Origin: Actinomycetes bacterium
GTDB lineage: Bacteria; Actinomycetota; Acidimicrobiia; Acidimicrobiales; RAAP-2
Direction of reading: 5' to 3'
Length of the DNA: 64,000 nt
NCBI GenBank assembly: GCA_021791895.1
Contig: JAJYVS010000002.1
Coordinates: 62,001-126,000 of the forward strand
The notes under the pieces were generated by a model. That model worked only from the letters and a program-made list of their open reading frames with translations, was not told where the DNA came from and searched no databases. Both the position numbers and the translations under genes were made by a program. This document shows, one piece after another, positions 1-64,000 of the stretch. Within the stretch, counting starts at the first letter, position 1. Every line of letters begins with the position of its first letter.

Positions 1-3
1 CCG

Positions 4-1023
4 GTGGCCGCCGTGGTCTCGTTCCGCCTGGGCGGCACCGATGGGGTGTCGATCGAGGCCGCGAAGTGGTGCGACGCCCTCGCGGCGCTCGGCTACGAGC
101 TGGTCACAGTGGCCGGTGAAGGCCCGGTCGACCATCTGGTCGACGGCCTCGGCATCGGCGCGGCCACCGGCCCGGACCGCCCGGCCATCGAGCGGGCGCT
201 CGAAGGCGCCGACCTCGTGGTCGTCGAGAACCTCTGCTCCCTGCCGCTCAACCCCGCCGCTGCCGAGCTGGTTGCCGAACTGTGTCGGGGGCGGCCCGCC
301 GTCCTGCACCACCACGACCTCTCCTGGCAACGACCAAACCTAGGCCAGGCCCCGCCACCGGACGATCCCGACTGGCGGCACGTCACCATCAACCAGCTCA
401 GCCGGGACCAGCTCCGAGCACAGGGGATCGAAGCGGTCACCATCTACAACCGTTTCGACACCACCGCCTCGGCCGGCGACCGGGCATCCACGCGTTCGGC
501 GCTCGGGATCAGCCCGAGGGACCGGCTCTTCCTCCAGCCGACCCGGGCGCTGCCCCGGAAGAACGTGGGCGCGGCCCTGGCGCTCTCCGAGGCCCTCGGT
601 GCCACCTTCTGGCTGCTCGGCCCGGCCGAGGACGGCTACGGCCCCGAACTCGAGGACCTCCTGGCCCGCTGCAGTTGCCCGGTCGTCCTCGGTCGGGCGC
701 CGGCGGACACCGCTGACGCCTACGCCGCCAGCGACCTCGTGGTGCTCCCGTCGGTTTGGGAAGGGTTCGGCAACCCGACCGTCGAGTCCGCGGTCCACCG
801 ACGACCGCTCGTCGTCGGCCCCTACCCGGTGGCCGGGGAGCTGGCCGCGTTCGGGTTCCGTTGGTTCTCGGTCGACGACCGCGAGGCGCTGGCCCGCTGG
901 CTGGATCGCCCGGACCCGACCCTCCTCGAGGACAACTGGGAGGTCGCCGACACCCACTTCTCGCTGCGCGACCTCCCCGCACTCATCGCGGCGGTCCTCG
1001 AGACGCTGCCGGTCCAGTTCTGA
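4..1023 (+). CDS. Glycosyltransferase family 4
   Basis: A GT-B fold retaining glycosyltransferase of about 339 residues that should move a sugar from an activated donor to an unknown acceptor in the cytoplasm. The N-terminus (VVSFRLGGTDGVSIEAAKW) is the typical first strand and glycine loop of GT4 enzymes. The C-terminal half has the E-x7-E signature in WEGFGNPTVESA (about residues 255-266), where the glutamates contact the donor. The GTG at position 4 is the first in-frame start available, and the window begins just before it, so a few N-terminal residues may lie outside. The downstream TetR gene is on the same strand but 80 bp away. Donor and acceptor cannot be told from sequence. Confidence 0.8.
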   Translation: MAAVVSFRLGGTDGVSIEAAKWCDALAALGYELVTVAGEGPVDHLVDGLGIGAATGPDRPAIERALEGADLVVVENLCSLPLNPAAAELVAELCRGRPAVLHHHDLSWQRPNLGQAPPPDDPDWRHVTINQLSRDQLRAQGIEAVTIYNRFDTTASAGDRASTRSALGISPRDRLFLQPTRALPRKNVGAALALSEALGATFWLLGPAEDGYGPELEDLLARCSCPVVLGRAPADTADAYAASDLVVLPSVWEGFGNPTVESAVHRRPLVVGPYPVAGELAAFGFRWFSVDDREALARWLDRPDPTLLEDNWEVADTHFSLRDLPALIAAVLETLPVQF

Positions 1024-1033
1024 GCGATCTGCA

Positions 1034-1050
1034 CCGCGCGTCACGCGCGG
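1034..1050. terminator. Short GC hairpin after glycosyltransferase
   Basis: CCGCGCG and CGCGCGG form a 7-bp stem around a three-base loop, 11 bases after the glycosyltransferase stop. There is no T-tract. It may slow or end transcription before the TetR gene, or it may be chance in very GC-rich DNA. Confidence 0.3.
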
Positions 1051-1103
1051 ACGTTCAAACACTGTGGCGGCCGACACCGGGGGTAGCCTGGTCCTGGGCC
1101 ACC

Positions 1104-1784
1104 ATGCTCACTAAGACCGTCACTCCGCCCACTCGAAGCCCGCGCTCTCGGCGCCTCGGCGCCACCGAGCGGCGCGAGCAACTGGTGCTCACCGCGCAAC
1201 GCCTCTTCGGTGAGCGCGGCTACCGCGCGACAACCATGGAGGACATCGCCCAGGCAGCCGGGGTCACCAAGCCCCTCCTCTACCAGCACTTCACGTCCAA
1301 GCGCGCCCTGTATCTGGAGCTCCTCCAGCAGGTGTCGCGCGAACTGCTCGCCGGGCTGCGTTCGGCGCACGGCAAGGCGGGCAGCCCGCGCGAGCTCGTG
1401 GAAAACGGCTATCGCGCCTATTTCGAGATGCTCGTGACCCACGCCGACGCGTTCCGGCTGCTCTTCGGGCGCCACGCCCCCGACGACCCCGAGTTGTTGG
1501 GTGCAGTCCGGGCGGTCGAGCACGAGGTGCTCGAGGTGATCGAATCCAAGATTCCCGGGACCCTCGGGGTCGAGCACCGCCGGTTGCTCGCCTACGCGCT
1601 CATCGGCATGGCCGAGGGCGGCTCACACTTCTGGGTCGACTCGACCCGCAAGGGTGCTCAGGCGACCGCGGCGGACGTGGAACTCCTCGCGAAGAGGATC
1701 GCTGACATGGCATGGAAGGGTCTGCGCGGCATCGAGGTCGGGAACGACGTCGGACTCACAACAGCCGGGCCAACCGTTCGGTGA
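1104..1784 (+). CDS. TetR/AcrR family transcriptional regulator
   Basis: A 226-residue one-component repressor. The N-terminal helix-turn-helix is clear (MEDIAQAAGVTKPLLYQHF, about residues 48-66), preceded by the family's first helix (RREQLVLTAQRLFGERGYRATT). The C-terminal ligand domain is helical and typical in length. I chose the ATG at 1104 because it gives about 20 residues before the first helix. The reading frame stays open much further upstream, but that part is antisense-like and overlaps the glycosyltransferase. The gene converges on the phosphatase gene, and their 3' ends overlap by 29 bp. Ligand and target are unknown. Confidence 0.85.
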   Translation: MLTKTVTPPTRSPRSRRLGATERREQLVLTAQRLFGERGYRATTMEDIAQAAGVTKPLLYQHFTSKRALYLELLQQVSRELLAGLRSAHGKAGSPRELVENGYRAYFEMLVTHADAFRLLFGRHAPDDPELLGAVRAVEHEVLEVIESKIPGTLGVEHRRLLAYALIGMAEGGSHFWVDSTRKGAQATAADVELLAKRIADMAWKGLRGIEVGNDVGLTTAGPTVR

Positions 1785-2304
1785 GGGTCCAGAGCTCCTG
1801 CGCGCAGGCCACGTAGACCTCGACGTCACCCCCGGCGGGGTCGGCGACGTCCTCGCCCGGGTTGAGTGGGAGATCGGCCAGACCGAGCGACCTGACGCGC
1901 CGAGACAGGTCACCGCCACCGGGTTCGAGACGGGCGCACAGCTGCCGGATGGTGGCGCAGCAGTCGGCGACCTCGGGGTGGTGCCGGCGGACGAAGCGCA
2001 CGTGGTCGGCCTCCATCGCGACCACGAGGTCGGCCCGTTCGACGTGCGCGGCATCGAGCTGCTTGCTCCGGTGGTGCCCGACAACGAGTTCGCCGAGCTC
2101 AGGGATCGAGGCCAGCGCGGCGCGCGTGCGCATCCCCATGGGCTGACCCTCGACGACATGGGTTCCGGCGCTCACCACTTCGAGGGAGAGGCCGAGGCGT
2201 CGTGCCCAGTGCTCGAGCATGAACTCGGCCATCACCGAGCGCGCCGCGTTGCCGGTGCAGAGCGTGACCAGATAGGGCGCCGCCGAACGGGTCTGATCGC
2301 TCAG
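1756..2304 (-). CDS. Low-molecular-weight protein tyrosine phosphatase
   Basis: About 182 residues. The P-loop C-x5-R-S is present as CTGNAARS near the N-terminus, where Cys attacks the phosphate and Arg holds it. The general-acid motif DP is seen near the C-terminus in VADPAGGDVEVY. Substrates in bacteria are phosphotyrosine proteins or arsenate; no arsenic genes are nearby. No ATG, GTG or TTG lies just upstream in frame. The closest candidate is a CTG at 2304 that overlaps the acyl-CoA dehydrogenase stop (CTGA), which would couple translation. A TTG further upstream, inside the dehydrogenase gene, is the alternative. The start is therefore uncertain, while the family call is firm. Confidence 0.75.
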   Translation of the reverse strand: MSDQTRSAAPYLVTLCTGNAARSVMAEFMLEHWARRLGLSLEVVSAGTHVVEGQPMGMRTRAALASIPELGELVVGHHRSKQLDAAHVERADLVVAMEADHVRFVRRHHPEVADCCATIRQLCARLEPGGGDLSRRVRSLGLADLPLNPGEDVADPAGGDVEVYVACAQELWTLTERLARLL

Positions 2305-3524
2305 GTGAGCCGGACCCCCGAGATGGCCCGGGCGATGACCAGCCGCTGGATCTCCGAGGTGCCTTCGAAGATGGTATAGATCTTCGAGTCCCGGTACCAA
2401 CGTTCGACCGGGGACTCCCGGACGTAGCCGGCTCCACCGAGGATCTGCACGGCGCGTTCGGTGATCCACACCGCGGTCTCGCCAGCGAACAGCTTCGACT
2501 GTGACCCCTCGGCGGCGGCGAACGGCTTCCCGATGTGCCCCATCCACGCGGCTCGCCACACGAGCAACCGCGCCGCGTCGAGACGGGTCTTCATGTCGGC
2601 CAGGGTGAACGAGATGCCCTGGTTCTCGATGATGGGCCGTCCGAACTGCTCCCGCTGCTTCGCGTAGTCGAGCGCGTACTCGTAGGCGGCCCGGGCGATG
2701 CCCACCGCCTGAGCGGCGACATAGGGCCGGCTGGCCTCGAAGGTGCTCATGGCGGCCTGGGTCGCGGTCCGGCCACCCTCTCTCGCCCGGGCGAGACGGG
2801 CGTCGAGCCGGTCCTTGCCGCCCAGGAGGTTCGCACCCGGCACCCGGCACTCGTCCAGGACGACCTCGGCGGTGTGCGAGGCGCGGATGCCGAGCTTCTT
2901 GAACTTGCGCCCCTGGGCGATCCCGCGTGTGCCCTCGGGCACGACGAAGCTGGCGTGCCCGCGCGATCCCAGTTCCGGATCGACCTGGGCCACCACGACG
3001 TGCAGGTTGGCCAACCCGCCGTTGGTGATCCAGGTCTTGGTGCCGTTGAGGACCCACTCGTCCTTGGCCTCGTCGTAGTGGGCGCTCGTCCGCAGCGACG
3101 AGACGTCGGATCCGGCATTGGCCTCGGAGACGGCGAAGGCGGCGATCTTGATGTCGCCCGGGGAGCCGTAGCACTGGGGCAACCACTCCCCCTGCTGCTC
3201 AGGGGTGCCGTTGGCGACGATGGCCGAAACCGCCAGGGCCGATCCCAAGATGGAGAGCGCGATCCCGGCGTCGCCCCAGCTCAACTCCTCGGACGCCAGG
3301 GCGAGCAACAGGCCACCGGGATCGGCGAAGGCGTTGGCCACGAAGTCGAGGCTGTAGAGGCCGACCTTGGCCGCCTCCTCGATGATCGGCCACGGGGTCT
3401 CCTCCCGCTCGTCCCACTCGTGGGCGGCGGGACGGATGACCCGTTCGGCGAATTCGTGGACCCACCCTGCGACTTCGAGCTGGTCCTCGCTCAGAGTGAG
3501 CGAGAAACCCTCATCCGTGGCCAC
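2301..3524 (-). CDS. Acyl-CoA dehydrogenase
   Basis: A 407-residue FAD flavoprotein that should put a trans-2,3 double bond into an acyl-CoA and pass electrons to electron-transferring flavoprotein. All three ACAD domains are there: N-terminal helical, the middle beta domain (AFAVSEANAGSDVSSLRTSA binds FAD and substrate), and the C-terminal helical domain. The catalytic base is the Glu of IFEGTSEIQRLVIAR. The sequence is closest in style to short or medium-chain and glutaryl-type enzymes, but the substrate cannot be assigned. A good ribosome site (GAGGAG) precedes the start. The phosphatase gene follows with overlap. A TTACC-n4-GGTAA palindrome lies 55-68 bp upstream and may be a regulator site. 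Confidence 0.9.
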   Translation of the reverse strand: MATDEGFSLTLSEDQLEVAGWVHEFAERVIRPAAHEWDEREETPWPIIEEAAKVGLYSLDFVANAFADPGGLLLALASEELSWGDAGIALSILGSALAVSAIVANGTPEQQGEWLPQCYGSPGDIKIAAFAVSEANAGSDVSSLRTSAHYDEAKDEWVLNGTKTWITNGGLANLHVVVAQVDPELGSRGHASFVVPEGTRGIAQGRKFKKLGIRASHTAEVVLDECRVPGANLLGGKDRLDARLARAREGGRTATQAAMSTFEASRPYVAAQAVGIARAAYEYALDYAKQREQFGRPIIENQGISFTLADMKTRLDAARLLVWRAAWMGHIGKPFAAAEGSQSKLFAGETAVWITERAVQILGGAGYVRESPVERWYRDSKIYTIFEGTSEIQRLVIARAISGVRLT

Positions 3525-3578
3525 TGGGTGTCCTCCTCGTAGCGTGCCGGAGCCGCGCGCGACCGTTCGCCAAAGAAA

Positions 3579-3592
3579 TTACCAAGCGGTAA
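3579..3592. promoter_or_regulatory. Palindrome upstream of acyl-CoA dehydrogenase
   Basis: TTACCAAGCGGTAA is a perfect inverted repeat (5-bp arms, 4-bp spacer) in the 92-bp gap between cspA and the acyl-CoA dehydrogenase. It is placed and shaped like a TetR-type operator for the dehydrogenase-phosphatase operon. The regulator is unknown; the TetR gene at 1104 is a nearby candidate only by position. Confidence 0.4.
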
Positions 3593-3596
3593 CGGG

Positions 3597-3611
3597 GCCC
3601 CGGAACCGGGG
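3597..3611 (-). terminator. Possible cspA terminator hairpin
   Basis: CCCCG-GAAC-CGGGG can fold just after the cspA stop codon. The stem is short and there is no U-tract, so this is a weak call. Confidence 0.3.
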
Positions 3612-3616
3612 GGGGC

Positions 3617-3823
3617 TCACCCGACGGGGCGCACCGCCTTGGCCATCAGCCCCTTCGGGCCCTCCTCGACGTCGAACTCGACCGGTTGGCCCTCTTCGAG
3701 GACCCGGTAGCCGCTCATCTGAATGGCGGTGTGATGCACGAAGACGTCCGCGCCGCCGTCCGGCTGGGAGATGAAGCCGTAGCCCTTCTCCGAGTTGAAC
3801 CACTTGACTGTTCCGGATGCCAC
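3617..3823 (-). CDS. cspA: Cold-shock domain protein
   Basis: A 68-residue single OB-fold protein that binds single-stranded RNA or DNA and melts RNA structure. RNP1 (KGYGFI, about residues 14-19) and RNP2 (VFVHHT, about 27-32) are intact, and the opening [15 protein letters not shown] is diagnostic. The start is GTG at 3823 with AGGAGG nine bases upstream. It is the usual length for CspA proteins. The gene stands alone, between cysS and the acyl-CoA dehydrogenase on the same strand. A 12-bp palindrome lies about 30 bp upstream of the start. In the family such leaders can be cold-regulated RNA structures, but that is not shown here. Confidence 0.95.
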
Positions 3824-3851
3824 CGCGGCAATCCTCCTGTTACTTGAGGCA

Positions 3852-3863
3852 TTGCCAAGGCAA
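3852..3863. promoter_or_regulatory. Palindrome in cspA leader
   Basis: TTGCCAAGGCAA is a perfect 12-bp inverted repeat about 30 bp before the cspA start codon. It may be an operator or an RNA hairpin in the 5' leader. Confidence 0.3.
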
Positions 3864-3932
3864 CACCGCTCAATTCTGGATGCGACTGCCGCACCCGGCC
3901 TGGTGGATTACCCTCCAACGCCGCTCGGGACG

Positions 3933-5378
3933 CTAGCAGGGGCCGACAGGGGGGCGGGTGAACCGAGAGCCGTGCGTGTGCTGGCGGAGCAGGCGCGTGC
4001 CCTGCGCGGTGTCCTCCAGCGTCCATCCCAAGGCGGCCAACTCGCTCCGGATCGCGTCCGACCGGCCGTAGTCGCCCGACGCCCGGGCTGCGTCCCGCTC
4101 GGCGACCAGCCGGCGCACGGCTTCATCGAGGTCAGCACCTTCGTCGGCCCGGAGCGCGAGTCCGAGCACTCCACAAAGGGTGACCACCGTTCGAGCCAGC
4201 GCCGCCGCTTCCTCCTCTTCTCCCCGGTCGGCCATCACATTCGCCCGGTTGACCGCGTCGAAGATCCCGGCCAGAGCGCCCGGGGTGTCCAGGTCGTCGT
4301 CCATTCGCTCACAGAACCGATCGACCTCTTCTCGGACCAGCCCTTCGCCCGCCACTACAGACGGCGTCAGCGCCGACCGGCCGAGAGCGAGGTCCTCGCG
4401 CAGCTCGAACCGTCGGGCCAGGGCGTCCAGCCGACCCAGGCCCTTCTCGGCGTCTTCGACGGAGGTCGGTGTGACCTCGATCTGGGACCGGTACTGCGAT
4501 CGCAAGACGAGCAGGCGGTAGGACCGTGGATCGGACCGCTCGATCATCTCGGCGACAGTGACGAAGTTGTGGAGCGACTTCGACATCTTGGCGCCGCCGG
4601 ACATCACCCAGCCGTGGTGGATCCAATGGCGCGCGAACGCTCGGTGCTCGGCGATCGCCTGCGCCCGCTCGTTCTCGTGGTGCGGGAAGATGAGGTCGAC
4701 GCCCCCACCGTGCAGGTCGAATCCCTCGCCCAACAGGTCGAGCGACATCACGACGCACTCGGTGTGCCATCCGGGGCGTCCCGCACCGAACGGGGCGTCC
4801 CACGTCGGCTCCCCCGTCTTGGCCCGCTTCCAAAGGGCGAAGTCGAGCGGCGAACGCTTCTCTGGATCCACCTCGACCCTGGCCCCGGCGAGCAACGACT
4901 CGAGGGGTTGGTGGGCCAACAGCCCGTAGCCCTCCACCCGGGACACGTCGAGGTAGACGCCGGTCGAGGTCCGATAAGCGACATCTCGGGCTAGGAGGTC
5001 CGAAACGAGGTCGATCATCTTGTCGACGTAATCGGTGGCACGGGGCGTGTCGTCAGGACGAAGGACGCCGAGGGCATCCGAGTCCCGCCACCAGGCCGCC
5101 TCGAACTCGGCGGCGACCTCGGGCTCCGTGCGGCCTTCCGCGGCCGCGCGCTTGATGATCTGGTCGTCGACGTTGGTCACGTTCGACACGTGGTGGACGG
5201 CGAGTCCGCTGAAGACGAGGTAGCGGCGGAGGACGTCGAAGACGAGCCAGCCGCGGCCGTGCCCGATGTGGGGGACGTCGTAGACCGTGAGCCCACAGGC
5301 GTAGAAAGACACTCTGTTCGGGTCGCGCAGCTCGAGGGGGCGCACCTTCAGGGTCGCGGTGTCGTAGAGGCGCAGCAC
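3933..5378 (-). CDS. cysS: Cysteine--tRNA ligase
   Basis: A class Ia aminoacyl-tRNA synthetase that charges tRNA-Cys. Seen directly: HIGH in VPHIGHGR, KMSKS in AKMSKSLHN, and the zinc ligands in ACGLTVYD, TECVVMS and FPHHENE. The usual CGPTVYD reads CGLTVYD here. The start is a choice between ATG 5402 and GTG 5378. I prefer GTG 5378 (481 residues) because homologues usually begin with M-LRLYDT and because a TACCGT hexamer lies seven bases before it, as expected for a leaderless message. With the ATG start the gene would overlap the first two bases of valS. It is divergent from valS with no free intergenic space. Confidence 0.92.
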   Translation of the reverse strand: MLRLYDTATLKVRPLELRDPNRVSFYACGLTVYDVPHIGHGRGWLVFDVLRRYLVFSGLAVHHVSNVTNVDDQIIKRAAAEGRTEPEVAAEFEAAWWRDSDALGVLRPDDTPRATDYVDKMIDLVSDLLARDVAYRTSTGVYLDVSRVEGYGLLAHQPLESLLAGARVEVDPEKRSPLDFALWKRAKTGEPTWDAPFGAGRPGWHTECVVMSLDLLGEGFDLHGGGVDLIFPHHENERAQAIAEHRAFARHWIHHGWVMSGGAKMSKSLHNFVTVAEMIERSDPRSYRLLVLRSQYRSQIEVTPTSVEDAEKGLGRLDALARRFELREDLALGRSALTPSVVAGEGLVREEVDRFCERMDDDLDTPGALAGIFDAVNRANVMADRGEEEEAAALARTVVTLCGVLGLALRADEGADLDEAVRRLVAERDAARASGDYGRSDAIRSELAALGWTLEDTAQGTRLLRQHTHGSRFTRPPVGPC

Positions 5379-5384
5379 CCCAGG

Positions 5385-5391
5385 TACGGTA
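5385..5391. promoter_or_regulatory. Shared divergent -10 element, cysS/valS
   Basis: The seven bases TACGGTA contain a -10-like hexamer in each direction: TACGGT on the plus strand, 10 nt before the valS ATG, and TACCGT on the minus strand, 7 nt before the cysS GTG. A single symmetric -10 could serve both genes with leaderless or nearly leaderless messages. Confidence 0.45.
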
Positions 5392-5400
5392 ACCCCGATC

Positions 5401-7974
5401 ATGAGCCAGTCCGTTCCCAAGGTTCCCAGGGTCAGCGTCCCCGATCGCCCCTCCCTCGAAGGCCTGGAGGCCAAGTGGGATCGCCGCTGGGCGGAACAGG
5501 GCATCTACCGGTTCGACCGGACCAAGCCGCGTGAAGAGATCTTCGCGATCGACACCCCACCGCCGACCGTGAGCGGCTCGCTGCACCTCGGGACGGTCTT
5601 CGGCTACGTGCAGTTCGACTCGATCGCCCGCTTCTGGCGCATGCGGGGCAAGGAGGTGTTCTTCCCCGTCGGATGGGACGACAACGGCCTCCCCACCGTG
5701 CGCCGGGTCCAGAACCACTACGGCGTTCGCTGCGATCCGACCCTCCCCTACCAGCCCGACGCAGGGATCCAAGCGGAGCCCGGACACGAGCGGCCGGTGT
5801 CCCGTCGAAACTTCGTCGAGCTCTGCCACGAGCTCACGGCCCGGGACGAGCAGGTCTTCGAGGAGGTCTTCCGGGGCGTGGGACTCTCGGTGGCGTGGGA
5901 GCTCGCGTACACGACCATCAGCGACCGGTCCCGCCGGGTCTCCCAACGCGCCTTCCTGCACAACCTGGCCCGGGGGGAGGCCTACCTGAGCGAGGCCCCG
6001 ACGATGTGGGACGTCGATATGCAGACCGCCGTCGCACAGGCCGAGATGGAGGACCGGCCGACGCCGGGCGCCTATCACCGACTGCGCTTCCACCGGGCCG
6101 GCGGCGGAGACGTCGAGATCGACACCACGAGACCCGAGCTCTTGGCGGCCTGCGTCGCCGTCGTCGTCCACCCCGACGACCTCCGCTGGCGCGACCTCGT
6201 AGGCACCGAGGTTCGCACCCCCCTGTTCGACGTGGCCGTCCCGGTCGTGGCCCATCCGCTCGCCGACCCCGACAAAGGGACGGGCGTCGCGATGATCTGC
6301 ACGTTCGGCGACACGACCGACGTGCTGTGGTGGCGCGAGCTCAAGCTGCCCTCCCGCTCGATCGTGGGCCGCGACGGCCGCCTCCAGAGCGAACGGCCCG
6401 ACTGGCTGACCACCGAAGCGGCCGCCGGGGCCTGGGCCGCGCTGGCGACCAAGACCACAGTGGCCGCCCGCAGAGAGACGGCCACCCTCCTCGCGGCCTC
6501 GGGCGAGCTGATCGGCGAGCCTCGGCCCATCGAGCACGAGGTGCGCTACTACGAGCGCGGCGAACGTCCGCTCGAGATCGTGGCCAGTCGCCAGTGGTAC
6601 CTGCGCAACGGCGCCCGCGACGAGCACCGGCGGGAGGCGTTGCTCGCAGCGGGCAGGGCCCTCAGCTGGCACCCGGACTTCATGCGGGTGCGCTACGAGC
6701 ACTGGGTCGGTGGGCTGAACGGCGACTGGCTGGTCAGCCGGCAGCAGGTGTTCGGCATTCCCTTCCCGGTCTGGTTCCCCCTCGACGAGGAAGGCAACGT
6801 CCGCTACGACCGACCGATCCCGGCCGATGAGACCACGCTCCCGGTCGATCCCCAGTCCGATGTCCCGCCCGGCTACACCGAGTCCGACAGGGCCAAGCCG
6901 AACGGTTTCGTCGGCGACCCCGATGTCATGGACACTTGGGCGACGTCCTCGCTCACCCCCCAGATCGCCGGGTCCTGGGAGGACGACCCGGACCTGTTCG
7001 CCCGGGTCTTCCCGATGGACCTGCGACCCCAGGGACCCGAGATCATCCGGACCTGGCTGTTCACGACCGTTCTGCGCAGCCAGCTCGAGCACGGCTCGCT
7101 TCCGTGGACCGACGCCAGCATCAACGGGTGGATTCTCGACGCCGACCGCAAGAAGATGTCCAAGTCCAAGGGCAACGTCGTCACGCCCGAGGCGTTGCTC
7201 GACGAGCACGGCGCCGACGGACTCCGGTACTGGGCGTGCAGTGCTGCTCCCGGCACCGACACCGCCGCCGACCCGGCCCAGATGCGGGTGGGGCGTCGGC
7301 TCGCCATCAAGGTGCTGAACGCGTCGAAATTCGTGCTTTCGATGACCGGGAGGGGCGGCGAGGTCACCGAGACCCTGGATCGCTCGATGTTGGGCCGGCT
7401 CCGCTCGACCGTGACCGACGCGACCGCGGCGTTCGAGCGTTACCACCACCACCAGGCCCTGGAGCGCACCGAGGCCTTCTTCTGGTCCTTCTGCGACGAC
7501 TACCTGGAGCTGGTGAAGTCCCGTGCCTACGGCGGAGGGCACGACGAGGAGGATGGGGCGACCGGCTCGGCCCGCGCGGCCCTGTCGCTCGCCCTCTCGG
7601 TCCAGCTCCGCCTGTTCGCCCCGTTCCTGCCGTTCGTGGCCGAGGAGGTCTGGAGCTGGTGGCAGGAGGGGTCGATCCACCGGGCCCCCTGGCCGGCGCC
7701 CACCGAGATCGGCGTGGCGGGTGAGGGCGACTTGTCGGTGCTCGAGGTGGTGGCCGAGGTGCTGGGGGTGGTCCGACGGGCCAAGACCGCCGAGAAGCGG
7801 TCGCTGCGCTCCCCGGTCGCCCGTCTCGAGGTGGTGGGCGGCCCCGAGCGCCTCGGCGCCGTCGATGCCGCGAGGACCGATCTCGTCGCGGCGGGCAGCG
7901 TCGCCGAGCTGGTGCTCCGGGAGGGTAGGGAGCCCGAGACGCTGGTGGTGCTGGGGGACGCCCCCCAGGCATAA
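5401..7974 (+). CDS. valS: Valine--tRNA ligase
   Basis: An 857-residue class Ia synthetase that charges tRNA-Val and edits misactivated threonine. The TPPPTVSGSLHLGTVFG segment holds the HIGH-type motif (HLGT form), and KKMSKSKGNVVTPE is the KMSKS loop. The middle of the protein contains the CP1 editing domain, and the C-terminal part the anticodon-binding helices. Length is normal. The ATG at 5401 is the only reasonable start. It sits 23 bp from the preferred cysS start on the other strand, so both promoters lie inside the opposite gene's 5' region. No T-box or other leader is possible on this side. Confidence 0.95.
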   Translation: MSQSVPKVPRVSVPDRPSLEGLEAKWDRRWAEQGIYRFDRTKPREEIFAIDTPPPTVSGSLHLGTVFGYVQFDSIARFWRMRGKEVFFPVGWDDNGLPTVRRVQNHYGVRCDPTLPYQPDAGIQAEPGHERPVSRRNFVELCHELTARDEQVFEEVFRGVGLSVAWELAYTTISDRSRRVSQRAFLHNLARGEAYLSEAPTMWDVDMQTAVAQAEMEDRPTPGAYHRLRFHRAGGGDVEIDTTRPELLAACVAVVVHPDDLRWRDLVGTEVRTPLFDVAVPVVAHPLADPDKGTGVAMICTFGDTTDVLWWRELKLPSRSIVGRDGRLQSERPDWLTTEAAAGAWAALATKTTVAARRETATLLAASGELIGEPRPIEHEVRYYERGERPLEIVASRQWYLRNGARDEHRREALLAAGRALSWHPDFMRVRYEHWVGGLNGDWLVSRQQVFGIPFPVWFPLDEEGNVRYDRPIPADETTLPVDPQSDVPPGYTESDRAKPNGFVGDPDVMDTWATSSLTPQIAGSWEDDPDLFARVFPMDLRPQGPEIIRTWLFTTVLRSQLEHGSLPWTDASINGWILDADRKKMSKSKGNVVTPEALLDEHGADGLRYWACSAAPGTDTAADPAQMRVGRRLAIKVLNASKFVLSMTGRGGEVTETLDRSMLGRLRSTVTDATAAFERYHHHQALERTEAFFWSFCDDYLELVKSRAYGGGHDEEDGATGSARAALSLALSVQLRLFAPFLPFVAEEVWSWWQEGSIHRAPWPAPTEIGVAGEGDLSVLEVVAEVLGVVRRAKTAEKRSLRSPVARLEVVGGPERLGAVDAARTDLVAAGSVAELVLREGREPETLVVLGDAPQA

Positions 7975-8027
7975 CCGCGGCGCCCTGGGCGTTTCGCTTA
8001 CCACCGGCACGAGGATCGGAGGCATCC

Positions 8028-8486
8028 ATGGGCGTGCAGGAACTTGGCCACGTCGTGCTCTACGTCGAGGACGCCGCTCGGTCGGCCCGCTTCTACCGGG
8101 ACGTGCTCGGCTGGCGCCAGATCATCCCCGAAGATCCCGCGGCCACCGGAGGGGTGGCGGCCTTCTCGGGGGGTCGGACCCACCACGAGCTCCTGCTCAT
8201 CGAGGTCGGACCGGGCGCAGAACCCATCCCCTCGGGACGGCGGATCGGCATGTACCACTTCGGGCTGCGGGTCGGGGACACCGACGAGGAACTGAGAGCG
8301 GCGCTCGAGAGGGTCGAGGCCGCCGGGGCCAAGGTGCTCGGCTCCTCAGACCACACGGTGACCCACAGCGTGTACATCGCCGACCCCGACGGCAACGAGG
8401 TCGAGCTCTACATCGACGTGCCCGGGGTCGACTGGCGGAACGACTCGGCGCTGATCGCCGCGCCGGTCAAGCCGTTGGCGCTGTGA
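8028..8486 (+). CDS. VOC (glyoxalase/dioxygenase fold) protein
   Basis: A 152-residue vicinal-oxygen-chelate protein made of two beta-alpha-beta-beta-beta units. Metal-ligand positions look filled: His in GHVVLYV near the N-terminus, His in MYHFGLRV near the middle, and Glu in EVELYID near the C-terminus. This resembles single-domain extradiol dioxygenase or glyoxalase-like proteins. A strong ribosome site (GGAGG) precedes the ATG. The gene converges on the epimerase gene with only three bases between them. Substrate unknown. Confidence 0.75.
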   Translation: MGVQELGHVVLYVEDAARSARFYRDVLGWRQIIPEDPAATGGVAAFSGGRTHHELLLIEVGPGAEPIPSGRRIGMYHFGLRVGDTDEELRAALERVEAAGAKVLGSSDHTVTHSVYIADPDGNEVELYIDVPGVDWRNDSALIAAPVKPLAL

Positions 8487-8489
8487 ACT

Positions 8490-9083
8490 TCAGGGCTCAC
8501 GCGCCTCGTTGATCACGACGATGGTGCCCGGCGGCGCGAAGAGCGTGCCGATGCTCTGACGGGCCGCCTCGGACACCTCGACGCGCGGGGGATTGGGCCT
8601 GTGCGTCGGGTAGTAGGTGCCGGGTCCGTAGAACTGGCCGTAGCGGACCACGACGCCGCCGGCGCCGAGGACGGCGTGCTCGTGCTCGCTGATCGACCGC
8701 GCCGCCTCGCCCGAGAGCTCCCACGAGACGCTCTGGGCAACAATGTGGGTCGCGCCGGCCGAGCGGGCGGCGTCGAGCAGGTTCGAGGTCCCCTCCCCCC
8801 TGATCCGGCGGTTGGCCTCGGCAAACTCGGCAATGCGCCCGACGTCATCGGGGAGGTCGGTGAGCTGGTGCATGACCGCGTCGGGACGGAACGAACGCAC
8901 CTCTTCGCTCAGTCGGCCGGCGTCGTAGACGTCGCAGACGACCGGCTCGGCGCCGAGTGAGGCCAACATGGACGCCTTGGCCGGAGTACGGGTCATCGCG
9001 GCCACCTCATGGCCTAACTCGACGAGGAGCGGGACCAGGCACACCCCCAGCACCCCGCTGGCGCCGGCGACGAACACGCGCAC
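8490..9083 (-). CDS. NAD(P)-binding epimerase/dehydratase-like protein
   Basis: A 197-residue Rossmann protein of the extended SDR or NmrA-like group. The nucleotide loop is GASGVLG at the N-terminus (MRVFVAGASGVLG). At 197 residues it is shorter than typical sugar epimerases (about 300), and the Y-x3-K active site is not obvious, so catalysis may be lost or altered. The start is GTG at 9083, with TAGCCT six bases before it, which suggests a leaderless transcript of its own despite lying only 31 bp downstream of the ligase gene. Confidence 0.65.
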   Translation of the reverse strand: MRVFVAGASGVLGVCLVPLLVELGHEVAAMTRTPAKASMLASLGAEPVVCDVYDAGRLSEEVRSFRPDAVMHQLTDLPDDVGRIAEFAEANRRIRGEGTSNLLDAARSAGATHIVAQSVSWELSGEAARSISEHEHAVLGAGGVVVRYGQFYGPGTYYPTHRPNPPRVEVSEAARQSIGTLFAPPGTIVVINEAREP

Positions 9084-9114
9084 CGCTTCAGGCTAGGAGC
9101 GGCGGCCAGCGAAG

Positions 9115-10548
9115 TCATCCCTCCCTGACCACCTCGGCCGGGGACTTGTCGGGCCGCAGGCCGCGCCAGGACGCCTGTCGGAGGCGTCCCGACGCCGTCC
9201 AGTCGCTGAAGCGGACCTCTCCGACCAGCACCGGGCGCACCCAGTTGGCTCCGGCCACCTGGGCACTCGGCACGGCCCCCACGAACGGACTCGTCTTGCG
9301 GGCCAGCCGGGCCAGCCGGGCCGTCAACTCCCTCAACTGGGCGTCGGAGAACCCGGTGCCCACCTTGCCCACGTAACGCAGGCCGCCGTCGACCGGGAGC
9401 CCGAGGATCAGGGCGCCGAGCGCCGATCGGCTCCCCTGGCCCGGGGTGTAGCCACCGATCACCACCTCCTGGGTGGACCGGCGCCGCACCTTGATCCAGT
9501 CCTCCGAACGCCGGCCGGCGGTGTACGGGCTGGCGAGGTGCTTGCAGACGACGCCCTCGAGGCCCTGCTCGGCGGCCGCCGCCATGACCCTCGCCGGCGG
9601 CTCCCGGTAGCTCGCCGGGGTCGCCCAGTGGTCGCCGGCCAGACCGAGCGACTCGAGGAGCCGCCGGCGCTCACGGTAGGGGAGCCCGACCGTCGAGCCT
9701 CCGTCGAGGTGCATGACGTCGAAGATCAGGTAGCTGAGGGGGATGGTCCTGGACAGGCGGCGGGCCGAGGTCTGGTCTCGCACGTGCATCCGCTGCTGGA
9801 GCAACGAAAAGCTCGGCCGACCGGCGGGGTCGAAGGCGACGATCTCGCCGTCGAGGACGGCCGGGCGCGCCCCGAGGGCCCGGCCGAGCTGCTGGAGCTC
9901 GGGATACGCACCGGTGATGTCGAGGTCGTTGCGGGACGCGAGACGGACCCGCCCACCCTCGACGTAGGCGACGGCCCGGACCCCGTCCCATTTGAACTCG
10001 CTGGCCCAGCCGCGCGAGGTGGGCGGCAGTTCCCCCGCCGCGCACAGCATCGGGCGGACCAGGTCGGGCAACGCCTCCCAGCCCTCGGGGACCCGATCCA
10101 TCCGGTGGATCATCCAGTTCTTCCCGTGCGTCTTGAACAGCACGTAACGCCCGTCGACCCGATTCCCGTGCAGAACCACCAAGACCTCGCGCTCGGACCA
10201 CTTCTCAAGCTCGTAGGTGCCGGCGTCCCAGATCGAGACCGTGCCGCCGCCGTACTCGCCGGCGGGAATCCGGCCGGCGAACTCTCGGTACTCGAGGGGG
10301 TGGTCCTCGGTTGCGACGGCCAGGTGGTTCCGATGCGGGTCGAACGGGACGCCCTTGGGCAGAGCCCAGGACACGAGGACGCCGTCGTGCTCGAGGCGGA
10401 AGTCCCAGTGCAGGGCGCGGGCGTGATGCTCCTGGACCACGAAGGTGGGGCGGCTCGGCGACCGCCTCCGGCGGCCCTGCCCCATCGGCTCGGGCGTCCG
10501 GCGCGGGTTTCGCTTGGCCTGGTAGCTGTCCAGCCTGGACGGGCACAT
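9115..10548 (-). CDS. ligD: LigD-type 3'-phosphoesterase/ATP-dependent DNA ligase
   Basis: A 477-residue repair enzyme with two of the three LigD domains. Residues about 35-150 are the 3'-phosphoesterase (ARALHWDFRLEHDG carries the metal-site histidines), which trims 3' ends. Residues about 165-470 are the ATP-dependent ligase, whose adenylated lysine is Lys186 in EFKWDGVR, followed by the nucleotidyltransferase and OB domains. The polymerase domain is absent here but is encoded separately at 34473-35504. In the family these act with Ku in non-homologous end joining; no Ku gene is in this window. An epimerase-like gene follows on the same strand. Confidence 0.88.
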   Translation of the reverse strand: MCPSRLDSYQAKRNPRRTPEPMGQGRRRRSPSRPTFVVQEHHARALHWDFRLEHDGVLVSWALPKGVPFDPHRNHLAVATEDHPLEYREFAGRIPAGEYGGGTVSIWDAGTYELEKWSEREVLVVLHGNRVDGRYVLFKTHGKNWMIHRMDRVPEGWEALPDLVRPMLCAAGELPPTSRGWASEFKWDGVRAVAYVEGGRVRLASRNDLDITGAYPELQQLGRALGARPAVLDGEIVAFDPAGRPSFSLLQQRMHVRDQTSARRLSRTIPLSYLIFDVMHLDGGSTVGLPYRERRRLLESLGLAGDHWATPASYREPPARVMAAAAEQGLEGVVCKHLASPYTAGRRSEDWIKVRRRSTQEVVIGGYTPGQGSRSALGALILGLPVDGGLRYVGKVGTGFSDAQLRELTARLARLARKTSPFVGAVPSAQVAGANWVRPVLVGEVRFSDWTASGRLRQASWRGLRPDKSPAEVVREG

Positions 10549-10647
10549 GGCGGGCCTCCGGAGAGCCGTGGCCTGGAGCCGTCATCCTCCCACCGGGATC
10601 GGTGCCGAGCGACCCACGGGGTGCCCGGGCACCGGTACGGTCGCGAC

Positions 10648-11961
10648 GTGCACCGATGGCTCGGCGTGCTGGCCCACCGCGACTTTCGCCTGTACTTCAT
10701 CGGGCGTGCCACGTCGTTCATCGGCACGGGGATGCTCCCGGTGGCCCTGTCCTTCGCCGTCTTGGAGCGGGGTGGGTCGGTGGCCCAGGTCGGCTGGGTG
10801 CTGTCGGCCGACGTGTTCCCGCTCGCGTTGTTCCTGCTGGTCGCCGGCGTCATGGCCGACCGCATCAACCGGCGGGCGGTCATGCTCGGCGCCGACGTCC
10901 TGCGGTGCGCGGCCCAGGGCGTCCTGGCCTGGTGGCTGCTGACCGGGCGGCCGCCGCTGTGGGGCTTCTTGGTGCTCGAGTTCACGGTCGGGATCGGCAC
11001 GGCGTTCTTCACCCCGGCTTCGACCGGACTCATCCCACAGGTCACCACCGAGTACACCCTCCACCAGGCCAACGCCCTCAACGGAGCCGCCCAGTGGGGT
11101 GGCACGCTCGTCGGGCCGGCGATCGCCGGGGCCCTGGTGGCCAGCGTGGGCACCGGCTGGGCGATCGCGGCCGACGCCGCGTCCTACGCCGTGAGCGCGG
11201 CGTGTCTCGCCTCACTGCGCGTCGGATGGTCCGGCGTCGGCGGTGAGGCGAAGGAGACCCTCGGCGCACAACTGGTCGCGGGGTGGCACGCCTTTCGCTC
11301 CCGAACCTGGCTCTGGAGCGTGGTGACCCAGTTCGGTACCCTCGGTCTGCTGGTCTTCCCCCCCTTCTTCGTCCTCGGCGCGCTGGTCGCCAAGCAGTCC
11401 CTCGGCGGGGCCGTCGGCTGGGGCGTGGTCCTCGCGTGCCAGGGGGCCGGGGCCACGATCGGTGCCGTGGCCATGCTGCGGGTCCAGCCCCGACGACCGA
11501 TGCTCGCCGGCGAACTGGCGATGCTCGGGTGGTCCGTCATCCTGGTCGCCCTGGCGATCCGGGCACCCACCCCGGTCGTGGCCGTGGCCGGCTTCCTGAG
11601 CGGGCTCGGCTTCGGGATCTTCGGCCCGGTGTGGGACACCACGATGCAGCGGCAGCTCCCGCCCGAGGTGCTCTCGCGCGCCAGCGCCTACGACTGGTTC
11701 GGGTCCATGGTCCTGCTGCCGATCGGCTTCGTCGTCGAGGGTTGGATCTCGTCGTGGATCGGGGTCGACGGCGCGCTGTGGCTCGGCGCGACCTGGCTCT
11801 TGGCGACGATCGCCGCGGTGCTCGGCATCCCGAGCGTGCGGCGCATGTCGAACACCCCGTCCCCGGACCTAGAGCCCGGTGGCCCGGGGGCGGTGACGCT
11901 CGCCGGCGCAGGCGATCTGGCCCTCGGAGCCGCAGCAGCGGCCCGGGCTGTCGCCCCTTGA
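10648..11961 (+). CDS. MFS transporter
   Basis: A 437-residue membrane protein with about twelve hydrophobic helices. The loop between helices 2 and 3 (AGVMADRINRRAVML) matches the major-facilitator motif. It is closest in style to EntS/macrolide-efflux-type exporters that begin RDFRLYFIGRATSFIG. The GTG at 10648 fits best: TACGGT lies six bases upstream, the pattern of a leaderless message, and translation begins right at the first cytoplasmic segment. The cargo cannot be inferred. It is divergent from the ligase gene and followed by the mobA-like gene after 54 bp. Confidence 0.85.
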   Translation: MHRWLGVLAHRDFRLYFIGRATSFIGTGMLPVALSFAVLERGGSVAQVGWVLSADVFPLALFLLVAGVMADRINRRAVMLGADVLRCAAQGVLAWWLLTGRPPLWGFLVLEFTVGIGTAFFTPASTGLIPQVTTEYTLHQANALNGAAQWGGTLVGPAIAGALVASVGTGWAIAADAASYAVSAACLASLRVGWSGVGGEAKETLGAQLVAGWHAFRSRTWLWSVVTQFGTLGLLVFPPFFVLGALVAKQSLGGAVGWGVVLACQGAGATIGAVAMLRVQPRRPMLAGELAMLGWSVILVALAIRAPTPVVAVAGFLSGLGFGIFGPVWDTTMQRQLPPEVLSRASAYDWFGSMVLLPIGFVVEGWISSWIGVDGALWLGATWLLATIAAVLGIPSVRRMSNTPSPDLEPGGPGAVTLAGAGDLALGAAAAARAVAP

Positions 11962-12015
11962 GCCCGGGGCAGACCGGGCGGAGGGGCCACGGCGCTCGAA
12001 CCCGCCGAGCGCGCC

Positions 12016-12612
12016 ATGCTGGATATCGTGGCGGACTCCCCACGACCGGCCGGGATCCTGCTCACCGGGGGCGCAAGCCGTCGCATGGGCTTTGACAAGA
12101 CCGCGTTGTTGGTTGACGGTGTTCCCTGCGCCGAGCGGGTGGGTTCGGTGATGGTCCGGGTCCTCGATCCCGTGCTCGAGGTCGGTCCGGGACGCAGCGG
12201 GCGGCCGAACATCCGTGAGGACCCCCCGGGAGCTGGACCGCTCGCCGCGGTGGTCGCCGGGTTCACCCGGTTACGGGTGATGCGGGGTGAGGAGGGTCCG
12301 GTGGTCGTCGTCGCCGGGGACCAACCGCTCCTGACCGAGGCTGCCCTCGCCATGCTCGCGAGCTGGCCCGGACCCGGGTCGGTCGTGCCGGTGGTCGAGG
12401 GACGGGCTCAACCACTGTGCGCCCGCTGGTCCCCCGAGGCGCAACGGGCGGCCGAAGAGGCCCTCGGCCAGGGCGAGCGATCGATGCGGCCGTTGCTCGA
12501 GTTCGACGACGTGGAGTTGGTGGTCGAGTCTCGCTGGCCCGAGGGGGTGACGGCCAGGGCGTTCGACGACATCGACCGGCCCGCAGACCTGAAGCGCCTC
12601 GGACTCTCCTGA
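12016..12612 (+). CDS. mobA: MobA-like molybdenum cofactor guanylyltransferase
   Basis: A 198-residue nucleotidyltransferase that should add GMP to molybdopterin. The signature loop is near the N-terminus, LLTGGASRRMGFDKTAL (GGxSxRMGxDK), and the aspartate metal site is in VVAGDQPLL. Length is normal for MobA. A GTG at 12028 is an alternative start. No other molybdenum cofactor gene is beside it, apart from a distant MoaD-like protein at 39210. The product could instead be a related purine-type transferase acting on another cofactor. Confidence 0.75.
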   Translation: MLDIVADSPRPAGILLTGGASRRMGFDKTALLVDGVPCAERVGSVMVRVLDPVLEVGPGRSGRPNIREDPPGAGPLAAVVAGFTRLRVMRGEEGPVVVVAGDQPLLTEAALAMLASWPGPGSVVPVVEGRAQPLCARWSPEAQRAAEEALGQGERSMRPLLEFDDVELVVESRWPEGVTARAFDDIDRPADLKRLGLS

Positions 12613-12758
12613 GGGACCCCTGCGCCCGCCGGGGGCACCCGGGCGGTAGATCGCGGCCGCCCGGGACCCTCGAGGCAGCCGCAACGGGCTGATCGCGCCG
12701 GCGTGTTCCCGTCCCCGACATCTGACGGGGTCGGCAACCTCGATGGCGCCCGAACGGC

Positions 12759-14309
12759 TCAGACGATCCTGCTGTTGTGGTCGGCCCAATAGCGATCGCG
12801 CAGCAGGCGCTTGTAGAGCTTGCCGGTGGGCAGGCGCGGCAGTTCGGCCTCGAAGTCGATCGAGCGAGGGCACTTGAAGTGGGCGAGGTGCTCGCGGCAG
12901 AAGGCGATCAGCTCCCGTTCCAGCTCCGGGCCGGGCTCGACCCCTTCGCTCGGCTGGACCACGGCCTTCACGGCTTCGCCGAGATCCTCGTCGGGAACCC
13001 CGATGACCGCCGCGTCCATGACCTTGGGGTGGGTGATGAGCAGGTTCTCGGTCTCCTGGGGATAGATGTTCACCCCGCCCGAGATGATCATGTAGGTCTT
13101 GCGGTCGGTGAGGAACAGGTAGCCGTCCTCGTCGAGGTACCCGACGTCACCGACGGTGCTCGTGTCGCCGGCCGCGTTGCGCGACTCGGCCGTCTTGACC
13201 GGGTCGTTGAAGTACTCGAAGTTGGTCGCCCCCTTGAACCACACCGTCCCGGGCACCCCGGTCGGGCACTCGTTGCCCTCTTCGTCGAGGATCAGGATCT
13301 GGCCGAGCAGGGCCCGGCCGACGGTTCCCTTGTGGGCCAGCCAGTCCACCGAGTCGACCAGCGTAAACCCGTTGGCCTCGGTGGCGGCGTAGTACTCGAG
13401 GATGATCGGCCCGAACCACTCGATCATCTGCTCCTTCACCGGGATCGGGCAGGGTGCCGCGGCGTGCACGATCACTTCGAGCGAGGAGACGTCGGCCGCC
13501 TTGCGTACCTTCTCGGGTAGCTTCAGGAGCCGCGAGAACATGGTCGGCACCACCTGGGAGTGGGTGACCCGATAGCGCTCCACCAGCTCGAGGAACTGGG
13601 CCGCGTCGAAGTGCTCCATGATCACCGCGGTGGCTCCAAGCCGGATCGTGATGCCCACGCTCGCCTGGGGGGCCGAGTGGTAGAGGGGAGCCGGGTTGAG
13701 GTACACCATCTCGGCCCGGAAGCGCCAGATGGCCCCCAACCCCGCACCCGCCTGGGCGTTCGCCCCCGGCGTGGTCTCGGGAAGGGCGCGGTAGATGCCC
13801 TTCGGCCGGCCGGTGGTGCCCGAGGAATACAGCATCGGGACGCCGAGCTGCTCGTCGTCGATGGGGGTGCCGGGATGGCCGGCGAGGACGGCGTCGAAGG
13901 ACTCGAAGGGGCCGTCGATCCCCTCGTCGCCGACCATGAGCCAGCGCTCCACCTTCGGGCACAGAGCGGGCAGCTGGTGGGCCACCTCGGCCTTGGCCGC
14001 GCTGGTCACCACCACCCGGGACTCGGAGTCATTGACGATGTAGGCGACTTCTTCGGGCGAGAGGTAGGAGTTGATGCACGTGAAGTAGAGCCCGGTGCGC
14101 TCGCCGGCACCCTCGGTCATGAGCATCTTCGGGTGGTTCTCCATGAAGATGGCCATGTGGTCGCCACGCGACAGCCCGGTGTCACGGAGGAGGTGGGCCA
14201 GGCGGTTAGCGGTGTCCTCGTACTCGCCGTAGGTGACCACCTCTCCGCTCGTCGCCATGACGATCGCCGGCTTGTCGGGGTTCCTGCGGGCGTGCTCGGC
14301 GGCATACAT
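12759..14309 (-). CDS. Acyl-CoA synthetase (AMP-forming)
   Basis: A 516-residue ANL-superfamily enzyme that activates a carboxylate with ATP and joins it to CoA. Motifs: P-loop YSSGTTGRPKGIYR, the ATP-site YYAATEANG, the hinge TDRKTYMIISGGVNIYPQE, and the catalytic lysine in LPTGKLYKR. The start at 14309 is set by AGGAG seven to eleven bases upstream and by the family-like opening MYAAEHARRNPDKPAIV. The frame stays open further up, but that part does not look like protein. It is divergent from the amino-acid dehydrogenase. Chain-length preference cannot be read from sequence. Confidence 0.88.
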   Translation of the reverse strand: MYAAEHARRNPDKPAIVMATSGEVVTYGEYEDTANRLAHLLRDTGLSRGDHMAIFMENHPKMLMTEGAGERTGLYFTCINSYLSPEEVAYIVNDSESRVVVTSAAKAEVAHQLPALCPKVERWLMVGDEGIDGPFESFDAVLAGHPGTPIDDEQLGVPMLYSSGTTGRPKGIYRALPETTPGANAQAGAGLGAIWRFRAEMVYLNPAPLYHSAPQASVGITIRLGATAVIMEHFDAAQFLELVERYRVTHSQVVPTMFSRLLKLPEKVRKAADVSSLEVIVHAAAPCPIPVKEQMIEWFGPIILEYYAATEANGFTLVDSVDWLAHKGTVGRALLGQILILDEEGNECPTGVPGTVWFKGATNFEYFNDPVKTAESRNAAGDTSTVGDVGYLDEDGYLFLTDRKTYMIISGGVNIYPQETENLLITHPKVMDAAVIGVPDEDLGEAVKAVVQPSEGVEPGPELERELIAFCREHLAHFKCPRSIDFEAELPRLPTGKLYKRLLRDRYWADHNSRIV

Positions 14310-14624
14310 GGGTGCGCTCCTGTCGGTGGCCGGTTCCAGGAAGGTGAGCGGCGCCCCGCGCCGCCTCACCGATGCGATCGAGTCTGCCATACCCGCCGCT
14401 CGAGCGGCTCGGGGGGCCGGTCGGCGCTGTGGCAGCCTCGTCGTGCCGGCCCTGGTCACGAGGACCTCGGTCCGTTCGGGGGGGGCAGGAGGCCGTCGCC
14501 TCGGGGGCCGGGCGACCGCTCGGCGTTCGAGGCCGGCCCGACTATCTCTCGCACCTCGGGCCGTGACGGACTAGGACTGTCTCGTGTCGCCCCCGCCGAG
14601 CGGAACCCCGCCCCGGGCACCGCG
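14310..14624. other. Divergent intergenic region
   Basis: 315 bp between the acyl-CoA synthetase and the amino-acid dehydrogenase. It must hold both promoters. I see the ribosome site of the synthetase at its left edge but no convincing gene, palindrome or terminator. Confidence 0.5.
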
Positions 14625-15671
14625 ATGACCGGCCCGGGTAAGAGTCCCGGCCTGGCCCTCGACCAGACCGAGCAGCTGGTGGTGGTCCACGACCGCGACT
14701 CGGGCCTCGGCGCGGCGATCGCGATCGACGACAGCACTCTCGGTCCGGCGATCGGCGGGATCCGGTGGCGGACCTATCCCGACGAAGCCACCGCCATCAC
14801 CGAGGCCCGCCGGCTCGCCCGGGTGATGACCCTCAAGAGCGCGCTGGCCGGGATCGCCAGCGGTGGGGCCAAGTCGGTCGTCTTCCGGCCGGACCCGGTC
14901 CCCTCGGGTCCGACCCGCCGCGCCCTGATGGAGGCGTTCGGCCGGTCGGTGGCCTGGCTCGGCGGCCGATACGTCCCGGGGCTGGACATGGGCACGACCC
15001 TCGACGACCTGCGGGTCGTCGCCACTCGGGCACCGGAGATCTGCGTGCTCGAGCCGTCGGAGGCGACGGCGGTCGGGCTGTTCGCCGGGATCGAGGCGGT
15101 GACCCGCCTGCGCTGGCCGGCCGGCCTCGCCAAGCGGACCGTCCTCGTCCAAGGAGCCGGCCACGTGGGCTCGTCGCTCGCGCGCAAACTGGCCGCGGCG
15201 AAGGCCCTGGTCCTCGTGAGCGACGTCGAACCCGAGCGGGCCGGCCGGGTTGCCGCCCTCGTGGACGGCGCGGTCGTCCCCCCGGACCGGGTGATCGGCC
15301 ACCCCTGTGACGTCTTCGCGCCCTGTGCGGTCGGCCGGCTGATCGACGCCGAGACGGCCGGCATGCTCGCCTGCGAGGTGATCGCCGGTGCCGCCAACGA
15401 CGTGCTCTCCCATCGCGGCGCCGCTGAGCTGCTTGCGGCTCGGGGGATCGACTACGTCCCGGACTTCGCCATCAACTCGGGCGGCGTGATAGCGATCTTC
15501 GCCGCCCGTTCGGGCTGGGATGAACCGAGGACGACCGCCGCGCTCCAGGGCATCGGGGAGCAAGTGCGGGAGATCCTCGAGACGGCTCGCGCCACCAAGC
15601 GCACCCCGCTCTCGATCGCCGAAGACGGAGCGTCGAGCCGTCTTGGCCATCGGGTCACGGTGCCCGACTGA
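14625..15671 (+). CDS. Glu/Leu/Phe/Val dehydrogenase
   Basis: A 348-residue NAD-dependent enzyme that oxidatively deaminates an amino acid to a 2-oxoacid and ammonia. The two active-site lysines are in MTLKSALAG and SGGAKSVV (about residues 68 and 80). The dinucleotide fold is at VQGAGHVGSSLARKL (about 172-186). The length and GLDMGTT loop match leucine, valine or phenylalanine dehydrogenases rather than the longer glutamate enzymes. Only 17 bp separate it from the downstream oxidoreductase gene, so the pair is probably one operon: amino acid to 2-oxoacid, then 2-oxoacid to acyl-CoA. Confidence 0.85.
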   Translation: MTGPGKSPGLALDQTEQLVVVHDRDSGLGAAIAIDDSTLGPAIGGIRWRTYPDEATAITEARRLARVMTLKSALAGIASGGAKSVVFRPDPVPSGPTRRALMEAFGRSVAWLGGRYVPGLDMGTTLDDLRVVATRAPEICVLEPSEATAVGLFAGIEAVTRLRWPAGLAKRTVLVQGAGHVGSSLARKLAAAKALVLVSDVEPERAGRVAALVDGAVVPPDRVIGHPCDVFAPCAVGRLIDAETAGMLACEVIAGAANDVLSHRGAAELLAARGIDYVPDFAINSGGVIAIFAARSGWDEPRTTAALQGIGEQVREILETARATKRTPLSIAEDGASSRLGHRVTVPD

Positions 15672-15688
15672 AGCGGCCGAGGCGTGCC

Positions 15689-18600
15689 GTGACCACCCGA
15701 CACCGGGCCGAGGAGGCGACCGCGCTGCGCGCCGTCGCGCTTTCGGACAAGTACACCGACGAGACCGGCACCGTGTTCCTCTCGGGCATCGAGGCCCTGG
15801 TCCGGCTCCTCCTGGACCAGCGGCGCCTGGACGCTCGCAGGGGTCTCAACACCGCCGCCTTCGTCTGTGGCTACGAAGGTTCGCCCCTCGGGGGCCTCGA
15901 CCTCGAGCTCCACCGCAACCGACGGCTGCTCGACGAGGCCCGGGTCGTCTTCACCCCGGGTCTCAACGAAGAGCTCGCCGCCACCGCGGTCGCCGGGACC
16001 CAGCTGCTTGGGCAACTGCCGGGCCGGCGCCACGACGGCGTGGCGGGGTTTTGGTTCGGCAAGAACCCCGGGCTCGACCGGGCGGCGGACGCCATCCGCC
16101 ACGGCAACTTGTCGGGGACCTCCCCGCTCGGCGGCGCGGTGGCCGTCGTGGGCGACGATCCGACCTGCAAGTCCTCCACTCTCCCCTCGTCGTGCGAGCA
16201 GATGGCGAAGAGCCTGCTCGTCCCGCTGCTCACCCCGGCTTCGGTGGCCGACGTCCTCACCCTCGGCCTACACGCCGTGGCGCTTTCCCGGTACACGGGC
16301 ACCTGGGTCGCGCTCAAGATCGTCTCGGACATCGCCGACGCCTCGGCGACCGTGAGGCTCGTGGATCCCGACTCCCTCGTCCCCCGGCCCGATCCCGAAC
16401 GCGAACTGCACGAGCCACTCCTCGTCGGGGCCCAGTCGCTCGACGCCGAGCGCCGGCTCCACGCGTTTCGCCTGCCCCGGGTGGGCGAGTACGCGCACGC
16501 TGGGTCGCTCAACACCGTCCACTTCGAACCCCGTCGACCCCGGTTCGCCATCGTGGCGCCCGGGCTCCCCTTCGCCACCGTGCAGCGGGCGCTCGCCGAT
16601 CTCGGCCTCGACGACGACGACCTCGAGGATCTGGGGGTCCGTCTGGTCCGCATCGGTCTGGCCTGGCCCATCGAGCCCCTCGTGCTGCGAGACCTGGTCG
16701 GCGGGGTCCAAGAGGTGCTGGTGGTCGAGGACAAGACGGCCTTCGTCGAGTCCCAGCTCAAAGAAGCCCTCTACGGCCACCGGCACCAGCCGGTGATCGT
16801 GGGCCGGACCGACGAGGTCGGCCGCCCGCTCATCCCCGCCTACGGCGCAGTCAGTGCCGAGACGGTCGCGTCGGTGCTCGGTCGGCGCCTCCATCTTCCC
16901 GAACGAGCGCGCCAGTGGCTGCGGCGCGTCGAGGCGCGTGAGCGACTTACCCTGCAGGTCACGACGGAGACCGCCGAGGTCCCCCCGGTCCGTTCTCCCT
17001 TCTTTTGCTCGGGGTGTCCCCACAACATCTCGACCCGGGCCGACGACGACCAGCTCGTGGGCCTCGGGATCGGCTGCCACATCATGGTGGCCCTGCATGA
17101 CGAGGGACGGGGCCACCAGGTCGGGATGACCCAGATGGGCGGGGAGGGAGCGCAGTGGATCGGTCTCGCCCCGTTCACCGACGACACCCACTACTTCCAG
17201 AACCTCGGGGACGGCACCTTCTTCCACTCGGGGTCGCTGGCGCTACGGGCCTCGGTGGCGGCCGGCGTGGACCTCACCTACAAGCTCTTGTACAACCATG
17301 CGGTGGCGATGACCGGGGGGCAGCGCCCGGCCGGCTCGCTGGACGTGGCGCGCCTCGTCGACCTGCTGGCGGCCGAGGGCGTGCGCAAGGTGGTGATCAC
17401 CACACCGGATCCGACCGAGTACCGCGGCATCCTGCTCAACGCCATCGCGACCGTCCATCACCGCGACGACCTCGTCGCGCTCCAACGGGAACTGGCCGAG
17501 ACCCCCGGCGTCAGCGTCCTCATTCACGACGACTGGTGCGCGGCCGAGGAACGCCGGCTGCGACGCCGCGGCGCGCTCGCGACTCCGTCCAGACGGATCT
17601 GGATCAACCAGCGGGTCTGCGAGGGCTGCGGCGACTGCATGCGCAAGGCGACCTGCCTGTCCCTCGTACCGGTCGAGACGGAGTACGGGCGCAAGACGGC
17701 AATCGACGAAGCCAGCTGCAACCTCGACTACTCCTGTGTTCGGGGCGACTGCCCGGCCTTCGTCGAAGTCGTGGGGACCCCCGGTCGCGAGCCGCCGGTC
17801 GAGCCGCCGTTCACGCCCGAGGACCCCGACCCTCGGGTCCCCGAGAGCGTGCTGGTCCGGATGCCCGGGGTCGGAGGCACCGGTGTCGTCACCATCTCCC
17901 GGATCGTCCAGATGGCGGCCCATCTGGCCGGGCGCTCCGCCACCGGGGTCGAGCAAACCGGCCTTGCACAGAAGGGGGGGCCGGTGGTCTCCGACGTCCG
18001 TCTCGCACCCGAGCCACCGGCGGGCACACCCCGGGCCTCGATGCGGATGGCCGACGTCCTGATCGGCTTCGACTTCTTCGGGGCCGCCTCCTCCTCCAAC
18101 CTCGCGGTTTGCGACCGTGCGCGCACCGTCGCCGTCGTGAACACGGCGCTCGTCGCCACGATGGAGCTCGCCGAGGATCCCTTCAGCCACTTCCCCCAGT
18201 CGGCCGCGCTAGTCGCCCGCATCGAACGAGAAACGTTGGCCGGCAGCGGACTGTTCTTCGACGCCGACTGGATCGCCGGCAGGCTGCGCCTGGCGCCGAA
18301 CATGATTCTGCTCGGGGCCGCGTTCCAGCACGGCTGCCTGCCGATCCCCGCTTCGGCCCTCGAGGCGGCCATCGTGCTGAACGGCGTCGCCGTGACCGAC
18401 AACCTGCGCGCCTTCCGATGGGGACGGGCGGCGGCAGTCGACCTCGCTGCGGTGCACCAGGCGCTGGCACCGCGCCGGGCACCTGCGGAGCCCCCGACGG
18501 ACCTGGCCGGGCTGGTCGAGGCCCGCGCGGCCGACCTCGTCGACTATCAGGGCCCGCGTTACGCGGCGACCTATCGCGCCGCAGTCGAACAGGTGGTTGC

Positions 18601-19129
18601 GCTCGAGCGGGCCAGGACGTCGGATCCGAGGACCCCGGTGGCGCGGTCGTTCGCCCACGGGCTCCACAAGCTGATGGCCTACAAGGACGAGTACGAGGTG
18701 GCCCGCCTCCATCTCGACCCTCTGGAGGTGGCCCGCTTGGCCGACCAGTTCGGGGAGGGTGCGCGCACCCGGGTCCTGCTCCACCCGCCTCTGCTGCGGG
18801 CGCTCGGTCTCGGCCACAAGATCGGCTTCGGGCGGAGCGCCCGGCCGGTGTTCCGGCTCCTGCGCGCGGCCCGGCGAGTCCGAGGCCACGCGATCGACCC
18901 GTTCGGCCACAGCGCACTGCGCCGGTTGGAGCGGGTGCTGCCCGACGAGTACCGGGCCATGGTCACCTCGGCCTGCGAGCGGCTCGACGACGCCACGGTG
19001 CCGCTCGTGGTCGCCCTGGCCGAGCTTCCCGACCTGATCCGGGGATACGAGACGGTGAAGCTGGCCAGCGTGGCCAGCTATCGGGCCCGGGCGGAGGAGC
19101 TCCAAGCCGAGCTGGCTGCGGGCGCCTGA
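15689..19129 (+). CDS. Indolepyruvate:ferredoxin oxidoreductase, fused
   Basis: A 1146-residue fused enzyme that decarboxylates aryl or branched 2-oxoacids to acyl-CoA with ferredoxin. The N-terminal part has the oxoacid-binding region. The centre carries the thiamine diphosphate domain (GIGCHIMVAL, then MGGEGAQWIG and NLGDGTFFHSG), flanked by CSGCPHN and a cysteine cluster CEGCGDCMRKATC with further cysteines in SCNLDYSCVRGDC for Fe-S clusters. The gamma-type domain begins at MPGVGGTGVVT (about residue 725) and a C-terminal DUF6537-like region follows. Start is GTG, 17 bp after the amino-acid dehydrogenase. Substrate range in the family is broad. Confidence 0.87.
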   Translation: MTTRHRAEEATALRAVALSDKYTDETGTVFLSGIEALVRLLLDQRRLDARRGLNTAAFVCGYEGSPLGGLDLELHRNRRLLDEARVVFTPGLNEELAATAVAGTQLLGQLPGRRHDGVAGFWFGKNPGLDRAADAIRHGNLSGTSPLGGAVAVVGDDPTCKSSTLPSSCEQMAKSLLVPLLTPASVADVLTLGLHAVALSRYTGTWVALKIVSDIADASATVRLVDPDSLVPRPDPERELHEPLLVGAQSLDAERRLHAFRLPRVGEYAHAGSLNTVHFEPRRPRFAIVAPGLPFATVQRALADLGLDDDDLEDLGVRLVRIGLAWPIEPLVLRDLVGGVQEVLVVEDKTAFVESQLKEALYGHRHQPVIVGRTDEVGRPLIPAYGAVSAETVASVLGRRLHLPERARQWLRRVEARERLTLQVTTETAEVPPVRSPFFCSGCPHNISTRADDDQLVGLGIGCHIMVALHDEGRGHQVGMTQMGGEGAQWIGLAPFTDDTHYFQNLGDGTFFHSGSLALRASVAAGVDLTYKLLYNHAVAMTGGQRPAGSLDVARLVDLLAAEGVRKVVITTPDPTEYRGILLNAIATVHHRDDLVALQRELAETPGVSVLIHDDWCAAEERRLRRRGALATPSRRIWINQRVCEGCGDCMRKATCLSLVPVETEYGRKTAIDEASCNLDYSCVRGDCPAFVEVVGTPGREPPVEPPFTPEDPDPRVPESVLVRMPGVGGTGVVTISRIVQMAAHLAGRSATGVEQTGLAQKGGPVVSDVRLAPEPPAGTPRASMRMADVLIGFDFFGAASSSNLAVCDRARTVAVVNTALVATMELAEDPFSHFPQSAALVARIERETLAGSGLFFDADWIAGRLRLAPNMILLGAAFQHGCLPIPASALEAAIVLNGVAVTDNLRAFRWGRAAAVDLAAVHQALAPRRAPAEPPTDLAGLVEARAADLVDYQGPRYAATYRAAVEQVVALERARTSDPRTPVARSFAHGLHKLMAYKDEYEVARLHLDPLEVARLADQFGEGARTRVLLHPPLLRALGLGHKIGFGRSARPVFRLLRAARRVRGHAIDPFGHSALRRLERVLPDEYRAMVTSACERLDDATVPLVVALAELPDLIRGYETVKLASVASYRARAEELQAELAAGA

Positions 19130-19175
19130 CCGAACGCAACGGCCAAACGAACCGATCGAGGAGCAGAGGAGGGTG

Positions 19176-20837
19176 ATGACGAGCGTCGAGGAGGTCGCCT
19201 CGAACTACATCGAGGCGATGGCGGCAGTCGATCCGATCGAAGCGACGGCCTGGGGGGTGCCCGGTCACGACCACCGCCTGCCCGACCTCTCCCCGGCCGG
19301 GATCGAGGCCCGCGCCGAGGTGAAATGGGCCGCCGTGGCCGCCCTGGCCGCGACGGCGCCGGTGTCGGACGCCGAGCGCATCGGTGCCACCGTGATGGCC
19401 GAACGGCTGAGCGTCTCGCTCGAGATCCACGATACGGGCGAGGACCTGCGTCCACTGCGGGTGCTCTCGAGCCCCCAGGGCCAGGTGCGGCGGAGCTTCG
19501 ATCTGATGGCCACCGACGACGAGCACGACTGGGAGGTGATCTGCGCGCGCCTCGAAGCGGTGCCCGACGCGATCGGCCAACTGAAGGTGACCCTCGGCGA
19601 GGGACTGACGCGCGCGCTGACCAGCCCGAGGCGCCAGGTCCTGGCCTGCGCCAAGCAGTGCGATACCTGGGGTGGGGCGGGCACCAGCGTGTCGTTCTTC
19701 GCCGGTCTGGTGGCGAAGTACCCCGGTGGTCCCTCCGCCGCGGCGCTCGAGCGGGGCGCGGCGGCCGCCGGGCGGGCATTCGTCGAGCTCGGGACCTGGC
19801 TTCGGGAAAACTACCTTCCCGGCGCAACCGAGAAGGATCCGGTGGGACGGGAGCGCTATGCGCTGGCCGCCCGCTCCTTCACCGGTGCCGAGCTCAATCT
19901 CGAGGACACCTATCGCTTCGGTTGGGACGAGCTCCGCCGGATCGAGGACCGCATGGCCGCCGTCGCCGACGAGATCCTGCCGGGAGCCGCCCTCGGCGAG
20001 GTCACGGCCAAGCTGGAATCCGAGCCCGACCACCTCATCGAGGGGGTCGAGAACTTCCGACACTGGAACCAGGAACTGATCGACCGGACCGTCGCCGCGC
20101 TCGACGGGGTCCACTTCGACATCGCCGAACCGATCAGACGCTGCGAGGCAATGATTGCCCCGCCCGGCGGGGCCGCCGCCATGTACTACACCGGACCGAG
20201 CGAGGACTTCTCCCGGCCCGGGCGCACCTGGTACCCGACACTGGGCAAGACCCGGTTCCCCCTGTGGCGGGAGGTCTCGGTCTGCTACCACGAGGGAGTC
20301 CCCGGCCACCACCTGCAGATCGCCCAGGTCCGCTACCGGAGCGACCGGCTGAACCGGTACCAGCGGCTTGCCGGCTTCACCTCGGGGCACGGGGAGGGCT
20401 GGGCCCTTTACGCCGAACGACTGATGGGTGAGCTCGGCTACCTGGAGGACCCGGCCTACGAGCTCGGCATGCTGTCGTCCCACGCCATGCGCGCCGTCAG
20501 GGTGATCGTCGACATCGGCATGCATCTCGAGCTCCCGATCCCCCCCGACGAGCGCTACCACCCGGGCGAGCGATGGACGCCCGAGCTGGCCCTGCCGTTC
20601 GTGATCGAGCGGTCGTGCTTCCCGGCGGACTTCATGGCTTCCGAGGTGGACCGCTACCTGGGCATGCCCGGGCAGGCGATCTCCTACAAGGTCGGCGAGC
20701 GGGTCTGGCTGGAGAGCCGGGCCCGGGCCGAGGCTCGAAAGGGGACGGCCTTCGACCTGAAGGACTTCCATCGCTTCGCGCTGGACCTCGGGGGCATGGG
20801 ACTGGACCAGCTGGCGTCCGAGTTGGAGCGCTACTGA
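19176..20837 (+). CDS. DUF885 family peptidase-like protein
   Basis: A 553-residue mostly helical protein. The family hallmark CYHEGVPGHHLQ (about residue 370) is an HExxxGHH zinc-type motif, followed by a second glutamate region GHGEGWALYAERL. Relatives are thought to be zinc metallopeptidases, although few are characterised. AGGAGG ends three bases before the ATG at 19176; a GTG directly before it (19173) is also possible. No signal peptide is visible, so it is probably cytoplasmic. It follows the oxidoreductase gene by 46 bp on the same strand. Confidence 0.8.
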   Translation: MTSVEEVASNYIEAMAAVDPIEATAWGVPGHDHRLPDLSPAGIEARAEVKWAAVAALAATAPVSDAERIGATVMAERLSVSLEIHDTGEDLRPLRVLSSPQGQVRRSFDLMATDDEHDWEVICARLEAVPDAIGQLKVTLGEGLTRALTSPRRQVLACAKQCDTWGGAGTSVSFFAGLVAKYPGGPSAAALERGAAAAGRAFVELGTWLRENYLPGATEKDPVGRERYALAARSFTGAELNLEDTYRFGWDELRRIEDRMAAVADEILPGAALGEVTAKLESEPDHLIEGVENFRHWNQELIDRTVAALDGVHFDIAEPIRRCEAMIAPPGGAAAMYYTGPSEDFSRPGRTWYPTLGKTRFPLWREVSVCYHEGVPGHHLQIAQVRYRSDRLNRYQRLAGFTSGHGEGWALYAERLMGELGYLEDPAYELGMLSSHAMRAVRVIVDIGMHLELPIPPDERYHPGERWTPELALPFVIERSCFPADFMASEVDRYLGMPGQAISYKVGERVWLESRARAEARKGTAFDLKDFHRFALDLGGMGLDQLASELERY

Positions 20838-20854
20838 GCCCGTGTCGCCGCGGG

Positions 20855-21532
20855 TCAGGGCGTCTCGTGCTGGATGGTGATCCAGTCGCGCGCCTCGAGA
20901 TAGGGCTGGAACGTCGCGCCGACGGCCCGCAGGTCGGCTCTGCTCTTCGGGTGCTGCAGCTCGAAGAGGTGGGGGAACTCCAGCCATCCGCAGACGAGGT
21001 CCCAGAGCCTGACGGCCGCGTCGTCCTCGGGGGGGTCGATGAGGACCGGGCCGAAGAGCGCCCGATCGCCCTCGAACACGAGCGTCGGAACACCCCAGCC
21101 CCCCAGCGCGACCACCGCGTCGTGCTCGGCCCTGACCTCGTCGTGGGTACTCGGGTCGTCGATCGCCGCGCCCACGATGCTCGGGTCGAGACCCATCCGC
21201 TGCACTAAGGCTTCGGCCACCTCCCGACGGTGGGGCTTCAGACCCTCGACGTGGAGGGCGGTCCCGGCGGTCAGGTACCAACGGTCGAGCAGGTCGGGGT
21301 CGATCCGGCGAAGCGCCGCCCCGATCCGCATCATGGACCACCCGTAGGACCACTCCCGTTCCCAGGGGTGCTTCTTACCCTCGGCTCGGTTGATCTCCTC
21401 GAGGCTGAAGAACTTCCACCGCACCCCGAGACCCAGCCGGTCGCGCACTCGTCGCATCCAGATCGACGTCTGGTAGGCCCACGGGCACATGACGTCGAAG
21501 TGGAAGTCGACCCGGTTCACAGATTCGGTCAC
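20855..21532 (-). CDS. DsbA-fold thiol protein (nitroreductase/isomerase-like)
   Basis: A 225-residue thioredoxin/DsbA-fold protein. The active-site region is FDVMCPWAYQTSIW near the N-terminus, with one cysteine (CPWA rather than CPxC), as in 2-hydroxychromene-2-carboxylate isomerase-like and mycothiol-dependent reductases of actinobacteria. The cis-proline loop is GGWGVPTLVF. No signal peptide, so cytoplasmic. Its start overlaps the dehalogenase stop by four bases (ATGA), so the two are translated together. Sequence suggests a thiol-dependent transfer or reduction, but the exact reaction is not known. Confidence 0.75.
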   Translation of the reverse strand: MTESVNRVDFHFDVMCPWAYQTSIWMRRVRDRLGLGVRWKFFSLEEINRAEGKKHPWEREWSYGWSMMRIGAALRRIDPDLLDRWYLTAGTALHVEGLKPHRREVAEALVQRMGLDPSIVGAAIDDPSTHDEVRAEHDAVVALGGWGVPTLVFEGDRALFGPVLIDPPEDDAAVRLWDLVCGWLEFPHLFELQHPKSRADLRAVGATFQPYLEARDWITIQHETP

Positions 21533-22425
21533 GTCGCCCCCAGGAACTCAACGATCACCTTGGCCAGTTCGACCCCCTTGTCCTCCTGGAGGAAGTGGCC
21601 GGCCCCCTCGATCGTGATGTGCGGCTGACCTGACGCCCCAGCAACCTGGGAGAGGAACGGTCGGTCGCCCCCCTTGGTGATGGGGTCGCCGTCGCTAAAT
21701 GCACAGAGGAACGGACGGTCGAAGGCTCGCAGCGTCTGCCAGGCGGCCACGTTCACGTCATGGGCCGGGTCCTGCGGGGAGGTCGGCACGAGGGCCGGGA
21801 AGATCCGGGCGCCGGCCTTGTAGCGGTCATCGGGGAAGGGCGCGTCGTAGGCCGCGATGACCTCGTCTTCCAGGCGGTTGACGCAGCCCCCCGAGATGAT
21901 CCGGCCCACCGGGAATTCCTCGGCCTCGCGGGCGAAGGTCTGCCACTGCAAGAACGCCTCGGTCGGCGTCCCCTCGCCGGTCGGCAAGGAGGTGTTGGCG
22001 ACCACGGCTCGCGCGAAACGGTCCGGTTCGGCGCAGAGCAAGCGCAATCCGACCAGTCCCCCCCAGTCCTGGCCGAAGAGGGTCGCCGAACGCAGGTCCA
22101 GGGCACCGAAGACGACGTCGCTCATCCAGTCGACGTGCGACTGGTAGCTGTAGTCACCCATGGAAGCCGGCTTGTCGGACCGGCCGAACCCGACCAGGTC
22201 GGGGACGATGCAACGGTGGCCCGCCGCGGTGAGCACCGGGACCATCTTGCGGTACAGGTACGACCAGGACGGTTCCCCGTGGAAGAGCAGAACGGGATCC
22301 GCGTCGCGTGGGCCTTCGTCGAGGTAGTGCACCCGCAGACCGTCGCGTATCTCGAGGTAGTGAGGTTCGAAATCGAAATCCGGAAGCGACTCGAAACGTT
22401 CGTCGGGTGTTCGCAGCACGTCCAT
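21529..22425 (-). CDS. dhmA: Haloalkane dehalogenase
   Basis: A 298-residue alpha/beta hydrolase that should cleave carbon-halogen bonds to give an alcohol and halide. The nucleophile Asp120 is in GQDWGG, next to the halide-holding Trp121; the oxyanion region is HGEPSW (49-54), and the base is His277 in EGAGHF. An aspartate nucleophile with the following Trp separates dehalogenases from epoxide hydrolases and esterases; Trp121 and HGEP favour dehalogenase. It is overlapped by the DsbA-fold gene downstream. A 16-bp palindrome lies about 100 bp upstream. Confidence 0.85.
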   Translation of the reverse strand: MDVLRTPDERFESLPDFDFEPHYLEIRDGLRVHYLDEGPRDADPVLLFHGEPSWSYLYRKMVPVLTAAGHRCIVPDLVGFGRSDKPASMGDYSYQSHVDWMSDVVFGALDLRSATLFGQDWGGLVGLRLLCAEPDRFARAVVANTSLPTGEGTPTEAFLQWQTFAREAEEFPVGRIISGGCVNRLEDEVIAAYDAPFPDDRYKAGARIFPALVPTSPQDPAHDVNVAAWQTLRAFDRPFLCAFSDGDPITKGGDRPFLSQVAGASGQPHITIEGAGHFLQEDKGVELAKVIVEFLGAT

Positions 22426-22523
22426 GGGCCGGCCTCCGTCGGTTGTCGTCGGTTGTCACCCGCCGGACTCCGGCGGCACCCTGCCACGAACACTACCGGT
22501 CGCGCGGCGTCACCCGCCCCGAA

Positions 22524-22539
22524 CGCAACCATGGTTGCG
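22524..22539. promoter_or_regulatory. 16-bp palindrome between dhmA and YjbR relic
   Basis: CGCAACCATGGTTGCG is a perfect 16-bp inverted repeat in the 149-bp divergent gap. It looks like an operator for the dehalogenase operon, the old YjbR gene, or both. No regulator gene is adjacent. Confidence 0.45.
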
Positions 22540-22574
22540 CAACGGAGGACGTCAGGCGGTCCTAGCCTGGCGGC

Positions 22575-22962
22575 GTGGGAAACGCCCGGATCGGAGAGCG
22601 GGTACGGGCCATCTGCCTCGCCCTGCCCGAGGCGACCGAACGACTCAGCCACGGGGCTCCGGCGTTCTTCGTCGGCAGGTAGTTCGTCATGCTGTGGCCC
22701 GACGGTCACCACGAGCACGCCTTCGCCCACATGTGCTGCGCGGCACCGAAGGGCGCCCAACAGAGCCTGGTGGCCGCCGACCCGAACCGCTACCTCACCC
22801 CGCCATACGTCGGTATGGGGATGGATCGGCGTCCGGCTCGACCGTCGGATCTCGAAGGGCGAACTGGCCGGCCTGTGCGAGGAAGCCTATTGCGCGGTGG
22901 CCCCGAAGCGGCTCCAGGGTGCTGTGCACTCCGCCGGGCTCGACCGGCGGAGGGCACGCTGA
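22575..22962 (+). pseudogene. MmcQ/YjbR-like protein, disrupted
   Basis: The reading frame starts at GTG 22575 with TAGCCT six bases before it. It encodes a recognisable MmcQ/YjbR N-terminus ([19 protein letters not shown]). An in-frame TAG at 22680 interrupts it. The same frame then continues with FVMLWPDGHHEHAFAHMCC until about 22815, where a one-base shift is needed to reach WIGVRLDRR and the C-terminus at 22962. So there is one nonsense change and one frameshift. These proteins are small DNA-binding-like folds of unknown role. It is either a decayed gene or carries two sequencing errors. Confidence 0.75.
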
Positions 22963-23107
22963 GGGGACGACAACAGGCGACCGGGCCGCAGCACGCTGGA
23001 CACCGTCGAAGTCGGCCCCGGCGAACGTCATGTGGTCGCCGGCGGGCTTCGGTTGAAGGCGGACGTCGCCTCAGGCGTCGAGTTCGGCCGAATCGGCCTG
23101 GCCGGCC

Positions 23108-23914
23108 TCAGGAGGGGGATCGCCGGTTGCCGGCACCCACCGGAGGCCCGACGTCTACCGCGCTCGGTGGCGGGGTGCGGGTCGTCTGGACGCCGAGACG
23201 TCCTGCGGCCACAGCGAGCTGGTGCGCGTCCCGGACGGCGCAGGCCCGCCCATCGTTGTTGAAGTAGCAGTACACGTCGTCGGCACCGAAGAGGCCGACG
23301 ATCCGCTCGGCCCAGGTCCCGATGGCGGTCCGCCCGTAACAGGGGTCGGGTGACGCCCGGCCCCGGTGGAAGCGGACGTACCCCCACGAGGCGGTCCGCC
23401 AGAGCGGGGGGTGCCGCCCCCTGGTGTCGGTCAGGCACAAGGCTGCTCCACGTCGCTCGAGCAAGAGCCGCACCGTGTCGTCGAACCACGAACGATGCCG
23501 GACCTCGACCACCAGGCGCACGTGCGAGCCGAAGGCCCGCAGGGTCCGGTCGAGCGCGTCGGTGTCGACGGCGAGGTTCGGCGGGAGCTGGAGGAGGACA
23601 GGCCCGCACTTGTGCTCGAGGCCCTCGAGGCGCTCGAGCAAGAGCCGCACCGGTTCCTCTGGCTCACGAAGCCGGCGGACATGGGTCAGGTACCGACTCG
23701 CCTTGAGCGCGACCTCGAAGTCCTCGGGTGTTCGACCCGCCCAGTCGGCAAGGGTGCTCCGCTCGGGGAGTCGGTAGAACGCGCTGTTGGATTCGACGGT
23801 GGCGAAGTGCTCGGCATAGTGCTCGAGCCAGTGGGCCTTGGCAGTTGTCGGAGGGTAGAAGGCGCCGCGCCAGTGCTCGTACTGCCAACCGGAGGTTCCG
23901 ATCTTCCAGCCCAT
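23108..23914 (-). CDS. DUF72 domain protein
   Basis: A 268-residue TIM-barrel-like protein of the YecE/DUF72 family. The start is very characteristic (MGWKIGTSGWQYEHWRGAFY), followed by FATVESNSAFYRLP and a GPVLLQLPP segment in the middle. ATG at 23914 matches the family start. The open frame continues upstream, but that part lacks similarity. The family has no agreed function, and members often sit near DNA-repair genes. Here it stands between the YjbR relic and an SCO6745-like gene on the opposite strand. Confidence 0.85.
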   Translation of the reverse strand: MGWKIGTSGWQYEHWRGAFYPPTTAKAHWLEHYAEHFATVESNSAFYRLPERSTLADWAGRTPEDFEVALKASRYLTHVRRLREPEEPVRLLLERLEGLEHKCGPVLLQLPPNLAVDTDALDRTLRAFGSHVRLVVEVRHRSWFDDTVRLLLERRGAALCLTDTRGRHPPLWRTASWGYVRFHRGRASPDPCYGRTAIGTWAERIVGLFGADDVYCYFNNDGRACAVRDAHQLAVAAGRLGVQTTRTPPPSAVDVGPPVGAGNRRSPS

Positions 23915-24047
23915 CGGTTTCTGCCTACTCGATGCGGCCGGTGCCGTGTCGGGGAGCCCCGGCCGCGCCGTGTCATCGACCACCTCGGCGCCTAGATTTC
24001 GGACCCTGGGAGCGAGAGAGCACCTGGACACGAACGAGGCGGAGGCG

Positions 24048-24908
24048 ATGACGACGAACCAGGAGCCCGAGCACTCGGACCCGGCCGAGGTGGCCAGGAA
24101 GATGTGGCGGACCCTCGAGCCCTACCACGGCATCGTCTACTTCACCCCCCACGCGGCCGAGCAGTACGCCGGGCTCGGCATCGAGGGGCGCGACGGCTAC
24201 TTCGCCTCGCGCGCCGCGCCACTCGGGCCGGTGAGCGCCGAGGTCGTGATCGCGACCTTCTACAACTTCCATCCGACACTGGTGCGCCACGCGATCCCGG
24301 CGGTCTGGGATCGCGCCGCTCCCGCCACGATCCTGGCCGCCCGGGTCCGGGCGGCAGACCTTGCCCTGCGCGAGATCCTTGGTGACGAGGCCGACGGCGA
24401 CGAGGTCGCCGAGGCGGCGGCGCTGGCCGAACGGGCGGCCAGGGCGGCCACGATCGCCGGCCGGCCCCTCTTCGCCGCCCATGCCGCGTTGGAATGGCCG
24501 GTCGAGCCCCACCTGGTCCTGTGGCACGCGATCACCATGCTGCGCGAGTACCGGGGCGACGGGCACATCGCCGCCCTGTTACTCGCCGGCCTCGACCCTT
24601 GCGAGGCGCTCATCACCCACGGCGGGGCCGATGCCGCGGTCGGGCTCGGGGTGCTCAAGACCTCGAGATCCTGGCCCGACGACGAGTGGGAGTCGGCCAA
24701 CCGCCGACTGAGGGCGCGCGGGCTGCTCGACGGAGACCAGCCGAGCCCGGCCGGCGTGGCCCTGCGCAAGCAGGTCGAAGCCAAGACCGACGAGGCAGCC
24801 GCCCCGGCGTGGGCGGCGCTGGACGAGGAAGAGGCGACCCGCCTACGGACGATCGTCCGACCCTGGTCCCGGAGGATCGTCGAGAGCGGGGTCTTCGGCT
24901 TGCGCTGA
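24048..24908 (+). CDS. SCO6745-like protein
   Basis: A 286-residue actinobacterial protein that I recognise from its opening (LEPYHGIVYFTPHAAEQYA) and the FYNFHPTLVRHAIP segment. The second half (DDEWESANRRLRARGLLDGD) looks like a winged helix of MarR type. Family members are annotated as SCO6745 or SalK-type proteins without a proven role. ATG at 24048 has GGAGG just before it. The stop codon lies inside a palindrome shared with the convergent MBL gene. Confidence 0.65.
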   Translation: MTTNQEPEHSDPAEVARKMWRTLEPYHGIVYFTPHAAEQYAGLGIEGRDGYFASRAAPLGPVSAEVVIATFYNFHPTLVRHAIPAVWDRAAPATILAARVRAADLALREILGDEADGDEVAEAAALAERAARAATIAGRPLFAAHAALEWPVEPHLVLWHAITMLREYRGDGHIAALLLAGLDPCEALITHGGADAAVGLGVLKTSRSWPDDEWESANRRLRARGLLDGDQPSPAGVALRKQVEAKTDEAAAPAWAALDEEEATRLRTIVRPWSRRIVESGVFGLR

Positions 24909-24919
24909 GCGCGCTCAGC
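24904..24919. terminator. Bidirectional terminator within two stop codons
   Basis: GCTGAGCGCGCTCAGC is a perfect 16-bp palindrome that contains the stop codons of both convergent genes (TGA at 24906-24908 and the complement of TGA at 24915-24917). It could act as a terminator for both strands. No T-tract follows. Confidence 0.4.
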
Positions 24920-25724
24920 CGACCACCCAGGAGCGCTTGCCGGCGCCGAAGAGCAGACGCCCGAACCTGAGCCCGGGGAAGTGAGCGGCGGCCACCGGTG
25001 TGTCGGAACCCTCGAGCTCCTTCACGAGCGCCCGACGGGTGCGGAGAGCCAACTCGGGGTCCACGTCGCTGATGCCCGCCCACTCGTCGTCGAGCAGTTC
25101 AACCGGGCAGTGGACGACGTCGCCGAGCAGCATGGCCCGGTCCGAACCCGACGACACCACCACGATCGTGCTGCCCGGCGTGTGGCCGGGGGCCGACATG
25201 GTGTCGATCCCACCGAGCAGCGCCCCGGAGCCGTTCCAAGGCTCGAGGTGACCCTCGATCGGCCGCAGCTTCTTCGTGGCCCCGGGGTCCGGACCCACGA
25301 AGTGTTCCCAATCCCGGACGTCGCAGCGATAGGTGGCATTGGGGAACACCACCTCTCCATGTCTGGTGGTCCACCCGACATGGTCGAAGTGAAGGTGGGT
25401 GAGCACGACGTCGGTCACCTCGCCCGGGGCGACCCCGAGCGCGCTCAGGCCCGCGAGCAGCTGGCCTCCCCGGAACAGGCCCCGCTCGAGCTCGCCCACC
25501 CCGGTGTCGACCACCACGACCCGGTCACCCGTCCGAACCAGGAACCCACCGAGCGCGAGCTCGAGCATCCCGTCCTCCGACAGCAGCCCACGGTGGGGCG
25601 CCCAGTCCCCCTCGCTCGAACCCTTGGGATCGTCGGTGCCGGCCATCGACCGGTATGCGGCGGTCGCCGGCAGGCGGACCACGCCATCGAGGACCGGCTC
25701 GATGGAGATGCCGCCGACGTGCAT
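24915..25724 (-). CDS. MBL-fold metallohydrolase
   Basis: A 269-residue metallo-beta-lactamase-fold hydrolase. The zinc motif HLHFDH is present as VVLTHLHFDHVGW (about residues 107-119). Further ligands are likely in APGHTPGS, LLGDVVH and AAHFPG. Such enzymes include lactonases, thiolesterases and others, and nothing here fixes the substrate. TAAGGT lies six bases before the ATG at 25724, the leaderless pattern seen for other genes in this window. It diverges from the cupin gene and converges on the SCO6745-like gene. Confidence 0.85.
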   Translation of the reverse strand: MHVGGISIEPVLDGVVRLPATAAYRSMAGTDDPKGSSEGDWAPHRGLLSEDGMLELALGGFLVRTGDRVVVVDTGVGELERGLFRGGQLLAGLSALGVAPGEVTDVVLTHLHFDHVGWTTRHGEVVFPNATYRCDVRDWEHFVGPDPGATKKLRPIEGHLEPWNGSGALLGGIDTMSAPGHTPGSTIVVVSSGSDRAMLLGDVVHCPVELLDDEWAGISDVDPELALRTRRALVKELEGSDTPVAAAHFPGLRFGRLLFGAGKRSWVVG

Positions 25725-25906
25725 CTCGCCACCTTACCGACGGCCCGTCGGGCACGCCGGTTAGCTTGATGGGCCTGAGACACCGCCCGACGCCTCGCTC
25801 GAGCTCGGAACCGGACCCGGTAGGCAACCCTGGGATCGGTCCCCTCGGCGGCGTGCTCGCTCAAGTCGAGGGACCGGGCAGCCGGGTGCGGCGCCGGGGT
25901 GAGGAG

Positions 25907-26254
25907 GTGAACCTCGAAAGTGGTTCGCTCTTCGCCGGTTCCTCTGCCCCAGAGCTCGGAGAACAGGTGCACCGCCTGAGCACCGGCGCTGGCTGGTGGA
26001 TCGAGCAGATCCTGAGCGGGACACTGCCGGCCCCGGTCGACGACGTGTTGGACCACGAGGAGTGGGTGGTGCTCACGGAGGGATCGGCAGTCCTCGAGGT
26101 GGAGGGGACCGCCGTGACATTGGAGCGAGGCGACTGGATCCGGCTCGGTCCGGGGACTCCCCACCGGGTGCGCACGACTCGACCCGGGACCAGCTGGCTG
26201 GCGGTTCACCTGCCGACACCGCCGGCCGTCGTCACGGACCACGGGACACAGTGA
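25907..26254 (+). CDS. Cupin domain protein
   Basis: A small beta-barrel protein of about 115 residues. Cupin motif 1 is DDVLDHEEWVVLTEG and motif 2 is GDWIRLGPGTPHRV, with His and Glu as likely metal ligands. I take GTG 25907, which directly follows GAGGAG. The frame is open back to an ATG at 25769, but the extra residues lack cupin character. The stop overlaps a GTG of the next frame (GTGA), and the Rieske gene begins within 40 bp, so the two are probably one operon. Function unknown. Confidence 0.7.
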   Translation: MNLESGSLFAGSSAPELGEQVHRLSTGAGWWIEQILSGTLPAPVDDVLDHEEWVVLTEGSAVLEVEGTAVTLERGDWIRLGPGTPHRVRTTRPGTSWLAVHLPTPPAVVTDHGTQ

Positions 26255-26292
26255 CCGGCACGGACGGCCTGCTTGGAGGAGGAGTGACATCC

Positions 26293-27309
26293 ATGGTTCC
26301 GACGCGCTTGCACAACACCCACCCCGCCCTTCGTCGGTGCTGGCATCCGGTGGCCCGCAGCAACGAGGTGACCGACGCACCGGTCCGCACCGTCCTGCTC
26401 GGTGAGCCCTTGGTGCTCTTCCGGAGCGGCGAAACCGTGTCGTGCTTCGTCGATCGCTGCCCTCATCGGCGGGCGCCGCTCTCGATCGGGACCTGCGACG
26501 GCGGGACGCTGCAATGCGCCTACCACGGCTGGCGCTTCGCCAACGACGGACGCTGCGTGGAGATCCCGGCGCTCGGCCCCGACGCCGCCGTGCCGAGCCG
26601 TGCCCGCCTGACCCCGGTGGCGCAGGTGGCCGAACGCTCGGGGATGGTCTTCGTGGCGCCCGACCCCCCCATCGCCCCGCTCGGGCACATCGCCGAGTCC
26701 GAGGACCCCGCCTACGCCGTCGGCGAGCTGCCCCCGATCCGGGCCAGGGCCTCGATCGGGTTGCTGGCCGACAACTTCTTGGACATGGCGCACTTCCCCT
26801 TCGTCCATGCCGGCACGTTCGGAGCCGACGAGGCCGCGGAGGTGGAGCGCTACGAGGTGACCCGGGAACCTTGGTCGTTCGTCGCCCGGCGTGAGCACCC
26901 CTTCGCCAACCGGGAGGACCCGGGCGTCGCCGAGGGACTGCGGCCGCTCGTCCAGTCCCGGCGGCTCACCTATCGGTTGGATGCCCCATTCCACCTCCAG
27001 TTGCGGATCGACTTCGTCGAGACCGGCGGCACCAATGTCATCGGCTTCTTCCTCCAACCTGAGACCGACGAGACCTGCCGGATCTACAGCACGCTGTGGC
27101 GAAACGACCTCGGTGGGGACCCCGACGCCATGGCGGCCGCGATCAAGTTCGAGCTCGAGGTGCTCGAGGAGGATCTCCGGATCCAGGGGGCCTACGACCA
27201 GCTGGTCCTCCCCCTCGACACCTCCGCCGAGATCCACACACGCTCGGACCGCTCGACCCTCGAACTCCGCCGCCTGCTCGCCGACCTCGTCGCCGAGGCT
27301 GCGAGGTAA
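26293..27309 (+). CDS. Rieske [2Fe-2S] aromatic-ring oxygenase subunit
   Basis: A 338-residue oxygenase alpha subunit of the vanillate O-demethylase or phenoxybenzoate-type group. The Rieske cluster ligands are CPH (in DRCPHRRAPL) and CAYH (in LQCAYHGWRF). The mononuclear iron site is in DNFLDMAHFPFVHAG, where two histidines and a later Asp bind Fe(II). ATG 26293 follows GGAGGAGGAG by eight bases; GTG 26284 and 26251 are in frame too. No reductase gene is adjacent. The substrate is probably an aromatic or methylated small molecule, but this is inference. Confidence 0.85.
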   Translation: MVPTRLHNTHPALRRCWHPVARSNEVTDAPVRTVLLGEPLVLFRSGETVSCFVDRCPHRRAPLSIGTCDGGTLQCAYHGWRFANDGRCVEIPALGPDAAVPSRARLTPVAQVAERSGMVFVAPDPPIAPLGHIAESEDPAYAVGELPPIRARASIGLLADNFLDMAHFPFVHAGTFGADEAAEVERYEVTREPWSFVARREHPFANREDPGVAEGLRPLVQSRRLTYRLDAPFHLQLRIDFVETGGTNVIGFFLQPETDETCRIYSTLWRNDLGGDPDAMAAAIKFELEVLEEDLRIQGAYDQLVLPLDTSAEIHTRSDRSTLELRRLLADLVAEAAR

Positions 27310-27509
27310 CTCCGAGATCCGCCCCTTCCGAGCGGGCGGAGCCGTCGAGTGGCGCCGACGGCGTTCGTTCTCGAGCCTCGACCCACTCCGCGGCAGCCGT
27401 CACGGGCACCCTCGGCAGACCCCGAACCACTCGTCTCGCCGAGGCACTGCGTCGGCCTCCGCCGGACCGCGGCAACCGGGACCGCCGTCCGGCGGGCGGT
27501 CCCCCGACC

Positions 27510-28262
27510 TCAGAAGACGTGCAGCTGCCCGAGCCGCCCGAACGCCTCGACGACGTCGACTCCCTCGGGCGCGGCCGTGCGCCAGGTGCCGCGGCCGGTC
27601 ACCGCCAGGACGAACTCCAGGGGCCCACACGACACGTCGAGGGCCGGATCCCCCGGCGGCCCCAGGTGAAAGGTCCAGGGCGCCGGCCCGGTAACCCTGA
27701 CCAGGACCGGCCGGTCGAAGGAGTCGAGGATCGGACCGTTCTGCTGAGGCAGCGCGGCCTCGATCCACCGGAGCACCGGAACGACCCGGAGGGCGTCGGA
27801 GGGCGGCGGGACGTCGGCAAGCGGGCCCCGGGGCCCGAAGAGGTCGGTTCGGATGTGGGTGTAGTGGTCGAAGCAGAACGCGCAAGGCACCAGGTCGGCC
27901 GGGTACGTCCCGACGTCCCCGAGCGGGACTTCGAAGTGGGCTCCGACGAACCCACCGAGGAGCGGAAGGGCCCTGGCGCTCACCGTCTCGTACTCCTCGA
28001 GCACCTCATCGGGCCGTCTTCCCCGCCGGTGCTGCATGTAGAACTCTTGCGCCGACTCGCTGTCGCGTCCCCCGGCATCGGGGACCATCGAGGGGTCGAC
28101 GAGCAGCCAGAACAACGCGCTCAGGTGCGACACCACGTCCTGCAGCGACCAGCCGGCACAGCCGCTCGGTAACGCCCAGTGCTCCCCGCTCAGCCGACGC
28201 CCGAGCGCCAACAGCGCCTGCCGGTCCGCGGCCAACGCCTCGACCGGTCCGTCCGCGACCAC
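27510..28262 (-). CDS. Mycothiol-dependent maleylpyruvate-isomerase family protein
   Basis: A 250-residue protein of the MDMPI/DinB-like group. The N-terminal four-helix region has the usual CAGWSLQDVVSHLSALFW segment, whose His is a probable metal ligand, with more His in CFDHYTHIRTD. The C-terminal part is the SCP2-like MDMPI domain. In actinobacteria such enzymes use mycothiol as cofactor. It starts with GTG 28262 after GGGAGG and diverges from a TetR gene across a palindrome, so it is a likely target of that regulator. The exact reaction is unknown. Confidence 0.75.
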   Translation of the reverse strand: MVADGPVEALAADRQALLALGRRLSGEHWALPSGCAGWSLQDVVSHLSALFWLLVDPSMVPDAGGRDSESAQEFYMQHRRGRRPDEVLEEYETVSARALPLLGGFVGAHFEVPLGDVGTYPADLVPCAFCFDHYTHIRTDLFGPRGPLADVPPPSDALRVVPVLRWIEAALPQQNGPILDSFDRPVLVRVTGPAPWTFHLGPPGDPALDVSCGPLEFVLAVTGRGTWRTAAPEGVDVVEAFGRLGQLHVF

Positions 28263-28276
28263 GTTGGCCTCCCTTT

Positions 28277-28309
28277 CGTATTCTTACTATGTGAGATAGT
28301 TCTAATATG
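28277..28309. promoter_or_regulatory. TetR operator and promoter region
   Basis: A 33-bp imperfect palindrome centred at 28293 in an AT-rich island. The inner arms are ACTAT and ATAGT with five bases between, and the outer arms are TATT and AATA. A TAATAT -10-like box for the plus strand lies in the right half (28303-28308). A regulator bound here would block both divergent promoters. Confidence 0.55.
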
Positions 28310-28361
28310 TCCCCGTCCAGCGCGCCAGCGGCGGTCGGACCGGCCGGGCTACACCGGTGAG

Positions 28362-28985
28362 GTGACCGAGCCCCCAGCCGTGTCCCGGCCGTCGCTGCGG
28401 GCCGAGCAGGTCGCCCAGACCAGGACAGCCCTCGTGGCCGCGGGTCGAGCGCTGTTCGGACGCAGGGGGTTCGCCGAGACCTCGGTCGAGGATCTGGCCA
28501 CCGAGGCGCGGGTCACCACCGGGGCGCTGTACCACCACTTCCCGACCAAGACGGCGCTCTTCGAGGTGGTGTTCGAGGAGCTGCACGCCGAACTGCTGGC
28601 GCTGGCGGCTCGGGTGGCGGCCGGAGCGGGCGACGAGACCGAGCGCCTCGTCTCGGGGTTCGCGGCCTTCCTCGACGCCATGCTCCGGGCCGACGTGCAA
28701 CGGATCCTCGTCTCCGATGCTCCCGCTGTCCTCGGCCTCGAACGATTTGTCGAGCTCGACGAGCGCTATGCCGTCAGCGCGATCTCGGAAGCACTGCGGA
28801 GCGCCTCGGCGGCCGGGCGCCTCCACGCCGAGGACCCCGACACCCTGGCCAGGCTCCTGCTCGGGGCGCTCACCCGCGGGGCGATGCTGATCGCCAGCGC
28901 CGAGGAACCCACCTCAGCCCGCGACGCCGTCGTGGCGGCGGTGCGCTCCCTCCTCGGGAACCTCTCGGGCGGGTCGCGGTCCTGA
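28362..28985 (+). CDS. TetR/AcrR family regulator
   Basis: A 207-residue repressor. The first helix and helix-turn-helix are clear (TRTALVAAGRALFGRRGFAE, then VTTGALYHHFPTKTALFEVV). Start is GTG 28362. It diverges from the mycothiol-type enzyme gene with a palindromic site between, the classic layout of a local repressor that also controls itself. The ligand domain gives no hint of the effector. The aminotransferase gene follows 40 bp downstream on the same strand. Confidence 0.87.
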   Translation: MTEPPAVSRPSLRAEQVAQTRTALVAAGRALFGRRGFAETSVEDLATEARVTTGALYHHFPTKTALFEVVFEELHAELLALAARVAAGAGDETERLVSGFAAFLDAMLRADVQRILVSDAPAVLGLERFVELDERYAVSAISEALRSASAAGRLHAEDPDTLARLLLGALTRGAMLIASAEEPTSARDAVVAAVRSLLGNLSGGSRS

Positions 28986-29025
28986 GCCATCGTTATCGTC
29001 TGCACAGCAAGCGAACGAGGGGACC

Positions 29026-30201
29026 ATGAGCGACCCGGGGGCGTCAGACCGGCATCCTGCCCGGCGTGAGATCGGGGTGTACCGGACCCTGTTCCACATG
29101 CCCGACGACCTCGCCTACTTCAACACGGCCTCGATGGCCCCCGCGTTGCACAGCGTCCACGAGGCCGGCCGACTCGCCCTGGACAGGGTGGCATCTCCGT
29201 GGGAAATCTCCTCCGACGACTGGTTCGACGACGTCGAGGTGCTTCGGGAGGGGTTCGCCGCGCTGGTCGGCGCCGACGACGACGCCATCGCGTTCGTCCC
29301 CTCTTGCAGCTACGGCCTGGCGGTGGCGGCCCGCAACCTCTCCGCCCGAGCGGGCGATCGGGTCCTCGTCTTGGCCGAGGAGTTCCCGTCGAACTTCTAC
29401 ACGTGGCGGCGCTTCTGCATCCACACCGGTGCCGAGATCGTCGAGGTGCACCGCGACGCCGAACTCGGGTGGACCGCTTCGATCCTCGCCGCGATCGACC
29501 GGCGTACCCGGGTCGTGGCGGTCCCCCGCGTGCACTGGACGAACGGCGCCCTGATCGATCTCCACCAGGTGTCGGCGGCGGCCCGGGCAGTCGGGGCCGC
29601 CCTCGTCGTCGACGCGAGCCAGTCCCTCGGCGCCTTCCCCCACGACCTTCGGACCATCCGACCCGACTTCCTGGTCGCCGTGGGGTACAAGTGGCTACTC
29701 GGTCCACTCGGGTTCAGCTACCTCTACGTCGACGAAGCGCACCGCGACGGCGAGCCGCTCGAGGAGAACTGGATCAATCGGGCCGGGTCCGAGCAGTTCG
29801 CCGGCCTGGTCCGCTACACCGACACCTACCGCGCCGGGTCGCGACGATTCGACTTCGGGGAGCGGACCGCGTTCGCCCAGGTCGCCATGGCGGTGGCCGC
29901 GGTCGAACAGCTGGGCAGATGGGGGATCGAAGGGGTGGCATCCGCCCTGCGGGAGGTCACCGACGAGATCTGTGACCGAGCCGGCCAGCTCGGCCTTTCG
30001 GTCCCGGCACCCAATGAGCGTGGCCCCCACATGCTCGGTCTCGAAATCCCGAAAGAGCGCGGCCTCGCGCTCGAGGAGCAGCTCGAGAAGCGCGGCGTGA
30101 TGGCCAGCGTGCGAGGGGACTCGCTGCGTCTGGCTCCCCATCTGCACGTCACCCACCGGGACATCGACCGACTGATCGACGGCATCGCCGCCGCCCTCTA
30201 G
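29026..30201 (+). CDS. Class V aminotransferase (desulfurase-like fold)
   Basis: A 391-residue PLP enzyme of fold type I. The PLP lysine is in VAVGYKWLLGP and the aspartate that holds the ring nitrogen is in LVVDASQSLGA. No active-site cysteine loop typical of SufS is visible, so this is more like a kynureninase-, isopenicillin-epimerase- or EgtE-type lyase than a desulfurase. AGGGGA precedes the ATG. The GNAT gene follows after 16 bp, so they may be cotranscribed. Substrate unknown. Confidence 0.8.
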   Translation: MSDPGASDRHPARREIGVYRTLFHMPDDLAYFNTASMAPALHSVHEAGRLALDRVASPWEISSDDWFDDVEVLREGFAALVGADDDAIAFVPSCSYGLAVAARNLSARAGDRVLVLAEEFPSNFYTWRRFCIHTGAEIVEVHRDAELGWTASILAAIDRRTRVVAVPRVHWTNGALIDLHQVSAAARAVGAALVVDASQSLGAFPHDLRTIRPDFLVAVGYKWLLGPLGFSYLYVDEAHRDGEPLEENWINRAGSEQFAGLVRYTDTYRAGSRRFDFGERTAFAQVAMAVAAVEQLGRWGIEGVASALREVTDEICDRAGQLGLSVPAPNERGPHMLGLEIPKERGLALEEQLEKRGVMASVRGDSLRLAPHLHVTHRDIDRLIDGIAAAL

Positions 30202-30217
30202 GCGCGAACGGCGACCG

Positions 30218-30754
30218 GTGGGCGAACACGCGGCCTACACCGTCCGGGACGCGTCGGTCGACGACGCCGAGGCTTGCGTGGCCATCTATGCCCCGTACGT
30301 GACCGGGACGGCGATCACCTTCGAGACCGAGCCGCCGGGAGCCCAGGAGATGGCCGATCGGATCTCTTCGTCGCTGCAGACCCATGCCTGGGTCGTCCTC
30401 TGCGACCAAGGAACGGTCGTGGGCTACGCGTACGCTCGGCCGTTCGCCACCCGCGTCGCCTACCGGTGGTCGTGCGAGGTCAGCGCCTACCTCGAACTCG
30501 GCCGTCGGCGAACCGGCGGGGGCCGACTCCTCTACGAGGCCCTGTTCGCCAGGCTCGCCGACCGGGGGTTCCAGATAGCCGTCGCCGGGATGACGGTTCC
30601 CAACGACGCCAGTCTCGGCCTCCACCAGGCGCTCGGGTTCTCCCCCGTCGGCACATACCGTCGGATCGGCTGGAAGCTCGGCGCGTGGCACGACGTGGCG
30701 TGGGCGCAACGGGCCCTCGCCGCCGGGCCCGAACCGCCCGAAGAGCCGGCTTGA
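30218..30754 (+). CDS. GNAT acetyltransferase, Pat/Bar-like
   Basis: A 178-residue N-acetyltransferase. The start resembles phosphinothricin or methionine-sulfoximine acetyltransferases (IYAPYVTGTAITFETEPP). The acetyl-CoA loop is ELGRRRTGGGRLLYEAL, and the conserved GFSPVGTYRRIGWKLG is near the C-terminus. GTG at 30218 is the start. In this family the substrate is often a glutamate analogue with a free amino group, but many members are uncharacterised. It converges on the MhuD-like gene. Confidence 0.8.
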   Translation: MGEHAAYTVRDASVDDAEACVAIYAPYVTGTAITFETEPPGAQEMADRISSSLQTHAWVVLCDQGTVVGYAYARPFATRVAYRWSCEVSAYLELGRRRTGGGRLLYEALFARLADRGFQIAVAGMTVPNDASLGLHQALGFSPVGTYRRIGWKLGAWHDVAWAQRALAAGPEPPEEPA

Positions 30755-30782
30755 GCGCTCGGGCCTGGCGGTGCCGACCTGC

Positions 30783-31112
30783 TCAGTCCCCCTCGGCGGC
30801 CGACCCCAACGCCACCTCGTAGGACCACAGTTCCGAGGAGACGGAGACCGGACCGCCGTGGGGTGAGGGACGGTCGGCGCCGGCGTGGCCGTGGGCGAAG
30901 GCGGGCGAGGACACCCAGGACTCGAACGCGTCCTGGTCCCGCCAGCGGGTCACCACCAGCCACTGACGGCGGCCGTCCGTCGGCCTGAGCAGCTCGAATC
31001 CCTCGAAGCCGTCCTGGTCGTCCACGGCGCCGGCTCGGGCTGCGAACCGGCGGGCGAGCTCGTCGCCGGCGTCCTCGGGCACGGTGATGGCGTTGATTCT
31101 GATCACGGTCAT
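30783..31112 (-). CDS. MhuD-like heme-degrading monooxygenase
   Basis: A 109-residue ABM-fold protein. The sequence parallels mycobacterial MhuD: Asn7 in VIRINAIT, Trp66 in FESWVSSPAF, and a His right after (AFAHGHAG, 74/76) where MhuD has the heme-ligand His75. The middle shares the GFEGFELLRPTDG pattern. In MhuD these residues hold heme and allow its oxidation to iron and mycobilins. A plain antibiotic-biosynthesis-type monooxygenase is the alternative. No heme uptake genes are adjacent. Confidence 0.7.
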   Translation of the reverse strand: MTVIRINAITVPEDAGDELARRFAARAGAVDDQDGFEGFELLRPTDGRRQWLVVTRWRDQDAFESWVSSPAFAHGHAGADRPSPHGGPVSVSSELWSYEVALGSAAEGD

Positions 31113-31167
31113 GGGCCGATCTGATCACACTATGGTTCGCCCGGCGACGACGGGGGCGGGAGCAGAC

Positions 31168-31962
31168 GTGTGGCGTGAGTTCGAGCACCTGAAGACGGAG
31201 CTGGACCAGCACGTCCTCACGGTGACGCTCAACCCGCCCCGAGGTTCGCAACGCCCTCCACGACCCGGCTCATGCCGAGCTGATCGCAGCCTTCCGAGGG
31301 GCGTCCGGCGACGACCAGGTGCGCTGCGTCGTCATAACCGGCACCGACCCCGCGTTTTGCAGCGGGGAGGACGTGAGGCAGCTCATGGCGGCCGGGCCCC
31401 CGCCGACAGCTCGACCGAACCCGTCAGTGCGGACCCGGCTGAACGAGCCGGTGTCCGCCGTCTTGGAGTGCGAGCTTCCGGTGATCGCCGCGGTCAACGA
31501 CCCCGCGGTGGGCTGGGGCATGGAGTTGGCCATCTGCGCCGACTTACGCATCGCCTCGGTGCGAGGAACCTTTGGGGTCCTCTTCGTCAAGCGGGGCCCG
31601 GTCCCCGACGCCGAAACGTTCTCCCACCTGCCCGGCATCGTGGGCATGGCCCGAGCCGCCGAGCTCATGTACACCGGCGAGATGATCGACGCCGTCGAGG
31701 CCGAGCGCATCGGGCTGGTCCCCGCCGTCGTCCCCCACGACCGACTCCTCTCGGCGCCCGAGCCATGGCGCTCCGCGTCGCGCTCAACGCACCGTTGGCT
31801 CTGCGCTACATGAAGGACGGGCTTCGCCGGTCCGGGCCGGACCTCGAGGACCTCGGTGCATGGGTGAGCGCCGCCCATCGGGCGCTGTTCACCACCAACG
31901 ACCACCGGGAGGGGGTTCGAGCGTTCCTGGAAAAGCGCGAACCACGATTCGACGGCACCTAG
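31168..31962 (+). pseudogene. Enoyl-CoA hydratase/isomerase, frameshifted
   Basis: An enoyl-CoA hydratase-type sequence split over two frames. It begins at GTG 31168 (REFEHLKTELDQHVLTVTLN), then an extra C in a C-run near 31240 shifts the frame. The central part (RCVVITGTDPAFCSGEDVRQL, then PVIAAVNDPAVGWGMELAICAD) runs to about 31760. A second shift restores the first frame for the C-terminus (GARAMALRVALNAPLALRYM). The oxyanion-hole and helix regions are recognisable. The two compensating shifts suggest recent decay or sequencing errors. Hydratase activity would need an intact frame. Confidence 0.75.
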
Positions 31963-33404
31963 GCCGAGGCACGGCGGACGGTCGGTGCCGGTCGGCGAGG
32001 GTCGCCCTCGCAGCGGTTGTGGTCTGCGCCTCGTTCGTCGTCACCACGGCCGTGGGAGAAGCCGCCGATCCGGCCAAGTCTCTGACGCCCAAGCCCAACT
32101 ATCCCAACCACTGCGCGCCGGCGGGACTCGACACCTCGTCGGTCTGCCTGCGGCTCACGCTGGCCGCGATCGACGCGGCGCGGGCGCGCGAAGGGGTCCG
32201 ACCCATGCGGCTCCCCGCGGACTTCGCCCAGCTCACCCCGAGCGAGCAGCTCTTCGTGGCCATTGACGCCGAGCGAGTGGACCGCGGGCTCGCCCCCTTC
32301 GTCGGCATGACCACCGCGCTCGACCGAATCGCTCAAGCCGGAGCGGAACGAGCATCGCTCCCGACGCGCCCGGCAACCGCCGGGTACCCGCGCGTCGAGC
32401 TCGAGTGGATCGGCGACGTCTCGAACGGTCTCGATGCCGACTACCAGTGGATGTACTTCGACGGACCCGGCAGCGGGGTGCCCGACTGTGGGCGTGTCAA
32501 GCGCTCGGGGTGCTGGATCGACCGCCGGATCTTGCTCGACCGGTTGGGGCCGGCGCCCGATCTGGTCATGGGGGCGGCCATCGACGCGTCCGTTCGGGCC
32601 AACGACGATGGGTCCTCGGTTGCGGCGATTCTGACCCTGGCCAAACACCCGAGCGGCCCGTACGTGTTCACCTGGGCCCAGGCACGTGCCGCGATGACCC
32701 AGGGGGTGCTCCGACCCCTGGCCGCGCTTCCGGCGGGTGAGTCCGACACCGGCATCGCCGACCCCCCGGGCAACGTGGCACCGAAACCCGATTACCTGGT
32801 CATCTGTGCCCCCAGGGGGCTCGACCGGTCGAGCCGCTGCACCGACGCAGTCCTCGCCGCGATCAACCGCGCCCATGCCCTCGAAGGGGTCCCGCCGATG
32901 GTCCTCCCGACCAACTTCTCCCACTTGAGCGTGGCCGAACAGCTCTTCGTGGCGATCGACCTGGAGCGGGTGGACCGAGGGCTCCCCCCCTTCGTCGGCA
33001 TGACCGCCGCGCTCGACCGCAATGCCCGGGCCGGCGCGGACCGGACCAACGACCCGCCCGATCCGGGCCCGAACTACCTGCTCTTCGACGGCGAGTGGGC
33101 CGGGGGATCGTCCAACGCCCTCGACGCGGTCTACGGCTGGATGTACGACGACGGGTTCAACAGCGGCAACCTCGACTGCCCCCACCCAGGGGCGTCGGGA
33201 TGCTGGGGACACCGCAAGGGCATTCTCGACGACTTCGGTTCCGGCGCGGATCTGGTCATGGGAGCCGCGATCAAGGTGCGCGGGGTCAAGGACGCGCCCT
33301 CCATGGCCGCCACCCTGGCCGTCGCGGCCACGGCGCCGCGGCACCTGCGTTACACCTGGGCCGATGTCCTCGCGGCCATACCACCCGGTGCCCCACCGGG
33401 ATGA
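31860..33404 (+). CDS. Secreted protein with duplicated CAP-like domain
   Basis: Up to 514 residues. A hydrophobic segment (VALAAVVVCASFVVTTAVGEA) looks like a signal peptide. Two tandem repeats follow: each has a C-A-P-x-G-L-D segment, then LFVAID-ERVDRGL-PFVGMT-ALDR, then a tryptophan- and tyrosine-rich loop and GCW-x-(H/D)R. The second copy keeps GCWGHRKGIL, like the histidine region of CAP/SCP-type proteins, while the first reads GCWIDRRIL. The start is unclear: the only in-frame ATG (31860) lies inside the hydratase pseudogene and gives an overlong basic leader. Probably exported; function unknown. Confidence 0.65.
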   Translation: MGERRPSGAVHHQRPPGGGSSVPGKARTTIRRHLGRGTADGRCRSARVALAAVVVCASFVVTTAVGEAADPAKSLTPKPNYPNHCAPAGLDTSSVCLRLTLAAIDAARAREGVRPMRLPADFAQLTPSEQLFVAIDAERVDRGLAPFVGMTTALDRIAQAGAERASLPTRPATAGYPRVELEWIGDVSNGLDADYQWMYFDGPGSGVPDCGRVKRSGCWIDRRILLDRLGPAPDLVMGAAIDASVRANDDGSSVAAILTLAKHPSGPYVFTWAQARAAMTQGVLRPLAALPAGESDTGIADPPGNVAPKPDYLVICAPRGLDRSSRCTDAVLAAINRAHALEGVPPMVLPTNFSHLSVAEQLFVAIDLERVDRGLPPFVGMTAALDRNARAGADRTNDPPDPGPNYLLFDGEWAGGSSNALDAVYGWMYDDGFNSGNLDCPHPGASGCWGHRKGILDDFGSGADLVMGAAIKVRGVKDAPSMAATLAVAATAPRHLRYTWADVLAAIPPGAPPG

Positions 33405-33467
33405 GGCGAAGGTCCGGCGGCGGACGGGGTGCGCTCCGGCGCTAGGAACGGCGGACGGGCACGGGCG

Positions 33468-34331
33468 TCACGATGAACCGCCCTGCTCCCGCAGGAACCG
33501 CTCAAGTTCCTCGGCGAGGTCGTCCCCGCTCACCAGCTCGTCGAGCGACTCCCCCTCGGCCCGTCGCTCGAGCTGGCGAACGTATCCGGCGATGTCGTCG
33601 TCCGCTGCGACGACCTCGCTCACCTCCCGCTCGTAGCGACTCGAGGCACGTTCGAGGCTCGCGGTCCCGATCGAGGTCTCGAGCACCCCGCAGATCCGGT
33701 GGACGAGGGCCAACGCCGCCTTCGGTGAGGGGGTGCTCGGAACGTAATGGGGCACCTGGGCCATGAGCGATGCGACCGGGATGTCGACCTTGGCGAAGGC
33801 GTCTTGGAGCACCCCCACGATCCCGGTCGGACCCTGGTACCGCGGACGGGACAACCCGAAGCGATCGGCGAGGCCGGCATCGGCGCTCGATCCGCGCACC
33901 GGCGTCGCCCTCGTGTGGGGCACGTCGGTGAGCATCGCCCCGAGCGTGAACACCGCTTTGACCCCCAGCGTCTCGGCGACGGTGGTGACCGCAGCGCTGA
34001 AGGCCCGCCAACGTAGATGGGGCTCGACGCCGATGAGCAGGACCACGTCGCTCCCGTCCTCCGAGTGGGCGGCAAAGAACCGGTTCTGCGGCCATACGAT
34101 CTCACGCCGATTGTCCGTATCCAGCCGAACCTGCGGGCGCTGCGAGGTGAAGTCGTAGAACTCCTCGGCGTCGATGGTGGCGAACAGCTCGGCATGCCAC
34201 TGTTCGGCCAGGTAGCTCGCCGCGCTCGACGCCGCGCCGCCGGCGTCCGTCCACCCCTCGAACGCCGCGAGCATCACGGGGCGGTCGAGCGATGGTCGAC
34301 TCTGCCACTGGAGCGCGTCCACCTCCTGCAC
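33468..34331 (-). CDS. PAC2 family protein
   Basis: A 287-residue protein of the PAC2 (proteasome assembly chaperone 2-like) family that is common in actinobacteria. The opening LAAFEGWTDAGGAASSAASY is characteristic, followed by Rossmann-like strands (VVLLIGVEPHLRWRAF). The start is one of two GTG codons (34331 or 34322) just before the DALQW segment. Upstream sequence in the same frame is not protein-like. The bacterial role is not settled. It converges on the CAP-like gene and diverges from the LigD polymerase gene. Confidence 0.8.
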   Translation of the reverse strand: MQEVDALQWQSRPSLDRPVMLAAFEGWTDAGGAASSAASYLAEQWHAELFATIDAEEFYDFTSQRPQVRLDTDNRREIVWPQNRFFAAHSEDGSDVVLLIGVEPHLRWRAFSAAVTTVAETLGVKAVFTLGAMLTDVPHTRATPVRGSSADAGLADRFGLSRPRYQGPTGIVGVLQDAFAKVDIPVASLMAQVPHYVPSTPSPKAALALVHRICGVLETSIGTASLERASSRYEREVSEVVAADDDIAGYVRQLERRAEGESLDELVSGDDLAEELERFLREQGGSS

Positions 34332-34472
34332 GGTAGCGCCACTGCAGCCGCACTCGGACCGACCGCCGCGGGACCCCTGGTGGTGTGGGGTGTCGCCGGC
34401 AACGATCTCCGCCGGAACCTTCGACCAGATTCGCAGGAGGATCGGACGCAACCCGTCCTACAGTCGGGTCCC

Positions 34473-35504
34473 ATGCCGGCCAAACCCGATTCCGACGCCG
34501 TGGTCGTGATGGCGTCGGGACACGAGGTGCGGATCACCAGCCCCGACAAGGTCCTCTTCCCGGAGCGGGGCGAGACCAAGGGGGATCTCGTCCGCTACTA
34601 CCAGGCGGTCGAGGTGCCTCTGTTGCGAGCCACGGGCGGACGACCGGTCCTCCTCCAGCGATTTCCGAACGGGGCGACGGGGTCGTCGTTCTTCCAGAAG
34701 CGGGTGCCCGAGAGCCGCCCAGGATGGTTGCAGACCGCGGTCGTCGCGACGCCGAACGGCACGACTTCGCAGGCCCTCGTGATCGCCGACCTCGCCCACG
34801 CCCTCTGGGCGGTCAATCTCGCCTGCCTCGGCTTCCACGTCTGGCCGTCCCGGGCCGACGATCTCGGGCACGCGGACCAGCTCCGGATCGATCTCGACCC
34901 CTCGCCGGGAGTGAGCTTCGCGATGGTCCAGGAGGCGGCGTCCGAGACGCGCCAGCTGCTCGGCGAGCTCGGGGTCGTCGCACGACCCAAGACGACCGGG
35001 AACCGGGGTATTCACGTCTTCACGCAGCTCGAGCCCCGCTGGACCTCCTATGAGGTGCGGGCCGGTGCGGTGGCCCTGGCCCGCGAGCTCGAGCGCCGGC
35101 GACCCGACCTCATCACCGCCGCCTGGTGGAAGGAGGAGCGGGGTGAGAGGGTCTTCATCGACTTCAATCAGAACGCCCCCCACAAGACGATCTTCGGCGC
35201 CTGGTCGGTTCGGGCTCGCCCCGGCGGTCAGGTTTCGACCCCCTTCGAATGGGATGACCTGGAGACCGTCGACCCCGACGCGCTCACCCTTGCCAACGTT
35301 CCGGGCCGGCTCGAGGTCAGCGGCGATCCGTGGGCCGACGCGCCAACGCAGTCGCTGGACCCGCTTCTCGCCCTGCACGAGCGGGATCTCGCCGCCGGGC
35401 TGCCCGATGCCCCCTGGCCCCCCGTCTATCCAAAGATGCCCGGCGAGGCGCCCCGGGTGGCACCGTCCCGGGCCAAGAAGCCCCGGGATCGCGGGGGCCG
35501 CTAG
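34473..35504 (+). CDS. ligD: LigD-type polymerase/primase domain protein
   Basis: A 343-residue stand-alone archaeo-eukaryotic primase-type polymerase. The metal site is RIDLDPSPG (Asp140 and Asp142), the catalytic histidine is in NRGIHVF, and the third acidic residue is in FIDFNQN. It begins EVRITSPDKVLFPE, the usual LigD polymerase opening. In end joining this domain fills gaps, often with ribonucleotides. The phosphoesterase-ligase half is a separate gene at 9115-10548. TACAGT lies eight bases before the ATG, suggesting a leaderless transcript. Confidence 0.87.
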   Translation: MPAKPDSDAVVVMASGHEVRITSPDKVLFPERGETKGDLVRYYQAVEVPLLRATGGRPVLLQRFPNGATGSSFFQKRVPESRPGWLQTAVVATPNGTTSQALVIADLAHALWAVNLACLGFHVWPSRADDLGHADQLRIDLDPSPGVSFAMVQEAASETRQLLGELGVVARPKTTGNRGIHVFTQLEPRWTSYEVRAGAVALARELERRRPDLITAAWWKEERGERVFIDFNQNAPHKTIFGAWSVRARPGGQVSTPFEWDDLETVDPDALTLANVPGRLEVSGDPWADAPTQSLDPLLALHERDLAAGLPDAPWPPVYPKMPGEAPRVAPSRAKKPRDRGGR

Positions 35505-35605
35505 GGGGTCGGGGATCGCTCGAGGCCCCCCTCTCGTTCGCCGAGGCACCCGACGACCAGGTCTCCCGAGACGATCACCACCCTCACCTGCGCAAATGCG
35601 CCCGG

Positions 35606-35619
35606 GGGACCTTTGCCCC
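35606..35619. promoter_or_regulatory. DosR-like box upstream of acyl-CoA dehydrogenase
   Basis: The 14-mer GGGACCTTTGCCCC resembles the core of the mycobacterial DosR/DevR box (GGGACTWWAGTCCC), matching the outer GGGAC and CCC. It lies 71 bp before the dehydrogenase start. It may mark control by a redox or hypoxia response regulator, but one match in GC-rich DNA is weak evidence. Confidence 0.25.
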
Positions 35620-35690
35620 TGGTGGCGCGACCGGATTCAGGTCAGGCTCGGACCCGGTCGATGCGTCGCGACCGCTTGGAGGAGCCCGCC

Positions 35691-36938
35691 ATGATGAACG
35701 TGCAACCGATCCCCACGGCCTCGGAACGGATCAATGAGATCCGGGCATTGACCGCGGACATCGTCAACAAGGAGATCCTGCCCAACGAGAACCTGCTCTG
35801 GGCGTCCCGAACGAACCGGAGTGTCACCAAATCCGATCTCGAGGCGAGCCAAGAGGCCCGTCGGGACATCGAGACCAAGGTGAGGCAGGCGGGCCTGTGG
35901 GCACCGCACCTTCCACAGGAGTACGGGGGCGCCGGCCTCGACTTTCTGGAACTTGCCTACATGAACGAAGTGCTGGCCTATGCCGTGGGCGGTGCGGCGC
36001 TCTTCGGGGTGGTCGCACCGAACTCGGGCAACCAGACCCTGCTCGTCAAGTACGCCACCGAGGAGCAGAAGCGCAAGTGGCTGGTGCCGCTCATCGAAGG
36101 GAAGCTCCAGTCAGGATTCTCCATGACCGAACCGGATTCGGCGGGTTCGGACCCCCGGTCGCTGCGCACGACGGCGCGGCGGGACGGTGAGGAGTGGATC
36201 ATCAACGGCCACAAGTGGTTCACATCGAATGGGAAGCGGGCCGACTTCTTCATCGTCATGTGCCGGACCGAGGACCCCGACAACATCGGGGGCGGCAACG
36301 GCGCGATGACCCAGATCATCGTCCCCCGTGACGCGCCGGGCGTCCATATCCTTCGGGGAATCAATGTCTGGGGCAACGAGAGCGACCATTGCGAGATCGT
36401 CTATGAGGACGTCAGGGTCCCGATTGAGAACCAGCTCGGTGCGCGGGGCAGTGGCCATCAGGCGGCACAGGACCGCCTGGGCGCCGGGCGCGTCTACCAC
36501 TGTATGAACTCGATCGGCCAGATGTGGCGGGCATTCGACCTCATGGTGGAGCGGTCCCGTGATCGGGAGGTCCACGGAGGCCTGTTGCGGACCAAACAGT
36601 TCGTCCAGGGGTTTATCGCCGACTCCTACATGGACATCCAGGCGTCCCGTCTCATGACCATCCATTGCGCCGAGAGGATGGCAAGCGACGAGGACGCGAG
36701 GACCGACATATCCGCCATCAAGGTCTTCGTCCCCAATGCGTACATGCGAGTGGTCGACCGAGCGATCCAGGTCTGGGGAGCAGCCGGGGTATCGGGCGAT
36801 CTGCCGCTCTACGCCATGTTCCAGGGTGCCCGGACCCTCAGGCTGGCCGACGGCCCGGATGAGGTCCACCGGATCCTCATCGCCAAGAACGTACTGGCCC
36901 GCTTCGACGGCGGATCAGGATGGGACTTCGGAAACTAG
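35691..36938 (+). CDS. Acyl-CoA dehydrogenase, ACAD10/11-like
   Basis: A 415-residue flavoprotein. The FAD/substrate segment is GFSMTEPDSAGSDP. In place of the usual EGT motif the C-terminal region reads ADGPDEVHRILIAK, so the catalytic base is the Asp-type found in ACAD10/11-like enzymes that can act on unusual or long-chain acyl-CoAs. ATG 35691 follows GGAGGAG by seven bases. A possible DosR-like box lies upstream. It converges closely on a small zinc-ribbon-like gene. It shares only overall family similarity with the enzyme at 2301. Confidence 0.85.
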   Translation: MMNVQPIPTASERINEIRALTADIVNKEILPNENLLWASRTNRSVTKSDLEASQEARRDIETKVRQAGLWAPHLPQEYGGAGLDFLELAYMNEVLAYAVGGAALFGVVAPNSGNQTLLVKYATEEQKRKWLVPLIEGKLQSGFSMTEPDSAGSDPRSLRTTARRDGEEWIINGHKWFTSNGKRADFFIVMCRTEDPDNIGGGNGAMTQIIVPRDAPGVHILRGINVWGNESDHCEIVYEDVRVPIENQLGARGSGHQAAQDRLGAGRVYHCMNSIGQMWRAFDLMVERSRDREVHGGLLRTKQFVQGFIADSYMDIQASRLMTIHCAERMASDEDARTDISAIKVFVPNAYMRVVDRAIQVWGAAGVSGDLPLYAMFQGARTLRLADGPDEVHRILIAKNVLARFDGGSGWDFGN

Positions 36939-36949
36939 GTTGACTGCCC

Positions 36950-37174
36950 TCAGGGGATCCGCGAGTCGTGGACCGCGGCTGCCTCTTGGAGCTCGGAGGG
37001 GCTCGCAGTCTTCGGATCCAGAGGCACCACCGTGGTCCAGTGCCGACCGACCGGGCAGTGTTGAAAGCGGCTGGTCCCCAGTCGGACGGCCTTCAACGAG
37101 GCCATCGGTACCCAGATCGTGGTGAACAGGTGATCGTCTTTGCACCGGACCGGCCGATCGAAGCGCTCGAACAC
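36950..37174 (-). CDS. Small conserved protein with CPVGRHW motif
   Basis: A 74-residue protein that I recognise as an actinobacterial family without a known function. Key segments are VRCKDDHLFTTIWVP, SLKAVRLG and CPVGRHWTTVVP. The Cys-x4-His and Cys-x4-His pairs could bind zinc like a rubredoxin-type ribbon. The start is GTG 37174 after a GGAG-rich stretch; the frame is open beyond it but without similarity. It diverges from a 66-residue membrane protein and converges on the acyl-CoA dehydrogenase. Confidence 0.65.
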   Translation of the reverse strand: MFERFDRPVRCKDDHLFTTIWVPMASLKAVRLGTSRFQHCPVGRHWTTVVPLDPKTASPSELQEAAAVHDSRIP

Positions 37175-37386
37175 TCCACCCCCCTCGACGGCTTGAATGT
37201 GCCGATCATCGACGGCTTGAGCCCGTCGCGCAAGCAGCAAGACCCTCGGGCTGGGTGGCGGACCATCGCCGGGCCGGTGACGAGCCCAAGGAAATGCGAT
37301 CTTGGACCAGACCACCCCTCCACCGTGGCGAGGCGCACACTGGAGAAGGCTTCGTTCTCGGGGTGGTTTGGATGGAAGGAGGACCG

Positions 37387-37587
37387 ATGAGGACCTATAC
37401 GAGGCTCCCGGCTGCTGGAGGCATGTTCTTTGTCAGCGCGTGGCTGCTCATGCTTTTTGCCGGAGCGACCACCCTCGACACCGGAGTGCGGCCGTTCGGC
37501 TATCTCACGTCGATGGTCATCACCATCGGCCTGTGGCTCGTCGTCGCCCCCGCGATCGGGGCGACAGCCCGCAAGCGGCGCTCCTGA
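37387..37587 (+). CDS. Small two-helix membrane protein
   Basis: A 66-residue protein with two hydrophobic helices (about residues 12-27 and 39-55) and a basic C-terminus (ARKRRS). A strong ribosome site (AAGGAGGA) just before ATG 37387 supports that it is real. No similarity recognised. It might be a small subunit or stress membrane protein. It converges on another small membrane protein. Confidence 0.5.
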   Translation: MRTYTRLPAAGGMFFVSAWLLMLFAGATTLDTGVRPFGYLTSMVITIGLWLVVAPAIGATARKRRS

Positions 37588-37618
37588 ACCGGCGCAACGA
37601 CGGGGGACGCTGATCAAA

Positions 37619-37870
37619 TCAGTGTTGGCGCAGAAGGATGTCGTGCCCGACGGCCCGGACGACGTGCGCAAGGTGCTCCCCTGCCCTGGGCGGGCACCCG
37701 GCGGAGTGGACCCGGCCGTCCACCGTCAGACTCAGGCGGTCGCAGCGCGCGCGCCGCTCGACGTGCTCGCCGAAGAAACCGCAGATCAACCCGACGACCA
37801 TCCCGAGGCCACTGAACAGGAGGAGACCAGCGACAAGGAGCGAAACCACCGCATCGAGGAGCACGGTCAT
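37619..37870 (-). CDS. Small membrane-anchored protein, unknown
   Basis: An 83-residue frame with one or two N-terminal hydrophobic helices ([20 protein letters not shown]) and a polar, arginine-rich tail. GAAGGAAGG sits just before ATG 37870, and an AT-rich patch (GTAAATATATTG) about 30 bp further upstream could hold the promoter. I recognise no family. It may be real, but its short length keeps the call modest. Confidence 0.4.
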
Positions 37871-38097
37871 CTCAGCCTTCCTTCACTGAGTTGCGTACTT
37901 GTAAATATATTGCAGGCACGCTCCGAGTGAGAGCGGTCGGCCGCCGGAGGGTTCACGGATGTCGACCGGGCCGTGAGGGTAGGTCCGATGCCTCGGGCGA
38001 AGTCGGACCGCGGGAAGAATCACCGATGAATTCGCGGTGGCGGAGCCGTCAGAACCGAGCGACGCTAGAGCCACGTGCGGCTCGGGACGGAGGGACG

Positions 38098-39213
38098 ATG
38101 ACTGCGGTTCGAGTGCTGGTTGGGACCCAGAAGGGCGGGTTCATCCTGACCGCCGACGGGTCGAGATCTCGTTGGGACGTGTCCGGGCCCCTCTTCGGGG
38201 GCTGGGAGGTGTACCACATGAACGGCAGCCCGGCCGATCCTGAGCGGCTGTACGCCTCGCAGTCGACCGGGTGGTTCGGCCAGTTGATCCAGCGCTCCGA
38301 CGACGGCGGACGCACCTGGAGGCCGATGGGCAATCAGTTCGCCTACGACGGCCAACCGGGCACCCACCAGTGGTACGACGGCACCCCCCATCCATGGGAG
38401 TTCGCCCGGGTGTGGCACCTCGAGCCGTCGGCCACCGATCCCGACTTCGTGTACGCCGGAGCGGAGGACGCCGCGCTGTTCAGGTCGACCGACGGTGGCG
38501 CCAGCTGGGACGAGCTACCCGGTCTGCGCACCCACGACTCCGGGCCGAACTGGCAGCCCGGGGCAGGCGGCATGTGCGTTCACACCATCCTGATCGATCC
38601 CTCCGACGCCGATCGGCTCCATGTCGCGATCTCGGCTGCCGGCGTCTTCCGGAGCGACGATGCGGGCCGGACATGGAGCCCGGCGAATCACGGACTCCAC
38701 TCCGAGGGGATCCCCGACTCCGGCGCAGAAGTCGGCCACTGCGTCCATCGGATCGCGCGGCACCGGGATCGCCCGGACGTGCTCTTCATGCAGAAACACT
38801 GGGACGTGATGCGCAGCGACGACCGGGGAGGGACGTGGCGGGAAATCAGCGGCGATCTGCCGAGCGACTTCGGCTTTCCAATTGCCGTGCACGCCCACGA
38901 GTCGGAGACCATCTATGTCGTCCCGATCACCAGCGACTCGGAGCATTACCCGCCGGAAGGAAAGTTGCGCGTCTATCGGAGCAGGACGGGCGGGGGCGAG
39001 TGGGAGCCGCTGGGCGCTGGTCTCCCCCAGGCCGACTGCTATGTCAACGTCCTGCGCGACGCCATGGCCGTCGACTCGCTCGACGAGTGCGGCGTCTACT
39101 TTGGGACCACCGGCGGCCAGGTGTACGGCTCGTCTGACGCCGGAAACACCTGGGCCCCAATCGTTCGAGATCTGCCGCGGGTGCTCTCGGTCGAGGTTCA
39201 GACACTCTTGTGA
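38098..39213 (+). CDS. BNR/sialidase-like beta-propeller protein
   Basis: A 371-residue beta-propeller. Asp-box (BNR) motifs S-x-D-x-G-x-T-W occur at least five times: [32 protein letters not shown] and SSDAGNTW. No sialidase arginine triad is evident and no signal peptide, so this is a cytoplasmic propeller of unknown function, not a proven sialidase. GGAGG precedes ATG 38098. The stop overlaps the start of a MoaD-like gene by four bases (GTGA), so the two proteins are probably made in fixed ratio. Confidence 0.8.
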
Positions 39214-39506
39214 TCCGGGTCGTCCTACCGCAGCATTTGCGCACCCTGGCTGGAACCGCACCCGAGGTCCAGGTCGCGGTCGATGGCCCGGTCACGCAGC
39301 GACGGGTACTCGACGCGCTGGAGGAGGACTACCCCGTGCTCCGTGGGACGTTGCGGGACCAGACGACGCAACGACGCCGCCCCTTCATCCGGTTCTTCGC
39401 CTGCGAGGAGGACATCTCCCATCGCCCTCCCGATGAGCTGCTGCCGACATCGGTTGTCTCGGGCCGAGAACCGCTTTTCATCGTGGGGGCGATGGCCGGA
39501 GGCTGA
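39210..39506 (+). CDS. MoaD/ThiS-like sulfur carrier protein
   Basis: A 98-residue ubiquitin-like protein. It opens [14 protein letters not shown], has the typical [11 protein letters not shown] helix, and ends with Gly-Gly (VGAMAGG), the C-terminus that is thiocarboxylated by an E1-like enzyme. Start is GTG overlapping the previous stop. No ThiF/MoeB partner is in the window. It may serve cofactor synthesis or act as a protein modifier. The pairing with a BNR propeller is the interesting context. Confidence 0.75.
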
Positions 39507-39800
39507 CGACGGCGCTCCTGCCTCGACCACTTCCGGATCACCATGCGCTGTCCGAGGTTCGATTCGGACGTGCGCCTCTCCCGGCCGCCACAGCGCGGAT
39601 CCATGAAAGATCGGCACTGCCGGGCCCCCAGCTGATCCGGCTTTCCGGGGCTTGTGTCACCCCGGCAGGGTCCGGAACGACGAATTCGCACCTTCGAATA
39701 GCACTCCCCCCCTCCCGGACACCCAGCAGGGTCGATGACTTAGGACCCTGGTCTTCCGCCCTGCGGACAGTCAACATCGAGGGGGATCAGGGAGCCGTTC

Positions 39801-40391
39801 ATGGTGGTGAAGGCGTCTGCGCGAAGCCCCGTCGGGTGCGGACGAACACCAGGAGAAGACCGAGACCGTTCCTTGGTGCTCGCCCACCTGGCCGGTGATC
39901 CCGACGCCTTTGCCGTCATCGTCGACGACCACTATCCGGCGCTCGTGTCCCGCGCTCGCTTCCTTCTCGGCCAACATGGCCCGGTCGAGGACGCCTGTCA
40001 GGAGACGTTCCGGAAGGCCCTTGAGGGCATTTGGCGATTCGGTCGGAGCGGGCAGTATCGAGTGGGAGCCTGGCTCTCGACGATCCTGCGCGGGGTGTGT
40101 ATCGATCTCATGGCCAAGGCCAACCGTGATCATGCAATCAGCTTCGCGATGTCGGTGGAACAGCCGGTCCTGGACGACGTCGCTGAACAGGTGGCTGATC
40201 CTCTACAAGTTGCAGCACTCCAGAACGCACTCTCGCACCTCCGTCCATCGCTGCGCCGCGCGCTCATCCTGCGTGAGATGGAAGGGATGAGCTATGCGAA
40301 GCTGGCAGCCGCCGAGCACATCTCCGAAGGTTGCGCCCGCACCCGTGCCTTCCGCGCCAGACAGCTCATGCGTCAAGAGCTCGCCTCCTAG
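39801..40391 (+). CDS. ECF-type RNA polymerase sigma factor
   Basis: A 196-residue sigma-70 family protein. Region 2 is HYPALVSRARFLLGQHGPVE followed by DACQETFRKAL, and region 4 is LRREALIL-like (SLRRALILREMEGMSYAKLA, about residues 150-170) followed by a helix-turn-helix. GGGAG precedes ATG 39801. No anti-sigma factor gene is adjacent, so control may be through expression or another locus. The metallophosphoesterase gene follows in the same direction. Confidence 0.85.
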   Translation: MVVKASARSPVGCGRTPGEDRDRSLVLAHLAGDPDAFAVIVDDHYPALVSRARFLLGQHGPVEDACQETFRKALEGIWRFGRSGQYRVGAWLSTILRGVCIDLMAKANRDHAISFAMSVEQPVLDDVAEQVADPLQVAALQNALSHLRPSLRRALILREMEGMSYAKLAAAEHISEGCARTRAFRARQLMRQELAS

Positions 40392-40462
40392 CCTCTGCCA
40401 GGCAGCGAGGCGAGAGTGCACCGACACAGGCTGACGGGCTGATAGGGCCTTAGGGTTGGGGG

Positions 40463-40951
40463 ATGGACATCGTCGTCCTCGCCGACACCCACCTCAAGAA
40501 CGGGATCGACCAGCTGCATCAGAAGGTGCTGACGTCACTCCGGAGTGCCGACCTCATCCTGCACGCCGGAGATTTCGTGTCTCCGCGGGTTCTCACCGAA
40601 CTCGCTGAATTCGCCGAGGTCCGGGGAGTCCTCGGGAACAACGACGGAGCCCTGATCGGAAGGCTCTCCGAAACACTCGAATTCGAGGTCGATGGTGTCG
40701 GCTTCGCCATGGTGCACGACAGCGGTCGCTCGCTCGCTCGATCCAGTCGACTCGCACGTCAATTTCCGCAGTCTCGGGTGGTCGTCTTCGGGCATAGCCA
40801 CGTACCGGTCAACGAGCTCGGGGTGGGCGGACAAGTGCTCTTCAATCCCGGGTCCCCGACCCAGCGCCGGACACAACCGTTCTGCACCTTTGGCTGGATC
40901 AGGGTCAAGGGAGGCGATATCCGCACGAGGCGGATCGAAGCACTCGACTGA
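40463..40951 (+). CDS. YfcE/MJ0936-type metallophosphoesterase
   Basis: A 162-residue two-metal phosphodiesterase. Motifs in order: DTH (residues 8-10), LHAGDF, GNND, a histidine in MVHDSG, and GHSH near residue 112. Length matches the small YfcE group, which cleaves phosphodiesters in vitro; the natural substrate is unknown. TAGGGT six bases before ATG 40463 suggests a leaderless message. It converges on the DUF2630 gene. Confidence 0.85.
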   Translation: MDIVVLADTHLKNGIDQLHQKVLTSLRSADLILHAGDFVSPRVLTELAEFAEVRGVLGNNDGALIGRLSETLEFEVDGVGFAMVHDSGRSLARSSRLARQFPQSRVVVFGHSHVPVNELGVGGQVLFNPGSPTQRRTQPFCTFGWIRVKGGDIRTRRIEALD

Positions 40952-40986
40952 GCGGGGCCGAAAACACGGGCTCCTAATGCTGATTG

Positions 40987-41229
40987 TTATTGCTGATACC
41001 CCTCCACGACCGATGTCGGTCGCTGCGCGGCGGTCTCGGGGTCCTGACCAGCGTGTCGCCGGGCACGCCGCTGCCTGAGCAGGTCCCAGCACTGGTCCAG
41101 CGACGCCTCGATCGTCCGAAGCCGCTCGAGCTCGGGCTCGCTCAGGCCGACACCGGCATGGGAGCGCTCCAGCCGATGTTCCTCTTCGGTGAGTTCACCG
41201 ATCTGCCGGACAATCTCGGCGTCGTCCAT
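40987..41229 (-). CDS. DUF2630 family protein
   Basis: An 80-residue coiled-coil-like protein. It begins MDDAEIVRQIGELTEEEHRL, has LDQCWDLLRQRRARRHAG in the middle and ends VVEGYQQ, which is the DUF2630 pattern seen across actinobacteria. Its function is unknown. AGAAGGAG precedes the ATG. Confidence 0.85.
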   Translation of the reverse strand: MDDAEIVRQIGELTEEEHRLERSHAGVGLSEPELERLRTIEASLDQCWDLLRQRRARRHAGQDPETAAQRPTSVVEGYQQ

Positions 41230-41984
41230 CGCTCACCTTCTCCTTTCTGAATGACTGCAGGTCCGAGCCTCGAAGCTTGCAAGCCAAAATCAGTCCAACA
41301 CCCATCGGTCCTGGTCACCACCCTATGGCGCTCGAGAGAAGTGATCGGCCGAGAACAAGGCCTTGTCGCGCCAGCCCCACCACCACATTTGGGAAACCCC
41401 AGCGCCAAACAACGCCTTCGGCAGGGCTCACCCTTGTTCTTCGAAATCAGAGGCGGTTTTGGGAGGGGTCGGGGGCTCGGCTGACGGACAAACTCCGACT
41501 AGGCAACGGCAACCCGCCACCGGTATCGTTCCCACAGGGGTTGACCGGGCCCGGCGGCCCGAGACGGGGAGGCACCTCATGTCCAGGGCTTGGCGAACGT
41601 CGGATCGACCGTGTTCCGGTTGCCGTCCTGACCCCCTCGACCTGACCCGGAGCCGCTTCGCCGGTCGCCCCCTGTCACACCCGGGTGGGCAATGACGCGA
41701 CCATTGGCCCAGCCCGAGAAGCGATTCGCGTCGCAAAGCCCGACTTCACCCCGAGGTGGCCAGGCACCGACCTCGCGTCACGGCTACCCTGCCGCATCTA
41801 TGTACGCGGAACCGGGGGGAATCCGGCGGGTCTCAGCCGACCGAGGGCTGCATCGGGCACTGCCCGACCGTCGTTTCGCGGCCCGATCAGTTCAGGCTCT
41901 CGGGGCTACCGACGCCACCGATCTTGTGGTGAGTGAGCTGACCAGGCTCGGGCAGAGCCGTCGCCGTTGGGAGGGTATGAGCCC
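41230..41984 (+). other. 755-bp region without an intact gene
   Basis: Between DUF2630 and the Liv permease. I found no intact gene. At about 41800-41960 a plus-strand frame encodes VSADRGLHRALPDRRFAARS and then DLVVSELTRLGQ. This recalls the first helices of RsbW-type anti-sigma kinases before the conserved N-box, then stops, so it may be a decayed fragment. Confidence 0.4.
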
Positions 41985-44465
41985 ATGCTGAGACGATCTG
42001 GGGAAGGCTCGCCGAGGAGGTGGCCGCTGGCACGCTCCCGGTCGGAGGACTCGAACGGGGTGAGAGAGAGTTCGAAGGAATCTCGGTCGGAGCCGGCCGC
42101 CGGCGCTTCGATCAGCAGTGGTGTTGCGAGCCCAGTTCTCAATGAACAGGGGTTGTTGCGCCCCAGTGGTCTTGGCTCGAAGCGAGCAATCGGCGAGCAG
42201 CTATGGAATCGGCGGCGCCCGTTCCTCTGGGCAGCGGGTGCAGTCATCGTCTGGGTCATCCTGAACAACACCTTGTCCAAGGGTCTTCCCTTGGGCATCG
42301 TGCTCCTCGGCGTCATCTATGGATCGCTCTACGCCCTCATCGCGATCGGCATTGTGCTCGTCTACCGAGGCAATCGGATCATCAACTTCGCTCAAGCCCA
42401 GTTCGGCGTTATCGCCGCCATCGTGGCGATCGAGCTTGTCGTCACGTACCACGTCAACTGGTTCGTGGCGATGCTGGTCGGCATCGCCGGGTCGCTCTTT
42501 CTCGGTGCTTTCGTCCAGACCGTCATCATCCGGCGATTTCGTCGGAGTTCACGACTGATCTTGACGGTCGCCACGATCGGTCTCGCCCAGCTACTTTCCG
42601 GCTTCTCACAGATCATTCCCCTCGAGTTCTGCAACCCCGCACAGAACCAAGCCTGCCTCACCGCCGCGAACACCCAGACCTTCAACACCCCTCTGAACAC
42701 CTCATTCTCCGTTTCGCCGGTCATTTTCAGCGGTAACGACATCGTGGCGGTGGGCGGATGCGCGCTGATCGTGATCGCTCTCGCGCTCTTCCTCCGGTAC
42801 TCGCGCTACGGGATGGCGATCCGGGCGGCTGCGGAAAACGGGGACCGGGCCACGCTTCTCGGGATCCCAGTGCCCCGCCTCGACACCATCGTGTGGTCGC
42901 TCGCGGCGCTGCTCTCAGCGCTCGCCATTCTGCTCCGAGTGCCGGTGCTCGGGTTCAGCGGGTTCCAGACCGTCTCTTCCGGGGGCAACGACATCCTGCT
43001 CCGAACGCTGGCGGCCGCGGTCATCGGCGGCATGGAGAGCCTCCCCATCACCGCGATCGCTGCGGTCGGGATCGGGATCTTCGACTCGGCCGCGACCTGG
43101 ACGTTTGCTAACACCGTGTTCGTCGATGCGACCCTTGTCCTGGTCATCATCGCGGCCCTGGTAGTGCAGCGTCGCCGGTTCGCCCGGATCTCGGAATCCG
43201 ACAACTCCACCTGGCGATCGGTGGCCGAGGTGCGTCCGATCCCGCTCATGATGCGCAAGCTTCCCGAGGTGCGCTGGAGCCTCTGGGCCTTGCGGGCCCT
43301 CGTCCTCGCACTGGGGATCTTGCTTCCCTTCATCGTCGCGACGAGTGACACCTACCTCTTCGCCAACATCGCCATCTACGCCATCGTGGGTCTTTCCCTG
43401 CTCGTCCTCACCGGATGGACAGGCCAGATATCGCTGGGTCAGTTCGGCCTGGCTGGGTTCGGCGGCGCAACGACGGCCATGCTCTTCGGTCAGCACGGCT
43501 GGAACTTCATCCCTGCCACCTTGGTCGGAACTCTGATCGGCGCCCTCGCTGCGCTCATCATCGGCCTGCCGGCCCTTCGCGTCTCGGGTCCGTTCCTCGC
43601 CGTCACCACGCTGGCCTTTGGCATCAGCGTCTCGGCCTACTTCTTGTCGCCGCAGTATTTGCCGTGGTTCGTCACCAGTTCGATCAACCGACCTACGGTC
43701 TTCGGACACAACTGGTTCGGCTCGGACCGAGGCATCTATTACTTGTGCCTCTTCTTTTTTGTGCTGATCCTGCTCGGCGTGCGTTCGCTTCGACAGTCAA
43801 GGATCGGGCGCGCGATGATCGCCACCCGCGACAATGAACCCGCAGCGCGGGCGGCCGCGCTCAACACCACCAGGGTCAAGCTCACCGCCTTCCTGATTTC
43901 CGGAGCTATCGCCGGATTCGCCGGTTCGCTCTTCGTTGCCTACCAGCTGGGAGTGAACTCGGGCTCCTTCTCCGCCGACATCAACATCAACCTGTTCACG
44001 ATGGTGGTGATCGGAGGACTCGGATCTCTTCCGGGGGTGGTTCTCGGCTCCATCTATGTATGGAGCACGTCGTATTTCCTGACCGGTGGCTGGGCTTTCG
44101 TCGCCAGCGGTGGCGGCATCCTGTTCCTCCTGCTGTTTTTGCCCGAGGGCCTGGGCGGGCTCCTGTACATGATCCGGGACCGCTTACTGCGTTACACCGC
44201 TCGTAAACGCGGCCTCGAAGTGCCCGGTCTCGTCGCCCATCAGCGAGGCGAAGAAGGGGCCGATGAAGGTGCTAGCGCACTAATCGCTGAGGTCGCCAGT
44301 GCGGGTGGCGGGCCGGACGCAGCCAGCGCGATCAGGGCTGCCGACCCGCTGCATGGCTCGGGCAGGCACGGAGAAGACAGTGCGGTCCCTGGATCCGCCC
44401 AACCAGTGCATGCGCATGAGGGTGGCGCCGGACGTGACACCGGAGGGGAGTCAACGAACCAATGA
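41985..44465 (+). CDS. Fused LivH-LivM ABC permease
   Basis: An 826-residue membrane protein carrying both permeases of a branched-chain-amino-acid-type importer in one chain. After about 65 polar residues, a LivH-like half follows (YGSLYALIAIGIVLVYRG, then GNRIINFAQAQFGVIAAIVA). From about residue 440 comes a LivM-like half (LLVLTGWTGQISLGQFGLAG, with an EAA-like loop at NEPAARAAALNTTRVK). The last 90 residues are polar, rich in Ala, Gly, Glu and His. ATG 41985 follows GGGAGGG by nine bases. Its stop overlaps the start of the next gene (ATGA). Such importers can carry amino acids, amides, urea or aromatic acids. Confidence 0.85.
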   Translation: MLRRSGEGSPRRWPLARSRSEDSNGVRESSKESRSEPAAGASISSGVASPVLNEQGLLRPSGLGSKRAIGEQLWNRRRPFLWAAGAVIVWVILNNTLSKGLPLGIVLLGVIYGSLYALIAIGIVLVYRGNRIINFAQAQFGVIAAIVAIELVVTYHVNWFVAMLVGIAGSLFLGAFVQTVIIRRFRRSSRLILTVATIGLAQLLSGFSQIIPLEFCNPAQNQACLTAANTQTFNTPLNTSFSVSPVIFSGNDIVAVGGCALIVIALALFLRYSRYGMAIRAAAENGDRATLLGIPVPRLDTIVWSLAALLSALAILLRVPVLGFSGFQTVSSGGNDILLRTLAAAVIGGMESLPITAIAAVGIGIFDSAATWTFANTVFVDATLVLVIIAALVVQRRRFARISESDNSTWRSVAEVRPIPLMMRKLPEVRWSLWALRALVLALGILLPFIVATSDTYLFANIAIYAIVGLSLLVLTGWTGQISLGQFGLAGFGGATTAMLFGQHGWNFIPATLVGTLIGALAALIIGLPALRVSGPFLAVTTLAFGISVSAYFLSPQYLPWFVTSSINRPTVFGHNWFGSDRGIYYLCLFFFVLILLGVRSLRQSRIGRAMIATRDNEPAARAAALNTTRVKLTAFLISGAIAGFAGSLFVAYQLGVNSGSFSADININLFTMVVIGGLGSLPGVVLGSIYVWSTSYFLTGGWAFVASGGGILFLLLFLPEGLGGLLYMIRDRLLRYTARKRGLEVPGLVAHQRGEEGADEGASALIAEVASAGGGPDAASAIRAADPLHGSGRHGEDSAVPGSAQPVHAHEGGAGRDTGGESTNQ

Positions 44466-47434
44466 CCACTTCGACGACGCTCCCCGAGCCCGCCGATCAG
44501 GCGGCGGTCCATGAGGCCCAGCGGCAGTTCAAGAAGCTTGACCCCCGTCGGATCACGGCGCCCCACCCGCTTACGCCCCTGGTGGTGCTCATCGGTCTCG
44601 CAGCGATGGTGCAGTTCGACGGTTCGGCGTTCAACATCTTGGTGCCGAACATCAAGAACACCTACCACCTGAGCCTGGCCGGAGTCTCCTTCATCACCGC
44701 GGTCAGCCTGCCCCTGGGCCTTCTCGCTGACGTCCCCATCGGCTACTACGCCGACCGGGTCAAGCGCATGCGCTTGGAGTGCATCGGCCTGGGGCTGTTC
44801 ATGGGATTCTCAGCACTGACCGGCGTGGCAGGGTCGCTCTTGAGCCTCGGGCTCCTCTACGCGGCCCGCGGGGGAGTCGCCGTCGGCGCCGGATTCACCT
44901 CCACCCAAAACAGCCTTCTCGCTGACTACTACCCGATCGAAATTCGGCCGCGGGTCTATTACGCACAACGTGGCGCGATTGCCGCAGCCCTCGCGCTCGG
45001 ACCAGCGCTCGTTGCCGCCTTCGAGCTCTTCTACTCATGGGAAGTCCCCTTCTTCGTTCTCGCCGCGCCGACGCTCATCTTCATCTTCATCGGGCTTCGG
45101 ACCAAGGAGCCCATCCGTGGACTCCACGAGCGCCGCTACCTCGGAGCTGATGAGGAGACGGCCGGGATCGAGGACGAGGCGCCGACCTTCTCGGAGACCT
45201 TCCGGGTCCTCTTCGCCAACCGCTCAGCCCGCCGGATCTACTACTCCCTGCCGTTCCTGACCGCCTCGGCCATCGGAATCGCCCAATTCCAAAGCCTCTT
45301 CTACCAGCAGATCCTCCACCAGGACGCCTCGAGGCGTGGGCTGATCGTGGCGCTGACCGAGCCGGGCGAGTTCATCGGACTCGCTATCGGACTGATTGTT
45401 GTTCAAAAGCTGATGACCAAGGACCCGGGGCGGACCATGCGCCTCATCGCCCTCACCGGACTCGGATCGGCGGCCTGTCTGTGCGTCTTTGCCCTGGCTC
45501 CGAGCCTGCCCTGGGCGTTCGGGTCACAGTTCATGTACGCACTGATTTCATCGGCATTGACCCCGGGGATTTACGCGGTCATCTCCCTCGCGGTTCCGCC
45601 GAGGATGAGAACCCTCGGGTTCGCGACGAGCTCTCTGTGGTTCATCCTCGGCGTCCCGATCATCCCAGTCGTGGGAGCGATCGGCGATGCTTACGGGCTC
45701 CGGGCCGGGATCTTGATCTTCGTCCCCGTGTACATCGTGGGATCGCTGGTCCTCGCTTCGTCGGGCAATTTCCTCAACAACGACATCGAGAAGGTGCGGG
45801 TCTCCACGCTGGCTCGAGCGGAGGTTCGCAAGGCTCGGGTTGAAGGGCGCGCCAAGATGTTGATGGTCCGCTCACTCGACGCCGGATACGACGGTGTCCA
45901 GGTGCTGTTCGGAATCAACCTCGATGTCGAAGACGGCGAGATGCTGGCAATCCTCGGCACGAATGGGGCCGGTAAGAGCACACTGCTCCGAGCAATTTCG
46001 GGACTGCTGGTTCCCGATGCCGGGGCCGTCCTCTTCGACGGAAGGGATATCACAAGTTCGGACCCCAACAAGATCGCCGAGAGCGGGATCATGCAGGTGC
46101 CCGGAGGTCGAGGCATTTTCCCAGGACTCACGGTCACCGAGAGCCTTCGCGTCTCGGGGTGGATGTACGAAAGCGAGCCCGAATATCTCAAGCAAGCCAC
46201 CGAGCAGGTGCTCGACTACTTCCCGGTCCTTCGGAGCAGGATGAACGTCGCAGCAGGGAGCCTATCGGGTGGCGAACAGCAGATGCTGAGCCTGGCTCAA
46301 GCGTTCATCGCCAAACCGCGGCTGCTGATGATCGACGAGCTGTCTCTCGGTCTCGCCCCGACCGTCGTTGAATCCTTGCTCAACATCGTCAAGGCCATCC
46401 ACGACAACGGCACCACGGTGATCCTGGTCGAGCAATCGGTCAACATCGCGCTTCGGCTCTGTGACCGTGCAGCCTTCGTCGAGAAGGGCGAGGTGGTGTT
46501 CAGCGGACCTACCTCCGAACTTCTCGGCCGAGAGGACATCGTGCGGGCCGTGTTCCTGGAAGGAGCACGCGGCGATCTTCTCGGCGAACAGAAGGAGTCA
46601 TCGGCCAACGGCCAGACGACTGAGCAGCTCGAGGCGGCCTATGACCCCTCGCAACGACAGGTCGTCCTCTCGGCTCGGGGATTGCGCAAGGCTTTCGGCG
46701 GCGTGGTGGCGGTCGACGATGTGGACCTGGATCTCTACGACGGAGAGATCCTCGGCATGATCGGACCGAACGGTGCCGGCAAGACCACTACGTTCGAGCT
46801 GATCTCCGGCCACATCAGCTCGGACGCCGGTCGGGTCACGATGCTCGGCAAGGACGTGAGCAAATGGTCCCCGGACCGCCGCGCCGAAGCTGGCCTTGGT
46901 CGGTCGTTCCAAGCGGCACGGCTGTGGCCTGGACTGACGGTGCAAGAGACGCTCGCCCTCGCCGTAACCAAACGGATCCACACCCCTGGCGTCCTGCCAA
47001 CTCTCTTCTGCGTCCCCGGCGTCAGAGGGGCAGAGCGGAGGGTCGCGAGCGAGGTGGAGGAGGTGCTTGATTGGCTGGGCCTTGGCGATTACCGGGACCT
47101 GCTCACCTCGGACCTCTCTACCGGAACTCGCCGTCTCGTCGAGCTCTCGGTCATCGTGGCAATGCGTCCGAGCATTGTGATGCTTGACGAACCGTCGGCT
47201 GGCATCGCGCAGGCTGAGACCGAGGCGCTGATCCCGGTGTTGCGTCAAACCAAAGAACAGCTTGGCTGCTCCATGCTCCTCATCGAACACGAGATGACGG
47301 TGATGCGCGCGCTGTCGGACCGCGTGGTGGCAATGGACACCGGTTCGGTGGTGGTGGTCGGGACTCCCGAGGAAGTGCTGAGCCATCCGCGGGTCGTCGA
47401 GTCGTATCTCGGTGCCGCCGCCGGAACCTTGTGA
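44462..47434 (+). CDS. MFS transporter-LivF-LivG fusion protein
   Basis: 990 residues in three modules. About 30-440 is a complete MFS transporter (motif LLADVPIGYYADRVKRMR). About 466-705 is a LivF-type ATPase: Walker A GTNGAGKST, signature LSGGEQQ, Walker B LLMIDELSLGLAP. About 734-985 is a LivG-type ATPase: Walker A GPNGAGKTT, unusual signature LSTGTRR, Walker B IVMLDEPSAGIAQ. Both ATPases keep the catalytic Glu and switch His (VEQSV has Gln; LIEHEM has His). The ATPases should drive the LivHM permease just upstream; what the MFS part adds is unknown. It is overlapped by the neighbour genes on both sides, so the set is one operon. Confidence 0.88.
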   Translation: MTTSTTLPEPADQAAVHEAQRQFKKLDPRRITAPHPLTPLVVLIGLAAMVQFDGSAFNILVPNIKNTYHLSLAGVSFITAVSLPLGLLADVPIGYYADRVKRMRLECIGLGLFMGFSALTGVAGSLLSLGLLYAARGGVAVGAGFTSTQNSLLADYYPIEIRPRVYYAQRGAIAAALALGPALVAAFELFYSWEVPFFVLAAPTLIFIFIGLRTKEPIRGLHERRYLGADEETAGIEDEAPTFSETFRVLFANRSARRIYYSLPFLTASAIGIAQFQSLFYQQILHQDASRRGLIVALTEPGEFIGLAIGLIVVQKLMTKDPGRTMRLIALTGLGSAACLCVFALAPSLPWAFGSQFMYALISSALTPGIYAVISLAVPPRMRTLGFATSSLWFILGVPIIPVVGAIGDAYGLRAGILIFVPVYIVGSLVLASSGNFLNNDIEKVRVSTLARAEVRKARVEGRAKMLMVRSLDAGYDGVQVLFGINLDVEDGEMLAILGTNGAGKSTLLRAISGLLVPDAGAVLFDGRDITSSDPNKIAESGIMQVPGGRGIFPGLTVTESLRVSGWMYESEPEYLKQATEQVLDYFPVLRSRMNVAAGSLSGGEQQMLSLAQAFIAKPRLLMIDELSLGLAPTVVESLLNIVKAIHDNGTTVILVEQSVNIALRLCDRAAFVEKGEVVFSGPTSELLGREDIVRAVFLEGARGDLLGEQKESSANGQTTEQLEAAYDPSQRQVVLSARGLRKAFGGVVAVDDVDLDLYDGEILGMIGPNGAGKTTTFELISGHISSDAGRVTMLGKDVSKWSPDRRAEAGLGRSFQAARLWPGLTVQETLALAVTKRIHTPGVLPTLFCVPGVRGAERRVASEVEEVLDWLGLGDYRDLLTSDLSTGTRRLVELSVIVAMRPSIVMLDEPSAGIAQAETEALIPVLRQTKEQLGCSMLLIEHEMTVMRALSDRVVAMDTGSVVVVGTPEEVLSHPRVVESYLGAAAGTL

Positions 47435-47472
47435 GTTCGATCAGCGTCCAAGCGTCTAGAGAGGAAAGCTTC

Positions 47473-48720
47473 GTGAGCAGGAAAGATCGCCGCTATCGCT
47501 GGCGCGCTGTCGTGGCGGTGTGCTCGCTGGTCGCCCTGCTGAGCGCCTGTACCCTTCAGAAGCACTACGGCGTCTCGACTCACACGCTGCCGGTCACCGG
47601 AAACTGCAACACTTCCCGCATCACCGAGGTGGGCGCGGCCCTGCCTCTCTCAGGGCCGGAGGGAATGCTCGGCAATCAGTACCTGACAGGCGTGAAGCTG
47701 GCCGTTTCGCAGACCAACAACACCCACGGGATCCTCACCAAGAACAACTGCCTGGAACTTCTGTACAAGAACACCGATGACAATGTCCACGTCGGTGACC
47801 AGGCGGTTCTGGATCTCGTGAACGGCGAAGTGGTCACGTTCTTGATCGCCCCATTCCAGTCTTCGGTCATTCAATTCACAGGGTCTGACCTGGGGCTTTC
47901 CGGTATCCCGAACACCACCTTCTCATCACTGAACGAGACGCGGGTCCGCAACAACTACCCGATGACCTTCCCAACGCAACCCGACTCGTCCGTCCAAGCC
48001 TCCGTTCTGGCTGCCTACGCCAATAAGCAGCGCTGGACGACGGCTGCTGTGGCCTCGCTCGGTGACCCGGCCGGGAAACAAGCGGCGGAAGAGTTCAAGA
48101 AGGACTTCGCGAAACACGGCGGGAGGGTTGTGGGGTCTGTGACCATCCGTCCCGGTCGCTCGTTCAGCGCTTCAGACCTGTCACCACTCCAGGCGGACAA
48201 GCCGCAAGTCCTCATCGTGATCGGGGACACGCTTCGGGTCGGTCAGCCGCTCATCGCCCGTCAGAAGCTGGGCTGGACGGTCCCCACGTTGGCAACGGCT
48301 TACGCGTCCGATCAGGCGGTGGTTTCGAAGTTAACGCCTGAAGGCAAGAACGGGGTGTTCATCTTGGTGCCGGATCGGGTTGTGCTCCCGGCAAAGGCCA
48401 AGGGTCCTTCGGACCCCTCCATGGTCGGCTTTCTCAAGCGTCTAAAGAGCTTCCTCCATGTCTCGACCCTCTCGGGTTCGATCATTCCCTACGCTGAGTC
48501 TTACGACGGAACCATGATGCTGGCGACTGCCGCCAACAGCATCAACTCCACCGCCCCGGCGAACATTCAGACGTACCTGGAGAACGCCAACTACCAAGGG
48601 CTGTTGGCCGCGTACAACTACACATCGACGCGGCACACCGGTGTTTCAGCCAGCGAGTTGACTCTGGCCGCACTCACGACCCTGTCGGACGGCTTCTTCC
48701 ACTCCCCCCCGAAGAAGTGA
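47473..48720 (+). CDS. Liv-type ABC substrate-binding lipoprotein
   Basis: A 415-residue periplasmic-binding-type protein. The basic N-terminus (RKDRRYRWRAVV) and hydrophobic stretch end in a lipobox LLSAC, so the mature protein is lipid-anchored at Cys. The fold is PBP type 1 (ITEVGAALPLSGPEGMLG, PVLIVIGD-like segments). GTG 47473 follows AGAGAGGAAA and gives a normal signal peptide; GTG 47431 overlaps the previous stop but adds 14 non-signal residues. It is the probable binding protein for the importer encoded just before it. The ligand is unknown. Confidence 0.85.
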   Translation: MSRKDRRYRWRAVVAVCSLVALLSACTLQKHYGVSTHTLPVTGNCNTSRITEVGAALPLSGPEGMLGNQYLTGVKLAVSQTNNTHGILTKNNCLELLYKNTDDNVHVGDQAVLDLVNGEVVTFLIAPFQSSVIQFTGSDLGLSGIPNTTFSSLNETRVRNNYPMTFPTQPDSSVQASVLAAYANKQRWTTAAVASLGDPAGKQAAEEFKKDFAKHGGRVVGSVTIRPGRSFSASDLSPLQADKPQVLIVIGDTLRVGQPLIARQKLGWTVPTLATAYASDQAVVSKLTPEGKNGVFILVPDRVVLPAKAKGPSDPSMVGFLKRLKSFLHVSTLSGSIIPYAESYDGTMMLATAANSINSTAPANIQTYLENANYQGLLAAYNYTSTRHTGVSASELTLAALTTLSDGFFHSPPKK

Positions 48721-48752
48721 GTTGGTCTCGGCCCCTCGGGGCCGAGACCAAC
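48721..48752 (+). terminator. Strong hairpin ending the Liv operon
   Basis: Directly after the binding-protein stop: a perfect 14-bp stem (GTTGGTCTCGGCCC with its complement) around a four-base CTCG loop. There is no U-tract after it, as is common in actinobacteria. It separates the importer operon from the exporter genes. Confidence 0.75.
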
Positions 48753-49026
48753 CACACCGACAACCAGCCTCGGGGTGACACCGGCCAACGCTTTGGACTC
48801 CGTGGGTCACCCGGTCCCCGCTACTCGTGCCACGCCCGACCCATGCGCCCACAGAAGGCGTCGTGACTTTGGGTTGGACGTGACGTGGGACTGATCCTGG
48901 CGCCCGCCACGCTCTGGCCCGACACGGAGGCTCGGGCCAGAGCCGTCGTCGGGAGGATCTTGCCGGTTGGGTAGGCTTGGCCCTTTGCCGAAGGTGGGGC
49001 CGACGACCCCGGACAGGTCAGGCGTG

Positions 49027-50841
49027 ATGCGGAGGGCAGCTGGACAATCGAGGGCACCGGTCCGCGCGCGCGGCAAACGACGGGGCTGGGGCCTCTTGTG
49101 GCAGACCACGCTCCAAGCGAAGTGGGCTCTTTTAGTCGGCATCGTCGCTGGGGTGGTATGGACGGTAGGAAGGGTCGCCATCCCGAATTTCACCCAAAAG
49201 GCGATCGACATCGGGATCATCGAAAGCCGAACCCGGGCGCTCGTTGGCTGGAGTCTGGCCATCTTCTCAGCGGGCATCATTTCGGCCACCTGCTCCGGGT
49301 TCCGCCGCTACATGGCCTTTCGGGTGGCGTATTTGGTCGAAACCGAGCTCCGTGAAGGCATGTTCTCGAACCTCTGCCGGCTGGACTTCCGTTTCCACGA
49401 TCGGTCCCAGACCGGTCAACTGATGGCCAGATCGGCGACCGACCTGCAACAGATCAACGGGTTCGTCACCATGATCCCGATCTCGATCGCAAACGTGCTC
49501 ACGGTCGTGGTCGTGGCCGTCGCGCTACTGGTCATCAACTGGCAGCTGGCTCTGATCGCCTTGGCCTGCCTGCCGTTCGTCAGTGCGGCCGCCAAGCGCT
49601 TTTCGACCCTTCTGCACCCGGTGTCGATGTCGGTGCAGGAGGAGCTCTCAAACCTCTCGGCAGTCGTCGAGGAGTCGGTTACCGGGGTGCGGGCGATCAA
49701 GGGACTAGGCGCGGAGGCGGGTCAGTCGAAGCAGATGGCTCAGCAAGCGGGCACCGTCTACGAGCTGATCATGCGTCTTGCGCGCATACGGGGCATGTTC
49801 ACGCCGTTTCTGGACGTGCTCCCGGTGTTCGGGCTGGCCGGAGTGCTTTGGTACGGGGGCCTGGAGGTGCTTCACGGCCATCTATCCGTGGGAGATCTTG
49901 TCGAGTTCAACCTGTACCTGGCGATGCTCGTGGGCCCGTTGCAGATGCTCGGGCAAATCATCGCCCAAGGACAACGGGCTCTTGCCTCCTCGGAGCGAGT
50001 CGCGGAGATCCTGGACGAAACCCCAGCAGTTGCGCAGCCGGCTCACCCTGCTCATATGCCCCCCGGAAGGGGTGCGATCGAGTTCGACGACATCGTCTTC
50101 GCGTACGGGGAGAAGACACGTCCGGTTCTAGATCGCTTCGATCTCACGATTGCCGGCGGAGAGTCCGTCGCCTTGGTGGGTTCCACGGGATCCGGAAAGA
50201 CCACCGTCGCCCGACTTGTCCCCCGCTTCTACGATCCCGACGTCGGAACCGTGCGCATCGACGGGGTAGACGTGCGGACCGTCGACCTGGTCGAACTCAG
50301 GCGCTCGATCGCTGTGGTCTTCGAAGACACGTTCCTCTTTACCGACTCGGTCGGAGACAACATTGCCTATGGCCAGCCCGAGGCTTCGGTTGAGGATGTC
50401 CTTAGGGCGGCACGTCTAGCCGGAGCCGATGAGTTCGTCAACGAACTTCCGGAGGGCTACGACACCATACTCGGCGAGCGGGGATTCTCGCTCTCTGGAG
50501 GGCAGCGGCAACGCATCGCCCTCGCTCGAGCCATCCTTGCCGATCCCAGAGTGCTCATCCTCGACGACGCGACTTCGTCGGTCGACGCGAGCAAAGAGCA
50601 CGAGATCAGAGACGCGATGGCCACCGTCATGGAAGGGCGCACCACGATCGTGATTTCGCACCGGCCGGTTACGATCGCCCTGGCAAACCGGGTTGTTCTC
50701 CTCGATCAGGGTCGAGTGGTGGCCGAGGGAACCCACGAGAGTCTGCTCGAGAGTTCGGCACGATACCGAGAGGTCCTGGCCCAAGGGGCGGCCATCGACG
50801 CTGCTCGATCTGAGCTGCGCGGCGAGGAGGTCGGTTCCTGA
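49027..50841 (+). CDS. ABC exporter subunit, degenerate ATP site
   Basis: A 604-residue half-transporter: six-helix ABC exporter membrane domain then ATPase. Walker A GSTGSGKTT and signature LSGGQRQ are intact, but the Walker B end reads LILDDATSSVD, with Asp where the catalytic Glu should be. The switch histidine is present (VISHRP). This is the pattern of the non-hydrolysing half of heterodimeric exporters such as TM287/288. ATG 49027 is preferred (GTG 49024 is adjacent). It overlaps the partner gene by one base. Cargo unknown, perhaps drugs or peptides. Confidence 0.87.
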   Translation: MRRAAGQSRAPVRARGKRRGWGLLWQTTLQAKWALLVGIVAGVVWTVGRVAIPNFTQKAIDIGIIESRTRALVGWSLAIFSAGIISATCSGFRRYMAFRVAYLVETELREGMFSNLCRLDFRFHDRSQTGQLMARSATDLQQINGFVTMIPISIANVLTVVVVAVALLVINWQLALIALACLPFVSAAAKRFSTLLHPVSMSVQEELSNLSAVVEESVTGVRAIKGLGAEAGQSKQMAQQAGTVYELIMRLARIRGMFTPFLDVLPVFGLAGVLWYGGLEVLHGHLSVGDLVEFNLYLAMLVGPLQMLGQIIAQGQRALASSERVAEILDETPAVAQPAHPAHMPPGRGAIEFDDIVFAYGEKTRPVLDRFDLTIAGGESVALVGSTGSGKTTVARLVPRFYDPDVGTVRIDGVDVRTVDLVELRRSIAVVFEDTFLFTDSVGDNIAYGQPEASVEDVLRAARLAGADEFVNELPEGYDTILGERGFSLSGGQRQRIALARAILADPRVLILDDATSSVDASKEHEIRDAMATVMEGRTTIVISHRPVTIALANRVVLLDQGRVVAEGTHESLLESSARYREVLAQGAAIDAARSELRGEEVGS

Positions 50842-52673
50842 TGGGATGGTGGGGAGAATCAGGGCTCGACGAGGAGGATCGCCTCGACCGCGAGGAAGCC
50901 AAGCACGTCATCAAGCGAACGGTCCGAATGTTGCGTCCGTATCGGAGCGGTCTGCTGGCGACCCTGGTCGTTTTGATCCTCTACACCGCTGCCATCGAAG
51001 CCGGGCCGCTCATCGTCGGCTATGCAATCGACCACGGGATCACTGGCCATCGGAGCGCCACTGTGATCGAGGCGTGCGGGATCCTGTACCTGGTCTCTGC
51101 TCTCGTCATGGCGATCACCGAGCGCGCCCAGATCGTGATGGTGAACCGGGTGGGCGAATCCTTCTTGCGGAGTCTGCGGACGAGGGTCTTCCGCCACATT
51201 CTCTCACTGTCGATGCGGTTCTTCGATCGTGAGCAGACAGGACGTCTCGTCACGAGGATGACGTCCGACATCGATGCCTTGGAAATGCTGATTCAGCAGG
51301 GTCTTCTGGTGTTCGTCACCAGCGGACTGCTGTTCGTCACGGTCGTCATTTTGATGTTGGTTCTCTCTCCGATCCTCTTCGGCCTCTGTGCGATCGTGCT
51401 TCCTCCGGTGCTCATCTCGACCCGGAAGTTCCGTCGAGAGTCCAACGTCGCGTACTTGGCCGTACGCGATTCGATCAGTCAAACGCTGTCCACGCTCCAA
51501 GAATCGCTCGCCGGTGTTCGAGTCGTGCAGGCCTTCGGCCGTGAACGGCACCAATACGAGCGGTTCCGTCGACACAATCGAGCCCAGCTCGATGCCAATG
51601 TGAATGCCGTTCGGATCTCGGCTTTGTACTTCCCGGCTATTGAGTTCACAACGAGCGTGGCGACAGCGATCGTCGTCGGGGTCGGCGGTGTCCTGGTGGC
51701 CACACATCTCACCCAAATCGGCATCGTGACCTCGTTTGTGTTGTACCTCGGCTTGCTGATCAACCCGATTCAGCAGGTGAGCCAGCTGTTCAACCTGATT
51801 CAGCAGTCGGGGGCGGCGCTGAACAAGCTGTACGGCCTGCTAGACGTGGCTCCGGAAGTCACCGAACCGCTCGGTGCTGTCGACCTCCCAGAACGAGGGG
51901 CAATCGAGATCCGAGATGTTGCCTTTTCCTACCGGCCGGGAGAGCTCGATAACGTCCTAAGCGGCGTCAACCTCACCATCACTCCTGGTGAACGCCTTGC
52001 TCTCGTTGGGCCGACCGGCGCCGGAAAGTCGACGTTGGCAAAACTCATCGCCCGGTTCTACGACCCCACCTCCGGGGTTGTCCGATACGGGGGGACCGAT
52101 CTGCGAAATGCCTCGATCTCCTCGCTTCGTCGCAGGATCGCCGTCATTCCCCAGGAGGGGTTCCTGTTCCACGGGACGATTTTCGAGAACGTGCGCTTGG
52201 GCAAGCTCGACGCAACCGAGGACGAGGTGAGGCGGGCATTGCGGATCATCGGCGCCGAGGCACGATTCGACGCGCTCCCAAACGGCCTGCAAACCGAGGT
52301 TCGTGAGCGCGGATCACGACTTTCCGCAGGCGAGCGGCAACTCGTTTCGCTCGCCCGGGCTGCCTTGGCCAACCCGGACGTCCTCATCCTCGACGAAGCC
52401 ACGTCGAACCTCGACCCTGGAACGGAGTCCGATGTCGAGGGGGCGATGACGGCTCTCATGAAGGGGCGGACCGTCATCGTGATCGCGCACCGGCTTTCGA
52501 CCGCTGAGCGCTCTGACAAGGTCGCGGTCGTCGACGCCGGTCGGCTGGTCGAAGCCGGCACCCACAACGAACTTCTGGGCGTCGGAGGTCGATATGCCGA
52601 GCTCTTCGCTTCCTGGCTCGGTAACTCTGGCAGTCATGACGCCCGGGCCGTGCCGACAGCAGGGGACGGATAG
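50841..52673 (+). CDS. ABC exporter subunit, catalytic half
   Basis: A 610-residue half-transporter that pairs with the preceding protein. Walker A GPTGAGKST, signature LSAGERQ (note Ala for Gly), Walker B LILDEATSNLD with the catalytic Glu, and His in VIAHRLS. So it holds the complete Walker B, and its partner's LSGGQ completes the working site. The ATG overlaps the previous stop (TGATG), ensuring equal production. The C-terminus ends with a short polar tail. Confidence 0.88.
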   Translation: MGWWGESGLDEEDRLDREEAKHVIKRTVRMLRPYRSGLLATLVVLILYTAAIEAGPLIVGYAIDHGITGHRSATVIEACGILYLVSALVMAITERAQIVMVNRVGESFLRSLRTRVFRHILSLSMRFFDREQTGRLVTRMTSDIDALEMLIQQGLLVFVTSGLLFVTVVILMLVLSPILFGLCAIVLPPVLISTRKFRRESNVAYLAVRDSISQTLSTLQESLAGVRVVQAFGRERHQYERFRRHNRAQLDANVNAVRISALYFPAIEFTTSVATAIVVGVGGVLVATHLTQIGIVTSFVLYLGLLINPIQQVSQLFNLIQQSGAALNKLYGLLDVAPEVTEPLGAVDLPERGAIEIRDVAFSYRPGELDNVLSGVNLTITPGERLALVGPTGAGKSTLAKLIARFYDPTSGVVRYGGTDLRNASISSLRRRIAVIPQEGFLFHGTIFENVRLGKLDATEDEVRRALRIIGAEARFDALPNGLQTEVRERGSRLSAGERQLVSLARAALANPDVLILDEATSNLDPGTESDVEGAMTALMKGRTVIVIAHRLSTAERSDKVAVVDAGRLVEAGTHNELLGVGGRYAELFASWLGNSGSHDARAVPTAGDG

Positions 52674-52729
52674 TCGCTCCTTCCGCCGTTGCTCAGGCGG
52701 ATCGCGACCGCGCCAGGACGGCACCACTG

Positions 52730-53160
52730 CTTTGACTTGGGAATCTTGGCTCTGACCTGGAAAATTATGACGATCCGACAGGTGTCGGCACGCGCCGAGA
52801 CGAGACCAACGGGCAATCGACCGAGGGCACCGGTCAGGTGGTACGTAGACTTGGAGGTCCAGCGCAACGGCGACATCGGATCGCCACAGGCCTCTCGGCC
52901 ACCAGCAGGTTCGGATCCTCGTCGATGAGTCGCTTGGCGCACCGGGTCCGTCGGCGCCGTGTCGTCCGAGCCCGCCTCGCATGCTCCGGTGATCACGTGT
53001 CGCGGCTCAGCTGTGCTGCGGCGGCCACCCGGGTTACGCCATCTCGGCCGAGCATGCTCGCCGTCGCGCTGTCGAGCAGCCGAAGCTGCCGCTCGTCGAG
53101 CAATGGCGTCGTCGTCGAGAAGGAGTTACCCAGACCCTGCTCGTCGACCTCCAGATGAAG
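52730..53160 (-). mobile_element. ISAzo13-like transposase relic
   Basis: Minus-strand pieces of a transposase in several frames. Near 53100 the frame reads LLDERQLRLLDSATASMLGR and GVTRVAAAAQLSRDT, an N-terminal helix-turn-helix region. After a stop and shift near 52995, pieces RLIDEDPNLLVA and then GDPMSPLRWTSKSTYHL appear, the segment that is conserved in ISAzo13-family transposases. At least two frameshifts and internal losses make it dead. No terminal repeats were found. Confidence 0.65.
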
Positions 53161-53443
53161 CTACTTCGCGCGAGTACTTCCTTAGACCCTTGGAGGCTCA
53201 GCGGATAGGTGACTGTGAAGCACCCGATCGCCAACTCTCAAGGCCATGACCAGCATCGACGACCTTGGACGTTGTCAAGCATTTCCGCAGGTCAGCGCCA
53301 ATCAGCGCGGCCCCTTAGCGTCAACCACGGGTCTACGGGTCCGACCCATGAGACCAGACCCGGTCGACGGCGCACCGCAACGGACTTCTCCCCGGAAGTG
53401 GTTCCCAGATCACCTACCGACTGCGGCAGGGGAAGGACTAGAT

Positions 53444-53505
53444 GGTGAATGGCCGGGATGCCGGCCGCCGTCCTCGCGGCGACCGGCATCCCGGCCACGT
53501 TCACC
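53444..53505 (-). terminator. Long hairpin after binding-protein gene
   Basis: An inverted repeat with arms built on GGTGAA, TGGCCGGGATGCCGG and CCGC, with small bulges and a short loop around GTCCTC. It lies 12 bp beyond the stop codon of the minus-strand binding protein and is its likely terminator. Confidence 0.65.
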
Positions 53506-53517
53506 TCAATTCGCTGG

Positions 53518-55239
53518 CTATCCGTTCGACCCGGCGGCGGTGAAGAGGGCCGGCAACTTCTTCGGCCAGTTGTTCAAAGAGAACCGCTTGCCGTTGAACA
53601 GGGGGATGTAGGTGCCCTTCTTCCCATTGATCGGAGAGACGGCATTCGCGTCCCAGTACACGAACCGGTCGTTCGTAACGGCCGTATGGTCACCGGTACC
53701 GGGCTTTCCACTTGGCCCCGAGTTCCAGGACCACGCCCCGTAGACATAGTTCGGAGCGCCAAGTGTGGGTAAGGCGTGCACGCCCCTCGCCATGTTCTGA
53801 GGAGTCAGATCGGGCCCGGCCGCCTGCAGTGCGTCAAAGATCCAGACCAAGTCGCTGTAGTCGCCGTCGGTCCCCGGTGGAATGGCGTGCCCGGTCAACT
53901 TCTGGTAGAGCTGACCGGCAGGGCTCTTCGGGCCGAAGAACGCGGTCTCCGGAGAAGCCTCGCTCATCCCAAACAGGGATCCCTGGACTACGGACTGGTC
54001 GTAAGTCTGGGCGACGGTGTCGGTGTCATCGAGGGCGACGCCGTTCAGCAACCACTCGGGCTTGTAATTCTGCGCGGCAGCCGCCTTCGTCAGCAGGCTG
54101 AGCGAGAAGGAGTCACAGGCCGTGATGATCGTGGTGACACCCTCTGCCTTGAACGACACGATGGCTTGCTGAGCCGAGGTCTGGAAGGTGGAGATGTCCA
54201 AGCCGTACGTGAAGACGTGGATCGACGATCGCGCTACGTGGTAGTGCTGGACCATGTAGTTGATGGACTCCCGTACGCACAACATGTAGGTGGGTAGGTT
54301 GGGGACGTAGATCCCGAAGACGCGCTTCTTGGTGTGCATCGAGGGGTCACCGGCGTAGATCGCGTCCTTGTTCGCCAGGTACTGGCCGTACACCTGAGCT
54401 GACATCACGGCGATCCGCTGGCACTCCTGCGGAAGGCCCCAAACGTACGGGTTGTACTGCTGGTACCAAGCTTCGTCGAAATACGCGCCACCGTCGAACT
54501 CCACCAGTCCGTCCTTGGCTGCGCAGACCGAGAAGGGGCCGGTCCCGCCACCACCCGATCCGTTCGGGTCGAGGGTGAAGTTCACCTCACCGAATGCGTG
54601 GAGCGTATGGGCGATGGTGTCGGCGTCCGCGCATGCCTGTGACTGATTGCCATTCAGCAACTCGGCCGTGTCGTTACTCACCGAGTGCTCCTCGACGAGG
54701 TTCACGTGACGTCCGTAGAGGTCATAGACCTTGTTGAAGTAGTTGAGAAAGACCTGTGCGACCTGGTCGGTCACGGACGGAATGGCGATGCCTTCAGACT
54801 TCGCCACGGCCACGACCTCTTGGGAGTTGGCTGTCTGGGGGAAGGTTCTCATCGCAAGCGTGATCGTGTTCTTCGTGACCCCGTCGTACGTGGCCCCGCC
54901 ATTGTTGCCACTCCACTTGGCGATACAGGGGTCAGCGTAAGGCGACGAGAATTGGGGCTTTCCACTCGAGCAGGACAAGCCGGCGACCGTCTTCCCGCTG
55001 CCCACCTTAGTGTTGCCGGATGCCGGGTACTTCCATGGATACGGACCTTCGCCCTTCGGCCCGCTCGTCGCCAGTTTCGGCCCCGCCGACGCTGCTCCAC
55101 TTGCCCCGGTTGTCATCGGGACAACCGCCATGGCGAGCGACAAAACTCCAATCACTCCCATCAAGCGTGCCAGGCGACTCGTGCCTCTTCGGCCGCGTCG
55201 CCCACGAAGACGCTCGTGTATCACGGCATTCACTTGCAT
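53518..55239 (-). CDS. Large secreted Liv-type binding protein, paralogue A
   Basis: A 573-residue PBP type 1 protein, much longer than usual Liv-binding proteins (about 380-420). The signal peptide is after a basic leader (LARLMGVIGVLSLAMAVVP), with no lipobox. Mature sequence starts with GEGPYPWKYPASG, a cysteine-containing segment (DPCIAKWSGNNGGATYDGV) and TITLAMRTFPQTANSQE. ATG 55239 is chosen for the signal peptide. It is head to head with a close paralogue at 55784. It probably binds a small molecule outside the cell for an importer such as the one at 41985-47434, but this is inference. Confidence 0.82.
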   Translation of the reverse strand: MQVNAVIHERLRGRRGRRGTSRLARLMGVIGVLSLAMAVVPMTTGASGAASAGPKLATSGPKGEGPYPWKYPASGNTKVGSGKTVAGLSCSSGKPQFSSPYADPCIAKWSGNNGGATYDGVTKNTITLAMRTFPQTANSQEVVAVAKSEGIAIPSVTDQVAQVFLNYFNKVYDLYGRHVNLVEEHSVSNDTAELLNGNQSQACADADTIAHTLHAFGEVNFTLDPNGSGGGGTGPFSVCAAKDGLVEFDGGAYFDEAWYQQYNPYVWGLPQECQRIAVMSAQVYGQYLANKDAIYAGDPSMHTKKRVFGIYVPNLPTYMLCVRESINYMVQHYHVARSSIHVFTYGLDISTFQTSAQQAIVSFKAEGVTTIITACDSFSLSLLTKAAAAQNYKPEWLLNGVALDDTDTVAQTYDQSVVQGSLFGMSEASPETAFFGPKSPAGQLYQKLTGHAIPPGTDGDYSDLVWIFDALQAAGPDLTPQNMARGVHALPTLGAPNYVYGAWSWNSGPSGKPGTGDHTAVTNDRFVYWDANAVSPINGKKGTYIPLFNGKRFSLNNWPKKLPALFTAAGSNG

Positions 55240-55783
55240 TCCGCCCCCTTTTGCAGCAAGGCACTTCCCCGCTTGCGCAAGTCCCCCGAATGTCTCCCTA
55301 GGCGGAGGACGTCCGGACATTGTTCTTGGTGACGCCGACCAAAGCAAGCAAGTGCTCTCAAGCGAATCCTATCGAGCTGGCTGGTCCCTGGCGGATCGTC
55401 GAGGAACTGATCGACCGGCTCCAAGGTGTCGCTAAGCCCGGACGGCAAGGCGGTGCGGCCAGCAGCACGCGACCAAGAAGCCCTACGGTGAAGCCCTGAT
55501 TCTCGCCATCCGGCCGCGAGACCGCCAAGGGCGGCCCCGTCTCGGCGTCGGCAGAAAGCGGATTTCGGTCTGGAGTTTTCGCCGCCGTTCCGCGGCGTCG
55601 GACGGACTTAGAGGCGCACCCACGGTGGCTCGACTAGCAGAGCCAGTGACCGGATCTACCCATGCGAACAGGGAAGATAATCAACTCTTGGGAAAAAGTT
55701 GCTCTCGGATGACAAACGTGTTACGACGTGTGGGAACGATTCGACGATGTCGGACGGAGCACAACCGAGGGGAGGGCGGCGAC
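55240..55783. other. Divergent promoter region between paralogues
   Basis: 544 bp between the two head-to-head binding-protein genes. For the plus gene a possible promoter is TTGCTC (55699-55704) with TACGAC 17 bp later (55722-55727). A short inverted repeat (AACT/AGTT) lies near 55683-55700. No other gene or clear operator was seen. Confidence 0.4.
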
Positions 55784-57499
55784 ATGTCGTTACGCGGATT
55801 GGGTTGGCGCGAGAGGGAAGGCGGCGGGCCTTCGAAGTCCCGACGCACCTTCAACCGGATCGGCCACTTGGCAGTGGCTCTCACCATTCCGGTTGTGCTC
55901 CTGATAGCCGTTGTGCCTGCGGCCTCGGCCGGGAAGGCAAAGGGCGAAGGGCCCTATCCGTGGAAGTACCCCGCATCCGGCAGCACCTCGGTCGGCACCG
56001 GAAAGACGATCTCTGGGCAGGCCTGCCAGGCCGGCAAGGGGCAGTTCAACTCCCCGTACGCGGCGCCCTGCATCGCCAAGTGGTCCGGCAACAACGGCGG
56101 GGCTACCTACAATGGGGTGACCAAGACCACGATCACCCTTGCGATGCGATCGTTCCCCCAGACAGCCAACTCCCAGGAGTTGGTGGCACAGGACAAGAAC
56201 GAGGGCATCGCCCTTCCGGCCGTGACCGACCAGGTCGCACAGGTCTTTCTCAACTACTTCAACAAGGTCTACGACCTCTACGGACGTCACGTGAACCTGG
56301 TCGAAGAGGATGCGGTCGGCAACGCTACGACCGAAGCACTGAACGGCGGACAGGCCCAGGCGTGTGCTGACGCCGACACGATCGCCCACACGCTTCACGC
56401 GTTCGGTGAAGTCGGCTTCACCCTCGACCCCAACCGGGTCGGTGGCGGCGGAACCGGACCATTTTCGGTGTGTGCAGCCCAGCGTGGTTTGGTCGAGTTT
56501 GCCGGCGGTGCGTACTTCTCTGAACAATGGTTCGAGCAGTACAACCCCTACGTGTGGAACATCACCCAGGACTGCCAGCGGATCAGCACCAACGAGGCAG
56601 AGATCATCGCGAAATACCTCGCCGGGAAGAAGGCCATCTACGCCGGCTCTGCCGATCTGCGGAGCAAGATCCGGAGAATCGGGACCTACATCCCGAATGT
56701 GCAGCAATACATCGAGTGCAATGGGAACCCGAACAGCTCGATGAACAAGCTCCTCAAGAACCGGTACCACCTGCCCGCCAGCACGGCTCCGGACTTCTTC
56801 ACCTACAACCTGGACATCTCGACGTTCCAGCAGTCGGCCCAGCAGGCGGCGATCAAGTTCAAGGCCGACGGCGACACCACGATCAATTTGGCCTGCGATC
56901 CTTACTCGGCTTCATTGCTGATGAAGGCGGCGGCGGCGCAGAACTACTACCCCGAGTGGTTGTCGGACGGCGTGGCGCTCGAGGACACCGACACCGTCGC
57001 CCAGACGTTCCCGGCTAGCGAGGCCCAGGGCCATCTGTTCGGCGTTGCCGAGGCTCCGCCACAACAGCTTCTGTTCGGTCCGACCTCACTTGCAGGAAAG
57101 CTGTATCAGAAGCTCACGGGCCACCAGATCCCAGCGGGAACCGACGGCGAGTACTACACCCTGGTGCAAATCTTCGACCAGCTCCAGGCGGCCGGACCCG
57201 ACCTGACGCCGCAGAACATGGCTAGGGGAACCCACGCTCTTCCCGTCCTGGGCAACACATCGGACGGTCTGTGGGACTTCCGGACCGGCCCAACCGGGAC
57301 GCCGAACGCCGGAGACCACACCGCGATCGTCAACGACCTGTTCGTCTACTGGAACCAGAACGCCATCTCCCCGGTTAACGGCAAGCCCGGTAGCTATGTC
57401 GACCTTTTCGGTGGCAAGCGCTTCGCCATCGGGCAGTGGCCGAAGAAGCTCCCGACGCTGTTCACAGCACCCGGGTCTGCGGCGTCCGGCACGAGCTGA
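55784..57499 (+). CDS. Large secreted Liv-type binding protein, paralogue B
   Basis: A 571-residue paralogue of the protein encoded at 53518-55239. It shares GEGPYPWKYPASG, CIAKWSGNNGGATY, DQVAQVFLNYFNKVYDLYGR and the C-terminal WPKKLP-LFTA ending. Signal peptide: a basic start, then HLAVALTIPVVLLIAVVPA, no lipobox. ATG 55784 follows GGGGAGGG by eight bases. Differences fall in the presumed ligand loops (for example NLACDPYSASLL against IITACDSFSLSLL), so the two may bind different ligands. A strong hairpin follows the stop. Confidence 0.85.
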   Translation: MSLRGLGWREREGGGPSKSRRTFNRIGHLAVALTIPVVLLIAVVPAASAGKAKGEGPYPWKYPASGSTSVGTGKTISGQACQAGKGQFNSPYAAPCIAKWSGNNGGATYNGVTKTTITLAMRSFPQTANSQELVAQDKNEGIALPAVTDQVAQVFLNYFNKVYDLYGRHVNLVEEDAVGNATTEALNGGQAQACADADTIAHTLHAFGEVGFTLDPNRVGGGGTGPFSVCAAQRGLVEFAGGAYFSEQWFEQYNPYVWNITQDCQRISTNEAEIIAKYLAGKKAIYAGSADLRSKIRRIGTYIPNVQQYIECNGNPNSSMNKLLKNRYHLPASTAPDFFTYNLDISTFQQSAQQAAIKFKADGDTTINLACDPYSASLLMKAAAAQNYYPEWLSDGVALEDTDTVAQTFPASEAQGHLFGVAEAPPQQLLFGPTSLAGKLYQKLTGHQIPAGTDGEYYTLVQIFDQLQAAGPDLTPQNMARGTHALPVLGNTSDGLWDFRTGPTGTPNAGDHTAIVNDLFVYWNQNAISPVNGKPGSYVDLFGGKRFAIGQWPKKLPTLFTAPGSAASGTS

Positions 57500-57506
57500 G
57501 CGGACG

Positions 57507-57572
57507 CGACCCGACCTCTCTCTGAGCCAACGATCGATTTCTTCGACGGAGGCTCAAAGAGAGGTCGGGTCG
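57507..57572 (+). terminator. Long hairpin after paralogue B
   Basis: 22-bp arms that begin CGACCCGACCTCTCT and pair with GGCTCAAAGAGAGGTC on the other side, with one mismatch and a 22-base loop, seven bases after the stop codon. It lacks a T-tract but is a convincing terminator. Confidence 0.7.
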
Positions 57573-57772
57573 GCGCTGGCGACGGCTCGGGCGGGGACCC
57601 ATGAGGGATCGGGGCGTCGGGCTTTCGCTGACTGGAGGCTCCGGCAGGACGTGGTGTAGTCGCCGGCTGAGCATCCTATAAGCGGAGTTCCGGAGTTCGT
57701 AGACAGCCAGAACCCCCGGATTGCTGCTGTGACCAGGGAAAAGGCGCTCATGGCGCCGAGGGAGGCGTGTGA

Positions 57773-58085
57773 CTACGCGACCCTGTGACCTGGGACTCCG
57801 CGACGGGCGCGGGCAGCTCGAAATCGAGGTAGCGAGCGGGCTCGGCGACGCTCGAGGATCTTGCGCTGGGCGGGCGTGGCGGCCGTGCGCTGGGTGACAC
57901 GGCCGGCCCCGGTCCTCATGGTGACCAGGTGCATCCGGTCGAGCTCGTGGCGAACGTTGCGCCAGGTGTCGTCGGTCTCGTGCTCGATCGGGCGAATGAG
58001 CAGGAGGGCCGACCAGCAGAGCTGGACGTAGGCCCGGATGCGGTCCTCGCGATGGTGGAAGATCGGCCGCAGCGCGAGTGCTCCT
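57773..58085 (-). mobile_element. IS1634-type transposase, C-terminal fragment
   Basis: A minus-strand frame with the typical end of IS1634-family transposases: IFHHREDRIRAYVQLCWSAL, then HETDDTWRNVRHELDRMHLV and the C-terminal QRTAATPAQRKIL. Only about the last 100 residues remain. It joins directly to the IS630 fragment upstream, so the rest of both elements is missing. Not functional. Confidence 0.75.
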
Positions 58086-58882
58086 CCTGCTCGACCACCA
58101 GCCAATGGCACTGGCTGGCGCTCCGGGCCTTCATGGCCCTGGAGCGGTGGCCGGGCGGGCCGTCCCAGATCACGACGACCTTGTCGTCTCCCAGGTGGTG
58201 GAGGTCTTCGAGGAACTCGATGCGGGTGACGTCGTCGTCGGTACCGTCGGGGGCAAAGCCGATGACGGCCGACATGGAGAGGCGCTTCCAGCTGAAGCGG
58301 TGGTGCAGGACCGGGGTCTCTCCCTTCGGGGCCCAGGTGGCCCTCACCGAAGGGAGGAGGCTGAAGCCGCTCTCGTCTTGGAAGCAGATCGACGCCTTCC
58401 TACGTCGGGCGTTTGCTTTACCCGCCCCTCGTCATCACGCTCGACGGTCCGGCGAGCCGGACGCTGGCGGCTCCAGCCCATCGCCGCAGGATGCGCCAGA
58501 CGTGGCCGGGGCGGTACGCCACCCCGGTCTCGGCCTCGATCACCTCGGCCACCCGCTGGATCGTCCACATGTCGGTGGGGTAGTTGTTGTCGAGCGGGCC
58601 CTTTCGCAGCCGGCGCTCGACCCGGTTGCGATCGGCCTGGTCGAGCTGAGGCAGCCGTCCGGCCCGTCCCGCCGCCCGCAGCGCTTGGGTCCCTCCGGCC
58701 GCCCAATCGGCGTGCCAGCGGCTCACGCTCTGGCGCGACACCCCAAGCTCCCACACCACGCCGGCCTGGGACTTACCCGCCCAGAACAGCTGAGCGGCCC
58801 GCTTGCGCCGTCGCTCCGTGGCCTTGAAGTCGCGAGGGTGCCAGCACCGATCGTCGCCACGAACACCCACAGCAGCACGCAT
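58086..58882 (-). mobile_element. IS630-type transposase, truncated and frameshifted
   Basis: Minus strand from ATG 58882. Helix-turn-helix part: RRRKRAAQLFWAGKSQAGVV and GVSRQSVSRWHADW. Then PTDMWTIQRVAEVIEAETGV and PGHVWRILRR. A shift near 58490 gives GWSRQRPARR, and another near 58420 gives QDESGFSLLPSVRATWAP and KVVVIWDGPPGHRSRA. Two DDE acids are visible; the last (Glu) region is missing because the sequence switches to an IS1634 tail at about 58086. Dead element. Confidence 0.75.
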
Positions 58883-58959
58883 ATGAGAGGCATGTGCATG
58901 GTCTCCCGCTGGTGGGGACAACTGTCACTCCATTCCGCGAACCTCTTTCGGATTAGGGG

Positions 58960-59598
58960 TCAGCCTCGCCGCGGCCCAGGCCCTTTGGTGGCCCACAGCA
59001 CGACATCGACCCCGGGCTCGCTCACGTCGCTCGCTCCGTCGCGTCGGTCCAGTCGCAATACCTCCAATGGCTGCAGGGCCCTCAGAAGGTCGTCTTCGCT
59101 GTAGAGCCGGGAGGGATCCGGTGGCCCGGCCATTCCCAGTGAGGAGACGTGGTGGCCGACGATGAACAAATGGCCGTTCGTCGACAGAGATGCCACCACC
59201 GCGTCGAGCAGCGCGGCCCGCTCCTCCGGCGAGGGGTGCAGGTAAGCGAGGACGACCAGATCGAAGTGTCTCCCCGTTGCCCGGGCCGACTGGAGATAGT
59301 CGATGATGTCGCTGTGGATGGCCTCGACCGTCACGCCATCGGCCGCCGCGAACTCGCCGATCCGATCGAGCGCCACCTGCGAAGCATCGACGGCGACGAC
59401 CGTCCATCCGCTCTTGGCCAACCACAGGCTGTTGCGACCTTCACCGGCCCCAAGATCAAGGGCCTGACCTGGAGCCAGCGGTGAGACCAGCTCCACCAGG
59501 GTTTCATCAGGTTCAGCCCGAAACACTCGAGGAGTAGCACCATACCGACGGTCCCACTGCTCGGAGGCTCTCGCGAAGACTTCGTGTCGTTCAATCAT
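58960..59598 (-). CDS. SAM-dependent methyltransferase
   Basis: A 212-residue class I methyltransferase. Motif I is ALDLGAGEGRNSLWLA, followed by the acidic residue in VVAVDASQVAL, and the motif IV region FDLVVLAYLHP. It resembles small TehB-like or thiol methyltransferases. The start lies 10 bp after the PIG-L stop, so the two are coexpressed with thioredoxin further up. Methyl acceptor unknown. Confidence 0.8.
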   Translation of the reverse strand: MIERHEVFARASEQWDRRYGATPRVFRAEPDETLVELVSPLAPGQALDLGAGEGRNSLWLAKSGWTVVAVDASQVALDRIGEFAAADGVTVEAIHSDIIDYLQSARATGRHFDLVVLAYLHPSPEERAALLDAVVASLSTNGHLFIVGHHVSSLGMAGPPDPSRLYSEDDLLRALQPLEVLRLDRRDGASDVSEPGVDVVLWATKGPGPRRG

Positions 59599-59608
59599 GT
59601 CGTCTCAC

Positions 59609-60292
59609 CTATCGCCCGGGCGTTCGCAACCACCGAAGGGCCTCGTGGTCCCCGAGCAGCTCAAGTCTGCGCCAAAGGACCGGGTTGTCAAGGGACTGAC
59701 TCGCATGGCAGGCAATAGCTCGACGTTGGGCCGTTCGATCGACGGCGACGATCATGTCGATCTCCGAGTCCTCCCGACCCACAAAGCTCGTGCCGAACTC
59801 GTCGTTGAGCTGCTCGCCGAGCCGGATCGGCAAGCACCACCCGAGGACCGGCACGTCGGGCGCTCCCAAGAGCGCGGCCTCGGTCGCACGGCAGTGATCC
59901 GGGTGTCCAGTGACGCCGCCCTCGTCGAAGACCACCATCACGTCCGCTCCCACCGTCTCGATCATGGTGGCGACTTCTCGGGAGAGCCGGTCGAGCGGAA
60001 CCTCGCCGAGCGACCCGTCGGGATGATCCCCGAGGTGGACGCTCTCGATGCCGAGCTCCCCTGCGGCCGTTCGCAACTCTGCGGCCCGAACCGTTCCCAG
60101 CTGGTCGGAAAGCGACAAGGTCGAAGCTTCCCCGGCGGTGAAGCAGAGAACGGACGCCCTGATGCCCGAGGCGACCAGGTGGTTGAGGACCGCCCCGAGA
60201 CCGAAACTCTCGTCGTCGGGATGGGCGCAGACGGCAAGCGCCGAAGACGCCCAAGCGAAGTCCCCGCCTCGACCTGGCGATGACCTCTTCAC
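59609..60292 (-). CDS. PIG-L family deacetylase
   Basis: A 227-residue zinc-dependent N-deacetylase. The metal site is AHPDDES near the N-terminus and HPDH in VTGHPDHCRAT. Relatives include the mycothiol enzymes MshB and Mca, and N-acetylglucosaminyl-PI deacetylase. GTG 60292 is the likely start since homology begins shortly after; the frame is open further upstream. It sits between thioredoxin and a methyltransferase on the same strand, which fits thiol or sugar metabolism, but the substrate is not known. Confidence 0.82.
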   Translation of the reverse strand: MKRSSPGRGGDFAWASSALAVCAHPDDESFGLGAVLNHLVASGIRASVLCFTAGEASTLSLSDQLGTVRAAELRTAAGELGIESVHLGDHPDGSLGEVPLDRLSREVATMIETVGADVMVVFDEGGVTGHPDHCRATEAALLGAPDVPVLGWCLPIRLGEQLNDEFGTSFVGREDSEIDMIVAVDRTAQRRAIACHASQSLDNPVLWRRLELLGDHEALRWLRTPGR

Positions 60293-60365
60293 GAACGCCG
60301 GCTCCGTCGTAGCCGTTCGAAGGCGGGCTGCCCGGGCCCTTCCGTCTCGATCAGCTCGGCAAGGC

Positions 60366-60737
60366 TCAGCCGCGGGCCTGGCCGGCCTCCTGGAGCTCTC
60401 GACGCACCTGATCCATGTCGAGTGCCTCGATCGCATCGATCAGCTGCGTCAGTGAGGCTTCCGGGAGCGCCCCAGGCTGGGCGTACAGCAGGATTCCGTC
60501 CCGAAAGGCCATCAGCGTGGGAATGGACATGATGCCGAACCGGGCTGCCAGCTCCTGTTCGACCTCGGTGTCGACCTTCCCGAACACAATATCCTCGTGG
60601 TCCTCCGAAGCGGCCTCGAAGACGGGTCCGAACATCCTGCACGGACCGCACCAGGCGGCCCAGAAGTCGACGAGGACCACCCTGTTCGCGGCGATCGTCT
60701 CGTCAAAATTCGAGTTCCCCAAGCTCAGCGTGGCCAC
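60366..60737 (-). CDS. trxA: Thioredoxin
   Basis: A 123-residue cytoplasmic thioredoxin. The redox pair is Cys30 and Cys33 in AAWCGPCRMF, and the cis-proline is in MSIPTLMAF. A 20-residue charged C-terminal tail follows the fold. It reduces protein disulfides using thioredoxin reductase, which is not in this window. The first gene of the apparent thioredoxin, PIG-L, methyltransferase run. Confidence 0.92.
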   Translation of the reverse strand: MATLSLGNSNFDETIAANRVVLVDFWAAWCGPCRMFGPVFEAASEDHEDIVFGKVDTEVEQELAARFGIMSIPTLMAFRDGILLYAQPGALPEASLTQLIDAIEALDMDQVRRELQEAGQARG

Positions 60738-60819
60738 GTGCGCCCTCCTCGGCTGCGTGTCTCATCTTCATGTGTTCAACCGCTATACCCCACCGGGTAT
60801 TCCCGGATGTGGTGGTCCC

Positions 60820-62205
60820 TCAACCCCTGGAGCAGGAAGCGCCGAGTGCCCGGTCGGATTCCGACCACCCGGGAAGGTCGCCCTCGGGCCAGTAGTCCCC
60901 GGTGGCCGGGTCCTGGCGGTAGACGGCCGGGGCGACGACCCCGCCGGCGAGCTCTCCCACTGCGCCGAGAAAGCGGTCGATGTCGGCCGCCGACGTGTTC
61001 ACCCCGGCGCTGGCGCGAACTGCCCCGGGCATGGACCGGTGGTCCCCAGCCCGCACCGCCTCACGGTAGGTAGCCACCTCGTGCTGGCGCAGGCCGAGAA
61101 GCCGAATGAGATAGGGATGGGCGCAGAAGCACCCGTGGCGGACCCCGATGCCGTACTCCGCACTGAGCCGGGCTGCGACGAGCGCGTGCGGCATTCCCTC
61201 CAGCGTGAAGGCGGCGACCGGCAGAATCCGGGCGTCGGAACGTGGGCCGAGAACCCTGACGCGATCGATTGCCGCCAGACCCTTTCGCATCTGTCGCGCG
61301 ATGTCTTCATCATGGCCGGTGATGCCCTCGAAGCCGATCCGGTCGAGCTCGTCGATGGCCTCGTGCAATGCGATCGCCCCGATGACGTTGGGGGAACCTG
61401 CCTCCTCCCTCTCCGGCGGATCAGTCCAGGTCACCTCGTCCAGATCGACGAGTTCGACCGCGCCGCCGCCAGCCAGGAACGGATCTCCGGTTGCGAATAC
61501 GGAGCGGGGCGCCACCAAGACTCCAGCCCCGAATGGTGCGTACATCTTGTGGCCGCTCCAGGCCAGGTAATCGGCTGAGACCGGTAGCTTGCGGTGGGGC
61601 GCCAGCTGCGCCGCGTCGACGAGGACCGGAACTCCGTGCTCGTGAGCCATGTCGATCAACTCGTCGAGCGGCGGGAGCCAGCCGCTCACGTTGGAGGCTC
61701 CGGTGACGGCGAGCAAGCGCGGCCTAGGGCCCTTCTCCAACACTTGCTTCACCGCCGAAGCGTCGAAGGTTCCTTCCTGATCGCACTCCACGAAACGCCT
61801 TTGGCAGAACCGCGCCCAGGGAAGCAGGTTGGCGTGATGTTCAACCACGGTCGTGATTACCACGTCGTCGCGGTTCAGATCGAGCCGAAAGGCGAGGTGG
61901 TTGATCGCCTCGGTGGTGTTTCGACAGATGATCGCCACGTCTCGGCCCTCGGCCTCCCGCCCGGCGAAGGACAGCGCGGCCATCCGAGCCTCTTCGTACG
62001 CCCTGGTGGCAAACCTCGACTTGTAGCCCGCTCCCCGGTGCACGCTCGAGTACCACGGGAGGAACTCGTGGACCCGAGTGGCCACGGCCGGGAGGGCGTT
62101 GGTCGAGGCGGCGGCATCGAGATTCAGATAGGGACGAGCCTGCCCGTCGAGGCAATCGACAGGCAGGCCGTCACCCACGAGCTTGGGCGGCGCGAACGGT
62201 GGCAT
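60820..62205 (-). CDS. Class V aminotransferase/cysteine desulfurase-like
   Basis: A 461-residue PLP enzyme, type I fold. The PLP lysine is in AWSGHKMYAPFG and the ring-nitrogen aspartate in LVDAAQLAPH. A cysteine loop is present (RHGCFCAHP), where SufS-type desulfurases hold the catalytic Cys, so sulfur removal from cysteine or a related compound is plausible. It has a C-terminal extension of about 40 residues ending SCSRG. It lies upstream of thioredoxin on the same strand with an 82-bp gap. Confidence 0.8.
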   Translation of the reverse strand: MPPFAPPKLVGDGLPVDCLDGQARPYLNLDAAASTNALPAVATRVHEFLPWYSSVHRGAGYKSRFATRAYEEARMAALSFAGREAEGRDVAIICRNTTEAINHLAFRLDLNRDDVVITTVVEHHANLLPWARFCQRRFVECDQEGTFDASAVKQVLEKGPRPRLLAVTGASNVSGWLPPLDELIDMAHEHGVPVLVDAAQLAPHRKLPVSADYLAWSGHKMYAPFGAGVLVAPRSVFATGDPFLAGGGAVELVDLDEVTWTDPPEREEAGSPNVIGAIALHEAIDELDRIGFEGITGHDEDIARQMRKGLAAIDRVRVLGPRSDARILPVAAFTLEGMPHALVAARLSAEYGIGVRHGCFCAHPYLIRLLGLRQHEVATYREAVRAGDHRSMPGAVRASAGVNTSAADIDRFLGAVGELAGGVVAPAVYRQDPATGDYWPEGDLPGWSESDRALGASCSRG

Positions 62206-62393
62206 GCCCCAAGTCTGGGCTGTCGTCCCCGTCGGCGCTAGGGACCGAGGTCAGATCGCCAACGGTTCCAGGATGGAGCTGGCCGAGCCCGCGCGACCCG
62301 AGGATGGCGGTTCGTTCTGTGGCGGTGTGGTGACCCAACACCGACGATCCATGAACGCCGCCTTCGGCGGGGGCCGACTTCCGGGAGGCTCGG

Positions 62394-62822
62394 TCAGGCC
62401 GCCTCAGGGGACTCGGCCGCCCCCTTGAGCCCGTTCGCCTCGAGGGCCAGGAACCGACGGATGCGGCGCCCCATGATCAGGCCGACCACGCCAGCCAAGG
62501 GCCCCGACTGGCGGAAGGTCAGGGTGAGCCGCGAGCCCCCGACGTCGGCCTCCACCACGTGGCCCCCGAGGGTGGTGACCCCGGGGAAGGTGGACCGCCA
62601 GACGAAGGCGCGGCCGTCGTCGAACTCGGTCACCTCCCAGACGGTGGGGGTCATGCCGGGTTGCTTCACCAGGGCCGTGCTGCCGAGCCCGAGCGGACCG
62701 AGTTCTCGCCTCCGAACCGTCTGCATCGACGACACGAAGCGGGGCCAGGCCTCGACGTTGGCCACCACCCTCCAGAGCCGCTGTTGGTCCGTCGCAACCG
62801 CCACCGTCGCCGTGTGCTCCAC
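62394..62822 (-). CDS. SRPBCC (polyketide-cyclase-like) protein
   Basis: A 142-residue START/Bet v1-like fold protein that should bind a hydrophobic small molecule. Recognisable are the opening EHTATVAVATDQQRLWRVVA and the central PGMTPTVWEVTEFDDGRAF. GTG 62822 is the start, with TACAGT seven bases before it, so the transcript would be leaderless. The start codon is inside a palindrome shared with the divergent TetR gene, so that TetR is its likely repressor. Confidence 0.75.
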   Translation of the reverse strand: MEHTATVAVATDQQRLWRVVANVEAWPRFVSSMQTVRRRELGPLGLGSTALVKQPGMTPTVWEVTEFDDGRAFVWRSTFPGVTTLGGHVVEADVGGSRLTLTFRQSGPLAGVVGLIMGRRIRRFLALEANGLKGAAESPEAA

Positions 62823-62855
62823 GGATCCACTGTACCATTTGGTACAGTGGATCCG
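62822..62855. promoter_or_regulatory. Perfect 34-bp palindromic operator
   Basis: CGGATCCACTGTACC and its exact complement are separated by ATTT, giving a 34-bp palindrome. It includes the start codons of both divergent genes and both -10-like boxes. A TetR dimer pair bound here would block both promoters. Confidence 0.7.
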
Positions 62856-63455
62856 CCAAGGCCCGAGACCTCGAAGTCGAAGCTGCTCGCCGCAGTCGTC
62901 GACCGGGCCCTCGATGGCGGGGTCTCCCAGCAGAGCCTCCGAGCCATCGCCGCCGCGGCCGGCACCAACCACCGGATGCTGCTCTTCCATTTCAAGAGCC
63001 GTGAGAACCTGCTGGTGGAGGTGACTCGGGAGGTCGAGGCGCGCCAACGCCGCGTGTTCGAGGACTCGCTGGCCGAGGTCGGTGGCACCCTTGAGGAGGC
63101 GGGCTCGCGCTTGTGGGAACGCCTCAGCGACCCCTCCTTGCATCCCCAGGAACGGTTGTTCTTCGAGCTCTACGGCCAGGCGCTGCAGGGCCGGAGCTGG
63201 GCAGAGCCGTTGCTCGCCGGCGTCGTGGAGAACTGGGCGCGGCCGATCCGAGAGGCGCTGCTCGCCCGGGGGGTCGACCCTGATCGGGCTCGGGACGAGG
63301 CTCGGCTGGCGGTCGCCTTGGCCCGCGGACTCCTCCTCGACCTGTTGGCCACCGGTGACCGGGCCGGAGTCGACGCGGCGATGCGACGATACCGGGCTCT
63401 GAGCGCCCTCGACCCGGCGGGGCCGGAGGTGTCCGGCTCCGGTGCCGTATCGTGA
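62847..63455 (+). CDS. TetR family regulator
   Basis: A 202-residue TetR protein. Helix-turn-helix: QQSLRAIAAAAGTNHRMLLF then HFKSRENLLVEV. Start is GTG 62847 within the operator, with TACCAT eight bases before it. It should repress itself and the SRPBCC gene. The downstream ABC ATPase starts five bases after its stop, so the transporter is probably in the same regulon: a sensor-plus-exporter layout. Confidence 0.82.
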   Translation: MDPPRPETSKSKLLAAVVDRALDGGVSQQSLRAIAAAAGTNHRMLLFHFKSRENLLVEVTREVEARQRRVFEDSLAEVGGTLEEAGSRLWERLSDPSLHPQERLFFELYGQALQGRSWAEPLLAGVVENWARPIREALLARGVDPDRARDEARLAVALARGLLLDLLATGDRAGVDAAMRRYRALSALDPAGPEVSGSGAVS

Positions 63456-63459
63456 CCGG

Positions 63460-64000
63460 GTGCGTGCCGAGCTGGAGCTGTCCGGCCTCCGACGGAGCTT
63501 CGGATCGGTGGTCGCCCTCGACGACCTCTCGTTCTCCGTGCCCTCCGGCCAGGTCGTTGGCTTCCTCGGTCCGAACGGGGCCGGGAAGACCACGGCCATG
63601 CGCGCCATCTTCGGGCTCACTGACCTCGACGGTGGAACCGTCCGGTGGCGGGGCCAATCGATCGGTGCCGAGGATCGCCGACGGTTCGGATACATGCCCG
63701 AGGAGCGGGGGCTCTACCCGAGCATGGCTGTCGGCGAACAGATCGAGTATCTGGGTCGTCTCCATGGCCTGAGCGGGTCGCAGGCGGCGGACTCCGTCCG
63801 AACCTGGCTCGAGCGCCTCGACATCGGCGATCGCGCCGCGAGCAAGGTCGAGTCACTGTCCCACGGCAACCAGCAACGGGTCCAGCTGGCAGCAGCGCTG
63901 GTTCACGATCCCGAGGTGCTGATCCTCGACGAGCCACTCGCCGGGTTGGACCCCTCGGGTATCGACGCCATCGGGGAGGTCCTGGTCGAACGGGCTCGCG
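63460..64000 (+). CDS. ABC transporter ATPase, partial
   Basis: The first 180 residues of a drug/sodium-exporter-type (NatA/CcmA-like) ATPase; the window ends within the gene. Walker A GPNGAGKTT, the Q-loop region GYMPEERGLYPSM, signature LSHGNQQR, and Walker B VLILDEPLAGLDP are seen. GTG 63460 is the start, since an open GTG at 63452 is in another frame. It follows the TetR gene closely. A membrane partner should lie just beyond the window. Confidence 0.85.
   Translation, partial: MRAELELSGLRRSFGSVVALDDLSFSVPSGQVVGFLGPNGAGKTTAMRAIFGLTDLDGGTVRWRGQSIGAEDRRRFGYMPEERGLYPSMAVGEQIEYLGRLHGLSGSQAADSVRTWLERLDIGDRAASKVESLSHGNQQRVQLAAALVHDPEVLILDEPLAGLDPSGIDAIGEVLVERAR

Follow-up and report, generated by a model that had tools for sequence, protein, structure and literature searches.

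Analysis of the window, the whole 64,000-nucleotide stretch of DNA studied here, revealed an operon in which an MFS domain and both ATPases of a Liv-type ABC importer are encoded as a single 990-residue protein. This fusion is a real inherited design and not a sequencing error, and the best reading of the system is a Liv-type ABC importer to which an accessory transporter is tethered, an ancestral part that has been lost repeatedly.

The operon comprises three overlapping genes, all on the + strand. The first (41967-44465) encodes a fused LivH-LivM permease of 832 aa, opening at TTG 41967 with an in-frame ATG at 41985 as an alternative, putative start; Pfam placed PF02653 (BPD_transp_2) on two stretches of this frame (E 5.7e-56), corresponding to a LivH/UrtB-like domain (residues 112-400) and a LivM/UrtC-like domain (residues 465-732). 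The second gene (44462-47434) encodes the 990-aa MFS-LivF-LivG fusion, for which Pfam reported MFS_1, two ABC_tran domains and BCA_ABC_TP_C. Its spinster/DgoT-like MFS domain (44558-45781, residues 33-440), which retains D53, D98/R102, R136 and D155, is followed by a helical stalk running from TM12 to LivF (45782-45859, residues 441-466), the LivF-type ATPase (45860-46576, residues 467-705), a variable, unconserved LivF-LivG linker (46577-46660, residues 706-733) and the LivG-type ATPase with its BCA_ABC_TP_C tail (46661-47422, residues 734-987). The third gene (47431-48720) encodes a 429-aa substrate-binding lipoprotein with a Peripla_BP_6 domain and the lipobox LSAC. Neighboring genes overlap by 4 bp, at ATGA 44462-44465 and GTGA 47431-47434.

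Structural features expected of a Liv/HAAT importer were found: LivH- and LivM-type permease domains, a type-I periplasmic binding protein within the operon, the BCA_ABC_TP_C tail, and intact Walker A (499 and 768), signature (601 LSGG and 885 LSTG) and Walker B (621 and 905) motifs in the two ATPases, the LivG signature being LSTG in place of LSGG. The fusion reached none of the cut-offs of the NCBIfam LivF and LivG models, a match to UrtE passed only through a whole-protein score that sums the two ATPase domains, and the NCBIfam names disagreed with each other. Rfam gave no match at the locus. Taken together, the open reading frames, Pfam domains and motifs bear out the first-pass annotation, which had described a 990-residue MFS, LivF-type and LivG-type frame behind a LivH-LivM fusion, with joints overlapping by a few bases, and an importer thereby reduced to two large proteins plus a binding protein. 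The frames lie where it had put them, but its finer positions needed correction: the permease frame opens at the TTG, its 41985 being the in-frame ATG, and the ATPases start at about 45860 (LivF) and 46661 (LivG). Two ABC exporter half-transporters lie directly 3' of the operon (48967-52673, + strand), and relatives of these exporters lie beside L068 and L073, the closest homologues, as well.

When 84,980 species genomes were scanned with patterns built solely on the MFS domain, 162 relatives emerged, from which 79 loci were kept. MFS-LivF-LivG was encoded at 73 of the 79, a fused LivH-LivM at 74 and a nearby binding protein at 69. Four of the six exceptions (L096, L114, L128 and L143) run off short contigs, and in a fifth (L113) LivG is a separate overlapping gene; the sixth (L095), the only apparent stand-alone MFS among the 79, abuts runs of N and for that reason was not counted as one. 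Two true stand-alone MFS relatives, L195 and L196, had no Liv genes nearby. A full-length search with a cut-off of E <= 1e-100 gave matches in 29 of 61 relatives; among 296 genomes drawn from the phylum it gave matches in 16. As read from the table, a frame spanning MFS and LivF was present in about 20 of those 29 and about 14 of those 16, the rest being ATPase-only matches. The genome that contains the window carries two further copies, on contigs C3 (54% identical) and C46 (41% identical). Titled records were nearly all Acidimicrobiia or other Actinomycetota, including the isolate Ilumatobacter nonamiensis (L082), and the fusion was also encoded on two single-contig assemblies (G042 and G038) and a 2.96-Mb contig (L115). 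Four records (L110, L128, L125 and L091) bear the titles Bifidobacterium breve, Euryarchaeota or Acidobacteria, yet the actinobacterial family is present in them; these are probably mislabelled or contaminated bins, and in the tree L125 is almost identical to the actinobacterial record L109. The recurrence of the fusion at 73 of 79 loci excludes both chance and assembly error as its source. Neither result that the first-pass annotation had named as refuting was seen: homologues were nearly always fused, not an MFS that is always a separate gene, and many independent assemblies agreed at the MFS-LivF joint, with no frameshift there.

The MFS-Liv fusion belongs to an old family that occurs in more than one layout. 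A second layout (type II), present in several other Actinomycetota, Embleya sp. NBC_00888 among them, pairs MFS-LivF with LivH-LivM-LivG. Like the window's layout (type I), it contains all five domains and joins the MFS to the N-terminus of LivF; unlike the window's, it carries LivG on the permease chain, and its MFS is more diverged, with motifs partly lost. All type I and most type II MFS domains grouped together in the MFS tree. The type II protein L197 fell instead with the stand-alone MFS proteins, where branches are long, a placement that hints at a second, independent fusion. The same genome as the window also encodes another Liv system (L006, 7744-11357), with LivH-LivM-LivG in one 960-aa frame and a separate LivF.

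Some genomes that carry the fusion also encode related systems without it, made of LivHM, LivF-LivG and a large binding protein of the family described below. Their ATPases are about 50% identical to those of the fusion, but both the MFS and the stalk are absent, which indicates that the MFS is dispensable for the importer core. In L205, L210, L211, L220 and L221, a single LivH-LivM-LivF-LivG chain of about 1,250-1,360 aa lacks an MFS. The MFS-less systems were nested among the MFS-bearing ones in a tree of LivF plus LivG, on which parsimony required 9 changes compared with about 21 for shuffled labels. A single origin of the MFS would imply about nine losses. Because the tree is rooted through two long outgroup branches and is weak at several inner forks, the MFS may instead have been gained repeatedly.

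Profile comparison placed the MFS domain closest to spinster and DgoT-type carriers. A single-protein search of the PDB gave no match; a profile search succeeded, the best matches being HnSpns (6e8j, E 2.7e-35), spinster homolog 1 (9boi) and DgoT (1e-23). By alignment to HnSpns, with counts over 62 proteins, the window's D53 corresponds to Asp41 (Asp or Glu in 56 of the 62), R136 to Arg122 (55), D98 to Asp87 (59), R102 to Arg91 (all 62) and D155 to Asp142 (60). The domain has the MFS fold, motif A with its charge relay and the TM1 Asp/TM4 Arg pair of this group; D98 and R102 belong to motif A, D155 is the charge-relay Asp, and D53 and R136 form the pair. Not among the retained residues is the TM4 Glu, to which a study of HnSpns residue roles (PMC9440201) assigns the part of proton master switch: at the position of Glu129 the window has A143, and 38 of the 62 proteins have Lys or Arg, making classical proton coupling doubtful.

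Sequence divergence points to constraint on this domain in the window's lineage. Mean identity was 0.41 for the MFS versus 0.61 and 0.56 for the ATPases, so that the MFS diverges faster, yet in pairs close to the window its dN/dS was 0.04-0.15, a rough estimate with dS near saturation and similar to that of LivG. These ratios show that the MFS is under purifying selection. A different pattern was found in three members of one genus (L022, L023 and L024), natural candidates for a dead MFS, which have lost D53, R136, D98 and D155 with the fusion intact; there the dN/dS of the MFS was 0.42 compared with 0.26 for LivF and 0.17 for LivG, all below 1. Several type II copies have also lost some of these key residues. 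That constraint relaxes where the transport residues are lost fits a transport role for the MFS in the other lineages.

The joint between MFS and LivF differs sharply from that between the two ATPases. In a predicted structure of the 990-aa protein alone (mean pLDDT 88, pTM 0.70), TM12 is prolonged as one continuous helix (residues 413-460) that ends six residues before LivF. The stalk, equivalent to residues 441-466, was exactly 26 residues long in 55 of 62 proteins, versus a range of 17 to 84 for the LivF-LivG linker, and its mean conservation was 0.54 versus 0.18. Around that linker, pLDDT fell below 50 at residues 699-727. We read the modeled stalk as a rigid element of fixed geometry.

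The large binding protein shared with the MFS-less systems belongs to a family of about 600 aa that adjoins 66 of the 79 loci. Members tested had no match in Pfam or NCBIfam. The window copy (53518-55347, - strand; 609 aa) matched nothing in Pfam, NCBIfam, PHROGs or a sequence search of the PDB; its structural model (pLDDT 78) matched Leu/Ile/Val- and aromatic-acid-binding proteins (4kv7, E 2.1e-13), and it is predicted to be a type-I Liv-like binding protein. It lies about 5 kb from the operon on the opposite strand, so we infer its link to this operon, which itself uses the ordinary 429-aa lipoprotein instead. The family would represent unannotated large Liv-type binding proteins common in Acidimicrobiia. 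Genes for acyl-CoA ligase, PhyH, enoyl-CoA hydratase and acyl-CoA dehydrogenase also occur near the loci, but they recur in small subsets only and are too weak a basis for naming the substrate.

We propose that the MFS is a working carrier in an accessory role, physically linked to an otherwise normal Liv-type importer, a reading to which we assign about an even chance. The lipid- or membrane-anchored binding protein would pass its ligand to LivH-LivM, ATP hydrolysis by LivF and LivG would power import, and the stalk would hold one spinster/DgoT-type carrier next to each importer, in a 1:1 ratio. The MFS could then move a solute that is related to the substrate or runs counter to it, such as a by-product or the substrate in a membrane-soluble form. 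An amphipathic organic acid or an amino-acid-like compound is the probable substrate, although this suggestion is weakly supported. We favour this tethered carrier over a dead anchor and over ATP-driven coupling on the strength of the recurrence of the fusion, the invariable attachment of the MFS to LivF, the constancy of the stalk, the transport residues, the low dN/dS and the MFS-less relatives. Against it count the replaced proton switch, the faster divergence of the MFS and the loss of key residues in L022-L024 and several type II copies.

Those same observations suit a second explanation, in which the MFS no longer transports but serves as a membrane anchor or as a regulatory or assembly domain that keeps LivF, together with LivG, beside the permease. 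Replacement of the TM4 switch by Ala, Lys or Arg and rapid divergence are consistent with such a role, as is the persistence of domain and stalk in L022-L024 and some type II proteins after the catalytic residues have gone; in L022-L024 the MFS dN/dS is relaxed yet stays below 1. However, normal Liv ATPases do without an anchor, and close relatives with intact genes presumably function without the MFS. A mere anchor would also not require motif A, D53 and R136, which are kept in about nine-tenths of type I copies, and in the window's lineage the MFS dN/dS is as low as that of LivG. The first-pass annotation had offered three roles for the MFS: a second substrate route, the return of a product, or a membrane anchor for the ATPases. 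Of these, the conserved residues and low dN/dS make a pure anchor less likely in the window's lineage, although in some sister lineages those residues are gone and in others the MFS is missing altogether. We rate this explanation as less likely than not.

A more radical possibility is that ATP binding and hydrolysis by LivF gate or drive the MFS through the rigid stalk, in which case the protein would combine primary with secondary transport. The continuous helix predicted from TM12 to just before LivF, the near-constant length of the stalk beside a variable LivF-LivG linker, the position of the MFS on LivF in both layouts and the absence of the usual proton switch all speak for this possibility. 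Near-constant length, however, proves constant geometry only, and the interdomain arrangement was modeled with moderate confidence for the fusion without its permease, leaving this coupling improbable in our estimation. Finally, an assembly chimera, or a missed stop or frameshift at the joint, is exceedingly improbable: the window's genus is represented only by metagenome-derived contigs and two relatives (L217 and L219) have frameshifts in or near the joint, but the identical frame occurs at the 73 independent loci, the isolate and long contigs included, dN/dS is low across the joint, and an assembly artefact was ruled out because many independent assemblies share the fusion. In L217 and L219, both metagenome-assembled genomes, the broken MFS-LivF frame could reflect either error or gene decay.

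ABC and MFS carriers are regarded as mechanistically separate. With a helix of nearly fixed length joining the two, gating or driving of an MFS fold by an ATPase becomes directly testable, and if the stalk does couple them, the complex would be a true ABC/MFS hybrid containing an MFS carrier without the usual proton switch. Proteins with an intact MFS, a degenerate MFS or no MFS, sometimes within one genus, provide a natural comparison set.

The first-pass annotation had singled out this operon as its best candidate for an undescribed system, and we likewise found no description of such an MFS-Liv fusion in the open-access literature; this novelty is provisional, as most subscription journals lay outside the scope of the search. 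Among known systems, the importer core resembles the Liv/HAAT importers (LivHMGF-J/K and UrtABCDE; TCDB 3.A.1.4) in its two BPD_transp_2 domains, its LivF- and LivG-type ATPases, the BCA_ABC_TP_C tail and the type-I binding protein in the operon, but here two polypeptides carry all the permease and ATPase subunits, with an MFS added N-terminal to LivF. The MFS domain, in turn, resembles HnSpns (6e8j) and DgoT in profile kinship and in its equivalents of Asp41, Arg122, motif A and Asp142, but differs from them in lacking an equivalent of Glu129, in its fusion to an ABC ATPase and in its place within an importer operon.
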